A stretch of DNA of 64,000 nucleotides from the NCBI RefSeq assembly GCF_011762225.1, contig NZ_JAASQI010000009.1, positions 62,001-126,000 on the forward strand, in the 5' to 3' direction. Each line of letters begins with the position of its first letter. The stretch's first letter is position 1. Position numbers and translations under genes: made by a program. Positions 1 to 64,000 of the stretch are shown here, one piece after another. Under the pieces are notes generated by a model, which was given only the letters and a program-made list of their open reading frames with translations, did no database searches and was not told the DNA's origin. This DNA is from Pseudochelatococcus lubricantis. GTDB lineage: Bacteria; Pseudomonadota; Alphaproteobacteria; Rhizobiales; Beijerinckiaceae.

Positions 1-1728
<1,728 letters not shown>

Positions 1729-1936
1729 CGTATTCCGCTAAAGATGCGCCGGAGAACGGAACCGTATGTCCCGAATGGCGACGCGGGGCCGCAAACGGCC
1801 CGTCCCTGGATGGGGAACACCCCGCATCCTCGTTGCGGAACATAGAAGTTTACGCTTTCTTGTCAACGAATACGCTGACATGTCATTCGCGCCGGGCGGG
1901 TTTAAGTCCGTTTTTTTCGTCGCTGATGACTTTGCA

Positions 1937-2764
1937 TCACGCTTTCGTCGCGGCGGCGGCATCATCGCCGAACAGCAGCGCGCGTGTCGCGGCCTCCACA
2001 TCCTCCTGCCGCATCAGGCTTTCGCCAACGAGGAACGTGTTGATTCCGGCGGCTTGCAGGCGAACGATGTCGGCGTGGGTGAAGATGCCGCTCTCCCCCA
2101 CCAGGATGCGGTCGCCCGGCACGCGCGGCGCCAGCGCCTCGCTCACGGCGAGCGATGTCTCGAACGTGCGCAGGTTGCGGTTGTTGATGCCGACGAGCTT
2201 CGTGCCGAGGGCGAGCGCGCGGTCGAGTTCCGCCGCGTCATGCACCTCAACGAGCGTGTCCATCCCGAGATCGCGCGCGGTGTCGGCGAGTGCGCGGGCT
2301 GTGGCGTCGTCGACGCTCGCCAGGATGATCAGGATGCAGTCCGCGCCCCAGGCCCGCGCCTCGTAGACCTGATAGGGGTCGAACAGGAAGTCCTTGCGCA
2401 GGGCGGGCAGGCCGGACGCCTCGCGCGCCGCGCCGAGATAGGCCGGATCGCCCTGGAACGACGGACCGTCGGTGAGCACGGAAAGACAGGTCGCGCCGCC
2501 TTTCGCGTAGGCGCGGGCGAGGGCGGGCGGATCGAAGTCCGCCCGGATGAGGCCCTTCGAGGGGCTCGCCTTCTTGATCTCCGCGATGAGCGCCGGTCGC
2601 CCCTCGCCGAGATGGCGGGCGATCGCCGCCGCGAATCCGCGCGGGACCGGGGCGTCCGCCGCGCGCCGCTCGATGGCGGCCTGCGGGATCGCCTCCTTCG
2701 CGGCGGCGATCTCGGCGCGCTTGTAGGCCTCGATATGGGCCAACACATCGGTAGCGGCGGTCAT
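1937..2764 (-). CDS. trpC: Indole-3-glycerol phosphate synthase
   Basis: Closes the indole ring in tryptophan synthesis by converting 1-(o-carboxyphenylamino)-1-deoxyribulose 5-phosphate to indole-3-glycerol phosphate in the cytoplasm. The 275-residue protein has the usual length of a monofunctional TrpC TIM barrel. It shows the [10 protein letters not shown] segment (about 62-71) with the catalytic lysine, LRKDFL (122-127), GINNRNL (192-198) and the phosphate-binding GESG (223-226). Its ATG overlaps the TGA of trpD (ATGA), so it is translationally coupled as the last gene of trpG-trpD-trpC. No clear rho-independent terminator follows it. Confidence 0.97.
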
Positions 2765-3786
2765 GCGGCGCTCCCGTCGTTGGAGACCGCGACGAGCTTG
2801 TCCAGCGTGGCGCGGGCCTTGCCCGAATCAAGCGCTGCGGCGGCGATTGCCGCACCCTCGCGCAGGTTCGCCGCCTTTTTCGCCACGACGAGCGCTGCTG
2901 CCGCGTTGAGCACGGAGATGTCGCGGTAGGGCGTCTTCTCGCCGGCGAGCACGGCCAGAAGCGCCTTCGCGTTGTGTTCGGGATCGCCGCCGCGCAGGTC
3001 TTCCGGCCGCGCCTGGGGAAGGCCCGCTTCCTCCGCCGTGACGGTGAAGCGGCGGATGCTGCCGTCCTCCAGCGCGACGACATCGGTGGGGGCTGCCGTC
3101 GACAGCTCGTCGAGGCCGTCGAGCCCATGCACGAGCCAGACCCGTTCCGAGCCCAGCGAGCGGAGCACCTCGGCGAGCGGCGCGAGCAGCGAGGAGGAAT
3201 AGGTGCCGAGCACCTGCCGCCTGGCGCCGGCCGGGTTGGACAGCGGGCCGATGATGTTGAACAGCGTGCGCGTGCCAAGCTCCACCCGGACGGGGCCGAC
3301 GTGGCGCATCGAGGCGTGATGGTTGGGCGCGAACATGAACCCGACGCCGGCCTCGCGGACGGCGCGGGCGATGTTGGCGGGATCGTTGCTGAGGTTGACG
3401 CCGAGCGCCACCAGCACATCCGCCGCGCCGGACTTCGACGAGGCCGCGCGGTTGCCGTGCTTGGCGACCGGCACGCCCGCCGCCGCCGTGATGATGGCCG
3501 CCAGCGTGGAGACATTGTAGCTGCCGGAGTTGTCGCCACCGGTGCCGACGATATCGACGGCATCGGCGGGCGCTTCCACGCGCAGCATGCGCGAGCGCAG
3601 CGCCTCCACCGCGCCGGCGATCTCGTCCACGCTTTCGCCGCGCACGCGCAGCGCCATCAGGAAACCGCCGCCCTGCGCGGGCGTCACCTCGCCGGAGAGC
3701 ATGGTGTCGAAGGCCGCGCGCGCCTCTTCACGGTTCAGCGAAGCGCCGGTGGCGACCTTGGCGATGAAGGGCTTGAAAGCATCCAT
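2761..3786 (-). CDS. trpD: Anthranilate phosphoribosyltransferase
   Basis: Transfers a phosphoribosyl group from PRPP to anthranilate, the second committed step of tryptophan synthesis. The 341-residue protein begins [10 protein letters not shown] and carries the PRPP-binding GTGGD loop (81-85) followed by NVST, and the KHGNRAASS segment (109-117) that contacts anthranilate and PRPP. I chose the ATG at 3786 because the family alignment starts there. The open frame continues upstream through trpG in another register, which is not coding. It lies 26 bp after trpG and overlaps trpC by 4 bp. Confidence 0.97.
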
Positions 3787-3812
3787 GGAACAGGTTCCCG
3801 TAGACGGTCGGA

Positions 3813-4424
<612 letters not shown>

Positions 4425-4704
4425 GGCGGAACTTTCCTGCTGCGTACCCTGTTCACCGGGCCGGTAGCGCCCGATTCATGAAGGCCTGATCTGGTCTGTT
4501 AGCGCTCCGCGCGTTGCCGGGTCAAGCTTCTTGACACGATTTCTTCATGCGCACGGCAGCCGTGCGCCCGCCGACGGCGCGCAAGCTCGCATCGCGGGAA
4601 AAATGCTGTAAATTGCCGGACGGATGCCGGCGGGATTCGCGCAAGTTTGGTGTGTCAACGGGGCCCGCATGCAATAGCGTTGCATGCCGCCCAGGGGAGC
4701 TATC

Positions 4705-4917
4705 ATGACGAGAAGTGGATTGGCCTTGGTCATCGCCCTGTCGGCTGCCGCCGTGCTGGCGGGTTGTGCACGCAAGCTGCCGCCCGGCGTGCTCGAAGGT
4801 GGCGACAACATGCCGCCGCCGCCGTCCGAACAGCACCGCGTGCCTTCGCGTGTCAATTCCCAGGCCGCGGCGCCCGCGCCCGCCGCCCCGGGCCTGCGGG
4901 CGCCTGCCACCCGATAG
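4705..4917 (+). CDS. Small proline/alanine-rich lipoprotein
   Basis: A 70-residue protein starting MTRSGLALVIALS with a short lipoprotein signal peptide and a clear lipobox, VLAGC, near residue 18, so it is probably an acylated envelope protein. The mature part is short and low in complexity, rich in Pro and Ala (for example MPPPPSEQ), with no recognised domain. The ATG at 4705 is preferred over the in-frame ATG at 4684 because a GGGGAG Shine-Dalgarno sequence (4694-4699) sits just before it and the signal peptide then starts properly. The TAG stop overlaps the first bases of a palindromic repeat at 4916-4949. The function is unknown; it resembles small exported lipoproteins found across Rhizobiales. 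Confidence 0.7.
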   Translation: MTRSGLALVIALSAAAVLAGCARKLPPGVLEGGDNMPPPPSEQHRVPSRVNSQAAAPAPAAPGLRAPATR

Positions 4918-4949
4918 AATCTGTCCTGTTTACGTTGAAACAGGACAGA
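4916..4949. repeat. Palindromic element, short copy A
   Basis: The sequence TCTGTCCTGTTT, then six bases ACGTTG, then AAACAGGACAGA, forms a perfect 12-bp hairpin. It matches the right-hand end of the 104-bp elements at 10552 and 53318, with the loop in the opposite orientation. It lies between the convergent ends of the lipoprotein gene and the patatin gene, and its first bases provide the lipoprotein stop codon. It could act as a bidirectional transcription stop, although no long T run follows. Confidence 0.75.
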
Positions 4950-5011
4950 CAAATCGACCCTAAAACGGTGCCCGTTGTTCAGGTCCGAGGTGTCTGATCC
5001 GCTTCTCCGCT

Positions 5012-6172
5012 TCAGAGGGCGCGCTTGTGGTGCACGTCGTGCACCACGATGCCCGCGCCGGGCGGCGGCATCTCCAGCCATTCGCGCTGCTTGAGGGTGC
5101 GGCGCGTGTCGTCGTAGCCGCTGCTCCAGTGCTCGCGCATCGACGTGCCGGAAAACTCGTAGTCCCTCGCGGCACCCTCGTAGGCCGTCTGCTGGTAGAT
5201 GAGTTGCAGGATGGTGATTTCCGGCATGTCGCTCAGCTGGTGGCGCAGATAGCGCTCCTCGTCCGTGAGCAGCTCGTCGGGAACCTTTTCCAGCACTGCC
5301 TGCAGGCGGCTCTTCCACTCGTGCAACTGGCGGTAGACGTCCGTGTTGTAGCGGGTTCGGGACGAGTTCATGATGTCCTTCTGCCGGCTGAACACGTCGA
5401 AGATGTCGCGTGGTAGCGACCCGCGCGCGCTGAACAGGTCTACCTGGAACACCAGCGAGTTCAGGTGGTCGGACTGGTCGAGCAGATGCTGCAGCGGCGT
5501 GTTCGAGACGAGGCCGCCGTCCCAGTAGAAATCCGTCCCGATCTTCTGCATCGGCAGCGTGGGCGGCAGGGCACCGGAGGCCATGATGTGCTCTGCCGAG
5601 ATCTCTTCGTGGGCGTTGTCGAAGTAGGTGAAATTGCCGGTCAGGATGTTGACCGCACCCACCGCGAACCGCATCCTCTGCTTGTTGATCAGCGAGAAAT
5701 CGACGAGTTCCGCCAGCGTCTCCGCGAGCGGCGACATGTCGTAGAAGCTCGTCGCCGTGCGTGCGCCCGCCGGGCTGAAGAAGGGGTTCGTAAGGTGGGG
5801 CTTGAAGAAGCCCGGCTGCCCCAGCAGGTAGGTGAGGAAGGCGCTGTTGGCGTTGCGCATCTGCCGGAAGATATCGCCGTCCGGCGTGTAGGCCCAGACC
5901 TTGCGCTCCGTGATCCTCTCCCAGAAAGTGCGCAGGTTTTCGAGCCGCCGGTCGGGCGGGTTGCCGGCGATGATGGCGGCGTTGATGGCGCCGATCGAGA
6001 CGCCCGAAACCCAGTCCGGCTCCAGCCCGGCCTCGTGCAGCGCCTCGTAGACGCCGCCCTGGTAGGCGCCGAGCGCGCCGCCGCCCTGCAGCACGAGCGC
6101 GACGCGGTCGCAACGGTCGGGCCGCCAGCCGGGAGGCACGGCGCTTCTGGAGGCGGGAGATGCAGCGTCCAT
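5012..6172 (-). CDS. Patatin-like phospholipase family protein
   Basis: Predicted lipid acyl hydrolase with a Ser-Asp dyad. In the 386-residue protein the oxyanion-hole loop GGGALGAYQGG is at about 30-40. The nucleophile Ser59 lies in GVSIG (57-61) and the catalytic Asp218 in DGG. The C-terminal half (about 230-386) matches the extension often found after bacterial patatin domains (DUF3734-type). No signal peptide is visible, so it is probably cytoplasmic or membrane-associated. I chose the ATG at 6172 because GGAAAG precedes it by 8 bases and the next upstream residues do not align with the family. Such proteins occur in polyhydroxyalkanoate, lipid-turnover or effector contexts, and nothing nearby decides between these. 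Confidence 0.9.
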   Translation of the reverse strand: MDAASPASRSAVPPGWRPDRCDRVALVLQGGGALGAYQGGVYEALHEAGLEPDWVSGVSIGAINAAIIAGNPPDRRLENLRTFWERITERKVWAYTPDGDIFRQMRNANSAFLTYLLGQPGFFKPHLTNPFFSPAGARTATSFYDMSPLAETLAELVDFSLINKQRMRFAVGAVNILTGNFTYFDNAHEEISAEHIMASGALPPTLPMQKIGTDFYWDGGLVSNTPLQHLLDQSDHLNSLVFQVDLFSARGSLPRDIFDVFSRQKDIMNSSRTRYNTDVYRQLHEWKSRLQAVLEKVPDELLTDEERYLRHQLSDMPEITILQLIYQQTAYEGAARDYEFSGTSMREHWSSGYDDTRRTLKQREWLEMPPPGAGIVVHDVHHKRAL

Positions 6173-6429
6173 GTGATGTTCTTTCCTGTCCGGCGTCGGC
6201 AGAAAACGTCGTATCGGTAAATCGAAAAATAAAAACGGCGAACCGGGCATGGCTGGCGCGCGGCCGGAACATGGCCCGGTGGGATCCTGGCGCCGCGACG
6301 CCTCTGGCGCGGCGGCTATGCGTGCGGCGCAACGGTACATATGCCAATTCCCGCCCGCGCGCTATTGTCGCATGAGCACAGTGCCGGGAAAATATCCGCC
6401 CCTCGTGCCGGCGGGCCGCCCGCCCCCGG

Positions 6430-6948
6430 TCACATGAACTGCCGCAACACCGCTGCCACCGGAGCGAGCAGGACGAACGCCCACAGCAGGGCGGAGGTGA
6501 TGTTGGCGAGTTGGAACGACCATTGCCGCATGCCGAAGATGCCCGCGATCAGCGGCACCACGGCGCGCAGCGGGCCGAAGAAACGGCCGATGAAGACGCT
6601 CCACGCGCCGAAGCGCTGGAAGAAGGCGCGCCCGCGCTCCACCATCGCCGGATGGCGGGAGAGCGGCCACCATTGGGTGGCGCGGTCCTTGAAATGATGG
6701 CCCACCCAGTAGGAAATCCAGTCGCCAAGCGCCGCGCCGGAGGCCGCCGCCGCCCACACGGGCCAGAAGTCGATGCCGGAGGCACCGATCAGCGCGCCAA
6801 TGCCGATCAGGATCGCCCATCCCGGCACCAGCAGCGCCAGCAGCGCGAACGATTCCGCGAAGGCGACCAGAAACACGATCGGCGCGGCCCACTGGGCATT
6901 GTCGCGCGTGGCGGCGATCACGGTGTCGATGAGGCTGGCAATGGTCAT
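6430..6948 (-). CDS. DedA/VTT-domain membrane protein
   Basis: A 172-residue inner-membrane protein of the DedA (SNARE-associated, VTT) family. Members are linked to membrane lipid homeostasis and, in some bacteria, to undecaprenyl-phosphate recycling. Hydrophobic segments are at about 20-45, 50-75 and 145-170. The typical core is visible: E-S-F near residue 31, LVPGWAILIGIGALIG, the GAALGDWISYWVGHHF stretch (about 70-85), and GRFFGPLRAVVPLIAG (about 122-137) with the conserved R-F-x-P-x-R-A pattern. Its upstream neighbour pdxY diverges from it. The protein is shorter than E. coli DedA but of common length for this subfamily. Confidence 0.9.
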   Translation of the reverse strand: MTIASLIDTVIAATRDNAQWAAPIVFLVAFAESFALLALLVPGWAILIGIGALIGASGIDFWPVWAAAASGAALGDWISYWVGHHFKDRATQWWPLSRHPAMVERGRAFFQRFGAWSVFIGRFFGPLRAVVPLIAGIFGMRQWSFQLANITSALLWAFVLLAPVAAVLRQFM

Positions 6949-7113
6949 GGCAGTGAACTACGAGCGGCGAATCGGGGGTGGAAGGACGCCCCACGCGGGA
7001 TGGACGCAGGGCGGAAACGGGGATTGCGGCGGGGCGCGCGTGGACGTAAAAACGCTGCCTGCGATTTTTTCGCCGCGAGGCGGCGAAGTCTCCAGTCGGG
7101 GTTCCAGATAACA

Positions 7114-7962
7114 ATGAACGTTCTTTCCATCCAGTCTCATGTCGCCTACGGCCATGTCGGAAATGCGGCGGCCGTCTTCCCCATGCAGCGGCTCGGCGTC
7201 GATGTCTGGTCCATACACACGGTGCAGTTCTCCAACCACACGGGCTATGGTTCGTGGAAGGGGCGGGTGTTCGACGGCCACTCGATCGAGGAACTGGTCG
7301 ACGGCATCAGCGAGCGCGGCGTGCTCGGCTCCTGCGACGGCGTGCTGTCGGGCTACATGGGCTCCGCCGACATCGGCAGCGCCATCCTCGCCACAGTCGC
7401 GCGCGTGCGCGAGGCCAATCCGGCCGCGCTCTACTGTTGCGACCCTGTGATCGGCGACGTCGGGCGCGGCGTCTTCGTGCGGCCGGGCATCGAGGAGTTC
7501 ATGCGCGACCACGCGGTGCCGGCGGCGGATATCATCACGCCCAACCATTTCGAACTCGAACTGCTGGCCGGGCGCGCCGCCCCCACGCTGACGGAGGCGC
7601 GCGCCGCCATCGACAGCCTGCATGCGCGGGGGCCGAAGGTCGTGCTCGTCACTTCCGTGATCACCGAGGACACGCCCGCCGACTGTCTCGACCTGCTTGC
7701 CTCCAACGGCGGCGGCCTCCACAGGGTGCGCACGCCGCGCCTGCCGATCACCGTCAATGGCGGCGGCGATGTCACAGCAGCGTTGTTCTTCGTGCATTAC
7801 CTGAAAAGCAGGTCGGCGGTGGTGGCGCTGGAAGCGGCGGCATCCTCCATGCACGGCCTGCTGCGCAAGACGGTGGAACTCGGCGGACGCGAGATCCGGC
7901 TGATCGAGGCGCAGGAAGAATTCGTCGCGCCCTCCGTCCGCTTCACGGCGGAACGGGTGTGA
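7114..7962 (+). CDS. pdxY: Pyridoxal kinase
   Basis: Phosphorylates pyridoxal with ATP in the vitamin B6 salvage pathway. The 282-residue protein begins MNVLSIQSHVAYGHVGN, the family's N-terminal substrate pocket, and continues with the CDPVIGD segment (about 110) and ITPNHFELELL. Near residue 216 is the ribokinase-fold signature NGGGD, where most relatives have GTGD; the catalytic aspartate is retained. It overlaps or directly abuts the following NUDIX gene. No strong Shine-Dalgarno sequence precedes the ATG, but the family alignment fixes the start. A GC-rich inverted repeat (TTCGCCGC/GCGGCGAA, 7069-7087) lies in the leader. Confidence 0.94.
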   Translation: MNVLSIQSHVAYGHVGNAAAVFPMQRLGVDVWSIHTVQFSNHTGYGSWKGRVFDGHSIEELVDGISERGVLGSCDGVLSGYMGSADIGSAILATVARVREANPAALYCCDPVIGDVGRGVFVRPGIEEFMRDHAVPAADIITPNHFELELLAGRAAPTLTEARAAIDSLHARGPKVVLVTSVITEDTPADCLDLLASNGGGLHRVRTPRLPITVNGGGDVTAALFFVHYLKSRSAVVALEAAASSMHGLLRKTVELGGREIRLIEAQEEFVAPSVRFTAERV

Positions 7963-7985
7963 CGCCAGCACAGGAGCCGGACGGC

Positions 7986-8690
7986 GTGGAGATCGTTTCC
8001 CTTCAGCATATCGATGCGGCCATCGAGCGGGAGCCGTGGGGCTGGGCGCAAGAGAACCGCGCGCGCATTGCCGAGAACTGGGCGCGGCGCCTGCGGGAGA
8101 AGCCGGCCCTGTTCAACGGCATCGTGCTGGTCTGCACCCGCCGCGCCGTCACTGACGGCGTGTTCGCCGCACGCTTTCGCGAGGCCGATTACGCGAGTTT
8201 CCTCGCCATGCAGGACTTCGGCTTTCCGGAGCCCGGCGTGGGCAACTGCTTCGGGCTCGCGGCCCTGCGCTCCGCGGACGGCGCCTTCGTGATGGGCGAG
8301 ATGGCGGCGCACACGGCGAACGGCGGCAAGGTATATTTCCCCGGCGGAAGCCTCGATCGCACGGATGTGCGCCCGGACGGCAGCATCGATGTCGCGGGAA
8401 GCGTCGCGCGCGAGCTGCTGGAGGAAACGGGCCTCGGCCCCGATGCCGTGACCTTCGACACCGGCTGGACGGCGGTGCTTGACGGGCCGCGCACCGCGCT
8501 GCTGCGGGAAGCCCGCTCGCCGCTGCCCGCCAGCGCGCTCAAGGCGCGCATTGACGATTTCCTGGCGCGGGAGACGGAGCCCGAGCTGTCGGGCGTGCGC
8601 CTCGTACGCACGGCGGCGGACATCGATACCGCCGCGATGCCCGCCTACATCGTGCGCTTCGTCACGGAACGGCTTGCCCGGGCGGCGTGA
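7986..8690 (+). CDS. NUDIX hydrolase
   Basis: A 234-residue protein with a NUDIX core. The box region shows PGGSLD at about 118 and then RELLEETGLG, matching the second half (REUxEExGU) of the NUDIX motif. The spacing from the first Gly is longer than the canonical 23 residues, so there is an insertion in the loop. NUDIX enzymes cleave nucleoside diphosphates linked to another moiety, with Mg2+ held by the glutamates; the substrate cannot be told here. I chose the GTG at 7986 because AGGAG (7972-7976) precedes it by 9 bases. A GTG at 7959 that overlaps the pdxY stop is the alternative. It is probably cotranscribed with pdxY. Confidence 0.85.
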   Translation: MEIVSLQHIDAAIEREPWGWAQENRARIAENWARRLREKPALFNGIVLVCTRRAVTDGVFAARFREADYASFLAMQDFGFPEPGVGNCFGLAALRSADGAFVMGEMAAHTANGGKVYFPGGSLDRTDVRPDGSIDVAGSVARELLEETGLGPDAVTFDTGWTAVLDGPRTALLREARSPLPASALKARIDDFLARETEPELSGVRLVRTAADIDTAAMPAYIVRFVTERLARAA

Positions 8691-8720
8691 GGGCCACGCC
8701 ATCCGGGCCGGCATGGACGG

Positions 8721-9095
8721 TCAGACGGGATAGCCGAACTGGCGCTTGGTGGCGCGCAGCGATGCGATGGCGGCCGCGTCGTTGCCGGCCACGCAGGTGG
8801 AGGCGGCGCTGGCGATCTGCGGCGCGATCCGGTCATAGACGGACTGGCTGAGGAAGCCCGTGCGCACGTCCCTGTCGATCAGGTTGCGGTAGGCGATGAT
8901 CGGCGCGCCGCAGGAATGCTTCGACAATTCGGCCGTGTTGAGCGGCGCGGCATAGACGGTGCCGTCCAGCGCCTCGGGCTTCACGGGCGCGTTCATGGCC
9001 GTGTTGCAGGACGCCGTGGCCAGCGCGGCGAGGAGGGCGCCGGCGAGTGCGGCGCGCGTCCCGATGCGGGACGGAACGGATGCGGTGAAAGTCAC
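8721..9095 (-). CDS. Small exported protein, possible lipoprotein
   Basis: A 124-residue protein with a signal-like N-terminus: a basic start, then ALAGALLAALATASC. The cysteine at the end could be lipidated, but the position before it is Ser in an A-T-A-S-C context, so the lipobox is weak. The mature part has two further cysteines (SCGAP and STCVAG) and no domain I recognise. I chose the GTG at 9095 because GGGAGG lies 5 bases upstream; an ATG at 9116 would bury that ribosome-binding site. It is convergent with the NUDIX gene. The function is unknown. Confidence 0.65.
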   Translation of the reverse strand: MTFTASVPSRIGTRAALAGALLAALATASCNTAMNAPVKPEALDGTVYAAPLNTAELSKHSCGAPIIAYRNLIDRDVRTGFLSQSVYDRIAPQIASAASTCVAGNDAAAIASLRATKRQFGYPV

Positions 9096-9161
9096 GGAAA
9101 CCTCCCGGGGAAACAAGGCCGGAAGCGATCCCGTCCGGCCGGCGCGCGATCCCTAAAAGCG

Positions 9162-9240
9162 GATGCCGCTTCTCGGGAAAGTCAAGCTTGGACAAAGAAA
9201 TGGACCGGGACGGCGATTTAGTGAAAGCCCGCCCCGATCC
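9162..9240. repeat. Mosaic repeat without the 104-bp module
   Basis: Two blocks lie 11 bases apart. The left block (9162-9190, GATGCCGCTTCTCGGGAAA and what follows) resembles 10520-10548. The right block (9202-9240) is a 39-base imperfect hairpin with arms GGACCGGGACGG and CCCGCCCCGATCC, identical in 32 of 39 positions to 10661-10699. At 10.5 kb the same two blocks are separated by the 104-bp element. Confidence 0.7.
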
Positions 9241-9293
9241 AGCGCAAGATCGTCAAAATGGCCGGTCCCGTCAATCGCGGCCCATCGGCCGCG

Positions 9294-9596
9294 TCACGGG
9301 TCGCAGGTGACGGCGACTGCCGGCCCGCGCGACGACGTGCCTTCCCGGGCGACAGTCTTCATTCCGGAAGCGTGGTGATAGCCCTGCGCGGCGCACCAGG
9401 CGTTGGCGACCTGAATGGCGCACGCGCCGCCGTGGGAGAGGCAGTCGGCGACGCCGTAGCCATCGTTGGCGGGCAGCACGAAGGTGGGGCTGTCCAGCTT
9501 GCCGGTGCTGGCGAGGGCAGGCCCGGCCGTGGCGGCCGTGGGCAGGGCAAGGAGAGACGCAAACCCGGACAGGAGAAGAACGCGAATCATGGTCAT
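9294..9596 (-). CDS. Small secreted cysteine-containing protein
   Basis: A 100-residue protein with a signal peptide ending around ATAGPALA (residues 22-29). The mature part holds four cysteines, in ADCLSHGG, ACAIQ, WCAAQGY and TCDP, with the motif VLPANDGYGVADC near its start. The spacing suggests two disulfides in the periplasm or outside the cell. I do not recognise an enzymatic domain; short exported proteins with this layout are frequent in Rhizobiales and uncharacterised. It is followed on its own strand by the palindromic repeat at 9202-9240, which could stop its transcript. Confidence 0.65.
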   Translation of the reverse strand: MTMIRVLLLSGFASLLALPTAATAGPALASTGKLDSPTFVLPANDGYGVADCLSHGGACAIQVANAWCAAQGYHHASGMKTVAREGTSSRGPAVAVTCDP

Positions 9597-9757
9597 CTAT
9601 CGCACTCGAAGGCTGGCATGCAGCGCACACTGGCAGGGGAGAATGAATAAAGATTGAAGGTGTGCCGGTTTCGAGGGGACGTATGCCCCATTCGCGGCGC
9701 GCAGGGAAGGGGGCTTGCCGGGAAACAGGTGTGTGCCGGTGGAATACGCACGTCCCG

Positions 9758-10429
9758 TCACCCCGGATCGCCGCCGTCCGTGGTCAGGTAGCGCCCGTCC
9801 GCCGTCTTCCGGAGAAAACGCTCGATGCGGTAGCTGACGGCGTAGTACGATAGGAAATGGTCCCAGCGATCCCTGTGGATATGCTTGCAGTCGTCGGTGA
9901 GGGAGAAGAACGCTTGGTAGTCGCTGTCCGTCACCACGAGCGGCGGGCGCGCGTGCGACACCAGCGCATAGCTCGCGATCAGCGTCGCGGTGCGGCGGTT
10001 GCCCTCGATGAAGAGCTGCGGCGCGCTGGTGATGTGCAGGAAGATGCCCGCCGCCAGCGCCTCCGGAGCGCTTGAGCGGTGCCGCCGCAGCCATTCGATC
10101 CGCTCGCCGATGCCGCCGATGGAATCGTCGTAGAAGCGCCGCTCCGTCTGCTCGATATGGTCGCGGAATTGCTCCCGGCGCCCGGGCGTGGTGCCGCACA
10201 GGACGAGGTGGTTGAGTTCGAGCCAGTGGCTGGAGCAGCCGTAGTCGAACAGGTTGACGCCGGTGCGCAGCAGGTCGTTGACATGGGCATAGCCGCTGAT
10301 CATGCGGCGCACGACATCGTCGGACAGCGGCTCCTTGTCGTCGAAGACATGCGTGTCCGGCTTGGCCGATGCCGTCATCAGATGCGCCAGTGCAACCTCG
10401 ACTTCCTGCAGGTTCATCACCAGCCTCAC
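9758..10429 (-). CDS. Fic-like domain protein with non-canonical active site
   Basis: A 223-residue cytoplasmic protein. Residues 138-147 read QLFIEGNRRT, which aligns with the Fic signature HxFx(D/E)GNxRxxR of AMP-transferases and related enzymes, except that the catalytic histidine is replaced by glutamine. The flanking helices (GERIEWLRRH before, TATLIASYALVSHARPPLVV after) fit a Fic fold. If it is a true Fic relative it is probably inactive in the classical AMP-transfer reaction or uses altered chemistry. No antitoxin-like inhibitory motif (S/T)xxxE(G/N) is obvious nearby. The GTG at 10429 follows GGAGG; an ATG at 10417 is a possible shorter start. The gene and the small secreted protein downstream are flanked by related mosaic repeats. 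Confidence 0.7.
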   Translation of the reverse strand: MRLVMNLQEVEVALAHLMTASAKPDTHVFDDKEPLSDDVVRRMISGYAHVNDLLRTGVNLFDYGCSSHWLELNHLVLCGTTPGRREQFRDHIEQTERRFYDDSIGGIGERIEWLRRHRSSAPEALAAGIFLHITSAPQLFIEGNRRTATLIASYALVSHARPPLVVTDSDYQAFFSLTDDCKHIHRDRWDHFLSYYAVSYRIERFLRKTADGRYLTTDGGDPG

Positions 10430-10551
10430 CCATGTCCTCCCGCGCCGCGCGAGCAGCCGTATCGTTGTTCTTCAGCCTGAATTGTCCCGCATGCGATACG
10501 TGCCGGAAGCCGGAGAGTCGATACCGCTTTCGGGAAAGGTCATGCTTGCCC

Positions 10552-10655
10552 AGAGCGCTTTCCGATCAAATGGAATCGTCTGATCGATCGGAACTCGCTC
10601 AAAATAAGGAATCGAGAGTCTGTCCTGTTTCAACGTAAACGGGACGGATTCTAAA
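10552..10655. repeat. 104-bp RIME-like palindromic element, copy B
   Basis: Begins AGAGCGCTTTCCGATC and ends with a hairpin (GTCTGTCCTGTTT ... AAACGGGACGGATTC). It differs from the copy at 53318-53421 at 13 of 104 positions without gaps, about 87% identity. It holds two stem-loops: one around the GGAATC centre, one at the right end. Elements with this left end are widespread between genes in Rhizobiales. Confidence 0.85.
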
Positions 10656-10660
10656 GGATC

Positions 10661-10699
10661 GGACCGGGATGGCGTTTCAGCGGAAACCCGTCCCGATCC
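10661..10699. repeat. 39-base hairpin, second copy
   Basis: GGACCGGGATGGCGTTT pairs imperfectly with AAACCCGTCCCGATCC. It is 32/39 identical to 9202-9240. It sits 35 bases after the pstS stop codon, in a position that could terminate the pst transcript, though no T run follows on that strand. Confidence 0.65.
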
Positions 10700-10734
10700 G
10701 GTGTTTTGTTATCGCGGCCGGCGACGGCGTCCGC

Positions 10735-11757
10735 TCAGTTCAGCGTCCCGAGGATTGCCTGCGCGCGGGTCACGACCGGCGCCGGCAGCGGGATGTAGCC
10801 GAGCTTGTCGGCGAAGGACTGGCCGTCCGTCAGTCCCCAGCCCACGAAGCGCTTCAGCCCGGCGGCGACCTGCTGGTCCTTGTTGGCCTTGCGAAGCAGC
10901 ACCCAGCTGTAGGATACGATCGGATAGACCGCGTCGCCCGCGGGATCGGGAATGAGCTGGCGGCCGTCCTCGGGCATGGCGTCCAGGGCCGAGGCGAGAG
11001 CCGCCGCGCCCGAGGAGCCGTCCGCGCGGATGAACTGCCCGGCCTTGTTCTCGACGAGCGCGGAGCGCAGGTTGAGGCGGGCGGCGAAGGAATACTCGAC
11101 GTAGCCGATCGAATATTCCGCGATGGCGATGCGCCCCGCCACGGCTTCGCTGCCGGAGACGATCTGGGCGTTGGCCGGCCAGGCGATGCTGGTGCCGACC
11201 TCTTTCCACGTATCGCTCACCTTCGCCAGATGGTTGGTGAGGGAGAACGTCGTGCCGCTCGAGTCCCGCCGGGCGACGAGGGCGATGTTGCGCTCGGGCA
11301 GGTTGGCGTCCGGATTGGCCGCGCGGATGAGCGGGTCGTCCCAGCGCGTGATCTGGCCGCTCAGGACACCGACGAGCGCCTGGCGGCTCAGCCGCAGGTC
11401 GCCGGTGAAGCCGGGGATGTTGTAGGCGAGAACGACCATGCCGGCCGTCGTCGGCACATGCAGCACGCCTTCGGCGACGCTGGCGACTTCCTTCTCCGAC
11501 ATCGGACGTTCGGTCGCGCCGAAAGCGACGGTGCCCTGCGTGAACCGCCGGATACCCTCGCCGCTGCCGACCGCGTCGTAGGTGACGGTGATGTCGGCGT
11601 TGGCACGGTTGAACGTCTCGATCCATTCCTTGTAGAGGTTGGCGGGGAAGGTCGCCCCCGCCCCGTTGAGTTCAACGGCCTTCGCCCCTTCGGCGAGACA
11701 GACGAACATTGCAAGCGCCGCGAGAGGCAGCGTCCTGTCAAGACCTGCGCGCTCCAT
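10735..11757 (-). CDS. pstS: Phosphate-binding protein PstS (downstream paralogue)
   Basis: Periplasmic phosphate receptor of the Pst ABC transporter. The 340-residue precursor has a signal peptide of about 27 residues (to AEGAKA). Then comes the family start VELNGAGATFPANLYKEW and the phosphate-site segments AVGSGEGIRRF, GATERPMS and RDSSGTTFSLT. It is clearly related to, but different from, the PstS at 14669-15706, and is the last gene of the operon, 11 bp after pstB. A second receptor may tune affinity or conditions of use; that is inference. Confidence 0.93.
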   Translation of the reverse strand: MERAGLDRTLPLAALAMFVCLAEGAKAVELNGAGATFPANLYKEWIETFNRANADITVTYDAVGSGEGIRRFTQGTVAFGATERPMSEKEVASVAEGVLHVPTTAGMVVLAYNIPGFTGDLRLSRQALVGVLSGQITRWDDPLIRAANPDANLPERNIALVARRDSSGTTFSLTNHLAKVSDTWKEVGTSIAWPANAQIVSGSEAVAGRIAIAEYSIGYVEYSFAARLNLRSALVENKAGQFIRADGSSGAAALASALDAMPEDGRQLIPDPAGDAVYPIVSYSWVLLRKANKDQQVAAGLKRFVGWGLTDGQSFADKLGYIPLPAPVVTRAQAILGTLN

Positions 11758-11768
11758 GATCCATCTCC

Positions 11769-12602
11769 TTAGCTGAACTGGCCGGAAACGTATTCGCGCG
11801 TCAGTTGCTCGCGAGGATGGTCGAACAGCTCCTTCGTCGGACCCTTTTCCACGAGGTAGCCGGTGCGACCGCCCTTGGAGACGTCGACGGAGAAGAACGC
11901 CGTGATGTCGGCCACGCGCTGGGCCTGCTGCATGTTGTGGGTCACGATGGCGACGCTGTAGTCCTGCTTCAGCTCAAGCATCAGCTCTTCCACGATGCGC
12001 GTCGCGATCGGGTCGAGCGCCGAGCAGGGCTCGTCCATCAGCAGCACGGTCGGCTCAATGGCGATGGCGCGGGCGATGCACAGGCGCTGCTGCTGGCCGC
12101 CGGAGAGGGCGAGGCCGTTCTGCTTCAGCTTGTCCTTCACCTCGTTCCACAGGCCGGCGCGGCGCAGCGAACGCTCCACCTGCTCGTCCATGTTGCCCTT
12201 GTAGCGGTTGAGGCGCAGGCCGAAGGCCACGTTCTCGTAGATGCTCATGGAGAACGGGTTCGGCTGCTGGAACACCATGCCGATGTGGCGGCGCACCGAC
12301 ACGGGGTCGATGTCCTTGGCGTAGATGTCCTGCCCCATGAAATCGACCCGGCCTTCGAGGCGGAAGATCGGGATGAGGTCGTTCATGCGGTTGAGGCTGC
12401 GCAGCACCGTGGACTTGCCGCAGCCCGAGGGGCCGATGAAGCCGGTGATCTTGCCTTTCTCGACGCCGATGACGCTGTCGCGCACGGCCAGAAAGTCACC
12501 GTAGTAGATTTTGTCGATCGCCGCCGAGATCGCGTACTGAGGGGCGTTGGCGCCTGCGGTCGTGGCGGCAGCGGCGGACGGGGTGGACAGATTCGTGGTC
12601 AT
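11769..12602 (-). CDS. pstB: Phosphate ABC transporter ATP-binding protein
   Basis: ATPase of the high-affinity phosphate importer. The 277-residue protein has the Walker A loop GPSGCGKST (about 57-65), the PstB-specific NRMNDL, the Q-loop in VFQQPNPF, the signature [14 protein letters not shown] and the Walker [13 protein letters not shown], followed by the switch His in IVTHNM. An Ala/Thr-rich N-terminal extension of about 25 residues precedes the ABC core. It lies 21 bp after pstA in pstS-pstC-pstA-pstB-pstS. In many proteobacteria phoU follows pstB; here a second pstS follows instead. Confidence 0.97.
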
Positions 12603-12623
12603 GGGCCTACTCCGACGGCAACG

Positions 12624-13523
12624 TTAGACTTTCCGGTTTCCGAAGAGCCGGCTGAGGATGTTGAAGACGAGAACGATCAGCACCAGCACGAGCGATGCGG
12701 ACCAGGCGAGCTGGATCTGGTTCGGGAAAGGCATGCCCGAGAAGTTGTAGATCAGGATCGACAGCGAGGCGGTCGGCTCGACCAGGCTCTCCAGCCAGAA
12801 GTTGCTGAACAGCGCGGTGAACAGCAGCGGCGCGGATTCACCGGCCGCGGAGGCGATGCCGAGCATGATGCCGGTCATGATGCCGGGCAGCGCGGTCGGC
12901 AGCACCACCTTCCAGACGGTCTGCGTCGTGGTGCAGCCGATGCCCACGGCCGCGTCCTTCATGCGCTGGGGCACCATGCGGATGGCCTGCTCGGAGGTCA
13001 GCAGGACGGTGGGCAGCATGCCGATGGCCAGCGCGACACCGCCGGCGAGGGCCGAGAAGGTGCCCATGGCCTGCACCAGTGCGCCGAAGACGAACACACC
13101 GACGAGGATGGAGGGGAAGCCGGTCAGCACCTTGCCGACGAAGCGGACCGTCTCGGACAGCTTGCTGTCGGGCGAGATCGCGCCGAGGTAGATGCCGCCC
13201 AGGATGCCGATCGGGATGGAGATCAGCGAACCGATGCCCACCATCACCAGCGTGCCGATGATGGCGTTGCCGAAGCCGCCGCCCGGCATGAAGCCGGCGG
13301 GCGGGAGCTGCGTGAACAGATCGAAGCTCAGCCGCGCGCCGCCCTGCGAGATGAGCATGTAGAGCACGGAGAACAGCGGCACCGAGGCGATGATGGCGAT
13401 GAGCCAAACGGAAAGCGTGAGGAGGTAGCTGCGCAGGTTACGCGGCTCGGCGAACGAGCGGCGCATGCTGGGCACCGCTTTCGCGGCGGCTGCCTGCGAG
13501 AAATCGGCTGTCGTCATGGTCAT
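12624..13523 (-). CDS. pstA: Phosphate ABC transporter permease PstA
   Basis: One of the two membrane subunits of the phosphate importer. It has 299 residues with an N-terminal cytoplasmic tail of about 30 residues and six predicted membrane helices. The binding-protein-dependent permease loop appears near residues 195-215 (MKDAAVGIGCTTTQTVWKV), which docks with PstB. The family's GGFGNAIIGTLVMVGIGSL lies near the first conserved helices. The stop is 21 bp before pstB, and pstC ends 10 bp upstream. Confidence 0.96.
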   Translation of the reverse strand: MTMTTADFSQAAAAKAVPSMRRSFAEPRNLRSYLLTLSVWLIAIIASVPLFSVLYMLISQGGARLSFDLFTQLPPAGFMPGGGFGNAIIGTLVMVGIGSLISIPIGILGGIYLGAISPDSKLSETVRFVGKVLTGFPSILVGVFVFGALVQAMGTFSALAGGVALAIGMLPTVLLTSEQAIRMVPQRMKDAAVGIGCTTTQTVWKVVLPTALPGIMTGIMLGIASAAGESAPLLFTALFSNFWLESLVEPTASLSILIYNFSGMPFPNQIQLAWSASLVLVLIVLVFNILSRLFGNRKV

Positions 13524-13533
13524 GGATGCCCCC

Positions 13534-14502
13534 TCAGCTGGTCTGTTGCTTGGACGCGAAGGACATGATGATCGTGCCCGCGACGTTCACGATGAAGGTG
13601 ATGAAGAGCAGGGTCAGCGCCGCGAACATCAGCGCCTCGCGCTCGATCTGCCCCGCCTCCGGGAAGGTCGACGCCAGCAGCGAGGCCAGCGTGTTGGCGG
13701 GCGAGAACAGCGACAGGCTGATCTGGTTCGCGTTGCCGATGATCATGGCGAGCGCCATCGTTTCGCCGAGGGCGCGGCCGAAGCCGAGCACGAGCGAGGC
13801 GAAGATGCCGTTGGCGGCGGTGGGGACCATGACCTTCAGGATCGCTTCCCAGCGCGTGGTGCCCATGCCGTAGGCGGCTTCCTTCACCTTGTAGGGGATG
13901 AGGCGGAAGGCGTCCTGCGAGATGGCGGCCACCGTCGGCAGCACCATGATGGCCAGCACGATCACGGCCGGCGCCATGCCGGGGCCACCGAACGACGTGC
14001 TGAAGAGCGGAATGAAGCCGAGATATTCGTGCAGCCAGTTCGCCACCGGCCGGATTGCGGGGATGACGACGAAGATACCCCACAGACCGTAAACGACGCT
14101 GGGGATGGCGGCCAGCATCTCGACGATGGTGCGGAACACCTGCGCGAGCGCCGGCGGCAGGAAGTCCTGCGTCAGGAAGATGGAGATCGCGACACCGAAG
14201 AAGCCGGCGATGATGAGTGCAAGGATGGAGCTGTAAAGCGTACCCCAGATTTCGGCCAGGATGCCGAACTCGTTGCGCCCCGGCGCCCAGACGGCGCTCG
14301 TGAGGAAGCTGAGGCCATGCTTGGAGATCGCGGGAAGCGCCTCGGCGCCGATCACGATCAGAACCGCGACCAGCAGCACGATCGTGCCGACGCCGCTGGC
14401 ACGTGCCAGCCACTTGAAGCCGCGGTCGGTGGCATATTCGGCACCGGAGGGATTTTGCGAAATGGATTTCTCGGACAGTGAGGTAGGCTTGAGCTGAGCC
14501 AT
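13534..14502 (-). CDS. pstC: Phosphate ABC transporter permease PstC
   Basis: Second membrane subunit of the phosphate importer, 322 residues. An N-terminal hydrophilic tail of about 30 residues is followed by six hydrophobic segments. The permease loop near residue 205-225 (VKEAAYGMGTTRWEAILKV) includes the EAA-Gly pattern. A periplasmic loop (WAPGRNEFGILAEIWGTLYSS) is typical of PstC. It is separated from the upstream pstS (ends 14669) by 166 bp with a GC-rich inverted segment around 14595-14645, which may act as a partial terminator between receptor and permease genes. Confidence 0.96.
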   Translation of the reverse strand: MAQLKPTSLSEKSISQNPSGAEYATDRGFKWLARASGVGTIVLLVAVLIVIGAEALPAISKHGLSFLTSAVWAPGRNEFGILAEIWGTLYSSILALIIAGFFGVAISIFLTQDFLPPALAQVFRTIVEMLAAIPSVVYGLWGIFVVIPAIRPVANWLHEYLGFIPLFSTSFGGPGMAPAVIVLAIMVLPTVAAISQDAFRLIPYKVKEAAYGMGTTRWEAILKVMVPTAANGIFASLVLGFGRALGETMALAMIIGNANQISLSLFSPANTLASLLASTFPEAGQIEREALMFAALTLLFITFIVNVAGTIIMSFASKQQTS

Positions 14503-14668
14503 CTTGCGTCACCTTGTTGCTGAAAGATCGGCCACGAACCACCCGCAGTGCACAGCCCGTCGTGCAGTTGCGGCACTGTCGCGGATAGGCCGGCCACCCC
14601 GGAAAGTGGCCGGCGCTTTTCGCTCCCGGATGCGAAATCCGGGAGCTGTCCGTTACGCCGTCATCCGC

Positions 14669-15706
14669 TTACTGGATGTTGGCGGACTCTGCGATGACGC
14701 GCTCGACGACGATCTTCGGCAGCGGGATGTAGCCGAGTTCGGAAGCCATCGTCTGACCGTCGGTCGCAGCCCACTTGACGAAGTCGCGCAGCGCGGCAGC
14801 GATCTGCTCGTTGCCGTGCTTCTTGTAGAACAGCAGCCAGGTGAAGGTGGCGATCGGGTAGGCCTTGGGATCGGTCGGGTCCGTGATCCAGATGCGCAGG
14901 TCGTCGCCCGAGAAGTCGGCGCTGGCGAGCGCGGCCTGGCCGGCTTCGTCACCCGCCTTCACGAAGTTGCCCGACTTGTTTTCGAGCAGCGCGAAGGGCG
15001 TGTTGGAGAGACGGGCGAAGCCGTACTCGATGTAGCCGATGGCGCCGGGCGTCTGCATGACGGTGGCGGTGATGCCGTCGTTACGCGGCGCGCCGATGAA
15101 GTTCGGCAGGCTCGGCCACTGCACGGTGGTGCCGAAGCCCAGCTTGGTCTTGAAAGGCTCGCTGATGGCGGACAGGTGCTGCGTGAACACGAAGGTCGTG
15201 CCCGAGCTGTCCGAACGGCGGACGACCGTGATGGTCTGATCGGGGAGCGTCACGCCGGGGTTGGCGGCGACGATGCGCGGATCGTTCCAGCGGTTGACGT
15301 CACCCGTGAAGATCAGCGGGTAGACCTCGCGCGGGAGCTTCAGCTCCTTGACGCCCGGCAGGTTGTAGGCCAGCACGACCTCACCGGCCGTGAGCGGGAG
15401 GACCACGACGCCGCCGTCGATCTGAGCCTTCTCCTCGTCGGAGATGGCCGCGTCGCTGCCCGCGAAGTCCACCAGGCGCTGGATGAACGAGCGCACGCCG
15501 GCGCCGCTGCCCGTGGACTGATAGTCGATGCGCACGCCGGGCGTGATCTGGCTGTACTTCTGGAACCAAGCAGAATAGAGCGGGAACGGGAAGCTCGCGC
15601 CGGCACCGCTGATCCGGACGTTCTGCGCGAACGCCGGGCCACCGGCCACGAACAGACCGATCAGCGCGGCAAGCACGTAGCGGAGAAAGGTGGATTTCAT
15701 GGTCAA
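14669..15706 (-). CDS. pstS: Phosphate-binding protein PstS (first gene of operon)
   Basis: Periplasmic phosphate receptor of 345 residues. The signal peptide ends near AGGPAFA (about 21-27) and the mature protein starts QNVRISGAGASFPFPLYSAWF. Ligand-binding segments include STGSGAGVRSF, GSDAAIS and RRSDSSGTTFVFTQHL. It ends with LGYIPLPKIVVERV, a conserved PstS tail also found in the downstream paralogue. As the promoter-proximal gene it is probably the main receptor. The upstream 361-bp region is AT-rich and likely holds the phosphate-responsive promoter. Confidence 0.95.
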   Translation of the reverse strand: MTMKSTFLRYVLAALIGLFVAGGPAFAQNVRISGAGASFPFPLYSAWFQKYSQITPGVRIDYQSTGSGAGVRSFIQRLVDFAGSDAAISDEEKAQIDGGVVVLPLTAGEVVLAYNLPGVKELKLPREVYPLIFTGDVNRWNDPRIVAANPGVTLPDQTITVVRRSDSSGTTFVFTQHLSAISEPFKTKLGFGTTVQWPSLPNFIGAPRNDGITATVMQTPGAIGYIEYGFARLSNTPFALLENKSGNFVKAGDEAGQAALASADFSGDDLRIWITDPTDPKAYPIATFTWLLFYKKHGNEQIAAALRDFVKWAATDGQTMASELGYIPLPKIVVERVIAESANIQ

Positions 15707-16067
15707 CTCTCCAATCAGGTTGTCGCTGATTAATGGTCATGAGTTCGCGACAGATTAATAACAAAAGGCAGCAAAATGCCGGCGCGAAATATTAAATCGT
15801 TAGGAATCAACGGAGTTCAACCAAGGGTTTGTCAACTAACCTGTATTCGTAGGGGCTGTAAATAAAATTACGCCTGTTGATTATCTGTCACACCTGCCGG
15901 AGCGGCCTGTATTGCCAGACTGCCCGGCGAGGCGGCGCGGTCGCGGCGGATTTTTCGGGACGGAACCCGTCAAGAAATTGTATCAGACGCGCTTTATGAG
16001 TGGGCCGCCGCTTCGTCCCGCCCGGCGGGAGGCGGCCGACGGCAACAGTCATTCATGAGGCGGAACC
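15707..16067. promoter_or_regulatory. Divergent non-coding region between pstS and mgtE; weak Pho-box candidate
   Basis: No gene is visible in these 361 bases, which are AT-rich from about 15735 to 15890 in a GC-rich genome. On the plus strand TTGTCAA (15829-15835) and CTGTATT (15841-15847) resemble the two halves of a PhoB site (CTGTCAT twice), but with 12- rather than 11-base spacing and several mismatches. A lone CTGTCAC lies near 15886. Phosphate control of this operon is expected from the family, but the sequence shows no convincing full site. Confidence 0.3.
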
Positions 16068-17444
16068 ATGCTGATCGATGAATTGAGGCGCGCATCCCAA
16101 GGTGAGGCGGAGCCTCTCGAACGTCTCAACGAACTGCTCAAGGGTGACGCCGGGGCCGACCTCGCCGCCGTGAGCCAGCTATCGCCCGCCGAGGCGGCGC
16201 GGCTCATCCTGCTGCTGAAGCCCCGGCGCGCCCGCGTGCTGCTGCGGCTGCTGCCGGACGCGCCGGGCCTCGCCACGCTTGAGGAACTCGACCCCGACAT
16301 CCGCAAGTACCTGCTCGACGCCGAGGGCGAGCAGCGCGTCGCCCGGATCGCCGCGAAGCTGCCAATCGCCGATGCCGCCGACTTTCTGGTCGACGCGCCG
16401 GAGCATCTCGTCGAGGCCGCGCTCGCCGCTCACCCGCAGGCGGAGGCGCTGCGCGCCGCGATCACCCATATCGACGGGACGGCGGGCGCCGTCATGCGCC
16501 GCCGCCTCGTCGCCGTGCCGCAGGACTGGACGGTAGGCCAGGCCATCGATGAGATCCGCCAGCGTGCCGATGTCATCGACCGCCTCTATGCCGTCTACGT
16601 CACCAACGGCGGCCGCCAGCTCGTCGGCTATCTGAAGGTCCGCGATCTGGTGCTGCACCCGACGGACGCGACCGTCGGCTCCATCATGCGCTCCGACATC
16701 GTTACCGTCGCAGCCGACACCGACCGCGAGGAAGCGGCCCGCATCGCCGAGCGAGAGCACCTGCCGGTGCTGCCCGTCGTCGACGCGAACGGGGCGCTGG
16801 TCGGCATCATCACCGCCACCGAACTGCGCGAGATCGACCGCGAGGAGGTGGAGGAGGACATGAGGCTGATGGCCGGCCTCGCCGCCGACGCCAGCGCCAT
16901 GGACGGCCCGCTCCGCATCGTGCCGCGTCGGCTGCCGTGGCTTTCCGCCGGCCTCATCGGGTCGAGCATCGCGGCGCTGGTCGTGGGCTCCTACGAGGAT
17001 GCGCTGACGGAGGCCGCCATTCTGGCGAGCCTGATCCCCATCGTCATGTCGCTTGCCGGCAACGCGGGCATCCAGTCGTCGACGATCACCGTGCAGGCGC
17101 TGGCGTCGAATGCGCTGTGGGTCGGCGACATCTGGGGGCGCGTGCTGCGCGAGCTGGGCGGCGCGCTGCTCAACGGCGCGATCGTCGGCCTCATCATCGG
17201 CACGGGCATCATGATCCTGTCCGGCTTCCTCGGCATCGATCGGCCGTTCATGCTGGCGCTCACGGCGCTGCTCTCGCTACTTGTCGTCACGGTTCAGGCG
17301 TCCGTCATCGGCTCGCTCGTTCCCCTCGCGCTGAAGCGCCTGCGGCTCGACCCCGCCGTCGCGACCGGCGTCTTCATCACGACGTCCAACGACGTCGTCG
17401 GCGTGCTGATCTTCTTCATCATCGCGACGACCATCTATATCTGA
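16068..17444 (+). CDS. mgtE: Magnesium transporter MgtE
   Basis: Mg2+-gated Mg2+ channel/transporter of 458 residues. From the N-terminus it has an acidic, helical MgtE N domain (about 15-120), two CBS domains (about 130-250) and five membrane helices from about 285 to the end. The transmembrane signature is present (ASLIPIVMSLAGNAGIQSST). ITTSNDVVGVLIFF near the C-terminus is the conserved last helix, whose aspartate contributes to the Mg2+ path. It is somewhat shorter at the linker than Thermus MgtE but complete. It is divergent from the pst operon and followed by cysS after a 182-bp gap. Confidence 0.95.
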   Translation: MLIDELRRASQGEAEPLERLNELLKGDAGADLAAVSQLSPAEAARLILLLKPRRARVLLRLLPDAPGLATLEELDPDIRKYLLDAEGEQRVARIAAKLPIADAADFLVDAPEHLVEAALAAHPQAEALRAAITHIDGTAGAVMRRRLVAVPQDWTVGQAIDEIRQRADVIDRLYAVYVTNGGRQLVGYLKVRDLVLHPTDATVGSIMRSDIVTVAADTDREEAARIAEREHLPVLPVVDANGALVGIITATELREIDREEVEEDMRLMAGLAADASAMDGPLRIVPRRLPWLSAGLIGSSIAALVVGSYEDALTEAAILASLIPIVMSLAGNAGIQSSTITVQALASNALWVGDIWGRVLRELGGALLNGAIVGLIIGTGIMILSGFLGIDRPFMLALTALLSLLVVTVQASVIGSLVPLALKRLRLDPAVATGVFITTSNDVVGVLIFFIIATTIYI

Positions 17445-17626
17445 GCGCAGCCGGCGGTAGCCGCTCTTGACGGACCCGCGCCGAAAGGGCAAATAACCGT
17501 TCCATGACAGGGATGGCTATCATTTGCGCGTCATCGGCGCTTTGCTGCTAGCGGAATACGCTGGCCGGGGCCGTCCTGTCTTGATGAGATCGGCGCGTCA
17601 TCCCGGCGGGAATGGGGGAACGACGC

Positions 17627-19231
17627 ATGCCTTCGGCGCAGGACAACGGTTCTTTGACGCTGCGATTCTACAACACGCTGACGCGGACGAAGGAGGACTT
17701 CGTTCCGATCGATCCGCAGGCCGTGCGCATGTACGTCTGCGGCCCGACCGTCTACGACTACGCCCACATCGGCAACGCGCGCCCGGTCATCGTGTTCGAT
17801 CTCGTGTTCCGCCTGTTGCGCTACCGCTACGGCGCGGGGGCGGTGACCTACGTGCGCAACTTCACGGATGTCGATGACAAGATCAATGCCCGTGCCGCGC
17901 GCGACTTTCCCGACCTGCCGCTGAACGAGGCCATCCGCCGCGTCACCACCACCACCGAGGCGCAGTACCGCAAGGACACGCAGGCGCTCGGCGTGCTGGC
18001 GCCCACCGTGGAGCCGCGCGCCACGGAGCACATCGCCGAGATGCGCGAGCTGATCGGGCGGCTGATCGCGCGCGGCTTCGCCTACGTGGCGGAAGATCAC
18101 GTGCTGTTCTCCGTCGCGGCCATGCAGGCGGCGGCTGAACGCAGCCTCGGGCGGCCGCCGCACTACGGCGCGCTGGCACGCCGCTCCCTGGACGACATGC
18201 TGGCAGGCGCGCGCGTCGACGTCGCACCCTACAAGCGCGACGCGATGGACTTCGTGCTGTGGAAGCCTTCCGGCGAGCATGAGCCGGGCTGGGAGAGCCC
18301 CGCCGGCATCGCGGGCCGGGGGCGGCCCGGCTGGCACATCGAATGCTCCGCCATGAGCTGGCGCCACCTGATCGAGCGCTTCGCCGGCCGGCTGCATTGC
18401 GACGATCCCGCGGGCGGGCAGACGTTCGATATCCACGCCGGCGGCATCGATCTGGTTTTTCCCCACCACGAGAACGAGATCGCGCAGACCTGCTGCGCGC
18501 TGGACACGGCGCGCATGGCCAACTACTGGCTGCACAACGGCCTGCTGCAGGTCGAGGGTGAGAAGATGTCGAAATCCCTCGGCAACTTCATCACCATCCA
18601 CGACCTGCTGGAGACGGAGGTCTTCGGCGGGCGGGCGTGGCCGGGGGCTGTGCTGCGGCTCGCGATGCTGCGCACGCACTACCGCCAGCCCATCGACTGG
18701 ACGGTGAAGGGGCTGGAGGAGAGCGCGGCGACGCTCGCGGCGTGGGCGCGCGCGACGGAGGGCGTGGAGGCAGCGGAACATCCGCCTGCGGCGCTGCTGG
18801 AGGCGCTCGCCGACGATCTCAACACGCACAGTGCAATCACCGTGCTTCACGGTCTTGAATCGGCAGGCGGCCTTTCTGAGTTGAAAGCAGGCGTTGAACT
18901 GTTGGGCCTCAACCTAGCTGAGGTTCCTAGGCCGGGGAGAGTTATAAACGTATCACTAGTTTCGGTGGCAAAAGCGAGCCTTTCTGCCAGCGGGGAAATC
19001 GTCCCTGGCCCAGTAACACGGGCTCTACAGGAGATTGCCAGCTTGCGGTCGCTGAGTGCCATGAAGGAAGAAGTGCTATCGGAACCGGTCAGAATCGTCG
19101 TCAGTGCACGTATCGCCGCGCGGGCAGCCAAGAATTGGGCCGAGGCCGACCGCTTGCGCAATGAACTCAGCGGTCAGGGGATCACCTTGATCGACAACAA
19201 GGACGGTACAACCGGCTGGAGGCTTACGTGA
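17627..19231 (+). CDS. cysS: Cysteine-tRNA ligase
   Basis: Charges tRNA-Cys with cysteine. The 534-residue protein holds the zinc-site CGPTVYDY, the HIGH-equivalent HIGNARP (about 46-52), [17 protein letters not shown] and the KMSKS loop [10 protein letters not shown]. The start at 17627 is preceded by GGGGGA; an ATG at 17612 is possible but lacks room for a ribosome-binding site. The protein is longer than the usual 460-500 residues because of an unusual region at about 410-490, after which the conserved [15 protein letters not shown] returns. G+C falls abruptly there: 48 of 60 bases in 18721-18780 but 133 of 240 in 18841-19080. The stop abuts the stop of the convergent LOG gene. Confidence 0.95.
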
Positions 19232-19840
19232 TCAGAATCGCTCGCCGATGACCGCGGCTTCCGGCGCGGGTTCCGTCAGCGCGCCGCGGTGGGCGGCGGT
19301 ATTGAGCATGGGGATGATGTCGTCGGCCTTTTCCGCCACCAGATAGGTGACGTTCAGCCCGGGGCGGATGAAACCCGCGAAGTTCATGTGCGCGAACAGC
19401 GACAGCAGCGGGCGCCAGAAGCCCTTGGTGTCGAGCATCAGGATGGGCTTCTTGTGGCGCCCGAGCTGGGACCAGGTGAGCTGCTCGACGAGTTCTTCCA
19501 GCGTGCCGATGCCGCCGGGCAGCGCGACGAAGGCGTCGGCGCGCTCGAACATCAGCCGCTTGCGGGTGTGCATGTCCGGCACGACGATGGTTTCCTGCAC
19601 GTCCTTCAGCAGGCTCTCGCGCTGTTTCAGGAAGTCGGGAATAATGCCCGTGACCTCGCCGCCGGCTTCCAGAACCGCGCGGGCCGTCGTGCCCATCAGG
19701 CCGATGCTGCCACCCCCATAGATCAGCCGGATGCCGGCTTCCGCCATGGCCGTGCCGAGCGCGACCGCCTCTTCGGTGAAGATCGGGTCGTTGCCGTTGC
19801 CGGAGCCGCAATAGACGCAGATGGATCGAATCGTGCTCAT
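19232..19840 (-). CDS. LOG-family (TIGR00730) nucleotide-processing protein
   Basis: A 202-residue Rossmann-fold protein of the LONELY GUY family. Related enzymes hydrolyse cytokinin riboside monophosphates or AMP, releasing the base. It shows ICVYCGSGNG at the start, YGGGSIGLMG (41-50), the MHTRKRLMFERAD segment with the conserved Arg, and PGGIGTLEEL (108-117) carrying the catalytic Glu. I chose the ATG at 19840, beginning MSTIRSICVYCG; the frame extends 12 codons upstream to 19876 without family similarity. In bacteria the physiological substrate is often unclear, and cytokinin production cannot be claimed from sequence. It is convergent with cysS, with adjoining stop codons. Confidence 0.92.
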   Translation of the reverse strand: MSTIRSICVYCGSGNGNDPIFTEEAVALGTAMAEAGIRLIYGGGSIGLMGTTARAVLEAGGEVTGIIPDFLKQRESLLKDVQETIVVPDMHTRKRLMFERADAFVALPGGIGTLEELVEQLTWSQLGRHKKPILMLDTKGFWRPLLSLFAHMNFAGFIRPGLNVTYLVAEKADDIIPMLNTAAHRGALTEPAPEAAVIGERF

Positions 19841-20071
19841 GCAGCATGGTTTGAACTGCCGCAAGGGCGCGGTCAAGAGCGTGCATCATCGCTCCCGCGC
19901 GAAAGACGCGCCGGCGCCGCGCGCCGCCGGGGGCGGCATCGATGTCACGATCACGGTTTTTTGAGCCAGACCTTTCGTATGGCGCGACAAGCGCTTTGGT
20001 GGCGTATATAAAGACAATTGTGCGGCAGGTGACGGTTACGGCGCATGGGCTGAAGGCGAGAGGGGCGGCGG

Positions 20072-21400
20072 ATGGCCATATCGGGCAAGGGGCAGGCGGC
20101 GATCGTTGCGGCAGGCGCTGCGGTTCTGGCGGCCGTCCTCGCTGTTTTCGGCCTGCCGCCGGCCAGGACGCCCCCGTCCGGCACGCCGACGCAACCGGCG
20201 CCGCAGCAGACCGCCATTTCCGGCCAGCCCGCCACATCCGGCGAGAAAGCGCCGGCCCCGGCCGGAACTTCCGCCGACGCGCGCGCGCCATCGGATTCGT
20301 CGCAGCCGCTCGCGATCGCCGGGGGGGAGGCGCCAGCTTCTCCGATCCCCGCCGGCCAATCCGCGACCGGCAACTCCGTGATAGGCAACTCCGTGACCGG
20401 CCAGTCACCGGCCACCCAGCCCGTCGCCGCTCCCGGGCAGGAGGCGCTCCGCCAGGTGCCGATGCCGAGTTTCGACGTTGTGCGCGTCGGGCCGGAGGGA
20501 GATTCGGTCGTCGCCGGCCGGGTGACGCCGGGCAGCGCCGTGGAGCTGCTCGTCAACGGGCGCGTGCACGACCGAGCCGAGGCGCAGAACTCCGGCGCTT
20601 TCGCCCTGACACCGCCGCCGCTGCCGCCCGGCGACCACGAACTGACCCTGCGCGAGATCGCCGGCGACGGCAAGGTGACGGAGTCCCGCCAGTCCGTCAC
20701 CGTGGTCATTGCCGGGGATCGGCGCTCGCCGCCGGTGGTGGCGCTGGCGGAGCCGGACAGGCCGACGCTGGTGCTCTCCGGCCCCGGCATCAACGGCGCA
20801 GCCGGCAACGGACAGACCGCGCCGGCGGGCGCGGACGGCAAGCAGGAGGCCGGGCCGCCGCCCTCCGCCGTTTCCGTGACCACGGTGGAGGCGGAAGCCG
20901 GACGGCTCTACGTTTCGGGACAGGCGCCGCCGGGCTCCTCCGTGCGGCTTTACCTGAACGACAGCTATCTTGCCGCCGCGAAAGCCTCGCCCGCCGGGCA
21001 GCTCGCCTTCAGTATCGGCTCCGGCCTCGGCGACGGCGATTATCGCGTGCGCCTGGACGAGGTGGCGCCCGGCAGCGCGACGGTGGTGTCGCGCGCGGAA
21101 GTGCCGTTCGAGATGGACGGGACGCGGCTGGCGGCGCCTGGCGAGGCGCCGGCGCTCACCGGACAGGCGGACGGGGCCGCGGGCGATGCATCGCATGTCG
21201 TGGTGCCGGAGGTGCGCACCACGCGCGTGGAGCGCGGAGACAGCCTGTGGCGCATCAGCCGGCGTGTCTATGGCCAGGGTACGCGCTATACGGTGATCTA
21301 TGGCGCCAACCAGAATCAGATTCGCAATCCGAACCTGATCTATCCGGGGCAGTTGTTCGTCCTGCCGGGCGACCCGGAAAATCCGGTTGTGGTGCAGTGA
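20072..21400 (+). CDS. LysM-domain envelope protein with Ig-like segments
   Basis: A 442-residue protein with an N-terminal signal-anchor (residues 8-28). A long Pro/Ala/Gly/Ser-rich spacer follows to about 125, then one or two beta-rich Ig-like regions (about 128-220 and 268-355), and a C-terminal LysM domain (about 390-435, VERGDSLWRISRRVYGQGTR then NPNLIYPGQ). LysM binds peptidoglycan glycan, so the protein probably sits in the periplasm linking membrane and wall. The spacer includes a small 15-base tandem repeat (20366-20395) giving GNSV twice. Family members are widely distributed in Rhizobiales, without a firm function. It is followed by AMP nucleosidase after 42 bp. Confidence 0.85.
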   Translation: MAISGKGQAAIVAAGAAVLAAVLAVFGLPPARTPPSGTPTQPAPQQTAISGQPATSGEKAPAPAGTSADARAPSDSSQPLAIAGGEAPASPIPAGQSATGNSVIGNSVTGQSPATQPVAAPGQEALRQVPMPSFDVVRVGPEGDSVVAGRVTPGSAVELLVNGRVHDRAEAQNSGAFALTPPPLPPGDHELTLREIAGDGKVTESRQSVTVVIAGDRRSPPVVALAEPDRPTLVLSGPGINGAAGNGQTAPAGADGKQEAGPPPSAVSVTTVEAEAGRLYVSGQAPPGSSVRLYLNDSYLAAAKASPAGQLAFSIGSGLGDGDYRVRLDEVAPGSATVVSRAEVPFEMDGTRLAAPGEAPALTGQADGAAGDASHVVVPEVRTTRVERGDSLWRISRRVYGQGTRYTVIYGANQNQIRNPNLIYPGQLFVLPGDPENPVVVQ

Positions 21401-21442
21401 CCGTTCCGGTCGTGCGGCCATGATTCGCAGAGGAACGCGCGG

Positions 21443-22924
21443 ATGAGCCTCGTCCCCGCCGGCACGGCCGCCGGCTTCGTCGCCTGCGCGAACGCCGGAG
21501 AGGCGGTCGACCAGCTCGTTATCCTGCACGATGCCGCCGTCGCCGCCGAGCGCGAGGCGCTCGACGCCTATGTGACGACGCGCGTCACGCCCGACGCCGA
21601 AACGCGGGCGGCGTTCTGCTATCCGGAATTGCGCGTGGTCTACGAGCCGGACGGGTCGATCCCGGTGAGCGCGCGCGCCTATGCGAAGTTCCAGCGCTCC
21701 GGTATCTACGCGACGACCGTCACCCAGCCAGCGGCGTTCCGCGACTATCTCGTCGACCAGCTCAGCCACCTGATTCAGGATTTTTCGGCGCGGGTGCTGG
21801 TCGGGCGCGGGACGCAGCAAATTCCCTATCCATATGTGATCGCGCGCGGCAACGAACTCGGCGCGGGCAGCACGGTGGCGGAACTGGCCCGCCATTTTCC
21901 GGTGCCCAACCTCATCGAGGTGGGCGACGAAGTGGCGGACGGGCTGTGGCGCTACGAGGCGGGGCGCCCGCTGCCGCTGTCGCTTTTCGATGCCGCGCGG
22001 GTCGACTTTTCGCTGCGCCGTCTGGTGCACTACACCGGCACGGACTGGCGGCACGTGCAGCCGTGGATCCTGCTGACGAACTACCACCGTTATGTGGACC
22101 AGTTCATCCGCATCGGTCTCACCTATCTGCGGGAAGGCGGGCGCTACACGCGGCTCGTGTTGCCCGGCAACACGGTGATCGAGCGTGGCACGCCGGAGGA
22201 CGAGGCCGTCGCACTCGCGGCCGGCGTCGCCTGGCATCGCTTCCAGATGCCGGCCTATCATCTCGTGGCGGAGGACGGCCACGGCGTCACGCTTGTCAAC
22301 ATCGGCGTGGGGCCGGCGAATGCCAAGAACATCACGGACCATCTCGCCGTGCTACGCCCGCATTGCTGGCTGATGATCGGCCATTGCGGGGGCCTGCGCC
22401 AGTCGCAGTCCATCGGCGACTATGTGCTGGCGCATGCCTATCTGCGGCAGGACAACATCCTCGACCGGGCGATTCCGCCGGAAATCCCGATCCCGGCGCT
22501 GGCCGAGGTGCAGGTGGCGCTGCAGGAGGCGGCCGCGAGCGTCACCGGCGAGCGCGGCGAGACATTGAAGAGGCGCCTGCGCACCGGCACCGTCGTGACC
22601 TATGACGACCGCAACTGGGAGTTGCGCTGGTCGCAGGAGCGGCGGCTGATCAACCTCTCGCGCGCCATCGCCGTGGATATGGAAAGCGGCACCATCGCCG
22701 CGCAGGGCTTTCGGCTGCGTGTGCCCTACGGCACGCTGCTCTGCGTTTCCGACAAGCCGCTGCACGGCGAGATCAAGCTGCCAGGGGCGGCGAACGCCTT
22801 CTACGAGCGGTCCGTGGAGCAGCACCTGCGCATCGGCCTCGCCGCGCTCGACCTGCTGCGCAGCCAGCTGCATTCCCTGCACTCGCGCAAGCTGCGCAGC
22901 TTCGACGAGCCGCCGTTCAGGTAA
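21443..22924 (+). CDS. amn: AMP nucleosidase
   Basis: Hydrolyses AMP to adenine and ribose 5-phosphate, adjusting the adenylate pool. It has the family's normal length at 493 residues. The N-terminal regulatory domain (about 1-180) includes SVSARAYAKFQRSGIYATTVT-like sequence around residue 75. The C-terminal phosphorylase/nucleosidase domain (about 240-480) shows VNIGVGPANAKNITDHLAVLRP, MIGHCGGLR and AVDMESGTIAAQGFR with the catalytic Asp region. The start at 21443 is preceded by AGAGGAACGCG. It is possibly coexpressed with the upstream LysM gene and convergent with the amidase gene. Confidence 0.95.
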   Translation: MSLVPAGTAAGFVACANAGEAVDQLVILHDAAVAAEREALDAYVTTRVTPDAETRAAFCYPELRVVYEPDGSIPVSARAYAKFQRSGIYATTVTQPAAFRDYLVDQLSHLIQDFSARVLVGRGTQQIPYPYVIARGNELGAGSTVAELARHFPVPNLIEVGDEVADGLWRYEAGRPLPLSLFDAARVDFSLRRLVHYTGTDWRHVQPWILLTNYHRYVDQFIRIGLTYLREGGRYTRLVLPGNTVIERGTPEDEAVALAAGVAWHRFQMPAYHLVAEDGHGVTLVNIGVGPANAKNITDHLAVLRPHCWLMIGHCGGLRQSQSIGDYVLAHAYLRQDNILDRAIPPEIPIPALAEVQVALQEAAASVTGERGETLKRRLRTGTVVTYDDRNWELRWSQERRLINLSRAIAVDMESGTIAAQGFRLRVPYGTLLCVSDKPLHGEIKLPGAANAFYERSVEQHLRIGLAALDLLRSQLHSLHSRKLRSFDEPPFR

Positions 22925-22933
22925 TATCGATTC

Positions 22934-23749
22934 TCACGGCCGCGCGGCGATCAGGTCGCGCAGGGTGGTGATGGTGGAGGCGTCCGCGATGCCGTCGACG
23001 CGCTCGGGCCGGAAATGGCGCTGGAAGGCGCGCACCGCCGCTTCCGTGGCGATGCCGTAGTGGCCATCGATGTCGAGGCCGTAGCCATACAGCGCCAGCA
23101 TTGCCTGCAGCGCCTCGACCGGCTGGCCGCGCTCGCCCGGTGAGAGAAAACGCCCGCCGCGCAGCGGCGCCGGCGGCACCCAGTGGCCGACGCCCGCCTT
23201 CGCCAGTTCCTGCCACGGGAAGGCTTCGCCCGGGTCGCGCTTGCGCAGCGGCGCGACGTCGGAATGGGCGAGCACCCGGTCGGCGCGGATGCCCCAGCGA
23301 GCGACGATGTCGCGCGCAAGCGCGATCACCGCCTCGATCTGCGTGGGCGGATAGGGCGGCATCGCTTCCGGCTGCGCCGGTTCGCGGTAATGGCCGGGGT
23401 GGGCGATCTCGATGCCGATGGAGGCGGAATTGATGTCGCGCTCCTCGCCCCACACGGCCGCCCCCGCGTGCCACGCCCGCCGCGCCTCCGGCACGAGCTG
23501 CAGGATGTGCCCGTTCTCGAACACGAAGTAATGCGCGGATACCTCCGACGTCGCGTCGCAAAGCCGGTTGAGCGCCTGCCCGGAATCGCTCATGTCCGTG
23601 TAGTGCAGCAGCAGGATGTCCGGCCGGCGCGCCGCGCCTTCCACGCCGGCCTTCGCGGCGCGCGCGCCGTGGTTGGGAGACGGGAACACCTTCGACGCGA
23701 CGGGACTGTCGGGTGTGGGGCGGGCCATGGGGCCGGGGCTGGATGTCAT
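22934..23749 (-). CDS. N-acetylmuramoyl-L-alanine amidase with peptidoglycan-binding domain
   Basis: A zinc amidase (Amidase_2, AmpD/AmiD type) that cuts the bond between muramic acid and the peptide stem. In the 271-residue protein the first zinc His is in LLLHYTDM (about 48), with Glu in IGIEIAHPGH (near 117) and the later His/Asp pair in VLAHSDVAPLRKRDPGE (about 160-173). A C-terminal peptidoglycan-binding domain covers about 205-268 (ALQAMLALYGYGLDIDGHYG). No clear signal peptide is present, so it may be cytoplasmic in muropeptide recycling or exported by an atypical leader. It may also start at the in-frame Met at residue 8. Confidence 0.92.
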   Translation of the reverse strand: MTSSPGPMARPTPDSPVASKVFPSPNHGARAAKAGVEGAARRPDILLLHYTDMSDSGQALNRLCDATSEVSAHYFVFENGHILQLVPEARRAWHAGAAVWGEERDINSASIGIEIAHPGHYREPAQPEAMPPYPPTQIEAVIALARDIVARWGIRADRVLAHSDVAPLRKRDPGEAFPWQELAKAGVGHWVPPAPLRGGRFLSPGERGQPVEALQAMLALYGYGLDIDGHYGIATEAAVRAFQRHFRPERVDGIADASTITTLRDLIAARP

Positions 23750-23839
23750 GTCGGGCGGGCCGTGAACGGTGAGAGCGTCAATGGCAGACTTCTATATCCG
23801 CTTCGCCTCATGCCCGCAAACCGCCGCGCGGAACTGTTC

Positions 23840-24073
23840 CTACCTTCTGGGTGCCGTGGCGTGGCCGATGATCGCGCCGCCCGCCGCGCCGATGGCGCCG
23901 CCGGCGAGCGCACCGCCCGCGCGGCCCGTCGCCGCACCGCCGACGACCGCGCCGGTGGCGCCGCCGATCAACGCCCCCTCCACCGTGCGCTGACGGGGAT
24001 TCGAGCTGCAGGCACCGAGCGAGAGCGCCAGCGCCCCCACAGCGACCAGACCGACGAGCCGTGACGTGACCAT
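23840..24073 (-). CDS. Glycine-zipper (YMGG-type) lipoprotein
   Basis: A 77-residue protein with a lipoprotein signal peptide and lipobox SLGAC (Cys22). The mature part is almost entirely a Gly/Ala zipper (ALIGGATGAVVGGAATGRAG and a second similar stretch), followed by a basic tail. Such proteins insert in or associate with membranes through glycine-packed helices. The GGAGG five bases before the ATG supports the start. It is divergent from the transglycosylase gene across an AT-rich region. The exact role is unknown. Confidence 0.82.
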   Translation of the reverse strand: MVTSRLVGLVAVGALALSLGACSSNPRQRTVEGALIGGATGAVVGGAATGRAGGALAGGAIGAAGGAIIGHATAPRR

Positions 24074-24638
24074 GATGACCTCCGAATGCTTGCAAAAACC
24101 TCGCCCGCGGGAAAACCGCCACGGGCACGAGCGGAAAATGCAGCCTTTTTATAGCTTATTTGCACACGGGAAGGCACGACATGCGGCCCGTCAATTTTTT
24201 GCCGCATCACGAAAACTTTATATCTGCGGAAATGAAAAGAAAAGAATGGATAATGGAATGTAAATTTTATGTAAAATGATTAACTTTTATAAATCTTAAT
24301 ATATAAATTTACATGATTTATTATTGTGCCAGAAGATCGCCGCATTTGCCCGCTGAATGTACGTCTGTTCGTGGCCGGGGGGCATGCGGAGACTGGTGTC
24401 ATGTCTGTCATGAACTTGTACCCATCCGGATAAGCTGATCCGGTGCGCTGATGTTCTGGCCGCGCACCGGGCCGTGCCCGATCGGGGGCGGCATCTTCCG
24501 CAGTTGTTGTGTCATGTCCGGACGGAGCGTGTCTGCGCTCCGAAGGCTTTCTGTCGGCCTGCCGCTGGCTGGATCGTCAAGCCGTCCCGCCATCGGGGCG
24601 CGGGCGTATCAGCGTCGGGTCGGCCAAGGAGCATTGGA
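24074..24638. promoter_or_regulatory. 565-bp divergent intergenic region with AT-rich island
   Basis: No convincing gene. From about 24150 to 24345 the DNA is strikingly AT-rich in contrast to its surroundings. ATGTAAATTT (24258-24267) and AAATTTACAT (24305-24314) form a perfect 10-bp inverted repeat 37 bases apart. Such AT-rich, TpA-rich tracts between divergent genes are the kind of site bound by H-NS-like or MucR/Ros-type regulators in alphaproteobacteria. No protein is identified here. Confidence 0.45.
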
Positions 24639-25478
24639 TTGAATAGAGTACAGATGTTCGCGCTGGCCGGCGTATTGGCCGGCGCTTTGGGCGCGGTTCC
24701 CGCGTATGCATCGGATAACGCAGGTGTTTATGAGTTCCTGGCCGCCGAGAAGGCCAGGGCCCTTGCTGCGGCGGCGACAGTCGCGCCGGGCAAGGCTCCC
24801 GCCGGAAAGCGCGCCGCCGTTGCGGACGCAGGCGGAACGGACAGGGCCTCCCGCAGCAGGCCTTCCCTTGATAAACCTTCCATCGAGAGGCGCTCATCCG
24901 GAAAATTCCGTGCCGACAAGGCGTCGCGCGGCAAGGCACCGCGCGGCAAGCGGGCGATCGTTGCGCCGCCGGCGCTTGCGGCCGTTGAGCCAGAGCGGGT
25001 TTCCCGCACTCTCACGGGGGGGCAGCCGCTCGGCTATCATCAGCCGGCGCGTGAGCGCTACCGGGCGCTGATCGCCAAGCACGCTGCCGCCAACGGTGTG
25101 CCCTTCGCGCTGGGCGACGCTGTGGTGCGGGTGGAGAGCCGCTATCAGCCGCGCGTCAGCAACGGCGGCGCCGTCGGGCTGATGCAGATCAAGCCGGCGA
25201 CGGCGCGCGGAATGGGCTATCGCGGTGGTGCCGGCGGGCTGATGGAGCCCGAGACCAATCTCATGTATGGCATGAAATATCTGGGCCAGGCCTATCGGCT
25301 CGCGGGCGGCGACACCTGCGGCACGGTGATGCGCTACCAGAGCGGGCACTACGCCCGACGCATCAACCGCGCCAATCTCGCCTACTGCGCCAAGGTGCGC
25401 ACCATCGCCGCCAGTCTGGCGCGCGAGAAGGTGGCACAGGCGGGGACCGGAAACACCGGTACGGTCGTCGTCGACTGA
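24639..25478 (+). CDS. Lytic transglycosylase (SLT domain)
   Basis: A 279-residue exported enzyme that cleaves peptidoglycan glycan strands to 1,6-anhydro products. A signal peptide of about 24 residues (to VPAYA) leads into a basic Lys/Arg/Ser/Ala-rich spacer (about 40-125). A compact SLT domain follows (about 138-260) with the catalytic Glu166 in VVRVESRY, then GGAVGLMQIKPATARGMGY and YQSGHYARR. I chose a TTG start at 24639 because AAGGAG (24626-24631) lies 7 bases before it; the first in-frame ATG (24654) would be 22 bases away. It lies just upstream of the RNase P RNA gene. Confidence 0.88.
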   Translation: MNRVQMFALAGVLAGALGAVPAYASDNAGVYEFLAAEKARALAAAATVAPGKAPAGKRAAVADAGGTDRASRSRPSLDKPSIERRSSGKFRADKASRGKAPRGKRAIVAPPALAAVEPERVSRTLTGGQPLGYHQPARERYRALIAKHAAANGVPFALGDAVVRVESRYQPRVSNGGAVGLMQIKPATARGMGYRGGAGGLMEPETNLMYGMKYLGQAYRLAGGDTCGTVMRYQSGHYARRINRANLAYCAKVRTIAASLAREKVAQAGTGNTGTVVVD

Positions 25479-25498
25479 AGGCGGCTACAGACTTGCAC

Positions 25499-25527
25499 TT
25501 GACCGCGCGTGCGCATGACCTTATCTC
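25499..25527 (+). promoter_or_regulatory. Probable sigma-70 promoter of rnpB
   Basis: TTGACC (25499-25504) and TATCTC (25522-25527) are separated by 17 bases and lie about 7 bases before the inferred 5' end of RNase P RNA. Position and spacing fit the housekeeping sigma factor. Confidence 0.6.
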
Positions 25528-25533
25528 GCATTA

Positions 25534-25927
<394 letters not shown>

Positions 25928-25930
25928 CAA

Positions 25931-25970
25931 GGCTGCGGATGCCGCGAGGCATCCGCAGCCTTATTTTTTC
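25931..25970 (+). terminator. Rho-independent terminator of rnpB
   Basis: GGCTGCGGATGCC and GGCATCCGCAGCC form a perfect 13-bp stem with a GCGA loop, followed by TTATTTTTTC. It starts three bases after the RNase P RNA. Confidence 0.92.
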
Positions 25971-26302
25971 GGCCGGACGTTTTTCTTTTTCATGGGATAG
26001 CGCGAATTTTTTCCGGAATGCGCGAAATCCGTGCCGATTCAACGGTTCATTAACCCTAACGCGGTTGTGATGGGGGTGGAAATCCCGGCCGCGGTGGCCG
26101 TGATTCCATTGACGACCATGGCATCCCATGATATCCCAAATCATCCCGTTCGCGATCGGCCGGACGCGGTTTGCCCATCGGGCGAATTGCCTTGCCGGCC
26201 AGCGCTTTCGCCCGGTGTTGCGGGCGCGCGTCGCGGTCGTGACGGCGGCCTTGTTGGTGAGGGCGGCGGATAACGCCGCGATCGGGCTGCGGCTCTGCGG
26301 AT
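25971..26302. other. Leader region of the dcw cluster
   Basis: No gene is credible in these 332 bases. It contains a sigma-70-like promoter and the MraZ-type repeat array at 26109-26148, and then about 150 bases of untranslated leader. A TTAACC half-site of the kind bound by CtrA lies at about 26051, without its partner half. Confidence 0.5.
26109..26148 (+). promoter_or_regulatory. dcw promoter overlapped by candidate MraZ operator
   Basis: Four pentamers recur with an exact 10-base period: GACCA (26114-26118), TCCCA (26124-26128), TCCCA (26134-26138) and TCCCG (26144-26148). On the other strand they read TGGGN separated by 5-base spacers, the arrangement reported for the E. coli MraZ operator. 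A promoter-like pair overlaps them: TTGACG (26109-26114) and TATCCC (26132-26137) with 17-base spacing. MraZ is the first protein of the cluster, so autoregulation is likely. Confidence 0.6.
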
Positions 26303-26797
26303 ATGGGCTTCATGGATCGGTTCGTATCCAACTTCACCAACCGGCTGGACGCCAAGGGGCGGGTGTCGATCCCCGCGTCGTTCCGGGCGGTGCTGGCGCG
26401 GGACGGTTTCGAGGGGCTTTACGTGCATCCGGCTCTGGACAGCCCGGCGCTCGACGCCGGGGGCAACCTTCTGTTGCGGGAGATCGATGGGCTGCTGTCG
26501 ACGCTTCCGCCCTATTCGGACGAGCGCGACCATCTGTCGACGGCGCTGCTCGGCACGAGCGAGATTCTCAAGGTGGACCCGGAAGGGCGCATCATCCTGA
26601 CGGAAGGGCTGCGCGAGCATGCGGGCCTGACGCAGGCGGTGACCTTCGTGGGGCACGGGTACAAGTTCCAGATGTGGGAGCCGGAGCGCTTCCGCGCGCA
26701 CCTCGACGCGGCGCGGGAGAAGGTGCGGGCGTTGAAGAAGGCGCTCGGCGGACAATCCGGCGTGCCAGCCGCGGTTTCGGGAGCGCGGGAACGATGA
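26303..26797 (+). CDS. mraZ: Transcriptional regulator MraZ
   Basis: DNA-binding protein with two SpoVT/AbrB-like halves that represses the dcw cluster in enterobacteria. It has 164 residues. The first half carries [19 protein letters not shown] (about 10-28), the conserved DxKGRVxxP signature. The second carries [22 protein letters not shown] (about 86-107), the matching repeat. A basic C-terminal tail of about 20 residues is longer than in E. coli MraZ. Its stop overlaps the rsmH start (ATGA). An in-frame ATG at 26312 is an alternative start; neither has a strong ribosome-binding site. Confidence 0.95.
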
Positions 26798-27834
26798 CGG
26801 GTCGCGACGACGGCCCGGCCGGCGTCGCAGGCGGACCGGCCCGTCACGTTCCCGTGCTTCTGGGGGAGGTGCTCGCAGCGCTCGCCCCGCGCGACGGCGG
26901 CCTCTACCTCGACGGCACTTTCGGCGCGGGCGGCTATACGTCCGCCATCCTCGCCGTTCCCGGCGCGCGGGTCATCGCGCTCGACCGCGATCCCGACGCG
27001 ATCGCCGCAGGTGCGCCGCTCGTCGCGGCGGCGGGCGGGCGGCTCGCGCTGGTGGAAACGGTCTTCGGCGCCATGGAGGCGGCGGCGCGCGGGCAGGGCG
27101 CGGATCGCCTCGACGGCGTTGTGCTCGATATCGGCGTGTCCTCCATGCAGATCGACGAGGGCGAGCGCGGCTTCTCGCTGCGCTTCGACGGCCCGCTCGA
27201 CATGCGCATGGCGCAGGCGGGCGAGAGCGCGGCCGAGGTGGTCAATACGGCGGATGAGGCGCTGCTTGCCGATATCATCTACAATTTCGGCGAGGAGCGG
27301 CGCGCGCGCGCCGTGGCGCGGGCCATCGTGGAGCGGCGGGCGGCGGCGCCCATCGCGACGACGAAGGAACTCGCCGATCTCGTCGCATCCGTCGTCTGGG
27401 CCGAGCCGCACGGGCCGCATCCGGCGACCCGCACGTTCCAGGCGTTGCGCATCTATGTCAACGACGAACTCGGCGAACTCGCGCGGGCGCTGCATGCCGC
27501 CGAGCGCCTGCTGCGGCCGGGCGGAAGGCTGGCCGTGGTGACCTTTCATTCACTGGAAGATCGTATCGTCAAGCAGTTCCTGGCCCGCCGCGCGGGCCGC
27601 GCCGGCGGCGGCTCGCGCCATCTGCCCGAGGAAGCGGGCGAGGCGCCGACCTTCCGGCTCGTCACCCGCGGCGCGGTGGCGCCGTCCGAGGCTGAATGCC
27701 GCGCCAACCCGCGCGCGCGTTCGGCCAAGCTGCGGGCGGCCGAGCGCACCGACGCGCCGGCACGGGAAGAGGATGAATCGGTGATGTCGCTGGCTACGTT
27801 GCCGGAGCGGCGTTTTCGCAAGAGGGGGCGGTGA
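26794..27834 (+). CDS. rsmH: 16S rRNA (cytosine(1402)-N(4))-methyltransferase
   Basis: Methylates N4 of C1402 in the decoding centre of 16S rRNA with S-adenosylmethionine (also called MraW). The 346-residue protein starts [10 protein letters not shown]. It shows [15 protein letters not shown] (about 18-32), the SAM loop [10 protein letters not shown], the ALDRDPDAI motif, [13 protein letters not shown], and GPLDMRM. The C-terminal [13 protein letters not shown] is diagnostic. The open frame continues upstream through mraZ; the start at 26794 matches the family and overlaps the mraZ stop. Confidence 0.97.
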
Positions 27835-28223
27835 TGCTGGTACGTCTGCTGCACGTCCTGGCGGTGTTGGCGCTGATCGGCTCGGCCGGCTACGCCTATT
27901 CGATCAAGTACGAATCGATTTTCTATGCCGAGAAGCTGTCCAAGCTGAAGGCGCAAATCCAGCGCGAGAAGGATGCCATCGCCGCCTCCCGCGCCGACTG
28001 GCAGTTTCATGTGCGTCCCGACCGCCTGACCGTGCTCGCGGGCAAGTATCTCGACACGCAGCCGCTCCAGATCGGGCAGATCGTGCGTTTCGCGGATATC
28101 CCGGAGCGCCGGGCGAAAGTGGACGAGATCGGCAAGAAGCTTGAGTCGCTGGGACTGTCGATGTCCACCAGCACGCCCTCCGGCCCGCAGGGCGGGCGGG
28201 CGGGCTCGACGGCGACCCCGTGA
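27834..28223 (+). CDS. ftsL: Cell division protein FtsL-like
   Basis: Small bitopic divisome protein. It has 129 residues: a short cytoplasmic start, one membrane helix (about 3-22) and a periplasmic coiled-coil stretch (IFYAEKLSKLKAQIQREKD region, about 31-60). A segment RPDRLTVLAGKYLDTQPL, typical of alphaproteobacterial FtsL, follows. The name rests on position between rsmH and ftsI and on this topology, because FtsL sequences diverge fast. The ATG at 27834 shares one base with the rsmH stop; a GTG at 27831 is the alternative. FtsL works with FtsB and FtsQ to activate FtsW/FtsI. Confidence 0.88.
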   Translation: MLVRLLHVLAVLALIGSAGYAYSIKYESIFYAEKLSKLKAQIQREKDAIAASRADWQFHVRPDRLTVLAGKYLDTQPLQIGQIVRFADIPERRAKVDEIGKKLESLGLSMSTSTPSGPQGGRAGSTATP

Positions 28224-28257
28224 GGCCCGACATGGAACGGATCGACGAGAGGGTGTC

Positions 28258-30060
28258 ATGACAGAGGCGATGGACGAGATGAACGGACGCGATGCCGCCG
28301 GCGCCGGCCCGCGGGGTATGCCCGTCTACGAGGAGGCGCCGCAGCCGCACCTCTCGCGCGGCGCGCGCCTGTGGCTGTTCGTGCGCGATCTCTTCCGCAT
28401 GCGGTCCGACCGCTCCGGCCAGCGGGTGACGCTGGTGGGGGCGTTCTTCGTCGTGCTGTTCGCCACGCTGATCGGCCGCCTGTCGTGGATGGCGATGCAT
28501 CCCAAGGCGCCGAACGAGTTCAGGGGCGGCACCACGGTGGCGGCGGCCCGTCCGGATATCATCGACCGCAACGGCGTCGTGCTCGCCACCGACATCAAGA
28601 CGGTGTCGGTATTCGCCGAGCCGCGCAACATCATCGACGCCGACGAGGCGACCGAGCTGCTGACCGCCGTCCTGCCCGATCTCGACGCGCGTGAACTGCG
28701 CGACAAGCTCAGTACCAGCAAGGGCTTCGTCTGGGTCAAGCGCCAGATCACGCCGCGCCAGCAGGCGGAGGTGCACCGTCTTGGCATTCCCGGCGTCGGC
28801 TTCGTGCCGGAGAACAAGCGCGTCTACCCGAACGGCCCCATTGGCGCGCACGTGCTCGGCTTCGCCAACGTGGACAACGAAGGCATCGCCGGCATCGAGA
28901 AATACATGGACAACCAGGGGCTGAAGGCGCTGGCCGGCTACGGCTTCGCCCGCTCCGCCGACGATCTGGAGCCGGTGCGCCTGTCGCTCGACCTGCGCGC
29001 CACGGCTGCGGCGCGCGACGAGCTGGTGAAGGGCCTGGCGTACTTCCGGGCGAAAGCGGCAGCCTCCCTCATCCTCGACGTGAACACGGGCGAGGTGGTT
29101 TCGCTCGTCTCGCTGCCCGACTACGATCCCAACAATCCTGTCGACGCATTGCAGCCCGACCGCATCAACCGCATGATCGTCGGCGTGTTCGAGATGGGCT
29201 CGACCTTCAAGGCGCTGACGCTGGCCATGGGCCTCGACTCCGGCAAGGCCAACATCAACTCCACCTACGACGCGCGCGGCGGCCTGCATTACGGCCGCTT
29301 CACCATCAAGGACTACCACGGCAAGAACCGCATTCTCAACGTGCCGGAAATCTTCATCTATTCGTCGAACATCGGCACTGCCCGCATGGCCCTGCAGCAG
29401 GGCGTGCCGGCGCACAAGGCGTTCCTCAAGAAGATGGGCCAGCTCGACCGCATGCGCACGGAAATGCCGGAAAGCTCCGCGCCGCTGCTGCCGCCCAACT
29501 GGGGCGAGCTGAACACCATCACCATCTCCTACGGCCACGGCCTCGCGGTGGCGCCCATGCAGGCGGCGGCGGCCGTCGGCGCGCTGGTGAACGGCGGGCA
29601 GCTCGTCAACCCCACCTTCCTGCTGCGCACGGAGCAGGAGGCGCGGGCGAACGCGCCGCAGGTCATCAAGCCCGAAACGAGCGAGGCCATGCGCTTCGTC
29701 ATGCGCCTCAACGCGACGAAGGGGTCGGCGCGCAAGGCCGATGTGCCGGGTTACTTCGTGGGCGGCAAGACGGGCACTGCGGACAAGGTCATCAACGGCC
29801 GCTACGCCAAGAACAAGAACTTCACCACCTTCATGACAGTGCTGCCGGCGGACGATCCCAAATACCTGTTCCTGACTGTCTACGACGAGCCGCAGGCAAC
29901 GGCGGACAGCTACGGCTACGCAACCGCCGCCTGGAACGCGGGCGTGACGACGGGCAAGATCATGGCGCGGGTGGCGCCGCTGCTCGGCCTGCCGCCGCGC
30001 TTCGATGAGCCGGCCAATCCGTTCCCCACCATGGCGCGGCTGGGCGCCTGGGGGCTCTGA
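28258..30060 (+). CDS. ftsI: Septal peptidoglycan transpeptidase FtsI (PBP3)
   Basis: Crosslinks septal peptidoglycan. The 600-residue protein has a cytoplasmic tail (1-55), one membrane anchor (about 57-78), a pedestal domain beginning with RPDIIDRNGVVLAT (about 98-111), and a penicillin-binding domain. The catalytic Ser315 is in the STFK tetrad (315-318), SSN lies further on, and KTGT starts at Lys504. The start ATG at 28258 follows GAGAGGG and sits 34 bases after the ftsL stop. It acts with FtsW at the division site. Confidence 0.97.
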   Translation: MTEAMDEMNGRDAAGAGPRGMPVYEEAPQPHLSRGARLWLFVRDLFRMRSDRSGQRVTLVGAFFVVLFATLIGRLSWMAMHPKAPNEFRGGTTVAAARPDIIDRNGVVLATDIKTVSVFAEPRNIIDADEATELLTAVLPDLDARELRDKLSTSKGFVWVKRQITPRQQAEVHRLGIPGVGFVPENKRVYPNGPIGAHVLGFANVDNEGIAGIEKYMDNQGLKALAGYGFARSADDLEPVRLSLDLRATAAARDELVKGLAYFRAKAAASLILDVNTGEVVSLVSLPDYDPNNPVDALQPDRINRMIVGVFEMGSTFKALTLAMGLDSGKANINSTYDARGGLHYGRFTIKDYHGKNRILNVPEIFIYSSNIGTARMALQQGVPAHKAFLKKMGQLDRMRTEMPESSAPLLPPNWGELNTITISYGHGLAVAPMQAAAAVGALVNGGQLVNPTFLLRTEQEARANAPQVIKPETSEAMRFVMRLNATKGSARKADVPGYFVGGKTGTADKVINGRYAKNKNFTTFMTVLPADDPKYLFLTVYDEPQATADSYGYATAAWNAGVTTGKIMARVAPLLGLPPRFDEPANPFPTMARLGAWGL

Positions 30061-30096
30061 CGTGCATGACGGGCGATGACCGTGGGAGGCTGTGAC

Positions 30097-31575
30097 ATGG
30101 CGGACAACGATCGCGGCGCGGCCGCCCTCGCCGAGCTGCTGCCGGGCGTCGCCGTTCCCGATATCCGGGTGACGGGGCTGCGCCTCGACTCGCGCGCTGT
30201 CGCTGCCGGTGACGTGTTCTTCGCCGTGCCGGGCAACCGGGCGGACGGCCTCGCCTTCGCTGCGGACGCGGCGGCGAAGGGCGCGGCCGCAGTCGTGGGG
30301 GAGGCCGCGCGTCCCGCTGTCCTGCCGCCCTCCGTCGCCTATGTTCAGGTCGCCGACGTGCGCCGGGCCGTGGCGCTGGCGGCAGCGAGGTTCTACCCCC
30401 GCCAGCCGGAGAGGATCGTCGCCGTCACCGGCACCAGCGGCAAGAGTTCCGTGGTGGATTTCACGCGCCAGATATTCCTGCGCGCCGGCCGCCAGGCGGC
30501 GAGCCTCGGCACCATCGGCGTCGTCGCGCCGTCCGGCGCGGTCTACGGCTCGCTGACGACGCCGGACAGCATCAGCCTGCACAAGACGCTCGACCAGCTC
30601 GCGGGCGAGGGCGTGACGCATCTGGCGTTCGAGGCGTCCTCCCACGGCCTCGACCAGCACCGGCTCGACGGTGTGCGCCTGACGGCGGCAGCCTTCACCA
30701 ATCTGGGGCGCGACCATCTCGACTACCATCCGGACATCGAATCCTATCTCGCGGCCAAGCTGCGGCTGTTCGCGGACCTGCTGCCCGACGGCGCGCCCGC
30801 CGTCGTCAACGCCGATTCGCCGGAGGCCGCGCGCGTGGCCGAGGTCGCGCGTCGCCGGGGCCTGCCGCTCGTCGGCGTCGGCAGGGCGGGCGGGGAGATC
30901 GCGCTGCTGAACGCGGCGCGCGAGGGCTTCGCGCAGCGCCTGACGCTCCGCCATGCGGGCGTGACCCGCGACATCCGCCTGCCGCTCGCGGGCGATTTCC
31001 AGGCCTCGAATGCGCTCGTCGCCGCCGGCCTCGCCATCGCGGCGGGGGAGGAGGCCGATGCCGTATTCTCCGCGCTGGAGACGCTTCAGGGCGTGCGGGG
31101 AAGGCTGGAGCGGGTCGCGGAGGTCAACGGCGCGCTCGTCGTGGTGGATTACGCCCACAAGCCCGATGCGCTGGGCGCCGTGCTCGACACCCTGCGCGGC
31201 TACGCGACGGGCCGGCTCGTCGTGGCGTTTGGCGCGGGCGGCGACCGCGACAGGGGCAAGCGGCCGCTGATGGGCGCCATCGCGGCGCGCAAGGCGGACG
31301 TCGCCATCGTCACCGACGACAATCCGCGTTCCGAGGAGCCGGCCGCCATCCGCGCGGCCATTCTGGCGGCGGCGCGCGAGGTGCCGGGCGCCGACGTGAT
31401 CGAGATCGGCGACCGTCTCGCGGCCATCCGCCACGGCGTGCGGCTGCTGCAACCGGGGGATATCTTCGTCGTGGCCGGAAAAGGCCATGAAACGGGCCAG
31501 ATCATCGGGTCAACCACGGTTCACTTTTCTGATCACGAGGCGGTGCTCGCCGCCGTCGCGGAGCTGACATCATGA
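30097..31575 (+). CDS. murE: UDP-MurNAc-tripeptide synthetase MurE
   Basis: Adds the third stem-peptide residue, here most likely meso-diaminopimelate, to UDP-MurNAc-L-Ala-D-Glu. The 492-residue protein has the Mur N-terminal domain, the ATP loop GTSGKSS (112-118), TTPDS, the conserved His in EASSHGLDQHRL and a C-terminal domain with DDNPRSEEP. The DNPR motif marks the meso-DAP-specific enzyme. The start at 30097 has GGGAGG 7 bases upstream and is preferred over the ATG at 30076. It overlaps murF by 4 bp. Confidence 0.97.
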   Translation: MADNDRGAAALAELLPGVAVPDIRVTGLRLDSRAVAAGDVFFAVPGNRADGLAFAADAAAKGAAAVVGEAARPAVLPPSVAYVQVADVRRAVALAAARFYPRQPERIVAVTGTSGKSSVVDFTRQIFLRAGRQAASLGTIGVVAPSGAVYGSLTTPDSISLHKTLDQLAGEGVTHLAFEASSHGLDQHRLDGVRLTAAAFTNLGRDHLDYHPDIESYLAAKLRLFADLLPDGAPAVVNADSPEAARVAEVARRRGLPLVGVGRAGGEIALLNAAREGFAQRLTLRHAGVTRDIRLPLAGDFQASNALVAAGLAIAAGEEADAVFSALETLQGVRGRLERVAEVNGALVVVDYAHKPDALGAVLDTLRGYATGRLVVAFGAGGDRDRGKRPLMGAIAARKADVAIVTDDNPRSEEPAAIRAAILAAAREVPGADVIEIGDRLAAIRHGVRLLQPGDIFVVAGKGHETGQIIGSTTVHFSDHEAVLAAVAELTS

Positions 31576-33089
31576 CGCTTGCCATCCGGCCGGGGGATGC
31601 CGATTCGGTTGCCCCCCGCGCGCCCCAACCGCCCGCCGAGGTGCTCTGGTCGGGGCTCGACCTCATCCCGGCGCTGAACGCCCGTGCCGCCGACGGCCTG
31701 CCCGACCGGGTGACGGGCATCTCCATCGACACCCGCACGCTCGCGCCGGGCGACCTGTTCTTCGCCGTCAGGGGCGGCAACAGCGACGGCCATGCCTATG
31801 TCGCGCAGGCACTGGAAAACGGCGCGGCGGCGGCCGTCGTCGACGAGGCGCACGCGCCGCAGCTCCAAGGCACGGGGCCGCTCTACGTGGTGAAGGACGT
31901 GCTCGCCGCGCTCGTCTCGCTCGGCCGTGCCGCGCGTGCCCGCGCGCGCGCGCATGTCATCGCGGTCACCGGCTCCGTCGGCAAGACGAGCACGAAGGAG
32001 GCGCTGCGGATGGCGCTCGGCGGCCAGGGGCGCACGCATGCCTCCGCGGCCTCCTACAACAACCATTGGGGCGTGCCGCTGTCGCTGGCGCGCATGCCGC
32101 GGCGCACGCAATACGGCATCTTCGAGATCGGCATGAACGCGCCGGGCGAGGTGCGGCCGCTGTCGCAGATGGTGCGCCCGCACGTGGCCATCGTCACCAC
32201 GGTGGGGCCGGTTCACCTCGAATACTTCCCCTCCGTCGCGGCGATCGCGGATGCCAAGGGTGAGATTTTCGCGGGGCTTGAGCCGGGCGGCGTCGCCATC
32301 CTCAACCGCGACAACGACCAGTTCGAGCGGCTGAAGGCGCATGCGCTCGCCTCCCGCGCCGGGCGGATCGTTTCCTTCGGCGAGCATGAGCAGGCGGACG
32401 TGCGCGCCCAACGGATCATCCTGAAGCCGGAGATGACGGTGGTCGAGGCGCAGGTGTTCGGCGCGCCGGTGGTGTACCGCATCGGCTCGCCCGGGCGGCA
32501 TATCGCGCTCAACAGCCTCGCGGTGCTCGCGGCCGTTCAGGCGGTGGACGGCGACCTCGCGCTGGCGGCGCTGGCGCTCGGCCAGCTCGCTCCCCCCGAG
32601 GGGCGCGGCGAGCGCGTGCGGCTGTCCGCGCCCGGTGGCGAGTTCAGCGATCCGGAAGGCGCGTTCCTGCTGATCGACGAGAGCTACAACGCCAATCCGT
32701 CATCGATGACGGCGGCGCTCAACATGCTGGGGCAGGCGGACGTCGGCCTGCGCGGCAGGCGCATCGCGGTGCTCGCCGACATGCTGGAGCTGGGTGCCGA
32801 CAGCGCCGGCCTGCACGCGGCGCTGAACGGCCCCATCGTGGACAACGATATCGATCTCGTCTTCGCGGCGGGCCCGGCCATGCATCACCTGTGGCGCGCC
32901 CTTGCACCCGAGACGCGCGGGGCGTATGCCGAAACGCCGGCCGAACTTGAGGGCGCTGTCCTGCGCACCGTCCGCGCCGGCGATGCCGTCATGGTCAAGG
33001 GATCGAACGGCACGAAAGTGTCGCGCATCGTCGCGGCGCTGAAGAACCATTTCCCGGCGGTGAACACGAATGGCGCCCGCACCGCCTGA
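31572..33089 (+). CDS. murF: UDP-MurNAc-tripeptide-D-alanyl-D-alanine ligase MurF
   Basis: Adds D-Ala-D-Ala to the UDP-MurNAc tripeptide. It has 505 residues. The ATP loop [12 protein letters not shown] lies at about 136-147, [14 protein letters not shown] follows, and [10 protein letters not shown] leads to VGPVHLEYF. The C-terminal domain shows [13 protein letters not shown] with the family's ESYNAN motif. Its ATG overlaps the murE TGA, indicating coupled translation. D-Ala-D-Ala must come from a Ddl enzyme not encoded in this cluster. Confidence 0.97.
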
Positions 33090-33136
33090 CCGGCAATCGG
33101 AACAGCAACTTCAGGGCTGACGGAGACCGACAGCGC

Positions 33137-34240
33137 ATGTTTATCTGGCTTGCGGAACTGAGTGCCTCGGTGCCGGCGCTCAACGTGTTCCGCTACATCA
33201 CCTTCCGCACCGGGGCGGCGACCGCCACCGCGATGTTCTTCGTCTTCATGTTCGGCCCTGCCATCATCGCCTCGCTGCGGGTGCGGCAGGGCAAGGGCCA
33301 GCCGATCCGCACCGACGGACCGCAGTCGCACCTCGCCAAGAAGGGCACGCCGACCATGGGCGGCCTGATGATCCTCTCCGGCGTGCTGGTCTCCGCGCTG
33401 TTGTGGGCGAACCTCGCCAATCCCTATGTCTGGGTGGTGCTGTTCGTCACGCTTGGCTTCGGCGCCATCGGCTTCTATGACGACTATCTGAAGGTCACCA
33501 AGCAGTCGCACAAGGGCTTTTCGGGCCGCCTGCGGCTCGGCATCGAGGGGCTGATCGGGTTCGTCGCCTGCGTCGTCATCGTGCTGGTGAGCCGCGAGAC
33601 GCTGCCGCCGGCGCGGGAGCTGCTGGCGACGTCGGTGGCGATCCCCTTTGTCAAGGATCTGCTGATAGATCTCGGCTGGTTCTTCGCCGTGTTCGGCACG
33701 CTCGTCATCGTGGGCGCGGGCAACGCCGTCAACCTCACGGATGGCCTCGACGGCCTCGCCATCGTGCCGGTGATGATCGCTGCCGCGACCTTCGGCTTCA
33801 TCGCCTATCTCGTCGGCAACGCCATCTTCGCCAACTACCTGCAGCTCAACTTCGTGCAGGGCGTGGGCGAGCTTTCGGTGCTTTGCGGCGCGCTGATCGG
33901 GGCGGGCATCGGCTTCCTGTGGTTCAACGCGCCGCCCGCGCAGATCTTCATGGGCGACACCGGCTCGCTGGCGCTCGGCGGCATGCTGGGGACGATCGCG
34001 GTCGCGACCAAGCACGAGATCGTGCTCGCCATCGTCGGCGGCCTGTTCGTGCTGGAGGCGCTGTCCGTCATCGTGCAGGTGGCTTCCTTCAAGCTCACGG
34101 GCAAGCGCGTGTTCAAGATGGCGCCCATCCATCATCACTTCGAGCAACTCGGCTGGACGGAGCCGCAGGTCGTGATCCGCTTCTGGATCATCGCCGTGGT
34201 GCTGGCGCTCGTCGGCCTCTCCACGCTGAAGCTGCGGTAG
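33137..34240 (+). CDS. mraY: Phospho-N-acetylmuramoyl-pentapeptide transferase MraY
   Basis: Makes lipid I by moving phospho-MurNAc-pentapeptide onto undecaprenyl phosphate in the inner membrane. The 367-residue protein has ten predicted helices. Signatures are [13 protein letters not shown] (about 71-83), FYDDYLKV (about 114), [13 protein letters not shown] and the acidic/His cluster MAPIHHHFE (about 331). Its TAG stop lies inside the start of a palindromic repeat (34238 onward) that separates it from murD. Confidence 0.97.
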
Positions 34241-34333
34241 AGCGCTTCTACGTTCCATTAAAACGCGGAAGTGTTCTGTCCTTTTGTTCGAGCATATCTT
34301 TCCGGAAAGCGGCACGCGCTTTCCGGATCATGC
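34238..34333. repeat. RIME-like palindromic element inside the dcw cluster
   Basis: The sequence begins TAGAGCGCTTCTACGTTCC and continues with AAACGCGGAAGTG, an imperfect stem. It ends with a second stem, TCCGGAAAGCG and CGCTTCCGGA, with one bulged base. The left end shares the GAGCGCTT block of the 104-bp elements. The first three bases are the mraY stop codon. It lies on the sense strand of a cotranscribed cluster. Confidence 0.65.
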
Positions 34334-34356
34334 CTCAGATTGAAAGCTGACTTGGA

Positions 34357-35769
34357 ATGACCCCGGTAACATCGTTCAAGGGCAAGCGCGTTCTTGTTTT
34401 CGGTCTCGGCGGCTCGGGCCTCGCCACGGCCGGGGCGCTGGTGGCGGGCGGCGCGGACGTCATCGCCTGGGACGACGGCGAGCAGGGGCGCGAGAAGGCG
34501 CGCGCCGCCGGCATCGCGGTCGCGGATCTGCGCGAGGCGGACTGGAACGCGGCGCAGGCGCTCGTGCTGTCGCCCGGCGTGCCGCTCACCCATCCCGAGC
34601 CGCACTGGTCGGTGAGGCTGGCGCGCGCGGCGGGCGTCGAGGTCATCGGCGATATCGAGCTGTTCGCACGCGAGCGGCGGCTGATCGCCCCCGACGCGCC
34701 CTTCATCGCCATCACCGGCACCAACGGCAAGTCGACGACCACGGCCCTGATCGCCCACCTGCTGCGCGAGGCGGGGCGGGACGTGCAGCTCGGCGGCAAC
34801 ATCGGCACAGCCATCCTGTCGCTGGAGCCGCCGGCGCGGGAGCGGGTGCACGTCGTCGAGTGCTCGTCGTTCCAGATCGATCTCGCGCCCTCGCTCGATC
34901 CCACGGTGGGTGTGCTGCTGAACCTCACGCCGGACCATATCGACCGCCACGGCTCGATGGAGAACTATGCCGCTATCAAGGAGCGGCTGGTGGCGAAATC
35001 CGGCACGGCAGTCATCGGCGTCGACGACGCATATACGGCCGCCATCGCGGCAAGGCTCTCGGCAAGGCTTGCGGAAAGCGTCGCGGCGGCGGGCGTGCGC
35101 GTCGTGCCGCTCAGCGTGGCGCGGGCGCTGGAGCGGGGCTTCGCGCTTGCCGGCACGCGGATCGTGCGCGATGGCGTCCCGGTGGCGGACCTGGCGGGCA
35201 TCGGCTCGCTGCGCGGCCGGCACAACGCGCAGAATGCGGCCGCGGCCTTCGCCGCCGTAACGGCGATCGGCGTGCCCGACGACGTGGCCGCCCGGGGCCT
35301 CGCGACCTTCCCGGGCCTCGCCCACCGCATGGAGACGGTGGGGCGCGCGGGCAACGTGCTGTTCGTCAACGATTCCAAGGCCACCAACGCGGATGCGACC
35401 GAAAAGGCGCTCGCGGCCTTCGACCGCATTTTCTGGATCGTCGGCGGGCGGCAGAAGGAAGGCGGCATCGCGCCGTTAACGGAATATTTTCCAAAAATCG
35501 TTCATGCTTACCTCATCGGTGAATCGAGCGCGGACTTTGCGCGCACGCTCGACGGCAAGGTGCCCTGCAGCCTGAGCGGCACGCTCGATCAGGCGTTGCG
35601 GGATGCGGCCGTGGCGGCGGGCAACGACCGGGCGGGAGAGGCGCAAGGTGAAGCGGTCGTGCTGCTGTCGCCGGCCTGCGCCTCCTACGACCAGTTCCCG
35701 AATTTTGAGGTGCGTGGCGATCGTTTTCGCGATGCTGTGCGGGCTTTGCCGGGAGTTACGCCGGTTTGA
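34357..35769 (+). CDS. murD: UDP-MurNAc-L-alanine-D-glutamate ligase MurD
   Basis: Adds D-glutamate to UDP-MurNAc-L-Ala. It has 470 residues with the UDP-binding N-terminal [17 protein letters not shown], the ATP loop [16 protein letters not shown] (about 124-139) and [16 protein letters not shown]. The C-terminal domain begins at [13 protein letters not shown], with [17 protein letters not shown] at the end. It starts 116 bp after mraY, the widest gap among the mur genes, filled by the repeat element. The ftsW start follows 11 bp later. Confidence 0.97.
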
Positions 35770-35780
35770 GGGGTTGAGGA

Positions 35781-36929
35781 ATGGCTTCGCGGGCTGAGCG
35801 CACCTATGCGGGGGAATGGCTGTGGACGGTCGACCGGCTGTCGCTGGCCGCCGTCGGCGCGCTGATGGTGGCCGGGCTCGTGTTTCTGATGGGCGGCGGT
35901 CCGCCCGTGGCGGAGCGGCTGGGCCTGTCGGACTTCCACTTCGTCAACCGGCAGGTGTTCCACCTCATCCCGACAATTGTCATCCTGCTCGGCGCCTCCA
36001 TGCTGCCGCCGCGCTACGTGCGCCGCGCGGCGCTGCTCACCTATCTCGGCGGCATGCTGCTCATCGTCCTCGCGCTCTACATGGGGCCGGAGGTGAAGGG
36101 CTCGCGGCGCTGGTTCGTGCTCGGCGGGCTCACGCTGCAGCCGTCCGAATTCGTCAAGCCGGCTTTCGTGGTGCTCACCGCCTGGCTGTTCGCGGAGGGT
36201 AACCGCCGCAAGGACATGCCCGGCACGCTGCTCGCCATCCTGATACTGCCCGCCACCATCGTGCCGCTGATCCTTCAGCCGGACATCGGCCAGACCATGC
36301 TCACGACGATCGTATGGGCGTGCCTGTTCTTCACGGCGGGGCTGCATATGTTCTGGGTGCTCGGCATCGGCGGCATCGCGCTGCTCGGGCTCGTGGCGGC
36401 CTATGAGTTCATCGGCCACGTGCGGGCGCGCATCGAGCGCTTCCTCGATCCCTCGTCTGGCGACAGCTTCCAGGTCAATACGGCGCTCGATGCCTTCGCG
36501 CAGGGCGGCTGGCTCGGCAAGGGGCCGGGCGAGGGCACCGTGAAGCGCATCCTGCCCGACGCCCATACCGACTTCATCTTCGCCGCCACCGCGGAGGAAT
36601 TCGGCGTCGTCGTCTGCATCGGCCTCGTGCTGCTCTTCGCCTTCATCGTGCTGCGCAGTCTCGCCATGGCCCGGCGCAACGAGGACCCGTTCTGCCGGCT
36701 GGCCGCGACGGGGCTCATCACGCTGTTCGGCGTGCAGGCCTGCATCAACATGATGGTGAACGTGCATCTTCTCCCGGCGAAGGGCATGACGCTGCCCTTC
36801 GTCTCCTACGGCGGCTCGTCGCTGTGGTCGCTGGCGCTCGCCATGGGCTTCCTGATCGCGCTCACCCGCAAGCGCCCGCGCGCGGCGATCCTCGACCGCG
36901 GCATTCCGGCGGATGGCTACGATGGTTGA
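35781..36929 (+). CDS. ftsW: Septal peptidoglycan polymerase FtsW
   Basis: SEDS-family glycosyltransferase that polymerises lipid II at the septum together with FtsI. It has 382 residues and about ten membrane helices. Recognisable are KGSRRWFVLGGLTLQPSEF (about 107-125), the QPDIGQTML segment with the catalytic-cavity Asp, VNTALDAFAQGGWLGKGPGEG and the late FVSYGGSSL. The C-terminus is short. Its stop lies within the first codons of murG, so the two overlap by 17 bp. Confidence 0.97.
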   Translation: MASRAERTYAGEWLWTVDRLSLAAVGALMVAGLVFLMGGGPPVAERLGLSDFHFVNRQVFHLIPTIVILLGASMLPPRYVRRAALLTYLGGMLLIVLALYMGPEVKGSRRWFVLGGLTLQPSEFVKPAFVVLTAWLFAEGNRRKDMPGTLLAILILPATIVPLILQPDIGQTMLTTIVWACLFFTAGLHMFWVLGIGGIALLGLVAAYEFIGHVRARIERFLDPSSGDSFQVNTALDAFAQGGWLGKGPGEGTVKRILPDAHTDFIFAATAEEFGVVVCIGLVLLFAFIVLRSLAMARRNEDPFCRLAATGLITLFGVQACINMMVNVHLLPAKGMTLPFVSYGGSSLWSLALAMGFLIALTRKRPRAAILDRGIPADGYDG

Positions 36930-38058
36930 CACGCAGAACGCGCCTCTTGTCATCGTCGCCGCCGGCGGCACGGGCGGCCATCTGTTCCCGGCCGAAGCGC
37001 TGACAGTGGCACTGAAGGCGCGCGGCGCGCGGGTGGAACTCGCCACCGATACGCGCGCGGCGAAATTCGCCGGCAGTTTTCCCGCCGACGCCATCATCGA
37101 GTTTCCCGCCGCGACGCCGTCCGGCCGCTCGCCACTCACGGCGCTGAAGGCGGTGGTGACGCTGGCGCGCGGCTTCCTCGCCGCGCGCGGGGCCATCCGC
37201 GCACGCCGGCCCGCGGTCGTCGTCGGCTTCGGCGGCTATCCGACAGTTCCGCCGCTGCTGGCGGCCGCGTCGCTGCGCGTGCCCGTCATCGTGCATGAGC
37301 AGAATGCGGTGCTGGGGCGCGCCAACCTGATGCTGAGCCGCTTCGCCACGCTGATCGCCACGGGGTTTCCCGGCGTCGGCAAGGTGCCCGAGGGCGCGCG
37401 GGGCCGTGTCGCGCATGTCGGCAACCCGGTGCGCCCGGCGGTGCGCGAGGCAGCGGCGGTGCCCTTCCGGCCGCTGGATGCGGCGGGCACGCTCAGCCTG
37501 GTGGTGACGGGCGGCAGCCAGGGCGCGCGGGTGATGAGCGACATCGTGCCGCCCGCTGTCGAGCAGCTGCCGGAGAACCTGCGCCGGCGCCTCTCCATCG
37601 TCCAGCAGGCGCGCGCCGAGGATGTGGAGCGCGTGCGCGAGACCTACGCCCGGCTCGGCGTGGCTGCGGAAATCGCGCCCTTCTTCACCGATCTGCCGCG
37701 CCGGATGGCGGAGGCCCATCTCGTGATCGGGCGCGCGGGCGCTTCCACGGTGGCGGAACTCGCCGTGATCGGGCGCGCGTCCATTCTGGTGCCGCTGCCC
37801 GGCTCGCTCGATCAGGATCAGGCGGCGAACGCGGCGGTGCTGGTGCACGCGGGCGCGGCCTCCGCCGTGGCGCAGAAGGACTTCACGCCGGACTGGCTGG
37901 CGCGCGAACTCGCGGCCCGCTTCGACGATCCGGCATCGTTGCAGCGCGCGGCGGAGGCGGCGCGCACGGCCGGCTATCCGGATGCGGCTGAGCGGCTCGC
38001 CGACAGGGTCCTGCGCGTGGCGCGCGGCGAAAAGATAACCGAAACGGCGGCCGGATAG
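36913..38058 (+). CDS. murG: Lipid II synthase MurG
   Basis: Transfers GlcNAc from UDP-GlcNAc onto lipid I to complete lipid II at the inner face of the membrane. The 381-residue protein has the N-terminal GGTGGHLFPAEAL loop (about 18-30), FGGYPTVPPLLAA, VIVHEQNAVLGRAN, the second GTGGSQGAR-type loop (VVTGGSQGARVM) and GRAGASTVAELAVIGR for the sugar nucleotide. The start is either the ATG at 36913 or the one at 36922; both overlap the ftsW end. Confidence 0.97.
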   Translation: MATMVDTQNAPLVIVAAGGTGGHLFPAEALTVALKARGARVELATDTRAAKFAGSFPADAIIEFPAATPSGRSPLTALKAVVTLARGFLAARGAIRARRPAVVVGFGGYPTVPPLLAAASLRVPVIVHEQNAVLGRANLMLSRFATLIATGFPGVGKVPEGARGRVAHVGNPVRPAVREAAAVPFRPLDAAGTLSLVVTGGSQGARVMSDIVPPAVEQLPENLRRRLSIVQQARAEDVERVRETYARLGVAAEIAPFFTDLPRRMAEAHLVIGRAGASTVAELAVIGRASILVPLPGSLDQDQAANAAVLVHAGAASAVAQKDFTPDWLARELAARFDDPASLQRAAEAARTAGYPDAAERLADRVLRVARGEKITETAAG

Positions 38059-38160
38059 TTGAATTCGGGCGCACTCGGGCGCAAAACGCGAACGTGACAT
38101 CGAAATCTGAAATCACGGAAGCAAGGGTGTCCGTGAAACAAGTCTGAAGGAAAGCGGTTC

Positions 38161-39570
38161 ATGAAACTGCCGCGCGAACTGGGCCCCATCCATTTCATCG
38201 GTATTGGCGGCATCGGCATGTCGGGCATCGCGGAGGTGCTGATCAACCTCGGCTACACCGTGCAGGGTTCCGACGCCAGCGACAACGCCAACGTCAAGCG
38301 TCTGCGCGACAAGGGCGCCGCCGTCTACACCGGCCACGACGCGAGCCATCTCGGCGAGGCGGAGGTCGTCGTGGTGTCGACGGCCATCAAGCGCGACAAC
38401 CCGGAGCTGGTGGAGGCGCGCCTGCGCCGCCTGCCGGTGGTGCGCCGCGCGGAAATGCTGGCCGAACTTATGCGGCTGAAGACCTGCGTCGCGATCGCCG
38501 GCACGCACGGCAAGACGACGACCACCTCTCTCGTGGCGACGCTGCTCGACGGCGGCGGCTTCGATCCCACGGTGATCAACGGCGGCATCATCAACGCCTA
38601 CGGCACCAACGCGCGCCTCGGCGCCGGCGACTGGATGGTGGTGGAGGCGGACGAGTCCGACGGCACCTTCCTCAAGCTGCCTGCCGACGTTGCCGTCGTC
38701 ACCAACATCGACCCGGAGCACCTCGACCATTTCGGCACGTACGACAAGGTCAAGGAAGCGTTCCGCGCCTTTGTGGAAAATCTGCCGTTCTACGGCTTCG
38801 CCGTGATGTGCATCGACCATCCGGTGGTGCAGGATCTCGTCGGCGCCATCGAGGACCGGCATGTCATCACCTACGGCCAGAACCCGCAGGCCGACGTGCG
38901 TCTGCTCGACGTCGATCTCACCGGCGGCCGCAGCCGCTTCACGGTGCTGATCCGCGAGCGCCAGTCGAACGCCGCGACCGTCATCGACAACCTGACGCTG
39001 CCAATGCCTGGCCTGCACAATGCGCTGAACGCCACGGCGGCCATAGGCGTCGCCTTCCGGCTCGGCATGACGCCGGATGCCATCCGCAAGGCCATCGAGG
39101 GCTTTGGCGGCGTGAAGCGCCGCTTCACGCGCACGGGCGAGTGGAACGGCGTCGCCATCTTCGACGACTACGGCCATCACCCGGTGGAGATCGCCGCCGT
39201 GTTGAAGGCGGCGCGCGCCTCGACCGCCGGGCGTGTCATCGCGGTGGTGCAGCCGCATCGCTACACGCGCCTGCAGTCGCTGTTCAACGATTTCTGCACC
39301 TGCTTCAACGACGCCGACGCCGTGCTCGTCGCTCCCGTCTATGCAGCGGGGGAGGCGCCCATCGACGGGGCGGGGCGCGACGATCTCGTGGCCGGCCTGC
39401 GCGCGCGCGGCCACCGCGACGTCATCGCCATCGACGGTCCGGAAGGGCTCGCGGACAAGGTGCGGGCGCTTGCCTCGCCCGGCGATTACGTGGTGTTTCT
39501 GGGCGCGGGCAGCATCACCGGCTGGGCGAACGCGCTGCCGGGCGAACTCGCGGCAAGCGAGGTGGCATGA
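38161..39570 (+). CDS. murC: UDP-MurNAc-L-alanine ligase MurC
   Basis: Adds L-alanine to UDP-MurNAc, opening the stem peptide. The 469-residue protein starts [22 protein letters not shown], the UDP-sugar loop. It has the ATP loop [16 protein letters not shown] (about 115-130), [23 protein letters not shown] and the C-terminal [10 protein letters not shown] and QPHRYTR. GGAAAG precedes the ATG. A 102-bp gap separates it from murG, and its TGA overlaps the murB ATG. Confidence 0.97.
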
Positions 39571-40496
39571 CGTTTCCGGACATCTCCGCGCCGTTCCGCG
39601 ACGCGCCGCTGCGGGGAAGTCTTGCCGTCAACGCGCCGCTGGCGCCGCTGACGTGGTTCCGCACCGGCGGCCCTGCCCAGTTGCTGTTCACCCCGGCGGA
39701 CGCTGAAGACCTCGCGCTGTTTCTGCGGCATCTGCCGGCCGACGTGCCGCTGCTCGTCATTGGGCTCGGCTCCAACCTGCTGGTGCGCGACGGTGGCGTG
39801 CCGGGCGCTGTGGTGCGGCTGGGCAAGGGGTTTTCCACCATCGCTATCGAGCCGGGGCACCGCGTGCGCGCAGGTGCCGCTGCTGCCGACGTGAAGGTGG
39901 CCCGCGCGGCGGCCGAGGCCGGCATTGACGGGCTCGCCTTCCTGCGCGGCATTCCGGGCACCATCGGCGGCGCGCTGCGCATGAACGGCGGCGCCTATGG
40001 CGGCGATGTCGCGCAGGTGCTGGTGGAGGCGCGGGCGCTCGATCGCGGCGGTGAAAGCCGCGTCCTCACCCATGCGGACATGGGATTCAGCTACCGCCAT
40101 ACGGCCGCGCCCGACGATCTCATCTTCACCGGGGCGCTGTTCCAGGGCACGCCGGGCAATCCCGAAGAGATACTGGCGCGCATGGGCGCCATCACCGAGG
40201 CGCGCTCGGCCACGCAGCCCGTGAACACCCGCACGGGCGGTTCTACCTTCACCAATCCCGAGGGCAGCAAGGCCTGGGAGCTGGTGGACGCCGCCGGCTG
40301 CAGGGGGCTGCGAATCGGCGCGGCGCAGGTGTCCGAGCTGCACTGCAACTTTCTCGTCAACACGGGCGGCGCCACAGCCGCCGACATTGAGACGCTCGGT
40401 GAGGAAGTTCGCCGAAGGGTCCATGAGAAAACGGGAATTGTCCTGCAATGGGAAATCAGGCGGGTCGGCGTGCCTGCGGAAAGCCTCAAATCTTAA
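39567..40496 (+). CDS. murB: UDP-N-acetylenolpyruvoylglucosamine reductase MurB
   Basis: Reduces enolpyruvyl-UDP-GlcNAc to UDP-MurNAc with NADPH and FAD. It has 309 residues in the type II arrangement common in alphaproteobacteria. FAD contacts include [10 protein letters not shown] and [13 protein letters not shown]; then come [18 protein letters not shown] (about 130-147), the proton-donor Ser in [10 protein letters not shown] and the C-terminal [17 protein letters not shown] with its conserved Glu. It overlaps murC by 4 bp. In related genomes ddl comes next; here a non-coding gap does. Confidence 0.97.
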
Positions 40497-40799
40497 CATC
40501 CGGGGACAGTGGATTTCGCGAACGGTTAATGGTTGTGAATAACCGCTTCTCCAGCCCCTTGCCGGCTCATCACGGCTCTTGGAAACTCCATCCATCCCCT
40601 TGATGGAAAACGGATTATCCGGGCAGGGAACGCGCCGGCGCCGAGCCCGGGGGATGAGGAAAACCGCATTTTCCGCCGCCGCGCCGCGCGCTCCTTAAAC
40701 CAAATATTTACCAAAAGGCTGAAGAGTCATCGTTAACGGTGGCCGCGACGCCGTTGATGCGATTGTCGATGTGTCGGCGTTCCGGCGGCTGTTCCCGAC
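40497..40799. other. Non-coding gap where ddl is usually found
   Basis: The 303 bases between murB and ftsQ contain no credible reading frame and no recognisable remnant of D-Ala-D-Ala ligase. Visible are a single DnaA-box-like TTATTCACA (minus strand, near 40540) and a run of A/T-rich sequence near 40697-40735 (CCTTAAACCAAATATTTACC), which may carry a promoter for ftsQAZ. Confidence 0.6.
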
Positions 40800-41762
40800 A
40801 TGTGTTCTCAGGCGAGTTTTTCGGGCGGGCTTTCGATGGCTGGTGGCAAGCATTTTCTGCGAGGTCTGAAGAGCGGCGGTCCCTCCTTCGCCGCCGCTGG
40901 CCCGCGCGCCGGGGGTGACCGGCGTTCGCAGCGCCTGACGGCGTTCGAGAAGGCGGCGCGCTACATGCCGCGCGGCAGCGGGACGGCGATGACAATCGCC
41001 TTCTTCACGCTCGTCGGCGTTGTCGGCGCGTCGTACGGCGGCCAGATGGAGACGTTCCGCGCCACCTACGGCGAGCCGTATGATGCGTTCGCGCGGGCCG
41101 TGGGCCTCGGCATCGACGAGGTGCAGATCAGCGGCATGGTGGAGCTGCGCGAGAGCGAGGTACTGGCGGCGGCGGGCATCACGCCCCTGCGCTCGCTCGC
41201 CTTCCTCGACGCGGGCGAGGTGCGCAAGCGTCTCGAACTGGTGCCGATGATCCGCCAGGCGTCGGTCAGCAAGCTCTATCCGGACGCGCTGGCGATCAAC
41301 ATCGTGGAGCGCGAGCCGCGCGCGCTGTGGCAGCTCAACGGCGAGCTGTTCGTCATCGCCGGCGACGGCACGGTCATCGACCTGATGACCGACGCGCGCT
41401 TCGCGCGCCTGCCCTTTGTCGCGGGCGACGGGGCGAACACCCGCTCCCAGGAATACATCGACGTGCTGCGCGCCGCCGGCCCCATCGCCGGCCGCATCCG
41501 CGCCGGCATCCTGGTTTCCGGCCGGCGCTGGGACGTCAAGTTCGACAACGACCTGATCGTGCGCCTGCCCGAGATGGAACCCGTGGAAGCGATGCAGCGT
41601 CTCGTGGAGCTGGAGAAGCGTGAGCGTCTCCTCGAAAAGGACCTCATCGCCATCGACATGCGTCAGCCGGACCGCGTCGCCATGCGTCTGAGCGAGGAGG
41701 GCGCGGCGGCAATGGCTGAAGCGAAGAAGAAACCCGCCAAGCGGAAGGCCCCCGAAACATGA
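40800..41762 (+). CDS. ftsQ: Cell division protein FtsQ
   Basis: Bitopic divisome protein linking cytoplasmic and periplasmic parts of the division machine. The 320-residue protein has a long basic cytoplasmic tail (1-60), one membrane helix (about 63-80) and a POTRA domain beginning IDEVQISGMVELRESEVLAA (about 101-120). An FtsQ beta domain with KLYPDALAINIVEREPRALW and later GRRWDVKFDNDLIVRLP follows. The C-terminus is Lys/Ala-rich. The start is uncertain: ATG 40800 and ATG 40836 are both possible and neither has a strong ribosome-binding site. It overlaps ftsA by 4 bp. Confidence 0.94.
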   Translation: MCSQASFSGGLSMAGGKHFLRGLKSGGPSFAAAGPRAGGDRRSQRLTAFEKAARYMPRGSGTAMTIAFFTLVGVVGASYGGQMETFRATYGEPYDAFARAVGLGIDEVQISGMVELRESEVLAAAGITPLRSLAFLDAGEVRKRLELVPMIRQASVSKLYPDALAINIVEREPRALWQLNGELFVIAGDGTVIDLMTDARFARLPFVAGDGANTRSQEYIDVLRAAGPIAGRIRAGILVSGRRWDVKFDNDLIVRLPEMEPVEAMQRLVELEKRERLLEKDLIAIDMRQPDRVAMRLSEEGAAAMAEAKKKPAKRKAPET

Positions 41763-43111
41763 GCTCCAACGGCAATCGCCTGACCCCGGGGCTGACGCCA
41801 CGGATGAAACCGCTCTCCGCCCGCAAGAGTGCCACGCTGTCGGTGCTCGATGTCGGCACCAACAAGATCGTCTGCCTCATCGCCCAGCTCAACCCCGCGG
41901 GCGAGACGGAGGCGCTGCGCGGGCGCACGCATCTGGCGCGCGTGCTGGGCATCGGCCACCAGCGCTCCATGGGCCTGAAGGGCGGCATCATCGTCGATCT
42001 CGACGCGGCCGAGCGTGCCATTCGCCACGCCGTGGACGCGGCGGAGCGGATGGCACAGGTGGAGCTGAAGTCCGTCATCGTGAATCTCACGGGCGGCCGG
42101 CTCGCCTCCCAGCGTTTCGCGGCCCATGTCGCGGTGCGCGGCGGCGCTGTGACGACGGGCGACGTCGGCCGGGTGCTCGACGCCGCCTCCGCCCACGCCA
42201 CGCGGCCGGGGCGGGCGGTGCTGCACGCGCTGCCGACCGGCTTCTCGCTCGACGGCCAGCGCGGCCTGCTCGATCCCGCCGGGATGATCGGCGAGAAGCT
42301 CGGCGTCGACATGCATGTCGTCAATGCCGACGGGGGCGCCGTGCGCAACCTGATGCTCGCGGTGGAGCGCTGCCATCTCGACGTCGAGGCCGTGGTGGCG
42401 ACACCTTACGCCGCCGGCCTTTCCGCGCTCGTCGACGACGAGGCGGAAATGGGCGCGGTGCTGATCGACCTTGGCGGCGGCACCACGAGCATGGGCGTCT
42501 TCGCGGGCGGCCACCTCGTCCATGCGGATGCCTTCGCCGTCGGCGGCCATCACGTGACGATGGACGTGGCGCGCGGCCTGTCCACCCGCGTGGCGGCGGC
42601 GGAGCGGCTGAAGACGCTCTACGGGGCGGCGATCTCCTCGCCCTCCGACGAGCGCGAGATCGTGGCGGTGCCACAGGTCGACGACAGCGAACAGGACGTG
42701 CCCAACCACGTGCCGAAATCGCATCTGGTGCGCATCATCAAGCCGCGCGTCGAGGAAATTCTTGAGCTGGCGCGCGGACGCCTGCGCGAGGCCGGCTTCG
42801 CCGCGGAGGCGGGGCGGCGGGTGATACTGACGGGCGGCGCGAGCCAGCTCACCGGCCTGCCGGAGCTGGCGCGGCGCATTCTCGTCGGGGAAAAGGGTAC
42901 GGGGCAGGTGCGTATCGGCCGGCCCCTCGGGATCAAGGGTCTGCCTGAGGCTGCGAAGGGGCCGGCGTTTTCCGCGTCGGTCGGCCTGCTGGTTTACCCG
43001 CAGATGGCGCATGTGGAGCATTTCGAGCCGCGCTCGGCGGGCTATGGCCTGCGGACCGGCACGGACGGGTACTTCAGCCGCATGGGCCGCTGGATACGCG
43101 ACAGTTTCTGA
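41759..43111 (+). CDS. ftsA: Cell division protein FtsA
   Basis: Actin-like ATPase that anchors FtsZ filaments to the membrane. It has 450 residues. The nucleotide-binding [14 protein letters not shown] lies at about 31-44, with the 1C-domain insertion typical of FtsA at roughly 100-190. The second phosphate loop [14 protein letters not shown] lies at about 236-249, and [21 protein letters not shown] at about 355-375. The C-terminal [10 protein letters not shown] is the amphipathic membrane-targeting helix. It is translationally coupled to ftsQ by an ATGA overlap. Confidence 0.97.
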
Positions 43112-43205
43112 GCACGGGCGGCGGTGCGGCGGCCGCCACGTCCAGGATTTATCTGAAGAGAGAGGGGCGCGCAGCCGGGCGCCGATTGATGAGAAGAGGC
43201 CAAAC

Positions 43206-44963
43206 ATGGCGATCAACCTGCAAGCCCCGGATATCCGGGAACTGAAGCCCCACATCACTGTTTTCGGCGTCGGTGGAGCCGGCGGCAATGCAGTGAACAA
43301 CATGATCGAATCCGGCCTGCAAGGGGTCGAGTTCGTCTGCGCCAACACCGATGCCCAGGCGCTCATGAGTTCCCGTTGCGAGCGCATCATCCAGATGGGC
43401 ACGCAGGTGACCGAGGGCCTCGGCGCCGGCTCCCAGCCCGACATCGGCCGCGCGGCGGCGGAAGAGGTGATCGACGAGATTCGCGACAACCTCTCCGGCG
43501 CGCACATGGTGTTCATCACCGCCGGCATGGGCGGCGGCACCGGCACGGGCGCCGCGCCCGTCATCGCGCAGGCCGCGCGCGACATGGGCATCCTCACGGT
43601 CGGCGTGGTCACGAAGCCGTTCCAGTTCGAAGGCGCGCGCCGCATGCGCGTGGCTGACGCGGGCATTCAGGAACTGCAGAAGTCGGTCGATACGCTGATC
43701 GTCATCCCGAACCAGAACCTGTTCCGCGTCGCGAACGAAAAGACCACCTTCGCCGACGCTTTCACGCTCGCCGACCAGGTGCTCTACTCGGGCGTCGCTT
43801 GCATCACCGACCTGATGGTGAAGGAAGGTCTCATCAACCTCGACTTCGCCGACGTGCGTTCCATCATGCGCGGCATGGGCAAGGCGATGATGGGCACGGG
43901 CGAGGCTTCCGGCGAGAAGCGCGCCATCACGGCGGCGGAGGCGGCCATCGCCAACCCGCTGCTCGACGACGTGTCGATGAAGGGCGCGCGCGGCCTGCTG
44001 ATCTCGATCACCGGCGGCAACGACCTCACCCTCTATGAAGTGGATGAGGCCGCGACCCGCATCCGCGAGGAAGTCGACTCCGACGCCAACATCATCCTGG
44101 GCGCGACCTTCGACCCCGCGCTAGAGGGCATCATCCGCGTGTCCGTGGTCGCCACCGGCATCGAGCCCCTCCTTGCCGGCAGCACGCAGGACGTGACCGC
44201 CACCGAGCAGCGGATCGCCGAGGTGGCGGAGCGGCTGCGCTCCGAGGCGCGCCTGCGCGCCGTCCAGGGCTCCGGGCAGATCGCGGTTGCGGGCGGCGAG
44301 GCGCCGCAGGCAGCGGCTTCCCTCACGGTGCCGCAGGCCGTGCCGGTCGCCGGCATCGCGCCGACGCTCGCTCAGTCTTCCGCGCCGGCGGTGGGCCGTC
44401 ACGACGTCGTGTTCGAGCCCGCGCAGCCACGCCCGAACATCGTGCCGACCGCCGCCGCGCTCGCGGCTGCGCCCGCGCCGCAGCCGGAAGCGCTGCCGGA
44501 GCACTTCCTGCCGCCGCGCGCGGAGCAGACGGTGCGCCCGGCTCGCATGCCGCGTGTCGACGAGCTGCCGCTGCCCGCGCAGAACCAGATCCGCGCCAGC
44601 CGCGGCGAAGCGCCGCAGCACGCGCCGCAGAGCCAGCAGGGGCATGATCCGCGCCAGCGCATGTCGCTGCTGCAGCGTCTCGCCTCTGTCGGGCTCGGCC
44701 GTCGGGACGAGCCGGCACCGCAGCACGCGCCGCAGGTCCGGAGCCAGCCGCAGGCCGCTCCCCAGGGCGCGCAGCCGCAAGTGCACGCGCAGCCGCAATT
44801 GCATGCGCAGCCACATGCGCAGCCCGTCCCTCAGCCTCCTGTGTATCGGCCCGCGCAGCCCGAGCAGCAGGCCGTGCGGCCCTCCGTTCCCGCGCCGCGC
44901 AACGCCACCATCGACGACGAGCAGCTTGAAATTCCGGCGTTTCTCCGTCGTCAAGCCAATTGA
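43206..44963 (+). CDS. ftsZ: Cell division protein FtsZ
   Basis: Tubulin-like GTPase that forms the division ring. The 585-residue protein starts [15 protein letters not shown] and carries [13 protein letters not shown] and the GTP signature GGGTGTG (109-115). The T7 loop [11 protein letters not shown] follows. After about residue 320 comes a long Pro/Gln/Ala-rich linker of over 230 residues, longer than in E. coli and usual for Rhizobiales. The C-terminal peptide [13 protein letters not shown] binds FtsA. The linker holds an 18-base tandem repeat (44772-44819). AGAGG precedes the ATG by 6 bases. A terminator follows. Confidence 0.97.
44772..44819 (+). repeat. Short tandem repeat in the ftsZ linker
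   Basis: Two 18-base units, CAGCCGCAAGTGCACGCG and CAGCCGCAATTGCATGCG, are followed by a shortened 12-base unit CAGCCACATGCG. They encode [12 protein letters not shown] and QPHA. Such in-frame minisatellites can change linker length between strains. Confidence 0.8.
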
Positions 44964-45002
44964 TCAAGTTTACCCGATCACATTTTACAGAACTATCCAC
45001 AG

Positions 45003-45034
45003 CGGGGCCGAAAGGCCCCGTTGTCCGTTTTTTT
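45003..45034 (+). terminator. Rho-independent terminator after ftsZ
   Basis: CGGGGCC-GAAA-GGCCCCG forms a perfect 7-bp stem with a stable GAAA loop. TTGTCCG and seven T residues follow. It closes the dcw transcript about 40 bases after the ftsZ stop. Confidence 0.9.
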
Positions 45035-45153
45035 GGCGTTTCATGAAAGAAGGACTTTCCAACGACAGATATGCGGCGCGTCGGGGGCGAAACAGACGCT
45101 TGTGTCGCAATTTTGCCGCAATCAAGCTGCCACGGCATCCGTTCCCGGGGAAA

Positions 45154-45170
45154 GGTTAACGAAGTGTAAA
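45154..45170 (-). promoter_or_regulatory. CtrA-like binding site upstream of lpxC
   Basis: On the minus strand TTTA-CACTTCG-TTAACC matches the CtrA consensus TTAA-N7-TTAAC at all but one position. CtrA controls division and envelope genes in alphaproteobacteria. The site lies about 205 bases before the lpxC start. Confidence 0.4.
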
Positions 45171-45374
45171 CGATTGTTTTGAAAGCATATTATGTGTCTG
45201 AAGGGCTTGTAACAGACGGTAAGAAAGCGTGATTTGGCGTCAGTGGACGAGGGTGTTTATGTAAGCCCGCAACGTGAGTCGACAGCCTCGAATCGAGTGC
45301 TCCCTCACACGGCACGCCGACCGGGACCGGGGTTCGGCGCCGCCTATCTGGTACCCCGGTCCGGGACGCATTCG

Positions 45375-46325
45375 ATGAAGGCCAGCAGGCAAACGACGCT
45401 TCGTAAAGCCGTAACGCTCACCGGGACCGGTGTTCATTCTGGCAAGCCTGCGAGACTTGTGCTGCATCCCGCCGACGCCCACCACGGCGTTGTTTTTTTA
45501 AGGACCGGCCTGTCGAATGGCCGTGAACGCCTGATCAACGCGCGCTACGCCAACGTCAGCACCACGGAACTCTGCACCGTGCTGGGCGAGGCCGACACGG
45601 GCTCCGTCGCTACCATCGAACACCTCATGGCGGCCCTTTCAGGGCTTGGCATCGATAACGTGCTGGCCGAGATCGACGGGCCGGAGATGCCGATTCTCGA
45701 CGGCAGCGCCGGCTGCTTCGTCGACGCGATCGTCTCCGCCGGCATCGTGCGTCAGGAGGCGTCGCGCCGCTACCTGAAGATCCTGCGTCCGGTACGGATC
45801 AACCACGGGCGCGGCTACTCCGAGCTTCGTCCCGCTGACCGCGGCTTCCGTCTCGATGTCGAGATCGATTTCGATTCGGCGGTGATCGGGCGCCAGCGCA
45901 AGGTGGTGGATCTGGACGCCGCCGTGTTCCGCAACGAGATTTGCCGCGCGCGCACCTTCGGCTTCATGCGCGATGTCGAGAAGCTGCGCGGCATGGGGCT
46001 GGCACTCGGCTCGTCGCTCGACAACTCGATCGCTATCGCTGACGATGGTATCGTCAATCCCGAGGGGCTGCGCTACGGCGACGAGTTCGTGCGCCACAAG
46101 CTGCTCGACGCCGTCGGCGATCTGGCGCTGGCGGGCTTCGCGCTGCAGGGCGAATACCGCTCCTACTGCGCTGGCCACCGCATGAATGTCGCGGTGCTGG
46201 ACGCGCTGTTCAGCGACCGGGCGAATTACGCCATCATCGACTCGCTCGCCCCGCGCCGCGAATACGGCTACGCGGAAGTCGCCGCGGGCGCGGCCGCTCC
46301 GGCCTACGCGCCTGATCTGACCTGA
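45375..46325 (+). CDS. lpxC: UDP-3-O-acyl-N-acetylglucosamine deacetylase LpxC
   Basis: Zinc enzyme of the committed step of lipid A synthesis. The 316-residue protein starts MKASRQTTLRKAVTLTGTGVHSGKP. The first zinc His is in ATIEHLMAALSGLGIDN (about 79), the second zinc His and Asp are in RHKLLDAVGDLALAG (about 238-252), and the catalytic-region EMPILDGSAGCFV is present. The start at 45375 fits the family; earlier in-frame codons to 45234 add non-conserved sequence. It directly follows the dcw cluster, as in many proteobacteria, and precedes bamD. Confidence 0.96.
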   Translation: MKASRQTTLRKAVTLTGTGVHSGKPARLVLHPADAHHGVVFLRTGLSNGRERLINARYANVSTTELCTVLGEADTGSVATIEHLMAALSGLGIDNVLAEIDGPEMPILDGSAGCFVDAIVSAGIVRQEASRRYLKILRPVRINHGRGYSELRPADRGFRLDVEIDFDSAVIGRQRKVVDLDAAVFRNEICRARTFGFMRDVEKLRGMGLALGSSLDNSIAIADDGIVNPEGLRYGDEFVRHKLLDAVGDLALAGFALQGEYRSYCAGHRMNVAVLDALFSDRANYAIIDSLAPRREYGYAEVAAGAAAPAYAPDLT

Positions 46326-46459
46326 TTTTTCCGATGTCTTGTGTGCGGATTTGACTGCGGGCGAAACAGAGTGCTTGGCGGATGAGGTCTGTTTGGGGTA
46401 AACACCCCGGGGTTGGGGGTGTCATGTGTCCCTCGCGCCATCTGGAGGATTGACGAGGG

Positions 46460-47368
46460 ATGCGTTTCTCGCACTTGCCTTTTTCCGACAACGTGGTTTC
46501 CGGCGGGCGTCCGGTCCTGCGCGTCGCGGGCCGTCTCGCAGCGGCCGGTGTGATCCTTCTTGCCGTCGCGGCCTGCGACTCGGTGAAGTCGCTTAATCCG
46601 TTCTCCAAGCCGGAAGTCTACAAGCCCGAGATCGTTCCGGTGAAGCCGGCGGAAGAGCTTTACAACGACGGCCTCGCGAGGTCGGCGAAGGGCGATTTCG
46701 AGGGCGCCTACAAGGCGTTCGACACCATCAACCGGCAGAATCCCGGCACGACCTGGGCGCAGAAGTCGCTGATCATGCAGACCTACGTCGCCTACGAGGG
46801 CGGCCGGTATGACGACGCGGCCAACAGCGGGATACGCTATACGACGCTCTATCCCAATTCCGAGGACGCCGCCTACGCGCAGTATCTGCTGGCGATGTCC
46901 TACTACAAGCAGGTGCCGGACGTCACCCGCGACCAGGCGTCCACACAGCGCGCCGTGCAGGCGTTCGAGACGCTGATCGAGCGCTATCCGCGTTCCGAAT
47001 ATGTGAAGGACGGCAAGTTCAACCTTCAGGTGGTGCGCGACCAGCTCGCCGGCCACGAGATGGAGGTGGGCCGCTTCTATCTGGGCAAGCGCAACTACAC
47101 GGCCGCCATCAACCGCTTCCGTGAGGTTGTGGCGCGCTACCAGACGACACGCTCGGTCGAGGAGGCGCTGATGCGCCTGACAGAGGCCTACGTCGCCCTC
47201 GGCATCGTCAGCGAGGCCCAGACGGCGGCAGCGGTGCTCGGCCACAACTTCCCGGAAAGCCCGTGGTACAAGGACGCCTACGCGCTGCTCGCCAGCAAGG
47301 GCCTTGAACCGCGCGAGGACACGGGCTCGTGGATCAGCAAGCTCTTCAGCGGCGGCCAGTTCAGGTAA
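46460..47368 (+). CDS. bamD: Outer membrane assembly lipoprotein BamD
   Basis: Lipoprotein of the BAM complex that inserts beta-barrel proteins into the outer membrane. The 302-residue precursor has an N-terminal extension before the hydrophobic stretch and a lipobox VAACD near residue 39. The rest is TPR-like helical repeats: PAEELYNDGLARSAKGDFEGA, AYAQYLLAMSYYKQ with DVTRDQ, and TQRAVQAFETLIERYPRSEY, which are diagnostic for BamD/ComL. GAGGG precedes the ATG. Unlike many relatives, recN does not follow; the next gene is convergent, 19 bp away. Confidence 0.95.
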   Translation: MRFSHLPFSDNVVSGGRPVLRVAGRLAAAGVILLAVAACDSVKSLNPFSKPEVYKPEIVPVKPAEELYNDGLARSAKGDFEGAYKAFDTINRQNPGTTWAQKSLIMQTYVAYEGGRYDDAANSGIRYTTLYPNSEDAAYAQYLLAMSYYKQVPDVTRDQASTQRAVQAFETLIERYPRSEYVKDGKFNLQVVRDQLAGHEMEVGRFYLGKRNYTAAINRFREVVARYQTTRSVEEALMRLTEAYVALGIVSEAQTAAAVLGHNFPESPWYKDAYALLASKGLEPREDTGSWISKLFSGGQFR

Positions 47369-47387
47369 CGGCCGCCGGGCCGCGCCG

Positions 47388-48722
47388 TCACCGGCGCCTC
47401 GCCTTGCCGGTCCGCACGAACACGCCCACCATCTCGACATGGGGCGAGTGGCGGAACTGGTCGACCGGCGTGATGCGCGCGGCGGCATAGCCGCCATCGG
47501 TCAGGATTTTCGCATCGCGGGCGAAGGTGCCGGCGTCGCATGAAACGGCGACGACGAGCGGCACCTGGCTCTTGGCGATCTCGCGCGCTTGCGCTTCCGC
47601 CCCTGCCCGGGGCGGATCGAAGACGACGGCGTCGTAGCGGTTCAGTTCAAGCGGCAGCAGAGGGCGGCGGAACAGGTCGCGCGCCTCCGTGGTGATGCGG
47701 CGCAAGCCGGGCGTGGCGCGGAAGGCGCGGTCCAGCGCGGCCAACGCGGCGGCGGCGCTTTCCACAGCATGCACCTCGGCGCGTTCCGCCAGGCGCAGCG
47801 CGAACGGCCCGCAGCCGGCGAAGAGGTCGGCGGCGCGCTTGATGCGCCCGGGCGCGCTGTCGCAGGCTTCCGTCACCAGCCGCGCCAGTGTTTCCTCGCC
47901 CAGCGCCGTTGCCTGAAGGAAGCCGCCCGCCGGCGGCGTCACCAGCCCGCGCCCCATTGCGATGCCTGGCGGCCGGCGCTCGACGACGAGATCGCCGTGG
48001 ATCGACAGGCGGGCGAGATCGAGCCGCTCGGCCGCGCCCGTCAGCACGCGCCGCTCCACCTCGCCGGCAGGGCCGTGGCCGCGCACATCGATGTCGAGGC
48101 CGGAGGTCGTGGCGGTGATCTGAATATCGAGCGGCTTGCCTTTCGGCAGCAGCAGCCTGGCGAGATCGAGGGCGACCGCCGGCGCGCGCGCCAGCGCGGG
48201 GTCGAGCACCGGGCAGTGCGCGACGGGCACGAGATCGTGGCTGCGCGCGGCCATGAAGCCGACGGCGTCGTCGACACCGTCCGCGTCCTGCCTGCGCCGA
48301 CCGTGGAACGTCACCCGCCGGCGGCCTGTGCCGTGCGCATCCACGAGCGGTTCGACGGGTGTGTCGATGCCGGCGCGCGCCAGCGCGGTGACGACGCTGT
48401 CGCGTTTCCAGGCGCCATAGGTAGCCTCCGACATATGTTGTGTCACGCAGCCGCCGCAGCGCGTGAACAGCACGCATTCGGGCGCGCGCCGGTCAGGCGC
48501 GGCGTGCTCGACGGCGATCAGGGCGGCGCGCGCGTCCGCGCGGCCCATCGAGGAGCGCGCGGCGCGTCCGGTCGAGGGGTCAGGCGCGGGCAGGCTGACG
48601 CGCACCGTCTCGCCGGGCAGCGCATAGGGCACGTAGACGGGACCGGCAGGCGTGTCGGCAATGCCGTCCCCGCGCGCTCCGAGGCGGGCTATCGTCAGCG
48701 TCAGTGTGGCGTCCAGCGTCAT
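47388..48722 (-). CDS. TrmA/RlmCD-family RNA (uracil-5-)-methyltransferase
   Basis: SAM-dependent methyltransferase predicted to modify uracil in 23S rRNA or tRNA. The 444-residue protein has an N-terminal TRAM-like beta domain (about 1-60), an iron-sulfur cysteine group (ECVLFTRCGGC and PVAHCPVL), the SAM loop DLFAGCGPFALRLAE (about 290-304) and VFDPPRAGAEAQ. The catalytic Cys is in VAVSCDAGTFARD, where the family usually has SCNP; the replacement of NP by DA is seen in alphaproteobacterial members. The final Glu is in HVEMVGVF. Its start overlaps the TlyA-like gene stop by 4 bp, so they form an operon. Confidence 0.9.
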   Translation of the reverse strand: MTLDATLTLTIARLGARGDGIADTPAGPVYVPYALPGETVRVSLPAPDPSTGRAARSSMGRADARAALIAVEHAAPDRRAPECVLFTRCGGCVTQHMSEATYGAWKRDSVVTALARAGIDTPVEPLVDAHGTGRRRVTFHGRRRQDADGVDDAVGFMAARSHDLVPVAHCPVLDPALARAPAVALDLARLLLPKGKPLDIQITATTSGLDIDVRGHGPAGEVERRVLTGAAERLDLARLSIHGDLVVERRPPGIAMGRGLVTPPAGGFLQATALGEETLARLVTEACDSAPGRIKRAADLFAGCGPFALRLAERAEVHAVESAAAALAALDRAFRATPGLRRITTEARDLFRRPLLPLELNRYDAVVFDPPRAGAEAQAREIAKSQVPLVVAVSCDAGTFARDAKILTDGGYAAARITPVDQFRHSPHVEMVGVFVRTGKARRR

Positions 48723-49447
48723 GACAGGCGGGCTCCGATCAGATATTCGCGGTTGCCGTCGCCGCCCTCGATGGGGGAGGGGATGAGGCCGCTCACGGTG
48801 AAGCCGAGCCCGGCGACGTGGGCGCGGATGTCCTCGCATACGCGCGTCCGCACCGCCTCGTCGCGCACGATGCCCTTGCTGAGATGCGCGCGACCGGCCT
48901 CGAACTGCGGCTTGATCAGCGCCGCGAGCGCCGCGCCGGGTTTCAGCAGCGGCACCGCCGCCGGCAGCACGAGCTTCAGCGAGATGAAGCTGACGTCGAC
49001 GCTCAGCATATCGAACGGGCCGATGCCGCGCCCGGCGAGCGCGCGGGCGTCGGTGCCCTCCAGCGCGGTGACGCGCGGGTCGCCCGCGACGAGCGGATGC
49101 AACTGTCCGTGGCCGACATCGACCGCGTGCACATGCGCCGCGCCGCGCGCCAGCAGCACCTGCGTGAAGCCGCCGGTGGAGGCGCCGAGGTCGAGCGCCG
49201 CGGCCCCCGTGACGTCGAAGCCGAAGGCGTCGAGAGCAGCAGCGAGCTTCAGACCGCCGCGCGACACCCAGGGATGAGGTGCCTGCGCCACGATGCCGGC
49301 GTCTGCGGGGATGGTCTGCGAGGGTTTGCGCAGCACGGCGCCGTCGACGCTGACGCCGCCCGCCTCGATGGCGGCGCGCGCCTGCGCGCGGCTGTCAAAA
49401 AAGCCGCGCTCGACCAGCACGACATCCGCCCTGCGCCTTTCCGACAT
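48719..49447 (-). CDS. TlyA-family rRNA methyltransferase
   Basis: A 242-residue protein with an N-terminal S4 RNA-binding domain (about 4-60, RADVVLVERGFFDSRAQARAAIEAGGV). An FtsJ-like SAM methyltransferase domain follows (about 62-240). It has the family's PWVSRGGLKL, the SAM loop ALDLGASTGGFTQVLL and VDVGHGQLHPLV. TlyA homologues methylate 16S and 23S rRNA 2'-OH groups; many are annotated hemolysin A without evidence of haemolysis here. It is placed between dxs and the TrmA-like gene, 30 bp after dxs, a pairing often seen in alphaproteobacteria. Confidence 0.93.
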   Translation of the reverse strand: MSERRRADVVLVERGFFDSRAQARAAIEAGGVSVDGAVLRKPSQTIPADAGIVAQAPHPWVSRGGLKLAAALDAFGFDVTGAAALDLGASTGGFTQVLLARGAAHVHAVDVGHGQLHPLVAGDPRVTALEGTDARALAGRGIGPFDMLSVDVSFISLKLVLPAAVPLLKPGAALAALIKPQFEAGRAHLSKGIVRDEAVRTRVCEDIRAHVAGLGFTVSGLIPSPIEGGDGNREYLIGARLS

Positions 49448-49477
49448 CCGGACCCTATCCGTTTCCGCGTCCCGGGA

Positions 49478-51400
49478 TCACGCCCTGAGCGCCGGCACGT
49501 CCGCGATCGCGGAGGCGTTGCCCAGCGCCGCGAACACCGTGGCGACGATGCCGGCCGCGTCCAGCCCGGCGGCGGCGTACATACACTCCGGCTTGTCGTG
49601 CTCGATGAACGTGTCGGGCAGCGTCATGGTGCGCACCTTGAGGCCCTGGTCGAGCAGGCCCTCCTGCGCGAGCGCGTGCAGCACGAAGGCGCCGAAGCCA
49701 CCCTGCGATCCTTCCTCGACGGTGATCAGGCACTCGTGCTCGCGCGCCAGGCGGCGCAGCAGGTCGAGGTCGAGCGGCCGGGCGAAGCGCGCATCGGCGA
49801 CGGTGGTGGAAAGGCCGCGCGCCTCCAGCTGCTCGGCGGCAGCGAGCGCCTCGGCAAGGCGCGTGCCCAGCGACAGCAGCGCCACGCGGTTGCCCTCGCG
49901 CACGATGCGGCCCTTGCCGATGGGCAGCACCTCGCCCCGTTCGGGCAGCTCCAAGCCCACGCCCTCGCCACGCGGGTAGCGCAGCGCAATGGGACCGGCG
50001 TCGTGGGCGGCGGCGGTCGCCACCATATGCACGAGTTCCGCCTCGTCGCTCGCCGCCATCAGCACCATGTTGGGCAGACAGCCGAGATAGGCGATGTCGA
50101 ACGAGCCCGCGTGCGTCGGCCCGTCGGCCCCCACCAGCCCGGCGCGGTCGATGGCGAAGCGCACTGGCAGGTTCTGGATCGCCACGTCGTGGACGATCTG
50201 GTCGTAGGCGCGCTGCAGGAACGTCGAGTAGATGGCACAGAACGGTCTGTAGCCTTCCGCCGCCAGCCCGGCCGCGAAGGTCACGGCGTGCTGCTCGGCG
50301 ATGCCGACGTCGTAGGTGCGCTTGGGGAACGCCTGCCCGAAGAGGTCTAGGCCGGTGCCGGACGGCATGGCGGCCGTGACGGCGACGATCTTCTCGTCGC
50401 GCTCCGCCTCGCGGATCAGGCTGTCGGCGAACACCCGCGTATAGGTGGGGGCGTTGGCCTTGGGCTTGGCCTGCGCGCCGGTGACGACGTCGAACGTGTT
50501 CACACCGTGGTATTTGTCGGCCGCGGCCTCGGCGGGAGCATAGCCTTTGCCCTTCTGCGTCACCACGTGGACGAGGATCGGCCCGTCCTCGGCGGCGCGG
50601 GCGTTGCGCAGCACGGGCAGCAGGTGGTCGAGGTTGTGGCCGTCTACCGGGCCGACATAATAGAACCCCAGCTCCTCGAACAGGGTGCCGCCGGTCCAGA
50701 AGCCGCGGGCATATTCCTCGGCGCGTTGCGCCTTCTCGTAGAAGAAGCGCGGCAGGCGGCTCACGATCTGCTTGCCGGTTTCGCGCAGCGAACGGTAGGT
50801 GCCGCTGGAGACGATGCGCGCCAGATGCGCGGAGAGCGCGCCCACGGGCGGGGCGATCGACATGTCGTTGTCGTTGAGGATGACGATGAGCCGCGCCCCG
50901 AGCGCGCCGGCGTTGTTCATGGCCTCGTAGGCCATGCCGGCCGACATGGCGCCGTCGCCGATCACGCAGACCACGTGGTTGCCGCCGTTCGAAAGGTCGC
51001 GCGCGGCGGCCATGCCGAGCCCCGCCGAGATGGAGGTGGAGGAATGGCCGGCGCCGAATGGATCGTAGGGGCTTTCCGCCCGCCTGGTGAAGCCCGAGAG
51101 GCCGCCGCTCTTGCGCAGCGTGCGGATGCGGTCGCGCCGCCCGGTGAGGATTTTGTGCGGATAGGCCTGGTGGCCCACGTCCCAGATCAGCCGGTCGTCC
51201 GGCGTGTCGAAGACGTAGTGCAGCGCTGCCGTGAGTTCCACAACGCCGAGCCCCGCGCCGAGATGCCCGCCGGTGACGGACACGGCGTCGATCACCTCCG
51301 CGCGCAACTCGTCGACGAGCTGCGGAAGCGCGGCCTCCGGGAGGCGGCGCAGGTCGGCGGGCGTCAGGATGGTATCGAGGAGCGGGGTGGATATGGGCAA
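49478..51400 (-). CDS. dxs: 1-deoxy-D-xylulose-5-phosphate synthase
   Basis: First enzyme of the MEP isoprenoid pathway; condenses pyruvate with glyceraldehyde 3-phosphate using thiamine diphosphate. The 640-residue protein has the family's length. The first domain shows [31 protein letters not shown] and the ThDP/Mg motif [18 protein letters not shown]. The pyrimidine domain has [17 protein letters not shown], with the proton-relay Glu and His, and [14 protein letters not shown]. It supplies precursors for undecaprenyl phosphate, needed by MraY encoded nearby. It is likely cotranscribed with xseB, which ends 181 bp upstream. Confidence 0.97.
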
Positions 51401-51581
51401 CGTCAGAAAACCTCCGGAAACCTCTCGGGTCCCGTCATGTCATGGATCGCGAAACGGCCGCGCCACGGTGTGCGCGGCCTTCTCGCGCAAGATAACAGGG
51501 AATAGGCGTTTGGCGAGATTTCGTCAAATTCCCCGTGATCCCGGGTGTTCCGCCGCGCAAGGATGCAACCGGCGGGCACGA

Positions 51582-51845
51582 TCAGGCTTCGACGTCGAGC
51601 GGTTCCGTGGCGACGGTGCCATTGCCCGCCTGCGAGATCTTCTCGATCCGGGCCTCGGCGGTTTTCAGCAGCGCGTCGCAATGTTTCTTCAGCAGCTCGC
51701 CGCGCTCGAAAATGGCGATGGATTCTTCAAGCGGCACGTCGCCGCGCTCAAGGCGCGACACGATCTGTTCAAGCTCGGCCAGTGCCTTTTCGAAAGGCAG
51801 GCCGTCGATGTCCGCGAGGGCGGAGGAGGGGATTTTCTCGCTCAT
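51582..51845 (-). CDS. xseB: Exodeoxyribonuclease VII small subunit
   Basis: Small subunit of the single-strand-specific exonuclease VII. The 87-residue protein has the characteristic core [33 protein letters not shown]-type sequence from about residue 19 to 51, then [19 protein letters not shown]. It begins MSEKIPSS at 51845; the open frame continues upstream without similarity. Its position next to dxs is common in alphaproteobacteria, where xseB-ispA-dxs clusters occur. The xseA partner is not in the window. It is divergent from the SDR gene. Confidence 0.94.
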
Positions 51846-52011
51846 GGCCGCAGTTATCGCGCCTGCGCGACGCGAATACAAGTGTTCTGTGGCCGTCAGC
51901 TGCGCGGGAAGATCGCCCGTGCGCATGATATCGGCGCATTCGCGCGGTGGCAGTGGACCGCGGCGCGATCCGGGCGTAGTGTGTCGCATATACCTCAGAC
52001 GAGAATCCGCC

Positions 52012-52767
52012 GTGACCAGAACCACGAATGCCCGACGTCGCATCATGCTGCTCACCGGCGCCAGCCGGGGGATCGGCCATGCCACGGTCAAACGCTTTTC
52101 CGCCGCGGGCTGGCGCGTAATCACCAGCTCCCGCCACGCCTTTCCCGAGCAATGTCCGTGGGAGATGGGGCCGGAAGACCATATCCAGGTCGATCTCGCC
52201 GATACCGGCTCCACCCTCGCCGCCATCGATGAGATGAAGCGCCGCCTCGCTGAAGAGGGCGGGGTGCTGGACGCGCTCGTCAACAACGCCGGCATCTCTC
52301 CCAAAGGCGGGAGCGGCGGCCGGCTGAACACGCTCGACACCCCCATCGAGGACTGGCACCGCGTGTTTCAGGTGAATTTCTTCGCCTCCGTCATGCTGGC
52401 GCGCGGTCTCGTCGAGGAACTGTCGCGGGCGAGCGGCTCGGTCGTCAACGTCACCTCCATCGCCGGTTCGCGCGTCCATCCCTACGCGGGTGCGGCCTAT
52501 GCGACGTCGAAGGCTGCGCTCGCGGCCCTCACGCGCGAGATGGCGGCGGATTTCGGGCCGCTGGGCGTGCGCGTCAACGCCATTTCGCCCGGTGAGATCG
52601 ACACGTCGATCCTTTCTCCCGGCACGGCGCGCATGGCGGAAGCGTTTCCGCTGCGCCGCCTTGGCACGCCCGATGAGGTAGCGAAGGCGATCTACTTCCT
52701 GTGCACCGAGGCGTCGTCCTACGTGACGGGTGCGGAGCTGCACATCAACGGCGGGCAGCACGTGTGA
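52012..52767 (+). CDS. SDR-family oxidoreductase
   Basis: Classical short-chain dehydrogenase/reductase of 251 residues. It shows the cofactor loop TGASRGIG (about 16-23), NNAG (about 91-94), the catalytic Ser in VNVTSIAGS and the YATSK active site (Tyr and Lys about 163-167), then the SPGEIDT segment and a C-terminal [10 protein letters not shown] typical of the FabG-like branch. The substrate cannot be assigned. The GTG at 52012 gives a plausible N-terminus; an ATG at 52045 is the alternative but leaves only four residues before the cofactor loop. It overlaps the following gene by 4 bp. Confidence 0.88.
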
Positions 52768-53252
52768 GCGCGCGGGGCGCCCGCCGCCGTTTCCCGCGGC
52801 TTCTCGCCGTCTGCCTGCTGGCGGCGGCATCCGCCCATGTGAGTTCCGCCGCGCGCGCTCAGCGTGCGCCGCTGCCGCCCGTGCGCGAGGCGCCGCCGGC
52901 GGAAAGCGCGCCGGTGCAGGAGCCGGAGGCGGAGACCATTCGCACGCCGCCGCCCGGCTATGAAAACAACCTGGTGCGCCTTTCGGAAGTCATGGGCGCC
53001 CTGTCGTTCCTGCGCGCGCTGTGCGGCGCGCCGGATGCGCCGGAATGGCACGGGCGCATGGCGGCGCTGATCGACAGCGAATCGCGGGATGCGGAGACGC
53101 GCGCGCGGCTCGCGGGCGCCTTCAACCAGGGTTACCGGGGGTTCTCCGTCACCTACCGCATCTGCACGGATGCGGCGCAGGTATCGGTCGCGCGCTATCT
53201 CGCGGAGGGCGAGCGCCTCAGCCGCGCCATCGCCGCCCGCTTTGGTGGTTGA
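52764..53252 (+). CDS. Exported protein of the TIGR02301 type
   Basis: A 162-residue protein with a signal peptide (basic start, then LLAVCLLAAASAHVSSAARA) and a Pro/Glu-rich stretch (about 35-62). A conserved helical domain starts RLSEVMGALSFLRALCGA (about 70-87) and includes WHGRMAALIDSE and GFSVTYRICTDAA with two cysteines likely forming a disulfide. This matches the alphaproteobacterial TIGR02301 family of unknown function. The GTG at 52764 overlaps the SDR stop. A 104-bp palindromic element follows. Confidence 0.85.
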   Translation: MSARGARRRFPRLLAVCLLAAASAHVSSAARAQRAPLPPVREAPPAESAPVQEPEAETIRTPPPGYENNLVRLSEVMGALSFLRALCGAPDAPEWHGRMAALIDSESRDAETRARLAGAFNQGYRGFSVTYRICTDAAQVSVARYLAEGERLSRAIAARFGG

Positions 53253-53317
53253 GGGGGCGATGTTCTGCTACCAAAAACGCCCGCAATGCAGTATTGGCGT
53301 CCCGGGAACTTGACCCC

Positions 53318-53421
53318 AGAGCGCTTGCCGATCAGATGGAATCATCTGATCAATCAGAATTCACTCAAAATAAGGAACCTAGAATCTGTCCTGTTTCAAC
53401 ATAAACAGGACAGATTCTAAA
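53318..53421. repeat. 104-bp RIME-like palindromic element, copy C
   Basis: It is about 87% identical to 10552-10655. It contains a perfect stem ATCAGATG-GAAT-CATCTGAT (53331-53350). The right-end hairpin has 16-bp arms AGAATCTGTCCTGTTT (53381-53396) and AAACAGGACAGATTCT (53403-53418), with a CAACAT loop. It lies between the TIGR02301 gene and mscL, 28 bases before the mscL start, so it forms part of the mscL leader. Confidence 0.9.
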
Positions 53422-53448
53422 AACCTCCGGGCCTGAGGAACTGAACTG

Positions 53449-53889
53449 ATGCTGAAGGAATTTCGGGAATTCGCCCTGCGGGGCAACGTGGTGGATCTCG
53501 CCATCGGCGTGATCATCGGCGCCTCGTTCAGCCGGATCGTTGAATCGATCGTCGGCGACATTTTCATGCCCCTGATCGCCTGGATCACGCGCGGCGGCGT
53601 CGACTTCTCCAACTACTTCCTGCCGCTCTCCGGCGAGGTGACGTCCACGTCCCTCGACGCCGCGCGCTCGCAGGGCGCGGTGCTCGCCTACGGCAGCTTC
53701 ATCACCGCCGCCATCAACTTCATCATCGTCGCGTGGGTGCTGTTCCTCGTGGTCAAGGGCATCAACGAGCTGAAGCGCCAGGCGGAGCGGAACAAGCCGC
53801 CGGCGCCGGCGCCCGAGGAGCCCGCCGACGTCAAGCTGCTCACGCAGATCCGCGATCTGCTGGCCGACCGTCCGCGCCCGCAGGCGTGA
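53449..53889 (+). CDS. mscL: Large-conductance mechanosensitive channel
   Basis: Homopentameric channel that opens under membrane tension to release solutes on osmotic downshock. The 146-residue protein starts [24 protein letters not shown]: the N-terminal amphipathic helix and the first membrane helix with the pore-lining Gly/Ala face. The periplasmic loop (about 45-75) is followed by a second helix (about 80-105) and a cytoplasmic helix ending [10 protein letters not shown]. The gene is complete and of normal length. An inverted repeat at 53910-53934 follows its stop. Confidence 0.97.
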
Positions 53890-53909
53890 CGCCCGCATGG
53901 AGCTTCAGA

Positions 53910-53934
53910 CCGGAAAACGGGTGCCGTTTTCCGG
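53910..53934. repeat. Perfect hairpin downstream of mscL
   Basis: CCGGAAAACGG-GTG-CCGTTTTCCGG is an 11-bp perfect inverted repeat 20 bases after the mscL stop. No T run follows. The CCGGAAA and TTTCCGG arms resemble the right part of the element at 34238-34333. Confidence 0.75.
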
Positions 53935-54131
53935 ATGAATCCGATACGTCGACAAGAAGACAGGACGGCGAACGGGCTTCCAGGCGGATGTTCGTCGTTC
54001 AGGATGCATGACATCTGTCATTGCGCCTTATTGATGACGGTATTATCTGCCAGATAATAGAGTTCGCGCTGCCGCCCGAACGCCGGTTCCGGCGGCGGCC
54101 TGCTGTCGTACGTGGCTATGAGGGTATTGCC

Positions 54132-54632
54132 GTGAGGATTGTCGCTGTTCTGGCGTTCACGTTGCTGGCAGGGGCGGCACACGCCGCCGGGGGAGGCGCC
54201 GCAGCCACCGGCTCGGCCAATGCCGCCGCCGTTGCCGGGCCCGAGATGTTCTCGCCGGAATGGCGGGACGAGAAAGTGCGCGACCGTGAGGCGAACCTGC
54301 GCGCCCTCGACGAGGAGCAGCGCCGTTTCGACCGCTGGGAGCGCAGCGCCAAGCAGGCGGTTGGCGGCATCTGCGCCGACTGCCTCAACGGATCGGGCGG
54401 GCGCACCGTCACCATCCCGGGCGATGCGATTCCGAACTATGGCGCGGCCGGGGACAGCGCCGGTTTCGATGAGATGAGCGCGTTCTACACCTCGCCCGCG
54501 TCGCCGCAGGTTCCCGTTGCAACCCGCGTGCCGTCTGCGCCGGCTGTAATGCCCGCGCCCGCCGTCGTGTCGTCACCGGTTGCGGCGCGCTCCGCCGGGC
54601 CTCTCGACATCCGCACGCCGGCCGGCCGCTGA
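54132..54632 (+). CDS. Exported protein of unknown function
   Basis: A 166-residue protein with a signal peptide ending AGAAHA (about residue 18). The mature region contains EWRDEKVRDREANLRALDEE (a likely helix or coiled coil, about 44-63), a CADC motif (about 80) and a Pro/Ala/Val-rich tail. The CxxC pair could hold a metal or form a disulfide. I do not recognise a domain. The GTG at 54132 is chosen because it opens the signal peptide. It is convergent with the sensor kinase gene. Confidence 0.65.
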   Translation: MRIVAVLAFTLLAGAAHAAGGGAAATGSANAAAVAGPEMFSPEWRDEKVRDREANLRALDEEQRRFDRWERSAKQAVGGICADCLNGSGGRTVTIPGDAIPNYGAAGDSAGFDEMSAFYTSPASPQVPVATRVPSAPAVMPAPAVVSSPVAARSAGPLDIRTPAGR

Positions 54633-54639
54633 TTCGGTA

Positions 54640-56964
<2,325 letters not shown>

Positions 56965-57114
56965 GCAACGCCCCCTTCGGAGTCCCAAACGTCTGATCGG
57001 TAAGACGTGCCGCATCTTTCCGAATCGACTCCATCTGAATCCCAAATCGCTGATTTGTCCAGATGGTTTATGAAGTATTGACAGGGATAGATGCGCGAAC
57101 TGTTGCCCTGATGG

Positions 57115-57142
57115 AAAAGGCGCGGGAGTTGCCTCCCGCGCC
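57115..57142 (-). terminator. Rho-independent terminator after the phosphomutase gene
   Basis: Read on the minus strand, GGCGCGGGAG-GCAA-CTCCCGCGCC is a perfect 10-bp stem, followed by TTTTCC. It lies about 45 bases after the phosphomutase stop at 57187. Confidence 0.82.
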
Positions 57143-57186
57143 TGCATGTCCGATTATTCAGTAAAATCAGAAGGTTCCAGAAAAAA

Positions 57187-58686
57187 TCAGAAGGTCTGAT
57201 TGTATGCGCCGACTTCCGGGTTCTCCCGCAGGATGTCGTCGACCGCCTTGAACATCTCGCGCGTGCGCGCCTCGGAGATGGGGCTTTCGATCACCACGAC
57301 GAGTTCCGGCTTGTTGGAGGAGGCGCGCACCAGCCCCCACGTCCCGTCCTCTGCAACGACGCGCACGCCGTTCACGGTGACGAGATCGTGGATCGCCTGC
57401 CCGCCGACCTTGCCGCCTTCGGCCTTCAGCGTCTCGAAGCGTTTCACCACGCGCGCGACGACGTCATACTTCACCTCGTCCGCGCAATGGGGCGACATGG
57501 TCGGCGTGCCCCAGGTGCGCGGCAGGGCGCGGTAGAGGTCGGCCATCGACTTGTCCGGGTTGCGGTCGAGCATGTCGCAGACCGCGAGCGCTGTGACGAG
57601 GCCGTCGTCGTAGCCGTGGCCGATGGGAGCATTGAAGAAGAAGTGGCCCGATTTCTCGAAGCCCGCGAGCGCGTTGAGTTCCTTCACCCGGCGCTTGATG
57701 TAGCTGTGCCCGGTCTTCCAGTAGTCCGCCTTCACACCGTTCTGCTGCAGCACCGGATCGGTGACGAAGAGGCCGGTCGACTTCACGTCCACCACGAAAG
57801 TGGAGCCGGGATGAAGCGCGGAGAGATCGCGCGCCAGCATCACGCCGATCTTGTCGGCGAAGATTTCCGCGCCCTCGTTGTCGACGACGCCGCAGCGGTC
57901 GCCGTCGCCGTCGAAGCCGAGCCCGACGTCCGCGCCCGATTCACGCACCGCGTCGGCGATGGCGTGCAGCATCTTCATGTCTTCGGGGTTGGGATTGTAG
58001 CGCGGGAAAGTGTGGTCCAGCGTCGTGTCGAGCGGCACCACTTCCGCGCCGATGCCCTCCAGCACCTGCGGGGCGAAGGCGCCGGCCGTGCCATTGCCGC
58101 AGGCGGCGATGACCTTGAGCTTGCGCTTCAGCTTCGGCCGGTTGATCAGGTCGTCGATATAGCGCTGCGCGAAGCCCTCGACGAATTCGTATTCGCCGCC
58201 CGGGCGCGCCTGCGAGGTGCCGTTCAGCACGATCTCCCTGAGGCGCGACATTTCATCCGGGCCGAAGGTGAGGGGGCGGGCCGCGCCCATCTTCACGCCG
58301 GTCCAGCCGTTGTCGTTGTGCGAGGCAGTGACCATCGCCACCGCCGGCACGTCGAGCGCGAACTGCGCGAAATAGGCCATGGGAGAAAGCGCGAGGCCGA
58401 TGTCCTTCACCTTGACGCCCGCCGCCAGCAAGCCGGTGATCAGCGCATACTTGATCGACGCCGAATAGCCGCGGAAGTCATGGCCGGTGACGATCTCCGG
58501 CTTCACGCCGAATTCGTGCAGCAGGTGGCCGAGGCCGAGCCCCAGCGCCTGCACGCCCATCAGGTTGATCTCCTTCTCGAACAACCAGCGCGCATCGTAT
58601 TCGCGAAAGCCCGTGGGCTTCACCATCGGCAACGATTCGTATTCGTAGGTGTTGGGGGTGAGCAGGGGGAGGGGCTTCGGAAACAT
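57187..58686 (-). CDS. Phosphomannomutase/phosphoglucomutase
   Basis: Interconverts hexose 1- and 6-phosphates, supplying sugar nucleotides for surface polysaccharides and LPS. The 499-residue protein of the alpha-D-phosphohexomutase superfamily has the phosphoserine Ser122 in TASHNDNGW, the metal loop DGDGD (259-263) and a sugar-binding GFEKSGHFFF segment. The phosphate-binding VRASSNKPELVVVIES lies in domain 4. The assignment to the AlgC-like bifunctional group rests on overall resemblance; mannose versus glucose preference is unknown. The last codons and the stop lie in one half of a short direct repeat (AAATCAGAAGG twice, 57163-57196). Confidence 0.93.
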   Translation of the reverse strand: MFPKPLPLLTPNTYEYESLPMVKPTGFREYDARWLFEKEINLMGVQALGLGLGHLLHEFGVKPEIVTGHDFRGYSASIKYALITGLLAAGVKVKDIGLALSPMAYFAQFALDVPAVAMVTASHNDNGWTGVKMGAARPLTFGPDEMSRLREIVLNGTSQARPGGEYEFVEGFAQRYIDDLINRPKLKRKLKVIAACGNGTAGAFAPQVLEGIGAEVVPLDTTLDHTFPRYNPNPEDMKMLHAIADAVRESGADVGLGFDGDGDRCGVVDNEGAEIFADKIGVMLARDLSALHPGSTFVVDVKSTGLFVTDPVLQQNGVKADYWKTGHSYIKRRVKELNALAGFEKSGHFFFNAPIGHGYDDGLVTALAVCDMLDRNPDKSMADLYRALPRTWGTPTMSPHCADEVKYDVVARVVKRFETLKAEGGKVGGQAIHDLVTVNGVRVVAEDGTWGLVRASSNKPELVVVIESPISEARTREMFKAVDDILRENPEVGAYNQTF

Positions 58687-58718
58687 GGTGTTCCTTACAG
58701 GCTCATGGCTGCTGTGGC

Positions 58719-58797
58719 GCGTTCGGGAAAAGTGGATAGCGCTTTTTCCGTGCGGCGGTCAAATAAGAAACCCGGATCACTTGAGCGTTTCGACGAA
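58719..58797. repeat. Degenerate RIME-like palindrome upstream of the phosphomutase gene
   Basis: GTTCGGGAAAAGTGGATAGC and CGCTTTTTCCGTGCGG form an imperfect stem. TTGAGCGTTTCGACGAA follows, a combination that recurs between genes in Rhizobiales. Degenerate compared with the 104-bp copies. Confidence 0.45.
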
Positions 58798-58947
58798 TAG
58801 CAAAATCGCTCCACCGGGAGGTTGCGCGGCGACCGTGCAACGGCACGTGCCTATACAACAAAGAATACCAGTATCATGACGGATGTTTGGCAGTTTGCCC
58901 GCCTTTACGACAAATAGTTAACGTCACCGTTCCTCCGGGGTGCCGGC

Positions 58948-59577
58948 TCAGCGCGTGCCGTACATGCGGTCTCCCGCGTCGCCGAGGCCGGGCACGATGT
59001 AGCTGTGCTCGTTCAGGCCTTCGTCAATGGCGGCCGTCCAGATGCGCACTTCCGGGTGCGCCGCCTGCAGCCGGTGGATGCCCTCCGGCGCGGCGAGCAG
59101 GCACACGAAGCGCAGGTCGCGCGCGCCGCGCTGCTTCAGCAGGTCGATGGCGGCGATGGCTGAATTCGCGGTGGCGAGCATCGGGTCGATAACGATGACG
59201 AGCCGCTCCGCCACATCCGCGGGCGCCTTGAAATAGTATTCAACCGCCTGCAGCGTCTCCGGATCGCGGTAGAGGCCGATGTGCGCGACGCGCGCGGAGG
59301 GCACCAGGTCGAGCATGGCATCGAGAAAGCCCGCGCCCGCCCGCAGGATAGGCGCGAAGACGAGCTTCTTGCCCGCGAGCACCGGCGCGCGCATCGTGGC
59401 GATGGGCGTCTGCACCTCGATCAGCTCGGTCGGCAGGTCGCGCGTCACCTCGTAGCACAGCAGCATGCCGATCTCGTTCAGCAACTGCCGGAAGCCCTTG
59501 GTGGAGCGCGTCCTGTCGCGCATCAGCGTGAGCTTGTGCCGCACCAGCGGATGATCGACGACCGTGACGCCTTCCAT
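58948..59577 (-). CDS. upp: Uracil phosphoribosyltransferase
   Basis: Salvages uracil to UMP with PRPP. The 209-residue protein begins [20 protein letters not shown]. It carries [17 protein letters not shown], the [14 protein letters not shown] loop, and [20 protein letters not shown], which is the PRPP-binding motif with the family's P-M-x-A-T/S pattern. [14 protein letters not shown] at the end is diagnostic. GGGGAG precedes the ATG. It lies 48 bp downstream of yejF on the same strand. Confidence 0.97.
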
Positions 59578-59625
59578 GATGCTCCCCTCTGATCTGCGGC
59601 CTTGCGGCGTCCCCCTTCGCCCGCC

Positions 59626-61347
<1,722 letters not shown>

Positions 61348-61358
61348 GCTTGTCTCCT

Positions 61359-62480
61359 TCAGTTGAACGTCTTGCGCGGATCGAAGGCATCGCGCACCGC
61401 CTCGCCGATGAAGATCAGCAGCGACAGCATCAGCGCGATGACGAAGAAGCCCGTGAGGCCAAGCCAGGGCGCCTGCAGGTTCGCCTTGCCCTGCGCCAGC
61501 AGCTCCCCGAGCGAGGGCGAGCCCGGCGGCAGGCCGAAGCCGAGGAAGTCGAGCGAGGTCAGCGTGGTGATGGAACCGTTGAGCACGAAGGGCAGGAAGG
61601 TCAGCGTCGCCACCATGGCATTGGGCAGCAGGTGGCGGAACATGATGGTGGCGTCGGAGAGGCCGAGCGCCCGCGCCGCGTTCACGTATTCGAAGTTGCG
61701 CGCGCGCAGGAACTCGGCCCGCACGACACCGACGAGCGCCACCCACGAGAACAGCAGCAGGATGCCGAGCAGCACGAAGAAGCCCGGCGTGATAATCGAC
61801 GAGACGATGATCAGCAGGTAGAGCGAGGGGATCGAGTTCCAGATCTCGATGATCCGCTGCAGCACGAGGTCCGTCCAGCCGCCGAAATAGCCCTGCACGG
61901 CGCCTGTAAAGATGCCGATCACCGACGAGATTCCGGCCAGGATCAGCCCGAACAGCACCGAGAGGCGGAAGCCGTAGATGAGGCGCGCCAGCACGTCGCG
62001 GCCCTGGTCGTCGGTGCCGAGCCAGTTCCACTCGATGCCGGCGCATGAGCCGCCGCATTGCTCGTCCGTCAGCAGCCACGTCGGCGGCGCGGGCGCCGGC
62101 ACCGGAATGGCGAGGTTGTGCGTGTTGTAGGCGAAGCGGACCGGCGGCCAGAGGGCCCAGCCGTTCGCGTTGATCTCGTCGGCGATGAACGGATCGCGGT
62201 AGTCCGTGCGGGCGAGGAAGCCGCCGAATTTTTCTTCCGGATAGTCCACCAGCACGGGAAACAGGATTTCGCCCTTGTAGGAGGCGACCAGCGGCCGGTC
62301 GTTGGCGATGAACTCCGCGCCCAGCGTCACGAAGAACAGCGCCAGGAATATCCACAGCGACCAGAAACCGCGCCTGTGCGCGCGGAAGTTGCGCAGCCGG
62401 CGGCGGTTGAGCGGCGACAGCCGCAGCCAACCCTTTTCGGGCAGGGGCGGCGCGGCGGCGATGGCTGCGGCGTCCGTCAT
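61359..62480 (-). CDS. yejE: Peptide ABC transporter permease YejE
   Basis: Inner-membrane permease of the YejABEF importer, 373 residues. Its N-terminal RLSPLNRRRLRNFRAHRRGFWSLW leads into the first helix, and a large periplasmic segment follows with DPFIADEINANGWALWPPVRF. DDQGRDVLARLIYGFRLSVLFGL begins the transmembrane domain, with a permease loop ARALGLSDATIMFRHLLPN (about 270-288). The C-terminal FIGEAVRDAFDPRKTF is diagnostic of OppC-type permeases. It is separated from yejF by 11 bp and from yejB by 1 bp. Confidence 0.96.
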   Translation of the reverse strand: MTDAAAIAAAPPLPEKGWLRLSPLNRRRLRNFRAHRRGFWSLWIFLALFFVTLGAEFIANDRPLVASYKGEILFPVLVDYPEEKFGGFLARTDYRDPFIADEINANGWALWPPVRFAYNTHNLAIPVPAPAPPTWLLTDEQCGGSCAGIEWNWLGTDDQGRDVLARLIYGFRLSVLFGLILAGISSVIGIFTGAVQGYFGGWTDLVLQRIIEIWNSIPSLYLLIIVSSIITPGFFVLLGILLLFSWVALVGVVRAEFLRARNFEYVNAARALGLSDATIMFRHLLPNAMVATLTFLPFVLNGSITTLTSLDFLGFGLPPGSPSLGELLAQGKANLQAPWLGLTGFFVIALMLSLLIFIGEAVRDAFDPRKTFN

Positions 62481-62481
62481 C

Positions 62482-63585
62482 TCAGACCTCCCGCGTCTCG
62501 AAATCGATGCGCGGATCGATCCACGTGTAGGTGAGGTCCGACAGCAGGTTCACCACGAGTCCGAGCAGCGAGAAGATGAACAGGCTGGCGAACACCACCG
62601 GGTAATCCCGGTTGACGATGGACTCGAACGACAGCAGCCCCAGCCCGTCCAGCGAGAAGATGGTCTCGATCAGCAGCGAGCCGGCGAAGAAGGCGCCGAT
62701 GAACGCGCCCGGAAAACCGGCGATGACGATCAGCATGGCGTTGCGGAACACGTGGCCGTAGAGCACCTGCCGTTCCGTGAGGCCCTTCATGCGGGCGGTG
62801 AGCACGTACTGCTTGCGGATTTCGTCCAGAAACGAGTTCTTGGTCAGCAGTGTCGACGTCGCGAACGCGCCGATCGCCATGGAGAAGATCGGCAGCGTGA
62901 TGTGCCACAGGTAGTCGGCGATCTTGCCGACGAGCGACAGCTCCGAGAAATTCTCGGAGGTGAGGCCACGCAGCGGGAAAATCTGCCAGAACGAGCCGCC
63001 CGCGAAAAACACGATCAGCAGGATCGCGAACAGGAAGGAGGGAATGGCGTAGCCGACGATGACCACGCCCGATGTCCACACGTCGAACCTCGAACCGTCG
63101 CGCACCGCCTTGGCGATGCCGAGCGGGATGGAGATAGCGTAGGAGATCAGCGTCATCCACAGGCCGAGCGTGATCGACACCGGCAGCTTCTCGCCGATCA
63201 GCGACAGCACAGAGACGTCACGGAAGTAGCTCTTGCCGAAGTTGAAGGTGGCGTAGTCCGTCATCATCTTGATGAAGCGCTCGTGCGCCGGCCTGTCGAA
63301 GCCGAACTGCTTTTCGAGCTGGGCGATGAAAGCGGGGTCGAGCCCCTGCGCGCCGCGATAGCGCCCGCCGGAACCCGCGTCCGCGGCGCCGCCTGCCGCG
63401 CCCAGATCGCCGCCGCCCCCGCCGCCGATGCGTGCCGTGGCGCCGCCGTCCGCTCCCTGCATCTGCGCGATGATACGCTCCACCGGCCCGCCGGGGGCGA
63501 ATTGCACGATGACGAAGGAAATCAGCATGATGCCGAAGATGGTGGGAATCATCAGCAGCAGGCGCCGCGCGACGTAGGCGAACAT
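62482..63585 (-). CDS. yejB: Peptide ABC transporter permease YejB
   Basis: OppB-type permease partner of YejE, 367 residues. It starts [24 protein letters not shown], with [16 protein letters not shown] as the conserved periplasmic loop. A Gly/Ala-rich insertion follows (about 50-75, [13 protein letters not shown]), seen in alphaproteobacterial YejB. Five further helices follow, with the permease loop [22 protein letters not shown]. The stop is 1 base before the yejE start; yejA ends 3 bp upstream. Confidence 0.96.
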
Positions 63586-63588
63586 GGA

Positions 63589-64000
63589 CTAGCCCTTCCA
63601 GCCGATGCGTGCGGCTTTCTCGGCGTCGAACCACCACGTGCCCGGCGCGCCCGAGCTGTAGCGGGGCGGCTGCGCGGGGCGGGAGAAGATGTCCCAGAAG
63701 GCATACCAGTCGTCAGGCCGGAACCACATCGGCACCCAGTAGCGCCCGGCGCGCAGCACGCGGTCGAGGGCGCGGGCGCCGATGGTGATTTCCTCGCGCG
63801 TCCCGGCGCGGATGATGTGCTCGATCAGCGCATCGACCGCCGGGCTGTTGATGCCGGCGAGATTGAGCCCGCCCGGTGTCCTGGCGGCTTCGGAGCCGTA
63901 GAACACCCGCAGTTCCGCCCCCGGCGTCAGGCTGCCCTGCCGCGCCACGCTGACGACGTCGTAGTCGTATTTGCGCAGCCGCTCCTGATACTGCGACGGA
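63589..64000 (-). CDS. yejA: Peptide ABC transporter substrate-binding protein YejA (C-terminal part only)
   Basis: The last 136 codons of a periplasmic solute-binding protein, cut by the window end. Visible are PSQYQERLRKYDYDVVSVAR, TPGAELRVFYGSEAA, AINSPAVDALIEHI-like sequence and the conserved RAGRYWVPMWFRPDDWYAFWDIF near the C-terminus, typical of the SBP_bac_5 family YejA branch. It reads into yejB with 3 bases between. The upstream part, including the signal peptide, is outside the window. Confidence 0.92.
   Translation of the reverse strand, partial: PSQYQERLRKYDYDVVSVARQGSLTPGAELRVFYGSEAARTPGGLNLAGINSPAVDALIEHIIRAGTREEITIGARALDRVLRAGRYWVPMWFRPDDWYAFWDIFSRPAQPPRYSSGAPGTWWFDAEKAARIGWKG

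Follow-up and report, generated by a model that had tools for sequence, protein, structure and literature searches.

Conserved inverted boxes embedded in the dcw promoter upstream of mraZ: a putative operator of MraZ in Alphaproteobacteria

What is the array of four short words, repeated every ten bases, that lies over the promoter of the dcw cluster in the window, the 64,000-nt stretch of Pseudochelatococcus lubricantis DNA analyzed here, and does it belong to the promoter itself, to MraZ or to another factor? An earlier note had read the array as a four-part MraZ operator overlapping a TTGACG-17-TATCCC promoter. Reading the sequence anew, we find the words exact to the base, with GACCA, TCCCA, TCCCA and TCCCG starting at 26114, 26124, 26134 and 26144, and the overlap with the promoter is as claimed. 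The operator reading appears well supported by the conservation of the element in relatives and by the way in which element and mraZ go together, and we put at about 90% the probability that 26109-26148 is the dcw promoter fused with an operator of MraZ, which would bind it as a ring and negatively autoregulate its own operon. The features of the locus are:

26050 to 26055, plus strand: TTAACC, CtrA-like half-site, at -59 from the -35 element (about 60 bp upstream)
26109 to 26114, plus strand: TTGACG, -35 element of the dcw promoter; its final base doubles as the first base of box 1
26114 to 26118, minus strand: TGGTC, box 1 of the putative MraZ operator; relatives mostly have TGGGC, TGGTC or TGGGG
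26124 to 26128, minus strand: TGGGA, box 2 of the putative operator, within the promoter spacer; plus-strand CCA in 27/27 aligned loci
26129 to 26131, plus strand: TGA, extended -10 (TGn); T in 27/27 and G in 26/27 loci, third base near random
26132 to 26137, plus strand: TATCCC, -10 element, 17 bp after TTGACG; its last four bases are also within box 3
26134 to 26138, minus strand: TGGGA, box 3 of the putative operator; plus-strand CCA in 27/27 aligned loci
26144 to 26148, minus strand: CGGGA, box 4 of the putative operator, over the predicted transcription start; from sequence and alignment
26144 to 26311, plus strand: dcw mRNA, predicted 5' leader of about 168 nt, placed between the start site expected from the -10 and the conserved MDRFVSNF start
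26312 to 26797, plus strand: mraZ, putative DNA-binding regulator (PF02381, 54 bits); alternative ATG at 26303
26794 to 27834, plus strand: rsmH (mraW; PF01795, 316 bits); its start overlaps the mraZ stop (ATGA)
27831 to 34240, plus strand: further dcw genes, namely an ftsL-like small protein, ftsI-like, murE-like, murF-like and mraY

MraZ belongs to a family of ring-forming AbrB-like proteins, and DxxxR is its DNA-binding signature. The window protein carries this signature, with D13, K15, G16 and R17 unchanged across an alignment of 31 sequences, that of E. coli among them, and it exceeds the PF02381 cut-off of 23 bits, the best stretch being the second repeat at residues 86-136; the best NCBIfam MraZ model scores 161.1 bits against a cut-off of 162, and five other models fall further under theirs. 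Among the best 80 of 141 named matches, the closest MraZ genes are those of Chelatococcus, Microvirga, Salinarimonas, Camelimonas and Alsobacter (73-88% identical), which puts the host among the Hyphomicrobiales, probably within a broadly defined Beijerinckiaceae. We take ATG 26312 (MDRFVSNF...) rather than 26303 as the most likely mraZ start because most relatives begin MraZ at an M/L/V-D-R-F-like residue aligned there. Further downstream, Pfam recognizes a transpeptidase, two Mur ligases and the MraY signature in 27831-34240; the murE-like and murF-like assignments come from gene order, and the ftsL-like small protein, which has no Pfam match, is named from its position alone. Upstream, RNase P RNA occupies 25536-25928 (Rfam), and a stem resembling a terminator comes next, at 25929-25962.

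Read on the minus strand, the array is CGGGA-N5-TGGGA-N5-TGGGA-N5-TGGTC, that is, at least three direct repeats of a TGGGN-type box (two of the four being exact TGGGN) with 5-nt spacers and a 10-bp period, in an element that lies before the mraZ ATG. The E. coli MraZ operator, reportedly described by Eraso et al. in 2014, lies upstream of mraZ and has TGGGN boxes with 5-nt spacers, and in the K-12 sequence we read TGGGA-N5-TGGGG-N5-TGGGA before mraZ, with the same spacers as here. A sequence-only operator model built from our alignment A1 (30 loci) gives 51.1 bits at the array in an unfiltered scan of the window vs at most 3.5 bits anywhere else, a score to be read knowing that the window's own array is one of the 30 sites behind the model. 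When the whole 4.63-Mb genome was scanned for three TGGGA boxes with up to two mismatches, the array matched in two registers (one and two mismatches) and one further place matched with two mismatches; a control pattern also had one match. No second such array and no further MraZ target was found in this genome by the pattern scan or by the model scan, in which 150 of 348 first-look candidates were scored. Only 3 of 1,600 Markov-shuffled upstream regions gave a best three-box score of at least 13/15 when both strands were counted, and 79 of 80 named relatives score 13 or 14 of 15 on the antisense strand, these loci being the best 80 of 141 and non-independent, with many from Microvirga; the box array is not due to chance.

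The earlier note had named absence of the boxes from close relatives as one observation that would speak against an operator. When each strand was scored for three TGGGA boxes with a 10-bp period, we found antisense scores of 12-15 out of 15 in all 30 MraZ loci (the window's own and 29 relatives) and sense scores of 8 to 12; the operator reading passes this check. A sense-strand array near the window promoter was considered and rejected, the best sense score being 9/15 vs 14/15 for antisense. TTGAC stands in constant register to the boxes in 25/30 loci, the exceptions being three loci shifted by one base (L019, L022 and L026), one with TTGTG (L008) and one with TTGCC (L020); the majority sequence of A1 is TCCATTGACGCCCATANNNTCCCATGNTATCCCAAATCATCCCG. 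In the 27 loci used for column statistics, from which the three shifted ones were omitted, pairwise identity is 75% over the 40-bp element vs 26-29% in the six flanks computed (0.259-0.291), and box columns carry 1.49 bits of information compared with 0.85 in other columns. The -35 reads TTG in 27/27 loci, followed by A in 25/27 and C in 26/27, and the first two bases of the -10 (T 26/27, A 27/27) are conserved although they lie inside an inter-box spacer; positions 26121-26123 and the base between TG and TA are near random. To judge from these columns, promoter and operator are both visible in the conservation pattern and have bases in common. The extended -10 form, TGA ahead of the -10, is a feature absent from the earlier note. 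A strict scan found no consensus sigma-70 promoter at the site, the -10 being a poor sigma-70 match, and our call of the dcw promoter therefore rests on conservation.

The orientation of the boxes, opposite to that of the gene, had been flagged in the earlier note, and it recurs across the class. We scored 141 class loci with a neutral box, [GA]TGG[GT], taken three times in the 450 bp before the gene; the array is antisense to mraZ in 132, unclear in 9 and sense in none. By sample, there are 28 antisense and 2 unclear loci among the order relatives (n = 30), 22 and 3 in the class sample (25 located of 29), 3 and 3 in the model-negative class sample (6 located of 16, with 4 of 20 regions dropped as duplicates) and 79 and 1 among the named relatives (n = 80, the best 80 of 141). 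Markov-shuffled controls of these regions, other classes included, gave a call in 36/1,610 cases (10/300, 6/250, 3/60, 17/800 and 0/200). In other classes of the phylum, by contrast, 14 of 20 located loci (of 30) are sense, 6 unclear and none antisense. Loci without a located start were left unscored (4/29 class, 10/16 model-negative and 10/30 other-class); for five such other-class loci (L207, L208, L212, L218 and L222) the sense score is higher by at least 2 with the boxes within 80 nt of an open frame, and for L205 it is higher by at least 2 with the boxes 254 nt before the frame. At L220 and L221, sense boxes at the frame start have the same score as antisense boxes lying further upstream, and L214 and L219 were uncounted, the chosen frame being not convincingly MraZ. 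In the window's class, which we take as Alphaproteobacteria because of its named relatives, the boxes share bases with the -35 and the extended -10, and on sequence grounds an antisense array ahead of about +1 is the common arrangement in this class.

The known MraZ sites share parts of this design and differ in others. The E. coli boxes are sense; they occupy the stretch from 43 to 19 nt ahead of the ATG, beyond the -10 (placed by eye), and surround the start site, which is reported 38 nt before mraZ (excerpts of PMC5089854). This sense-strand arrangement after the -10, usual but not defining, is not that of the window, where four antisense boxes extend over -35 to about +1, ahead of a long leader. 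The Burkholderia cenocepacia MraZ site has four 7-nt repeats with 3-nt spacers, again giving a 10-nt period, and a gel-shift with MraZ is reported for a fragment containing it, but its reported position is past the -10, where it covers the start site (excerpts of PMC7761207). In Mollicutes, AAAGTGKN3 sites also precede mraZ as direct repeats every 10 nt, but differ from the window array in box sequence (excerpts of PMC5282649 and PMC8475190). In open-licence PubMed Central papers, a collection that leaves subscription journals mostly outside, we found no description of an MraZ operator in Alphaproteobacteria or in inverted orientation, and the novelty of such an operator is provisional.

The leader invites comparison with other alphaproteobacteria. 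It had been noted as long, at about 155 nt; the length class holds, and the figure becomes about 168 nt, counted from the predicted start near 26144, because mraZ most likely begins at ATG 26312 and not at 26303. Long leaders recur in the 80 named relatives, where the MraZ match begins 132-264 nt after the -35 (median 186), and a 5' UTR of 170 nt is reported for Sinorhizobium meliloti mraZ (excerpts of PMC5089854). The same source describes a Rhodobacter sphaeroides mraZ leader that gives rise to the sRNA UpsM, a long leader as here, of 268 nt and with a Rho-independent terminator, whereas the window leader has a weak terminator-like stem of 6 pairs at 26235-26250, whose role might be like that of the UpsM terminator although it is far weaker. 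The words TGGG, repeat and binding site are absent from the text of the UpsM paper (PMC5089854). No Rfam family reaches its gathering score in the window leader, and a strongly folded leader was rejected, the z-score of -1.69 for 26144-26330 being unconvincing.

The element is found where MraZ is found. In the window genome and its relatives up to order, PF02381 is present in 40/60 genomes; the operator model matches all 40 at E<1e-4, upstream of mraZ, and, with stricter filters in force, none of the 20 MraZ-negative genomes at E<0.01, the only weak matches there being in G002, G042 and G053 (E 0.04-0.1). A held-out test on MraZ-bearing genomes outside A1 gave matches in 10/10, upstream and on the gene's strand. 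Within a class sample of 289 genomes (E<=0.01), 192 have both, 49 MraZ only, 4 the element only and 44 neither, which corresponds to a match in 192/241 MraZ-positive vs 4/48 MraZ-negative genomes. "MraZ-less" here means by Pfam, which missed a true MraZ in G103, and for the 20 relatives also by one search with the window protein, which gave a single weak match (G054, E 0.009); eroded sites in such genomes may be missed because the genome scans were strictly filtered and first-look candidates scored in part. Strand and distance were compared in 58 of the 192 class genomes with both; in 57, the element lies on the same contig and strand as mraZ, 266-468 nt upstream of the Pfam match, and in the exception, G167, the two are on different contigs.

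The discordant genomes are of several kinds. Of the four with the element only, G103 does encode the MraZ that Pfam overlooked, G091 has its element beginning 118 bases from a contig end, and G190 bears a relic ahead of rsmH with no mraZ in between; G161 shows neither gene, and its element looks like chance. For the 49/241 MraZ-positive class genomes without a model match, we scored 20 upstream regions, with gene starts located in part of them: the antisense score is at least 13 in 10, 12 in 5, 11 in 2 and 8-9 in 3, and the sense score is at most 11. Several of these arrays stand well ahead of the gene or out of phase with the promoter. No array was seen in the upstream DNA of L229, L242 and L244 (L244 being a short stretch in which no gene frame was located). 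At L230 and L238 (G188 and G289, one family), TATAGGA-type boxes replace ATGGGA with the same 10-bp period before mraZ, possibly a joint change of MraZ specificity and operator. At L226, L233 and L241 (G092, G220 and G317, one family), antisense TGGG arrays stand about 420-440 nt before the Pfam-match anchor and the usual promoter phase is absent. A second operator match in G059 (C271:389-428, E 6.7e-5) is perhaps on another organism's contig, the genome being listed with 6% contamination.

Although rsmH is retained in 19/20 MraZ-less relatives, the element does not stay with it intact. Eroded relics are present in three genomes with rsmH and without mraZ: G002 (same genus), G004 and G190. Ahead of rsmH, G002 reads CTGACGGCCATTCTGTCCCATGACATCCGCAAGCAACCCC, in which the -35, box 1 and box 2 are recognizable and boxes 3 and 4 eroded. 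Over the 15 bp of boxes 3-4, the MraZ-bearing congeners G000 and G001 agree at 13/15 positions and G002 agrees with them at 10 and 9, whereas over the 85 bp upstream the corresponding values are 58/85 and, for G002, 65 and 67; these match counts, small as the numbers are, suggest that G002 kept the upstream DNA but not the operator half. G004 (79% complete) keeps a -35-like sequence, box 2 and box 4 and has lost box 3, and G190 keeps the -35, box 1 and box 2. The -10 position now reads CATCCG in G002, TATCGC in G004 and TATTTT in G190. No relic was recognized at the other rsmH loci of the MraZ-less relatives (19/20 rsmH loci scored, L113 left out).

Other words precede the promoter. GATTC at 26102-26106, two bases before the -35, is a GANTC, the CcrM methylation word; 30/80 named and 9/30 order relatives have a GANTC in the last 25 nt ahead of the -35, and 33/80 and 4/30 have one 75-50 nt before it. 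TTAACC, which we take to resemble a CtrA half-site, occurs 56 times at -64 to -61 from the -35 among 111 upstream regions. Itself or as its complement, it falls in the 25-bp bin 75-50 nt before the -35 in 58/80 named and 13/30 order loci, and in the two bins nearer the -35 in 0/80 and 0-1/30. Its neighbours are conserved in 71 aligned copies, TTACGNTTCATTAACCNTAA and then TCTCATG, in relatives that include L011, L016, L115, L119 and L127, and it is still present in mraZ-less G002. The word may mark a CtrA site or else another promoter; a CtrA motif is reported upstream of S. meliloti mraZ (excerpts of PMC3616915), and agrobacteria are reported to have secondary start sites for mraZ (excerpts of PMC10469942).

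In our model of the dcw promoter as an MraZ operator, the 10-bp period puts all four boxes on the same face of the helix, and neighboring subunits of an MraZ ring would contact them. Since the array spans -35 to about +1, the bound ring would keep RNA polymerase off the promoter by steric exclusion, and MraZ would thereby repress its own operon. The conserved 40 bp could instead be merely a strong core promoter (TTGAC-17-extended -10) in which the 10-bp boxes are incidental, a reading with which the near invariance of the -35 and TGnTA columns agrees. It sits poorly, however, with the conservation in 23-27 of 27 loci of the CCA of box 1, the CCA of box 2 and the CCC of box 4, all outside the hexamers and in the company of the near-random 26121-26123, and with a box 3 that forces a poor -10. 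The congeners that bear MraZ are more alike over boxes 3-4 than mraZ-less G002 is to them, the reverse of the upstream DNA, and the relic in G190 has acquired a different -10; we consider a promoter alone very improbable.

It might also be that another factor, for example a cell-cycle regulator, binds the array and that MraZ is only its neighbor. The CtrA-like and GANTC words upstream point in this direction, as does the enrichment of CenR at the Rhodobacter mraZ promoter, for which the authors report no motif and no loss in an inactive strain (excerpts of PMC9275681). Yet the element tracks mraZ and not rsmH, and its box sequence and 10-bp period agree with the array before E. coli mraZ, leaving this second factor with only a few percent of our credence. 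Somewhat easier to imagine, and still unlikely, is that MraZ acts here as an activator, contacting RNA polymerase from the inverted array: the phase to the -35 and -10 is fixed in most relatives, the -10 is weak, and MraZ of a mycoplasma is reported to show activating behavior. Against activation, both hexamers lie under the array, as is typical of repressor sites, and MraZ represses its operon in E. coli (Eraso 2014, quoted in PMC7761207) and is a repressor in M. genitalium, where its site occurs once (excerpts of PMC8475190).

Returning to repression by MraZ, we speculate, with slightly less than even confidence, that the operator was inverted and merged with the promoter on the stem of Alphaproteobacteria, so that a roadblock at the start site, of the E. 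coli type, became a direct competition with RNA polymerase and the promoter became tied to MraZ. Because of this proposed tie, box 3 would be free to drift after the loss of mraZ, together with the -10 that overlaps it, in the manner of G002, G004 and G190. If this is true, two proteins make use of much of the 40-bp element. The operon headed by MraZ is among the most conserved cell-division operons of bacteria, and the papers that we found describe the MraZ operator in few species. A class-wide inverted form embedded in the promoter would offer a defined footprinting target in Alphaproteobacteria, would make MraZ control predictable from sequence and would provide a clear-cut way to learn whether the direction of the boxes matters to a ring-shaped repressor. 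Finally, this promoter may be where control of the division cluster connects with cell-cycle inputs of the CtrA type.
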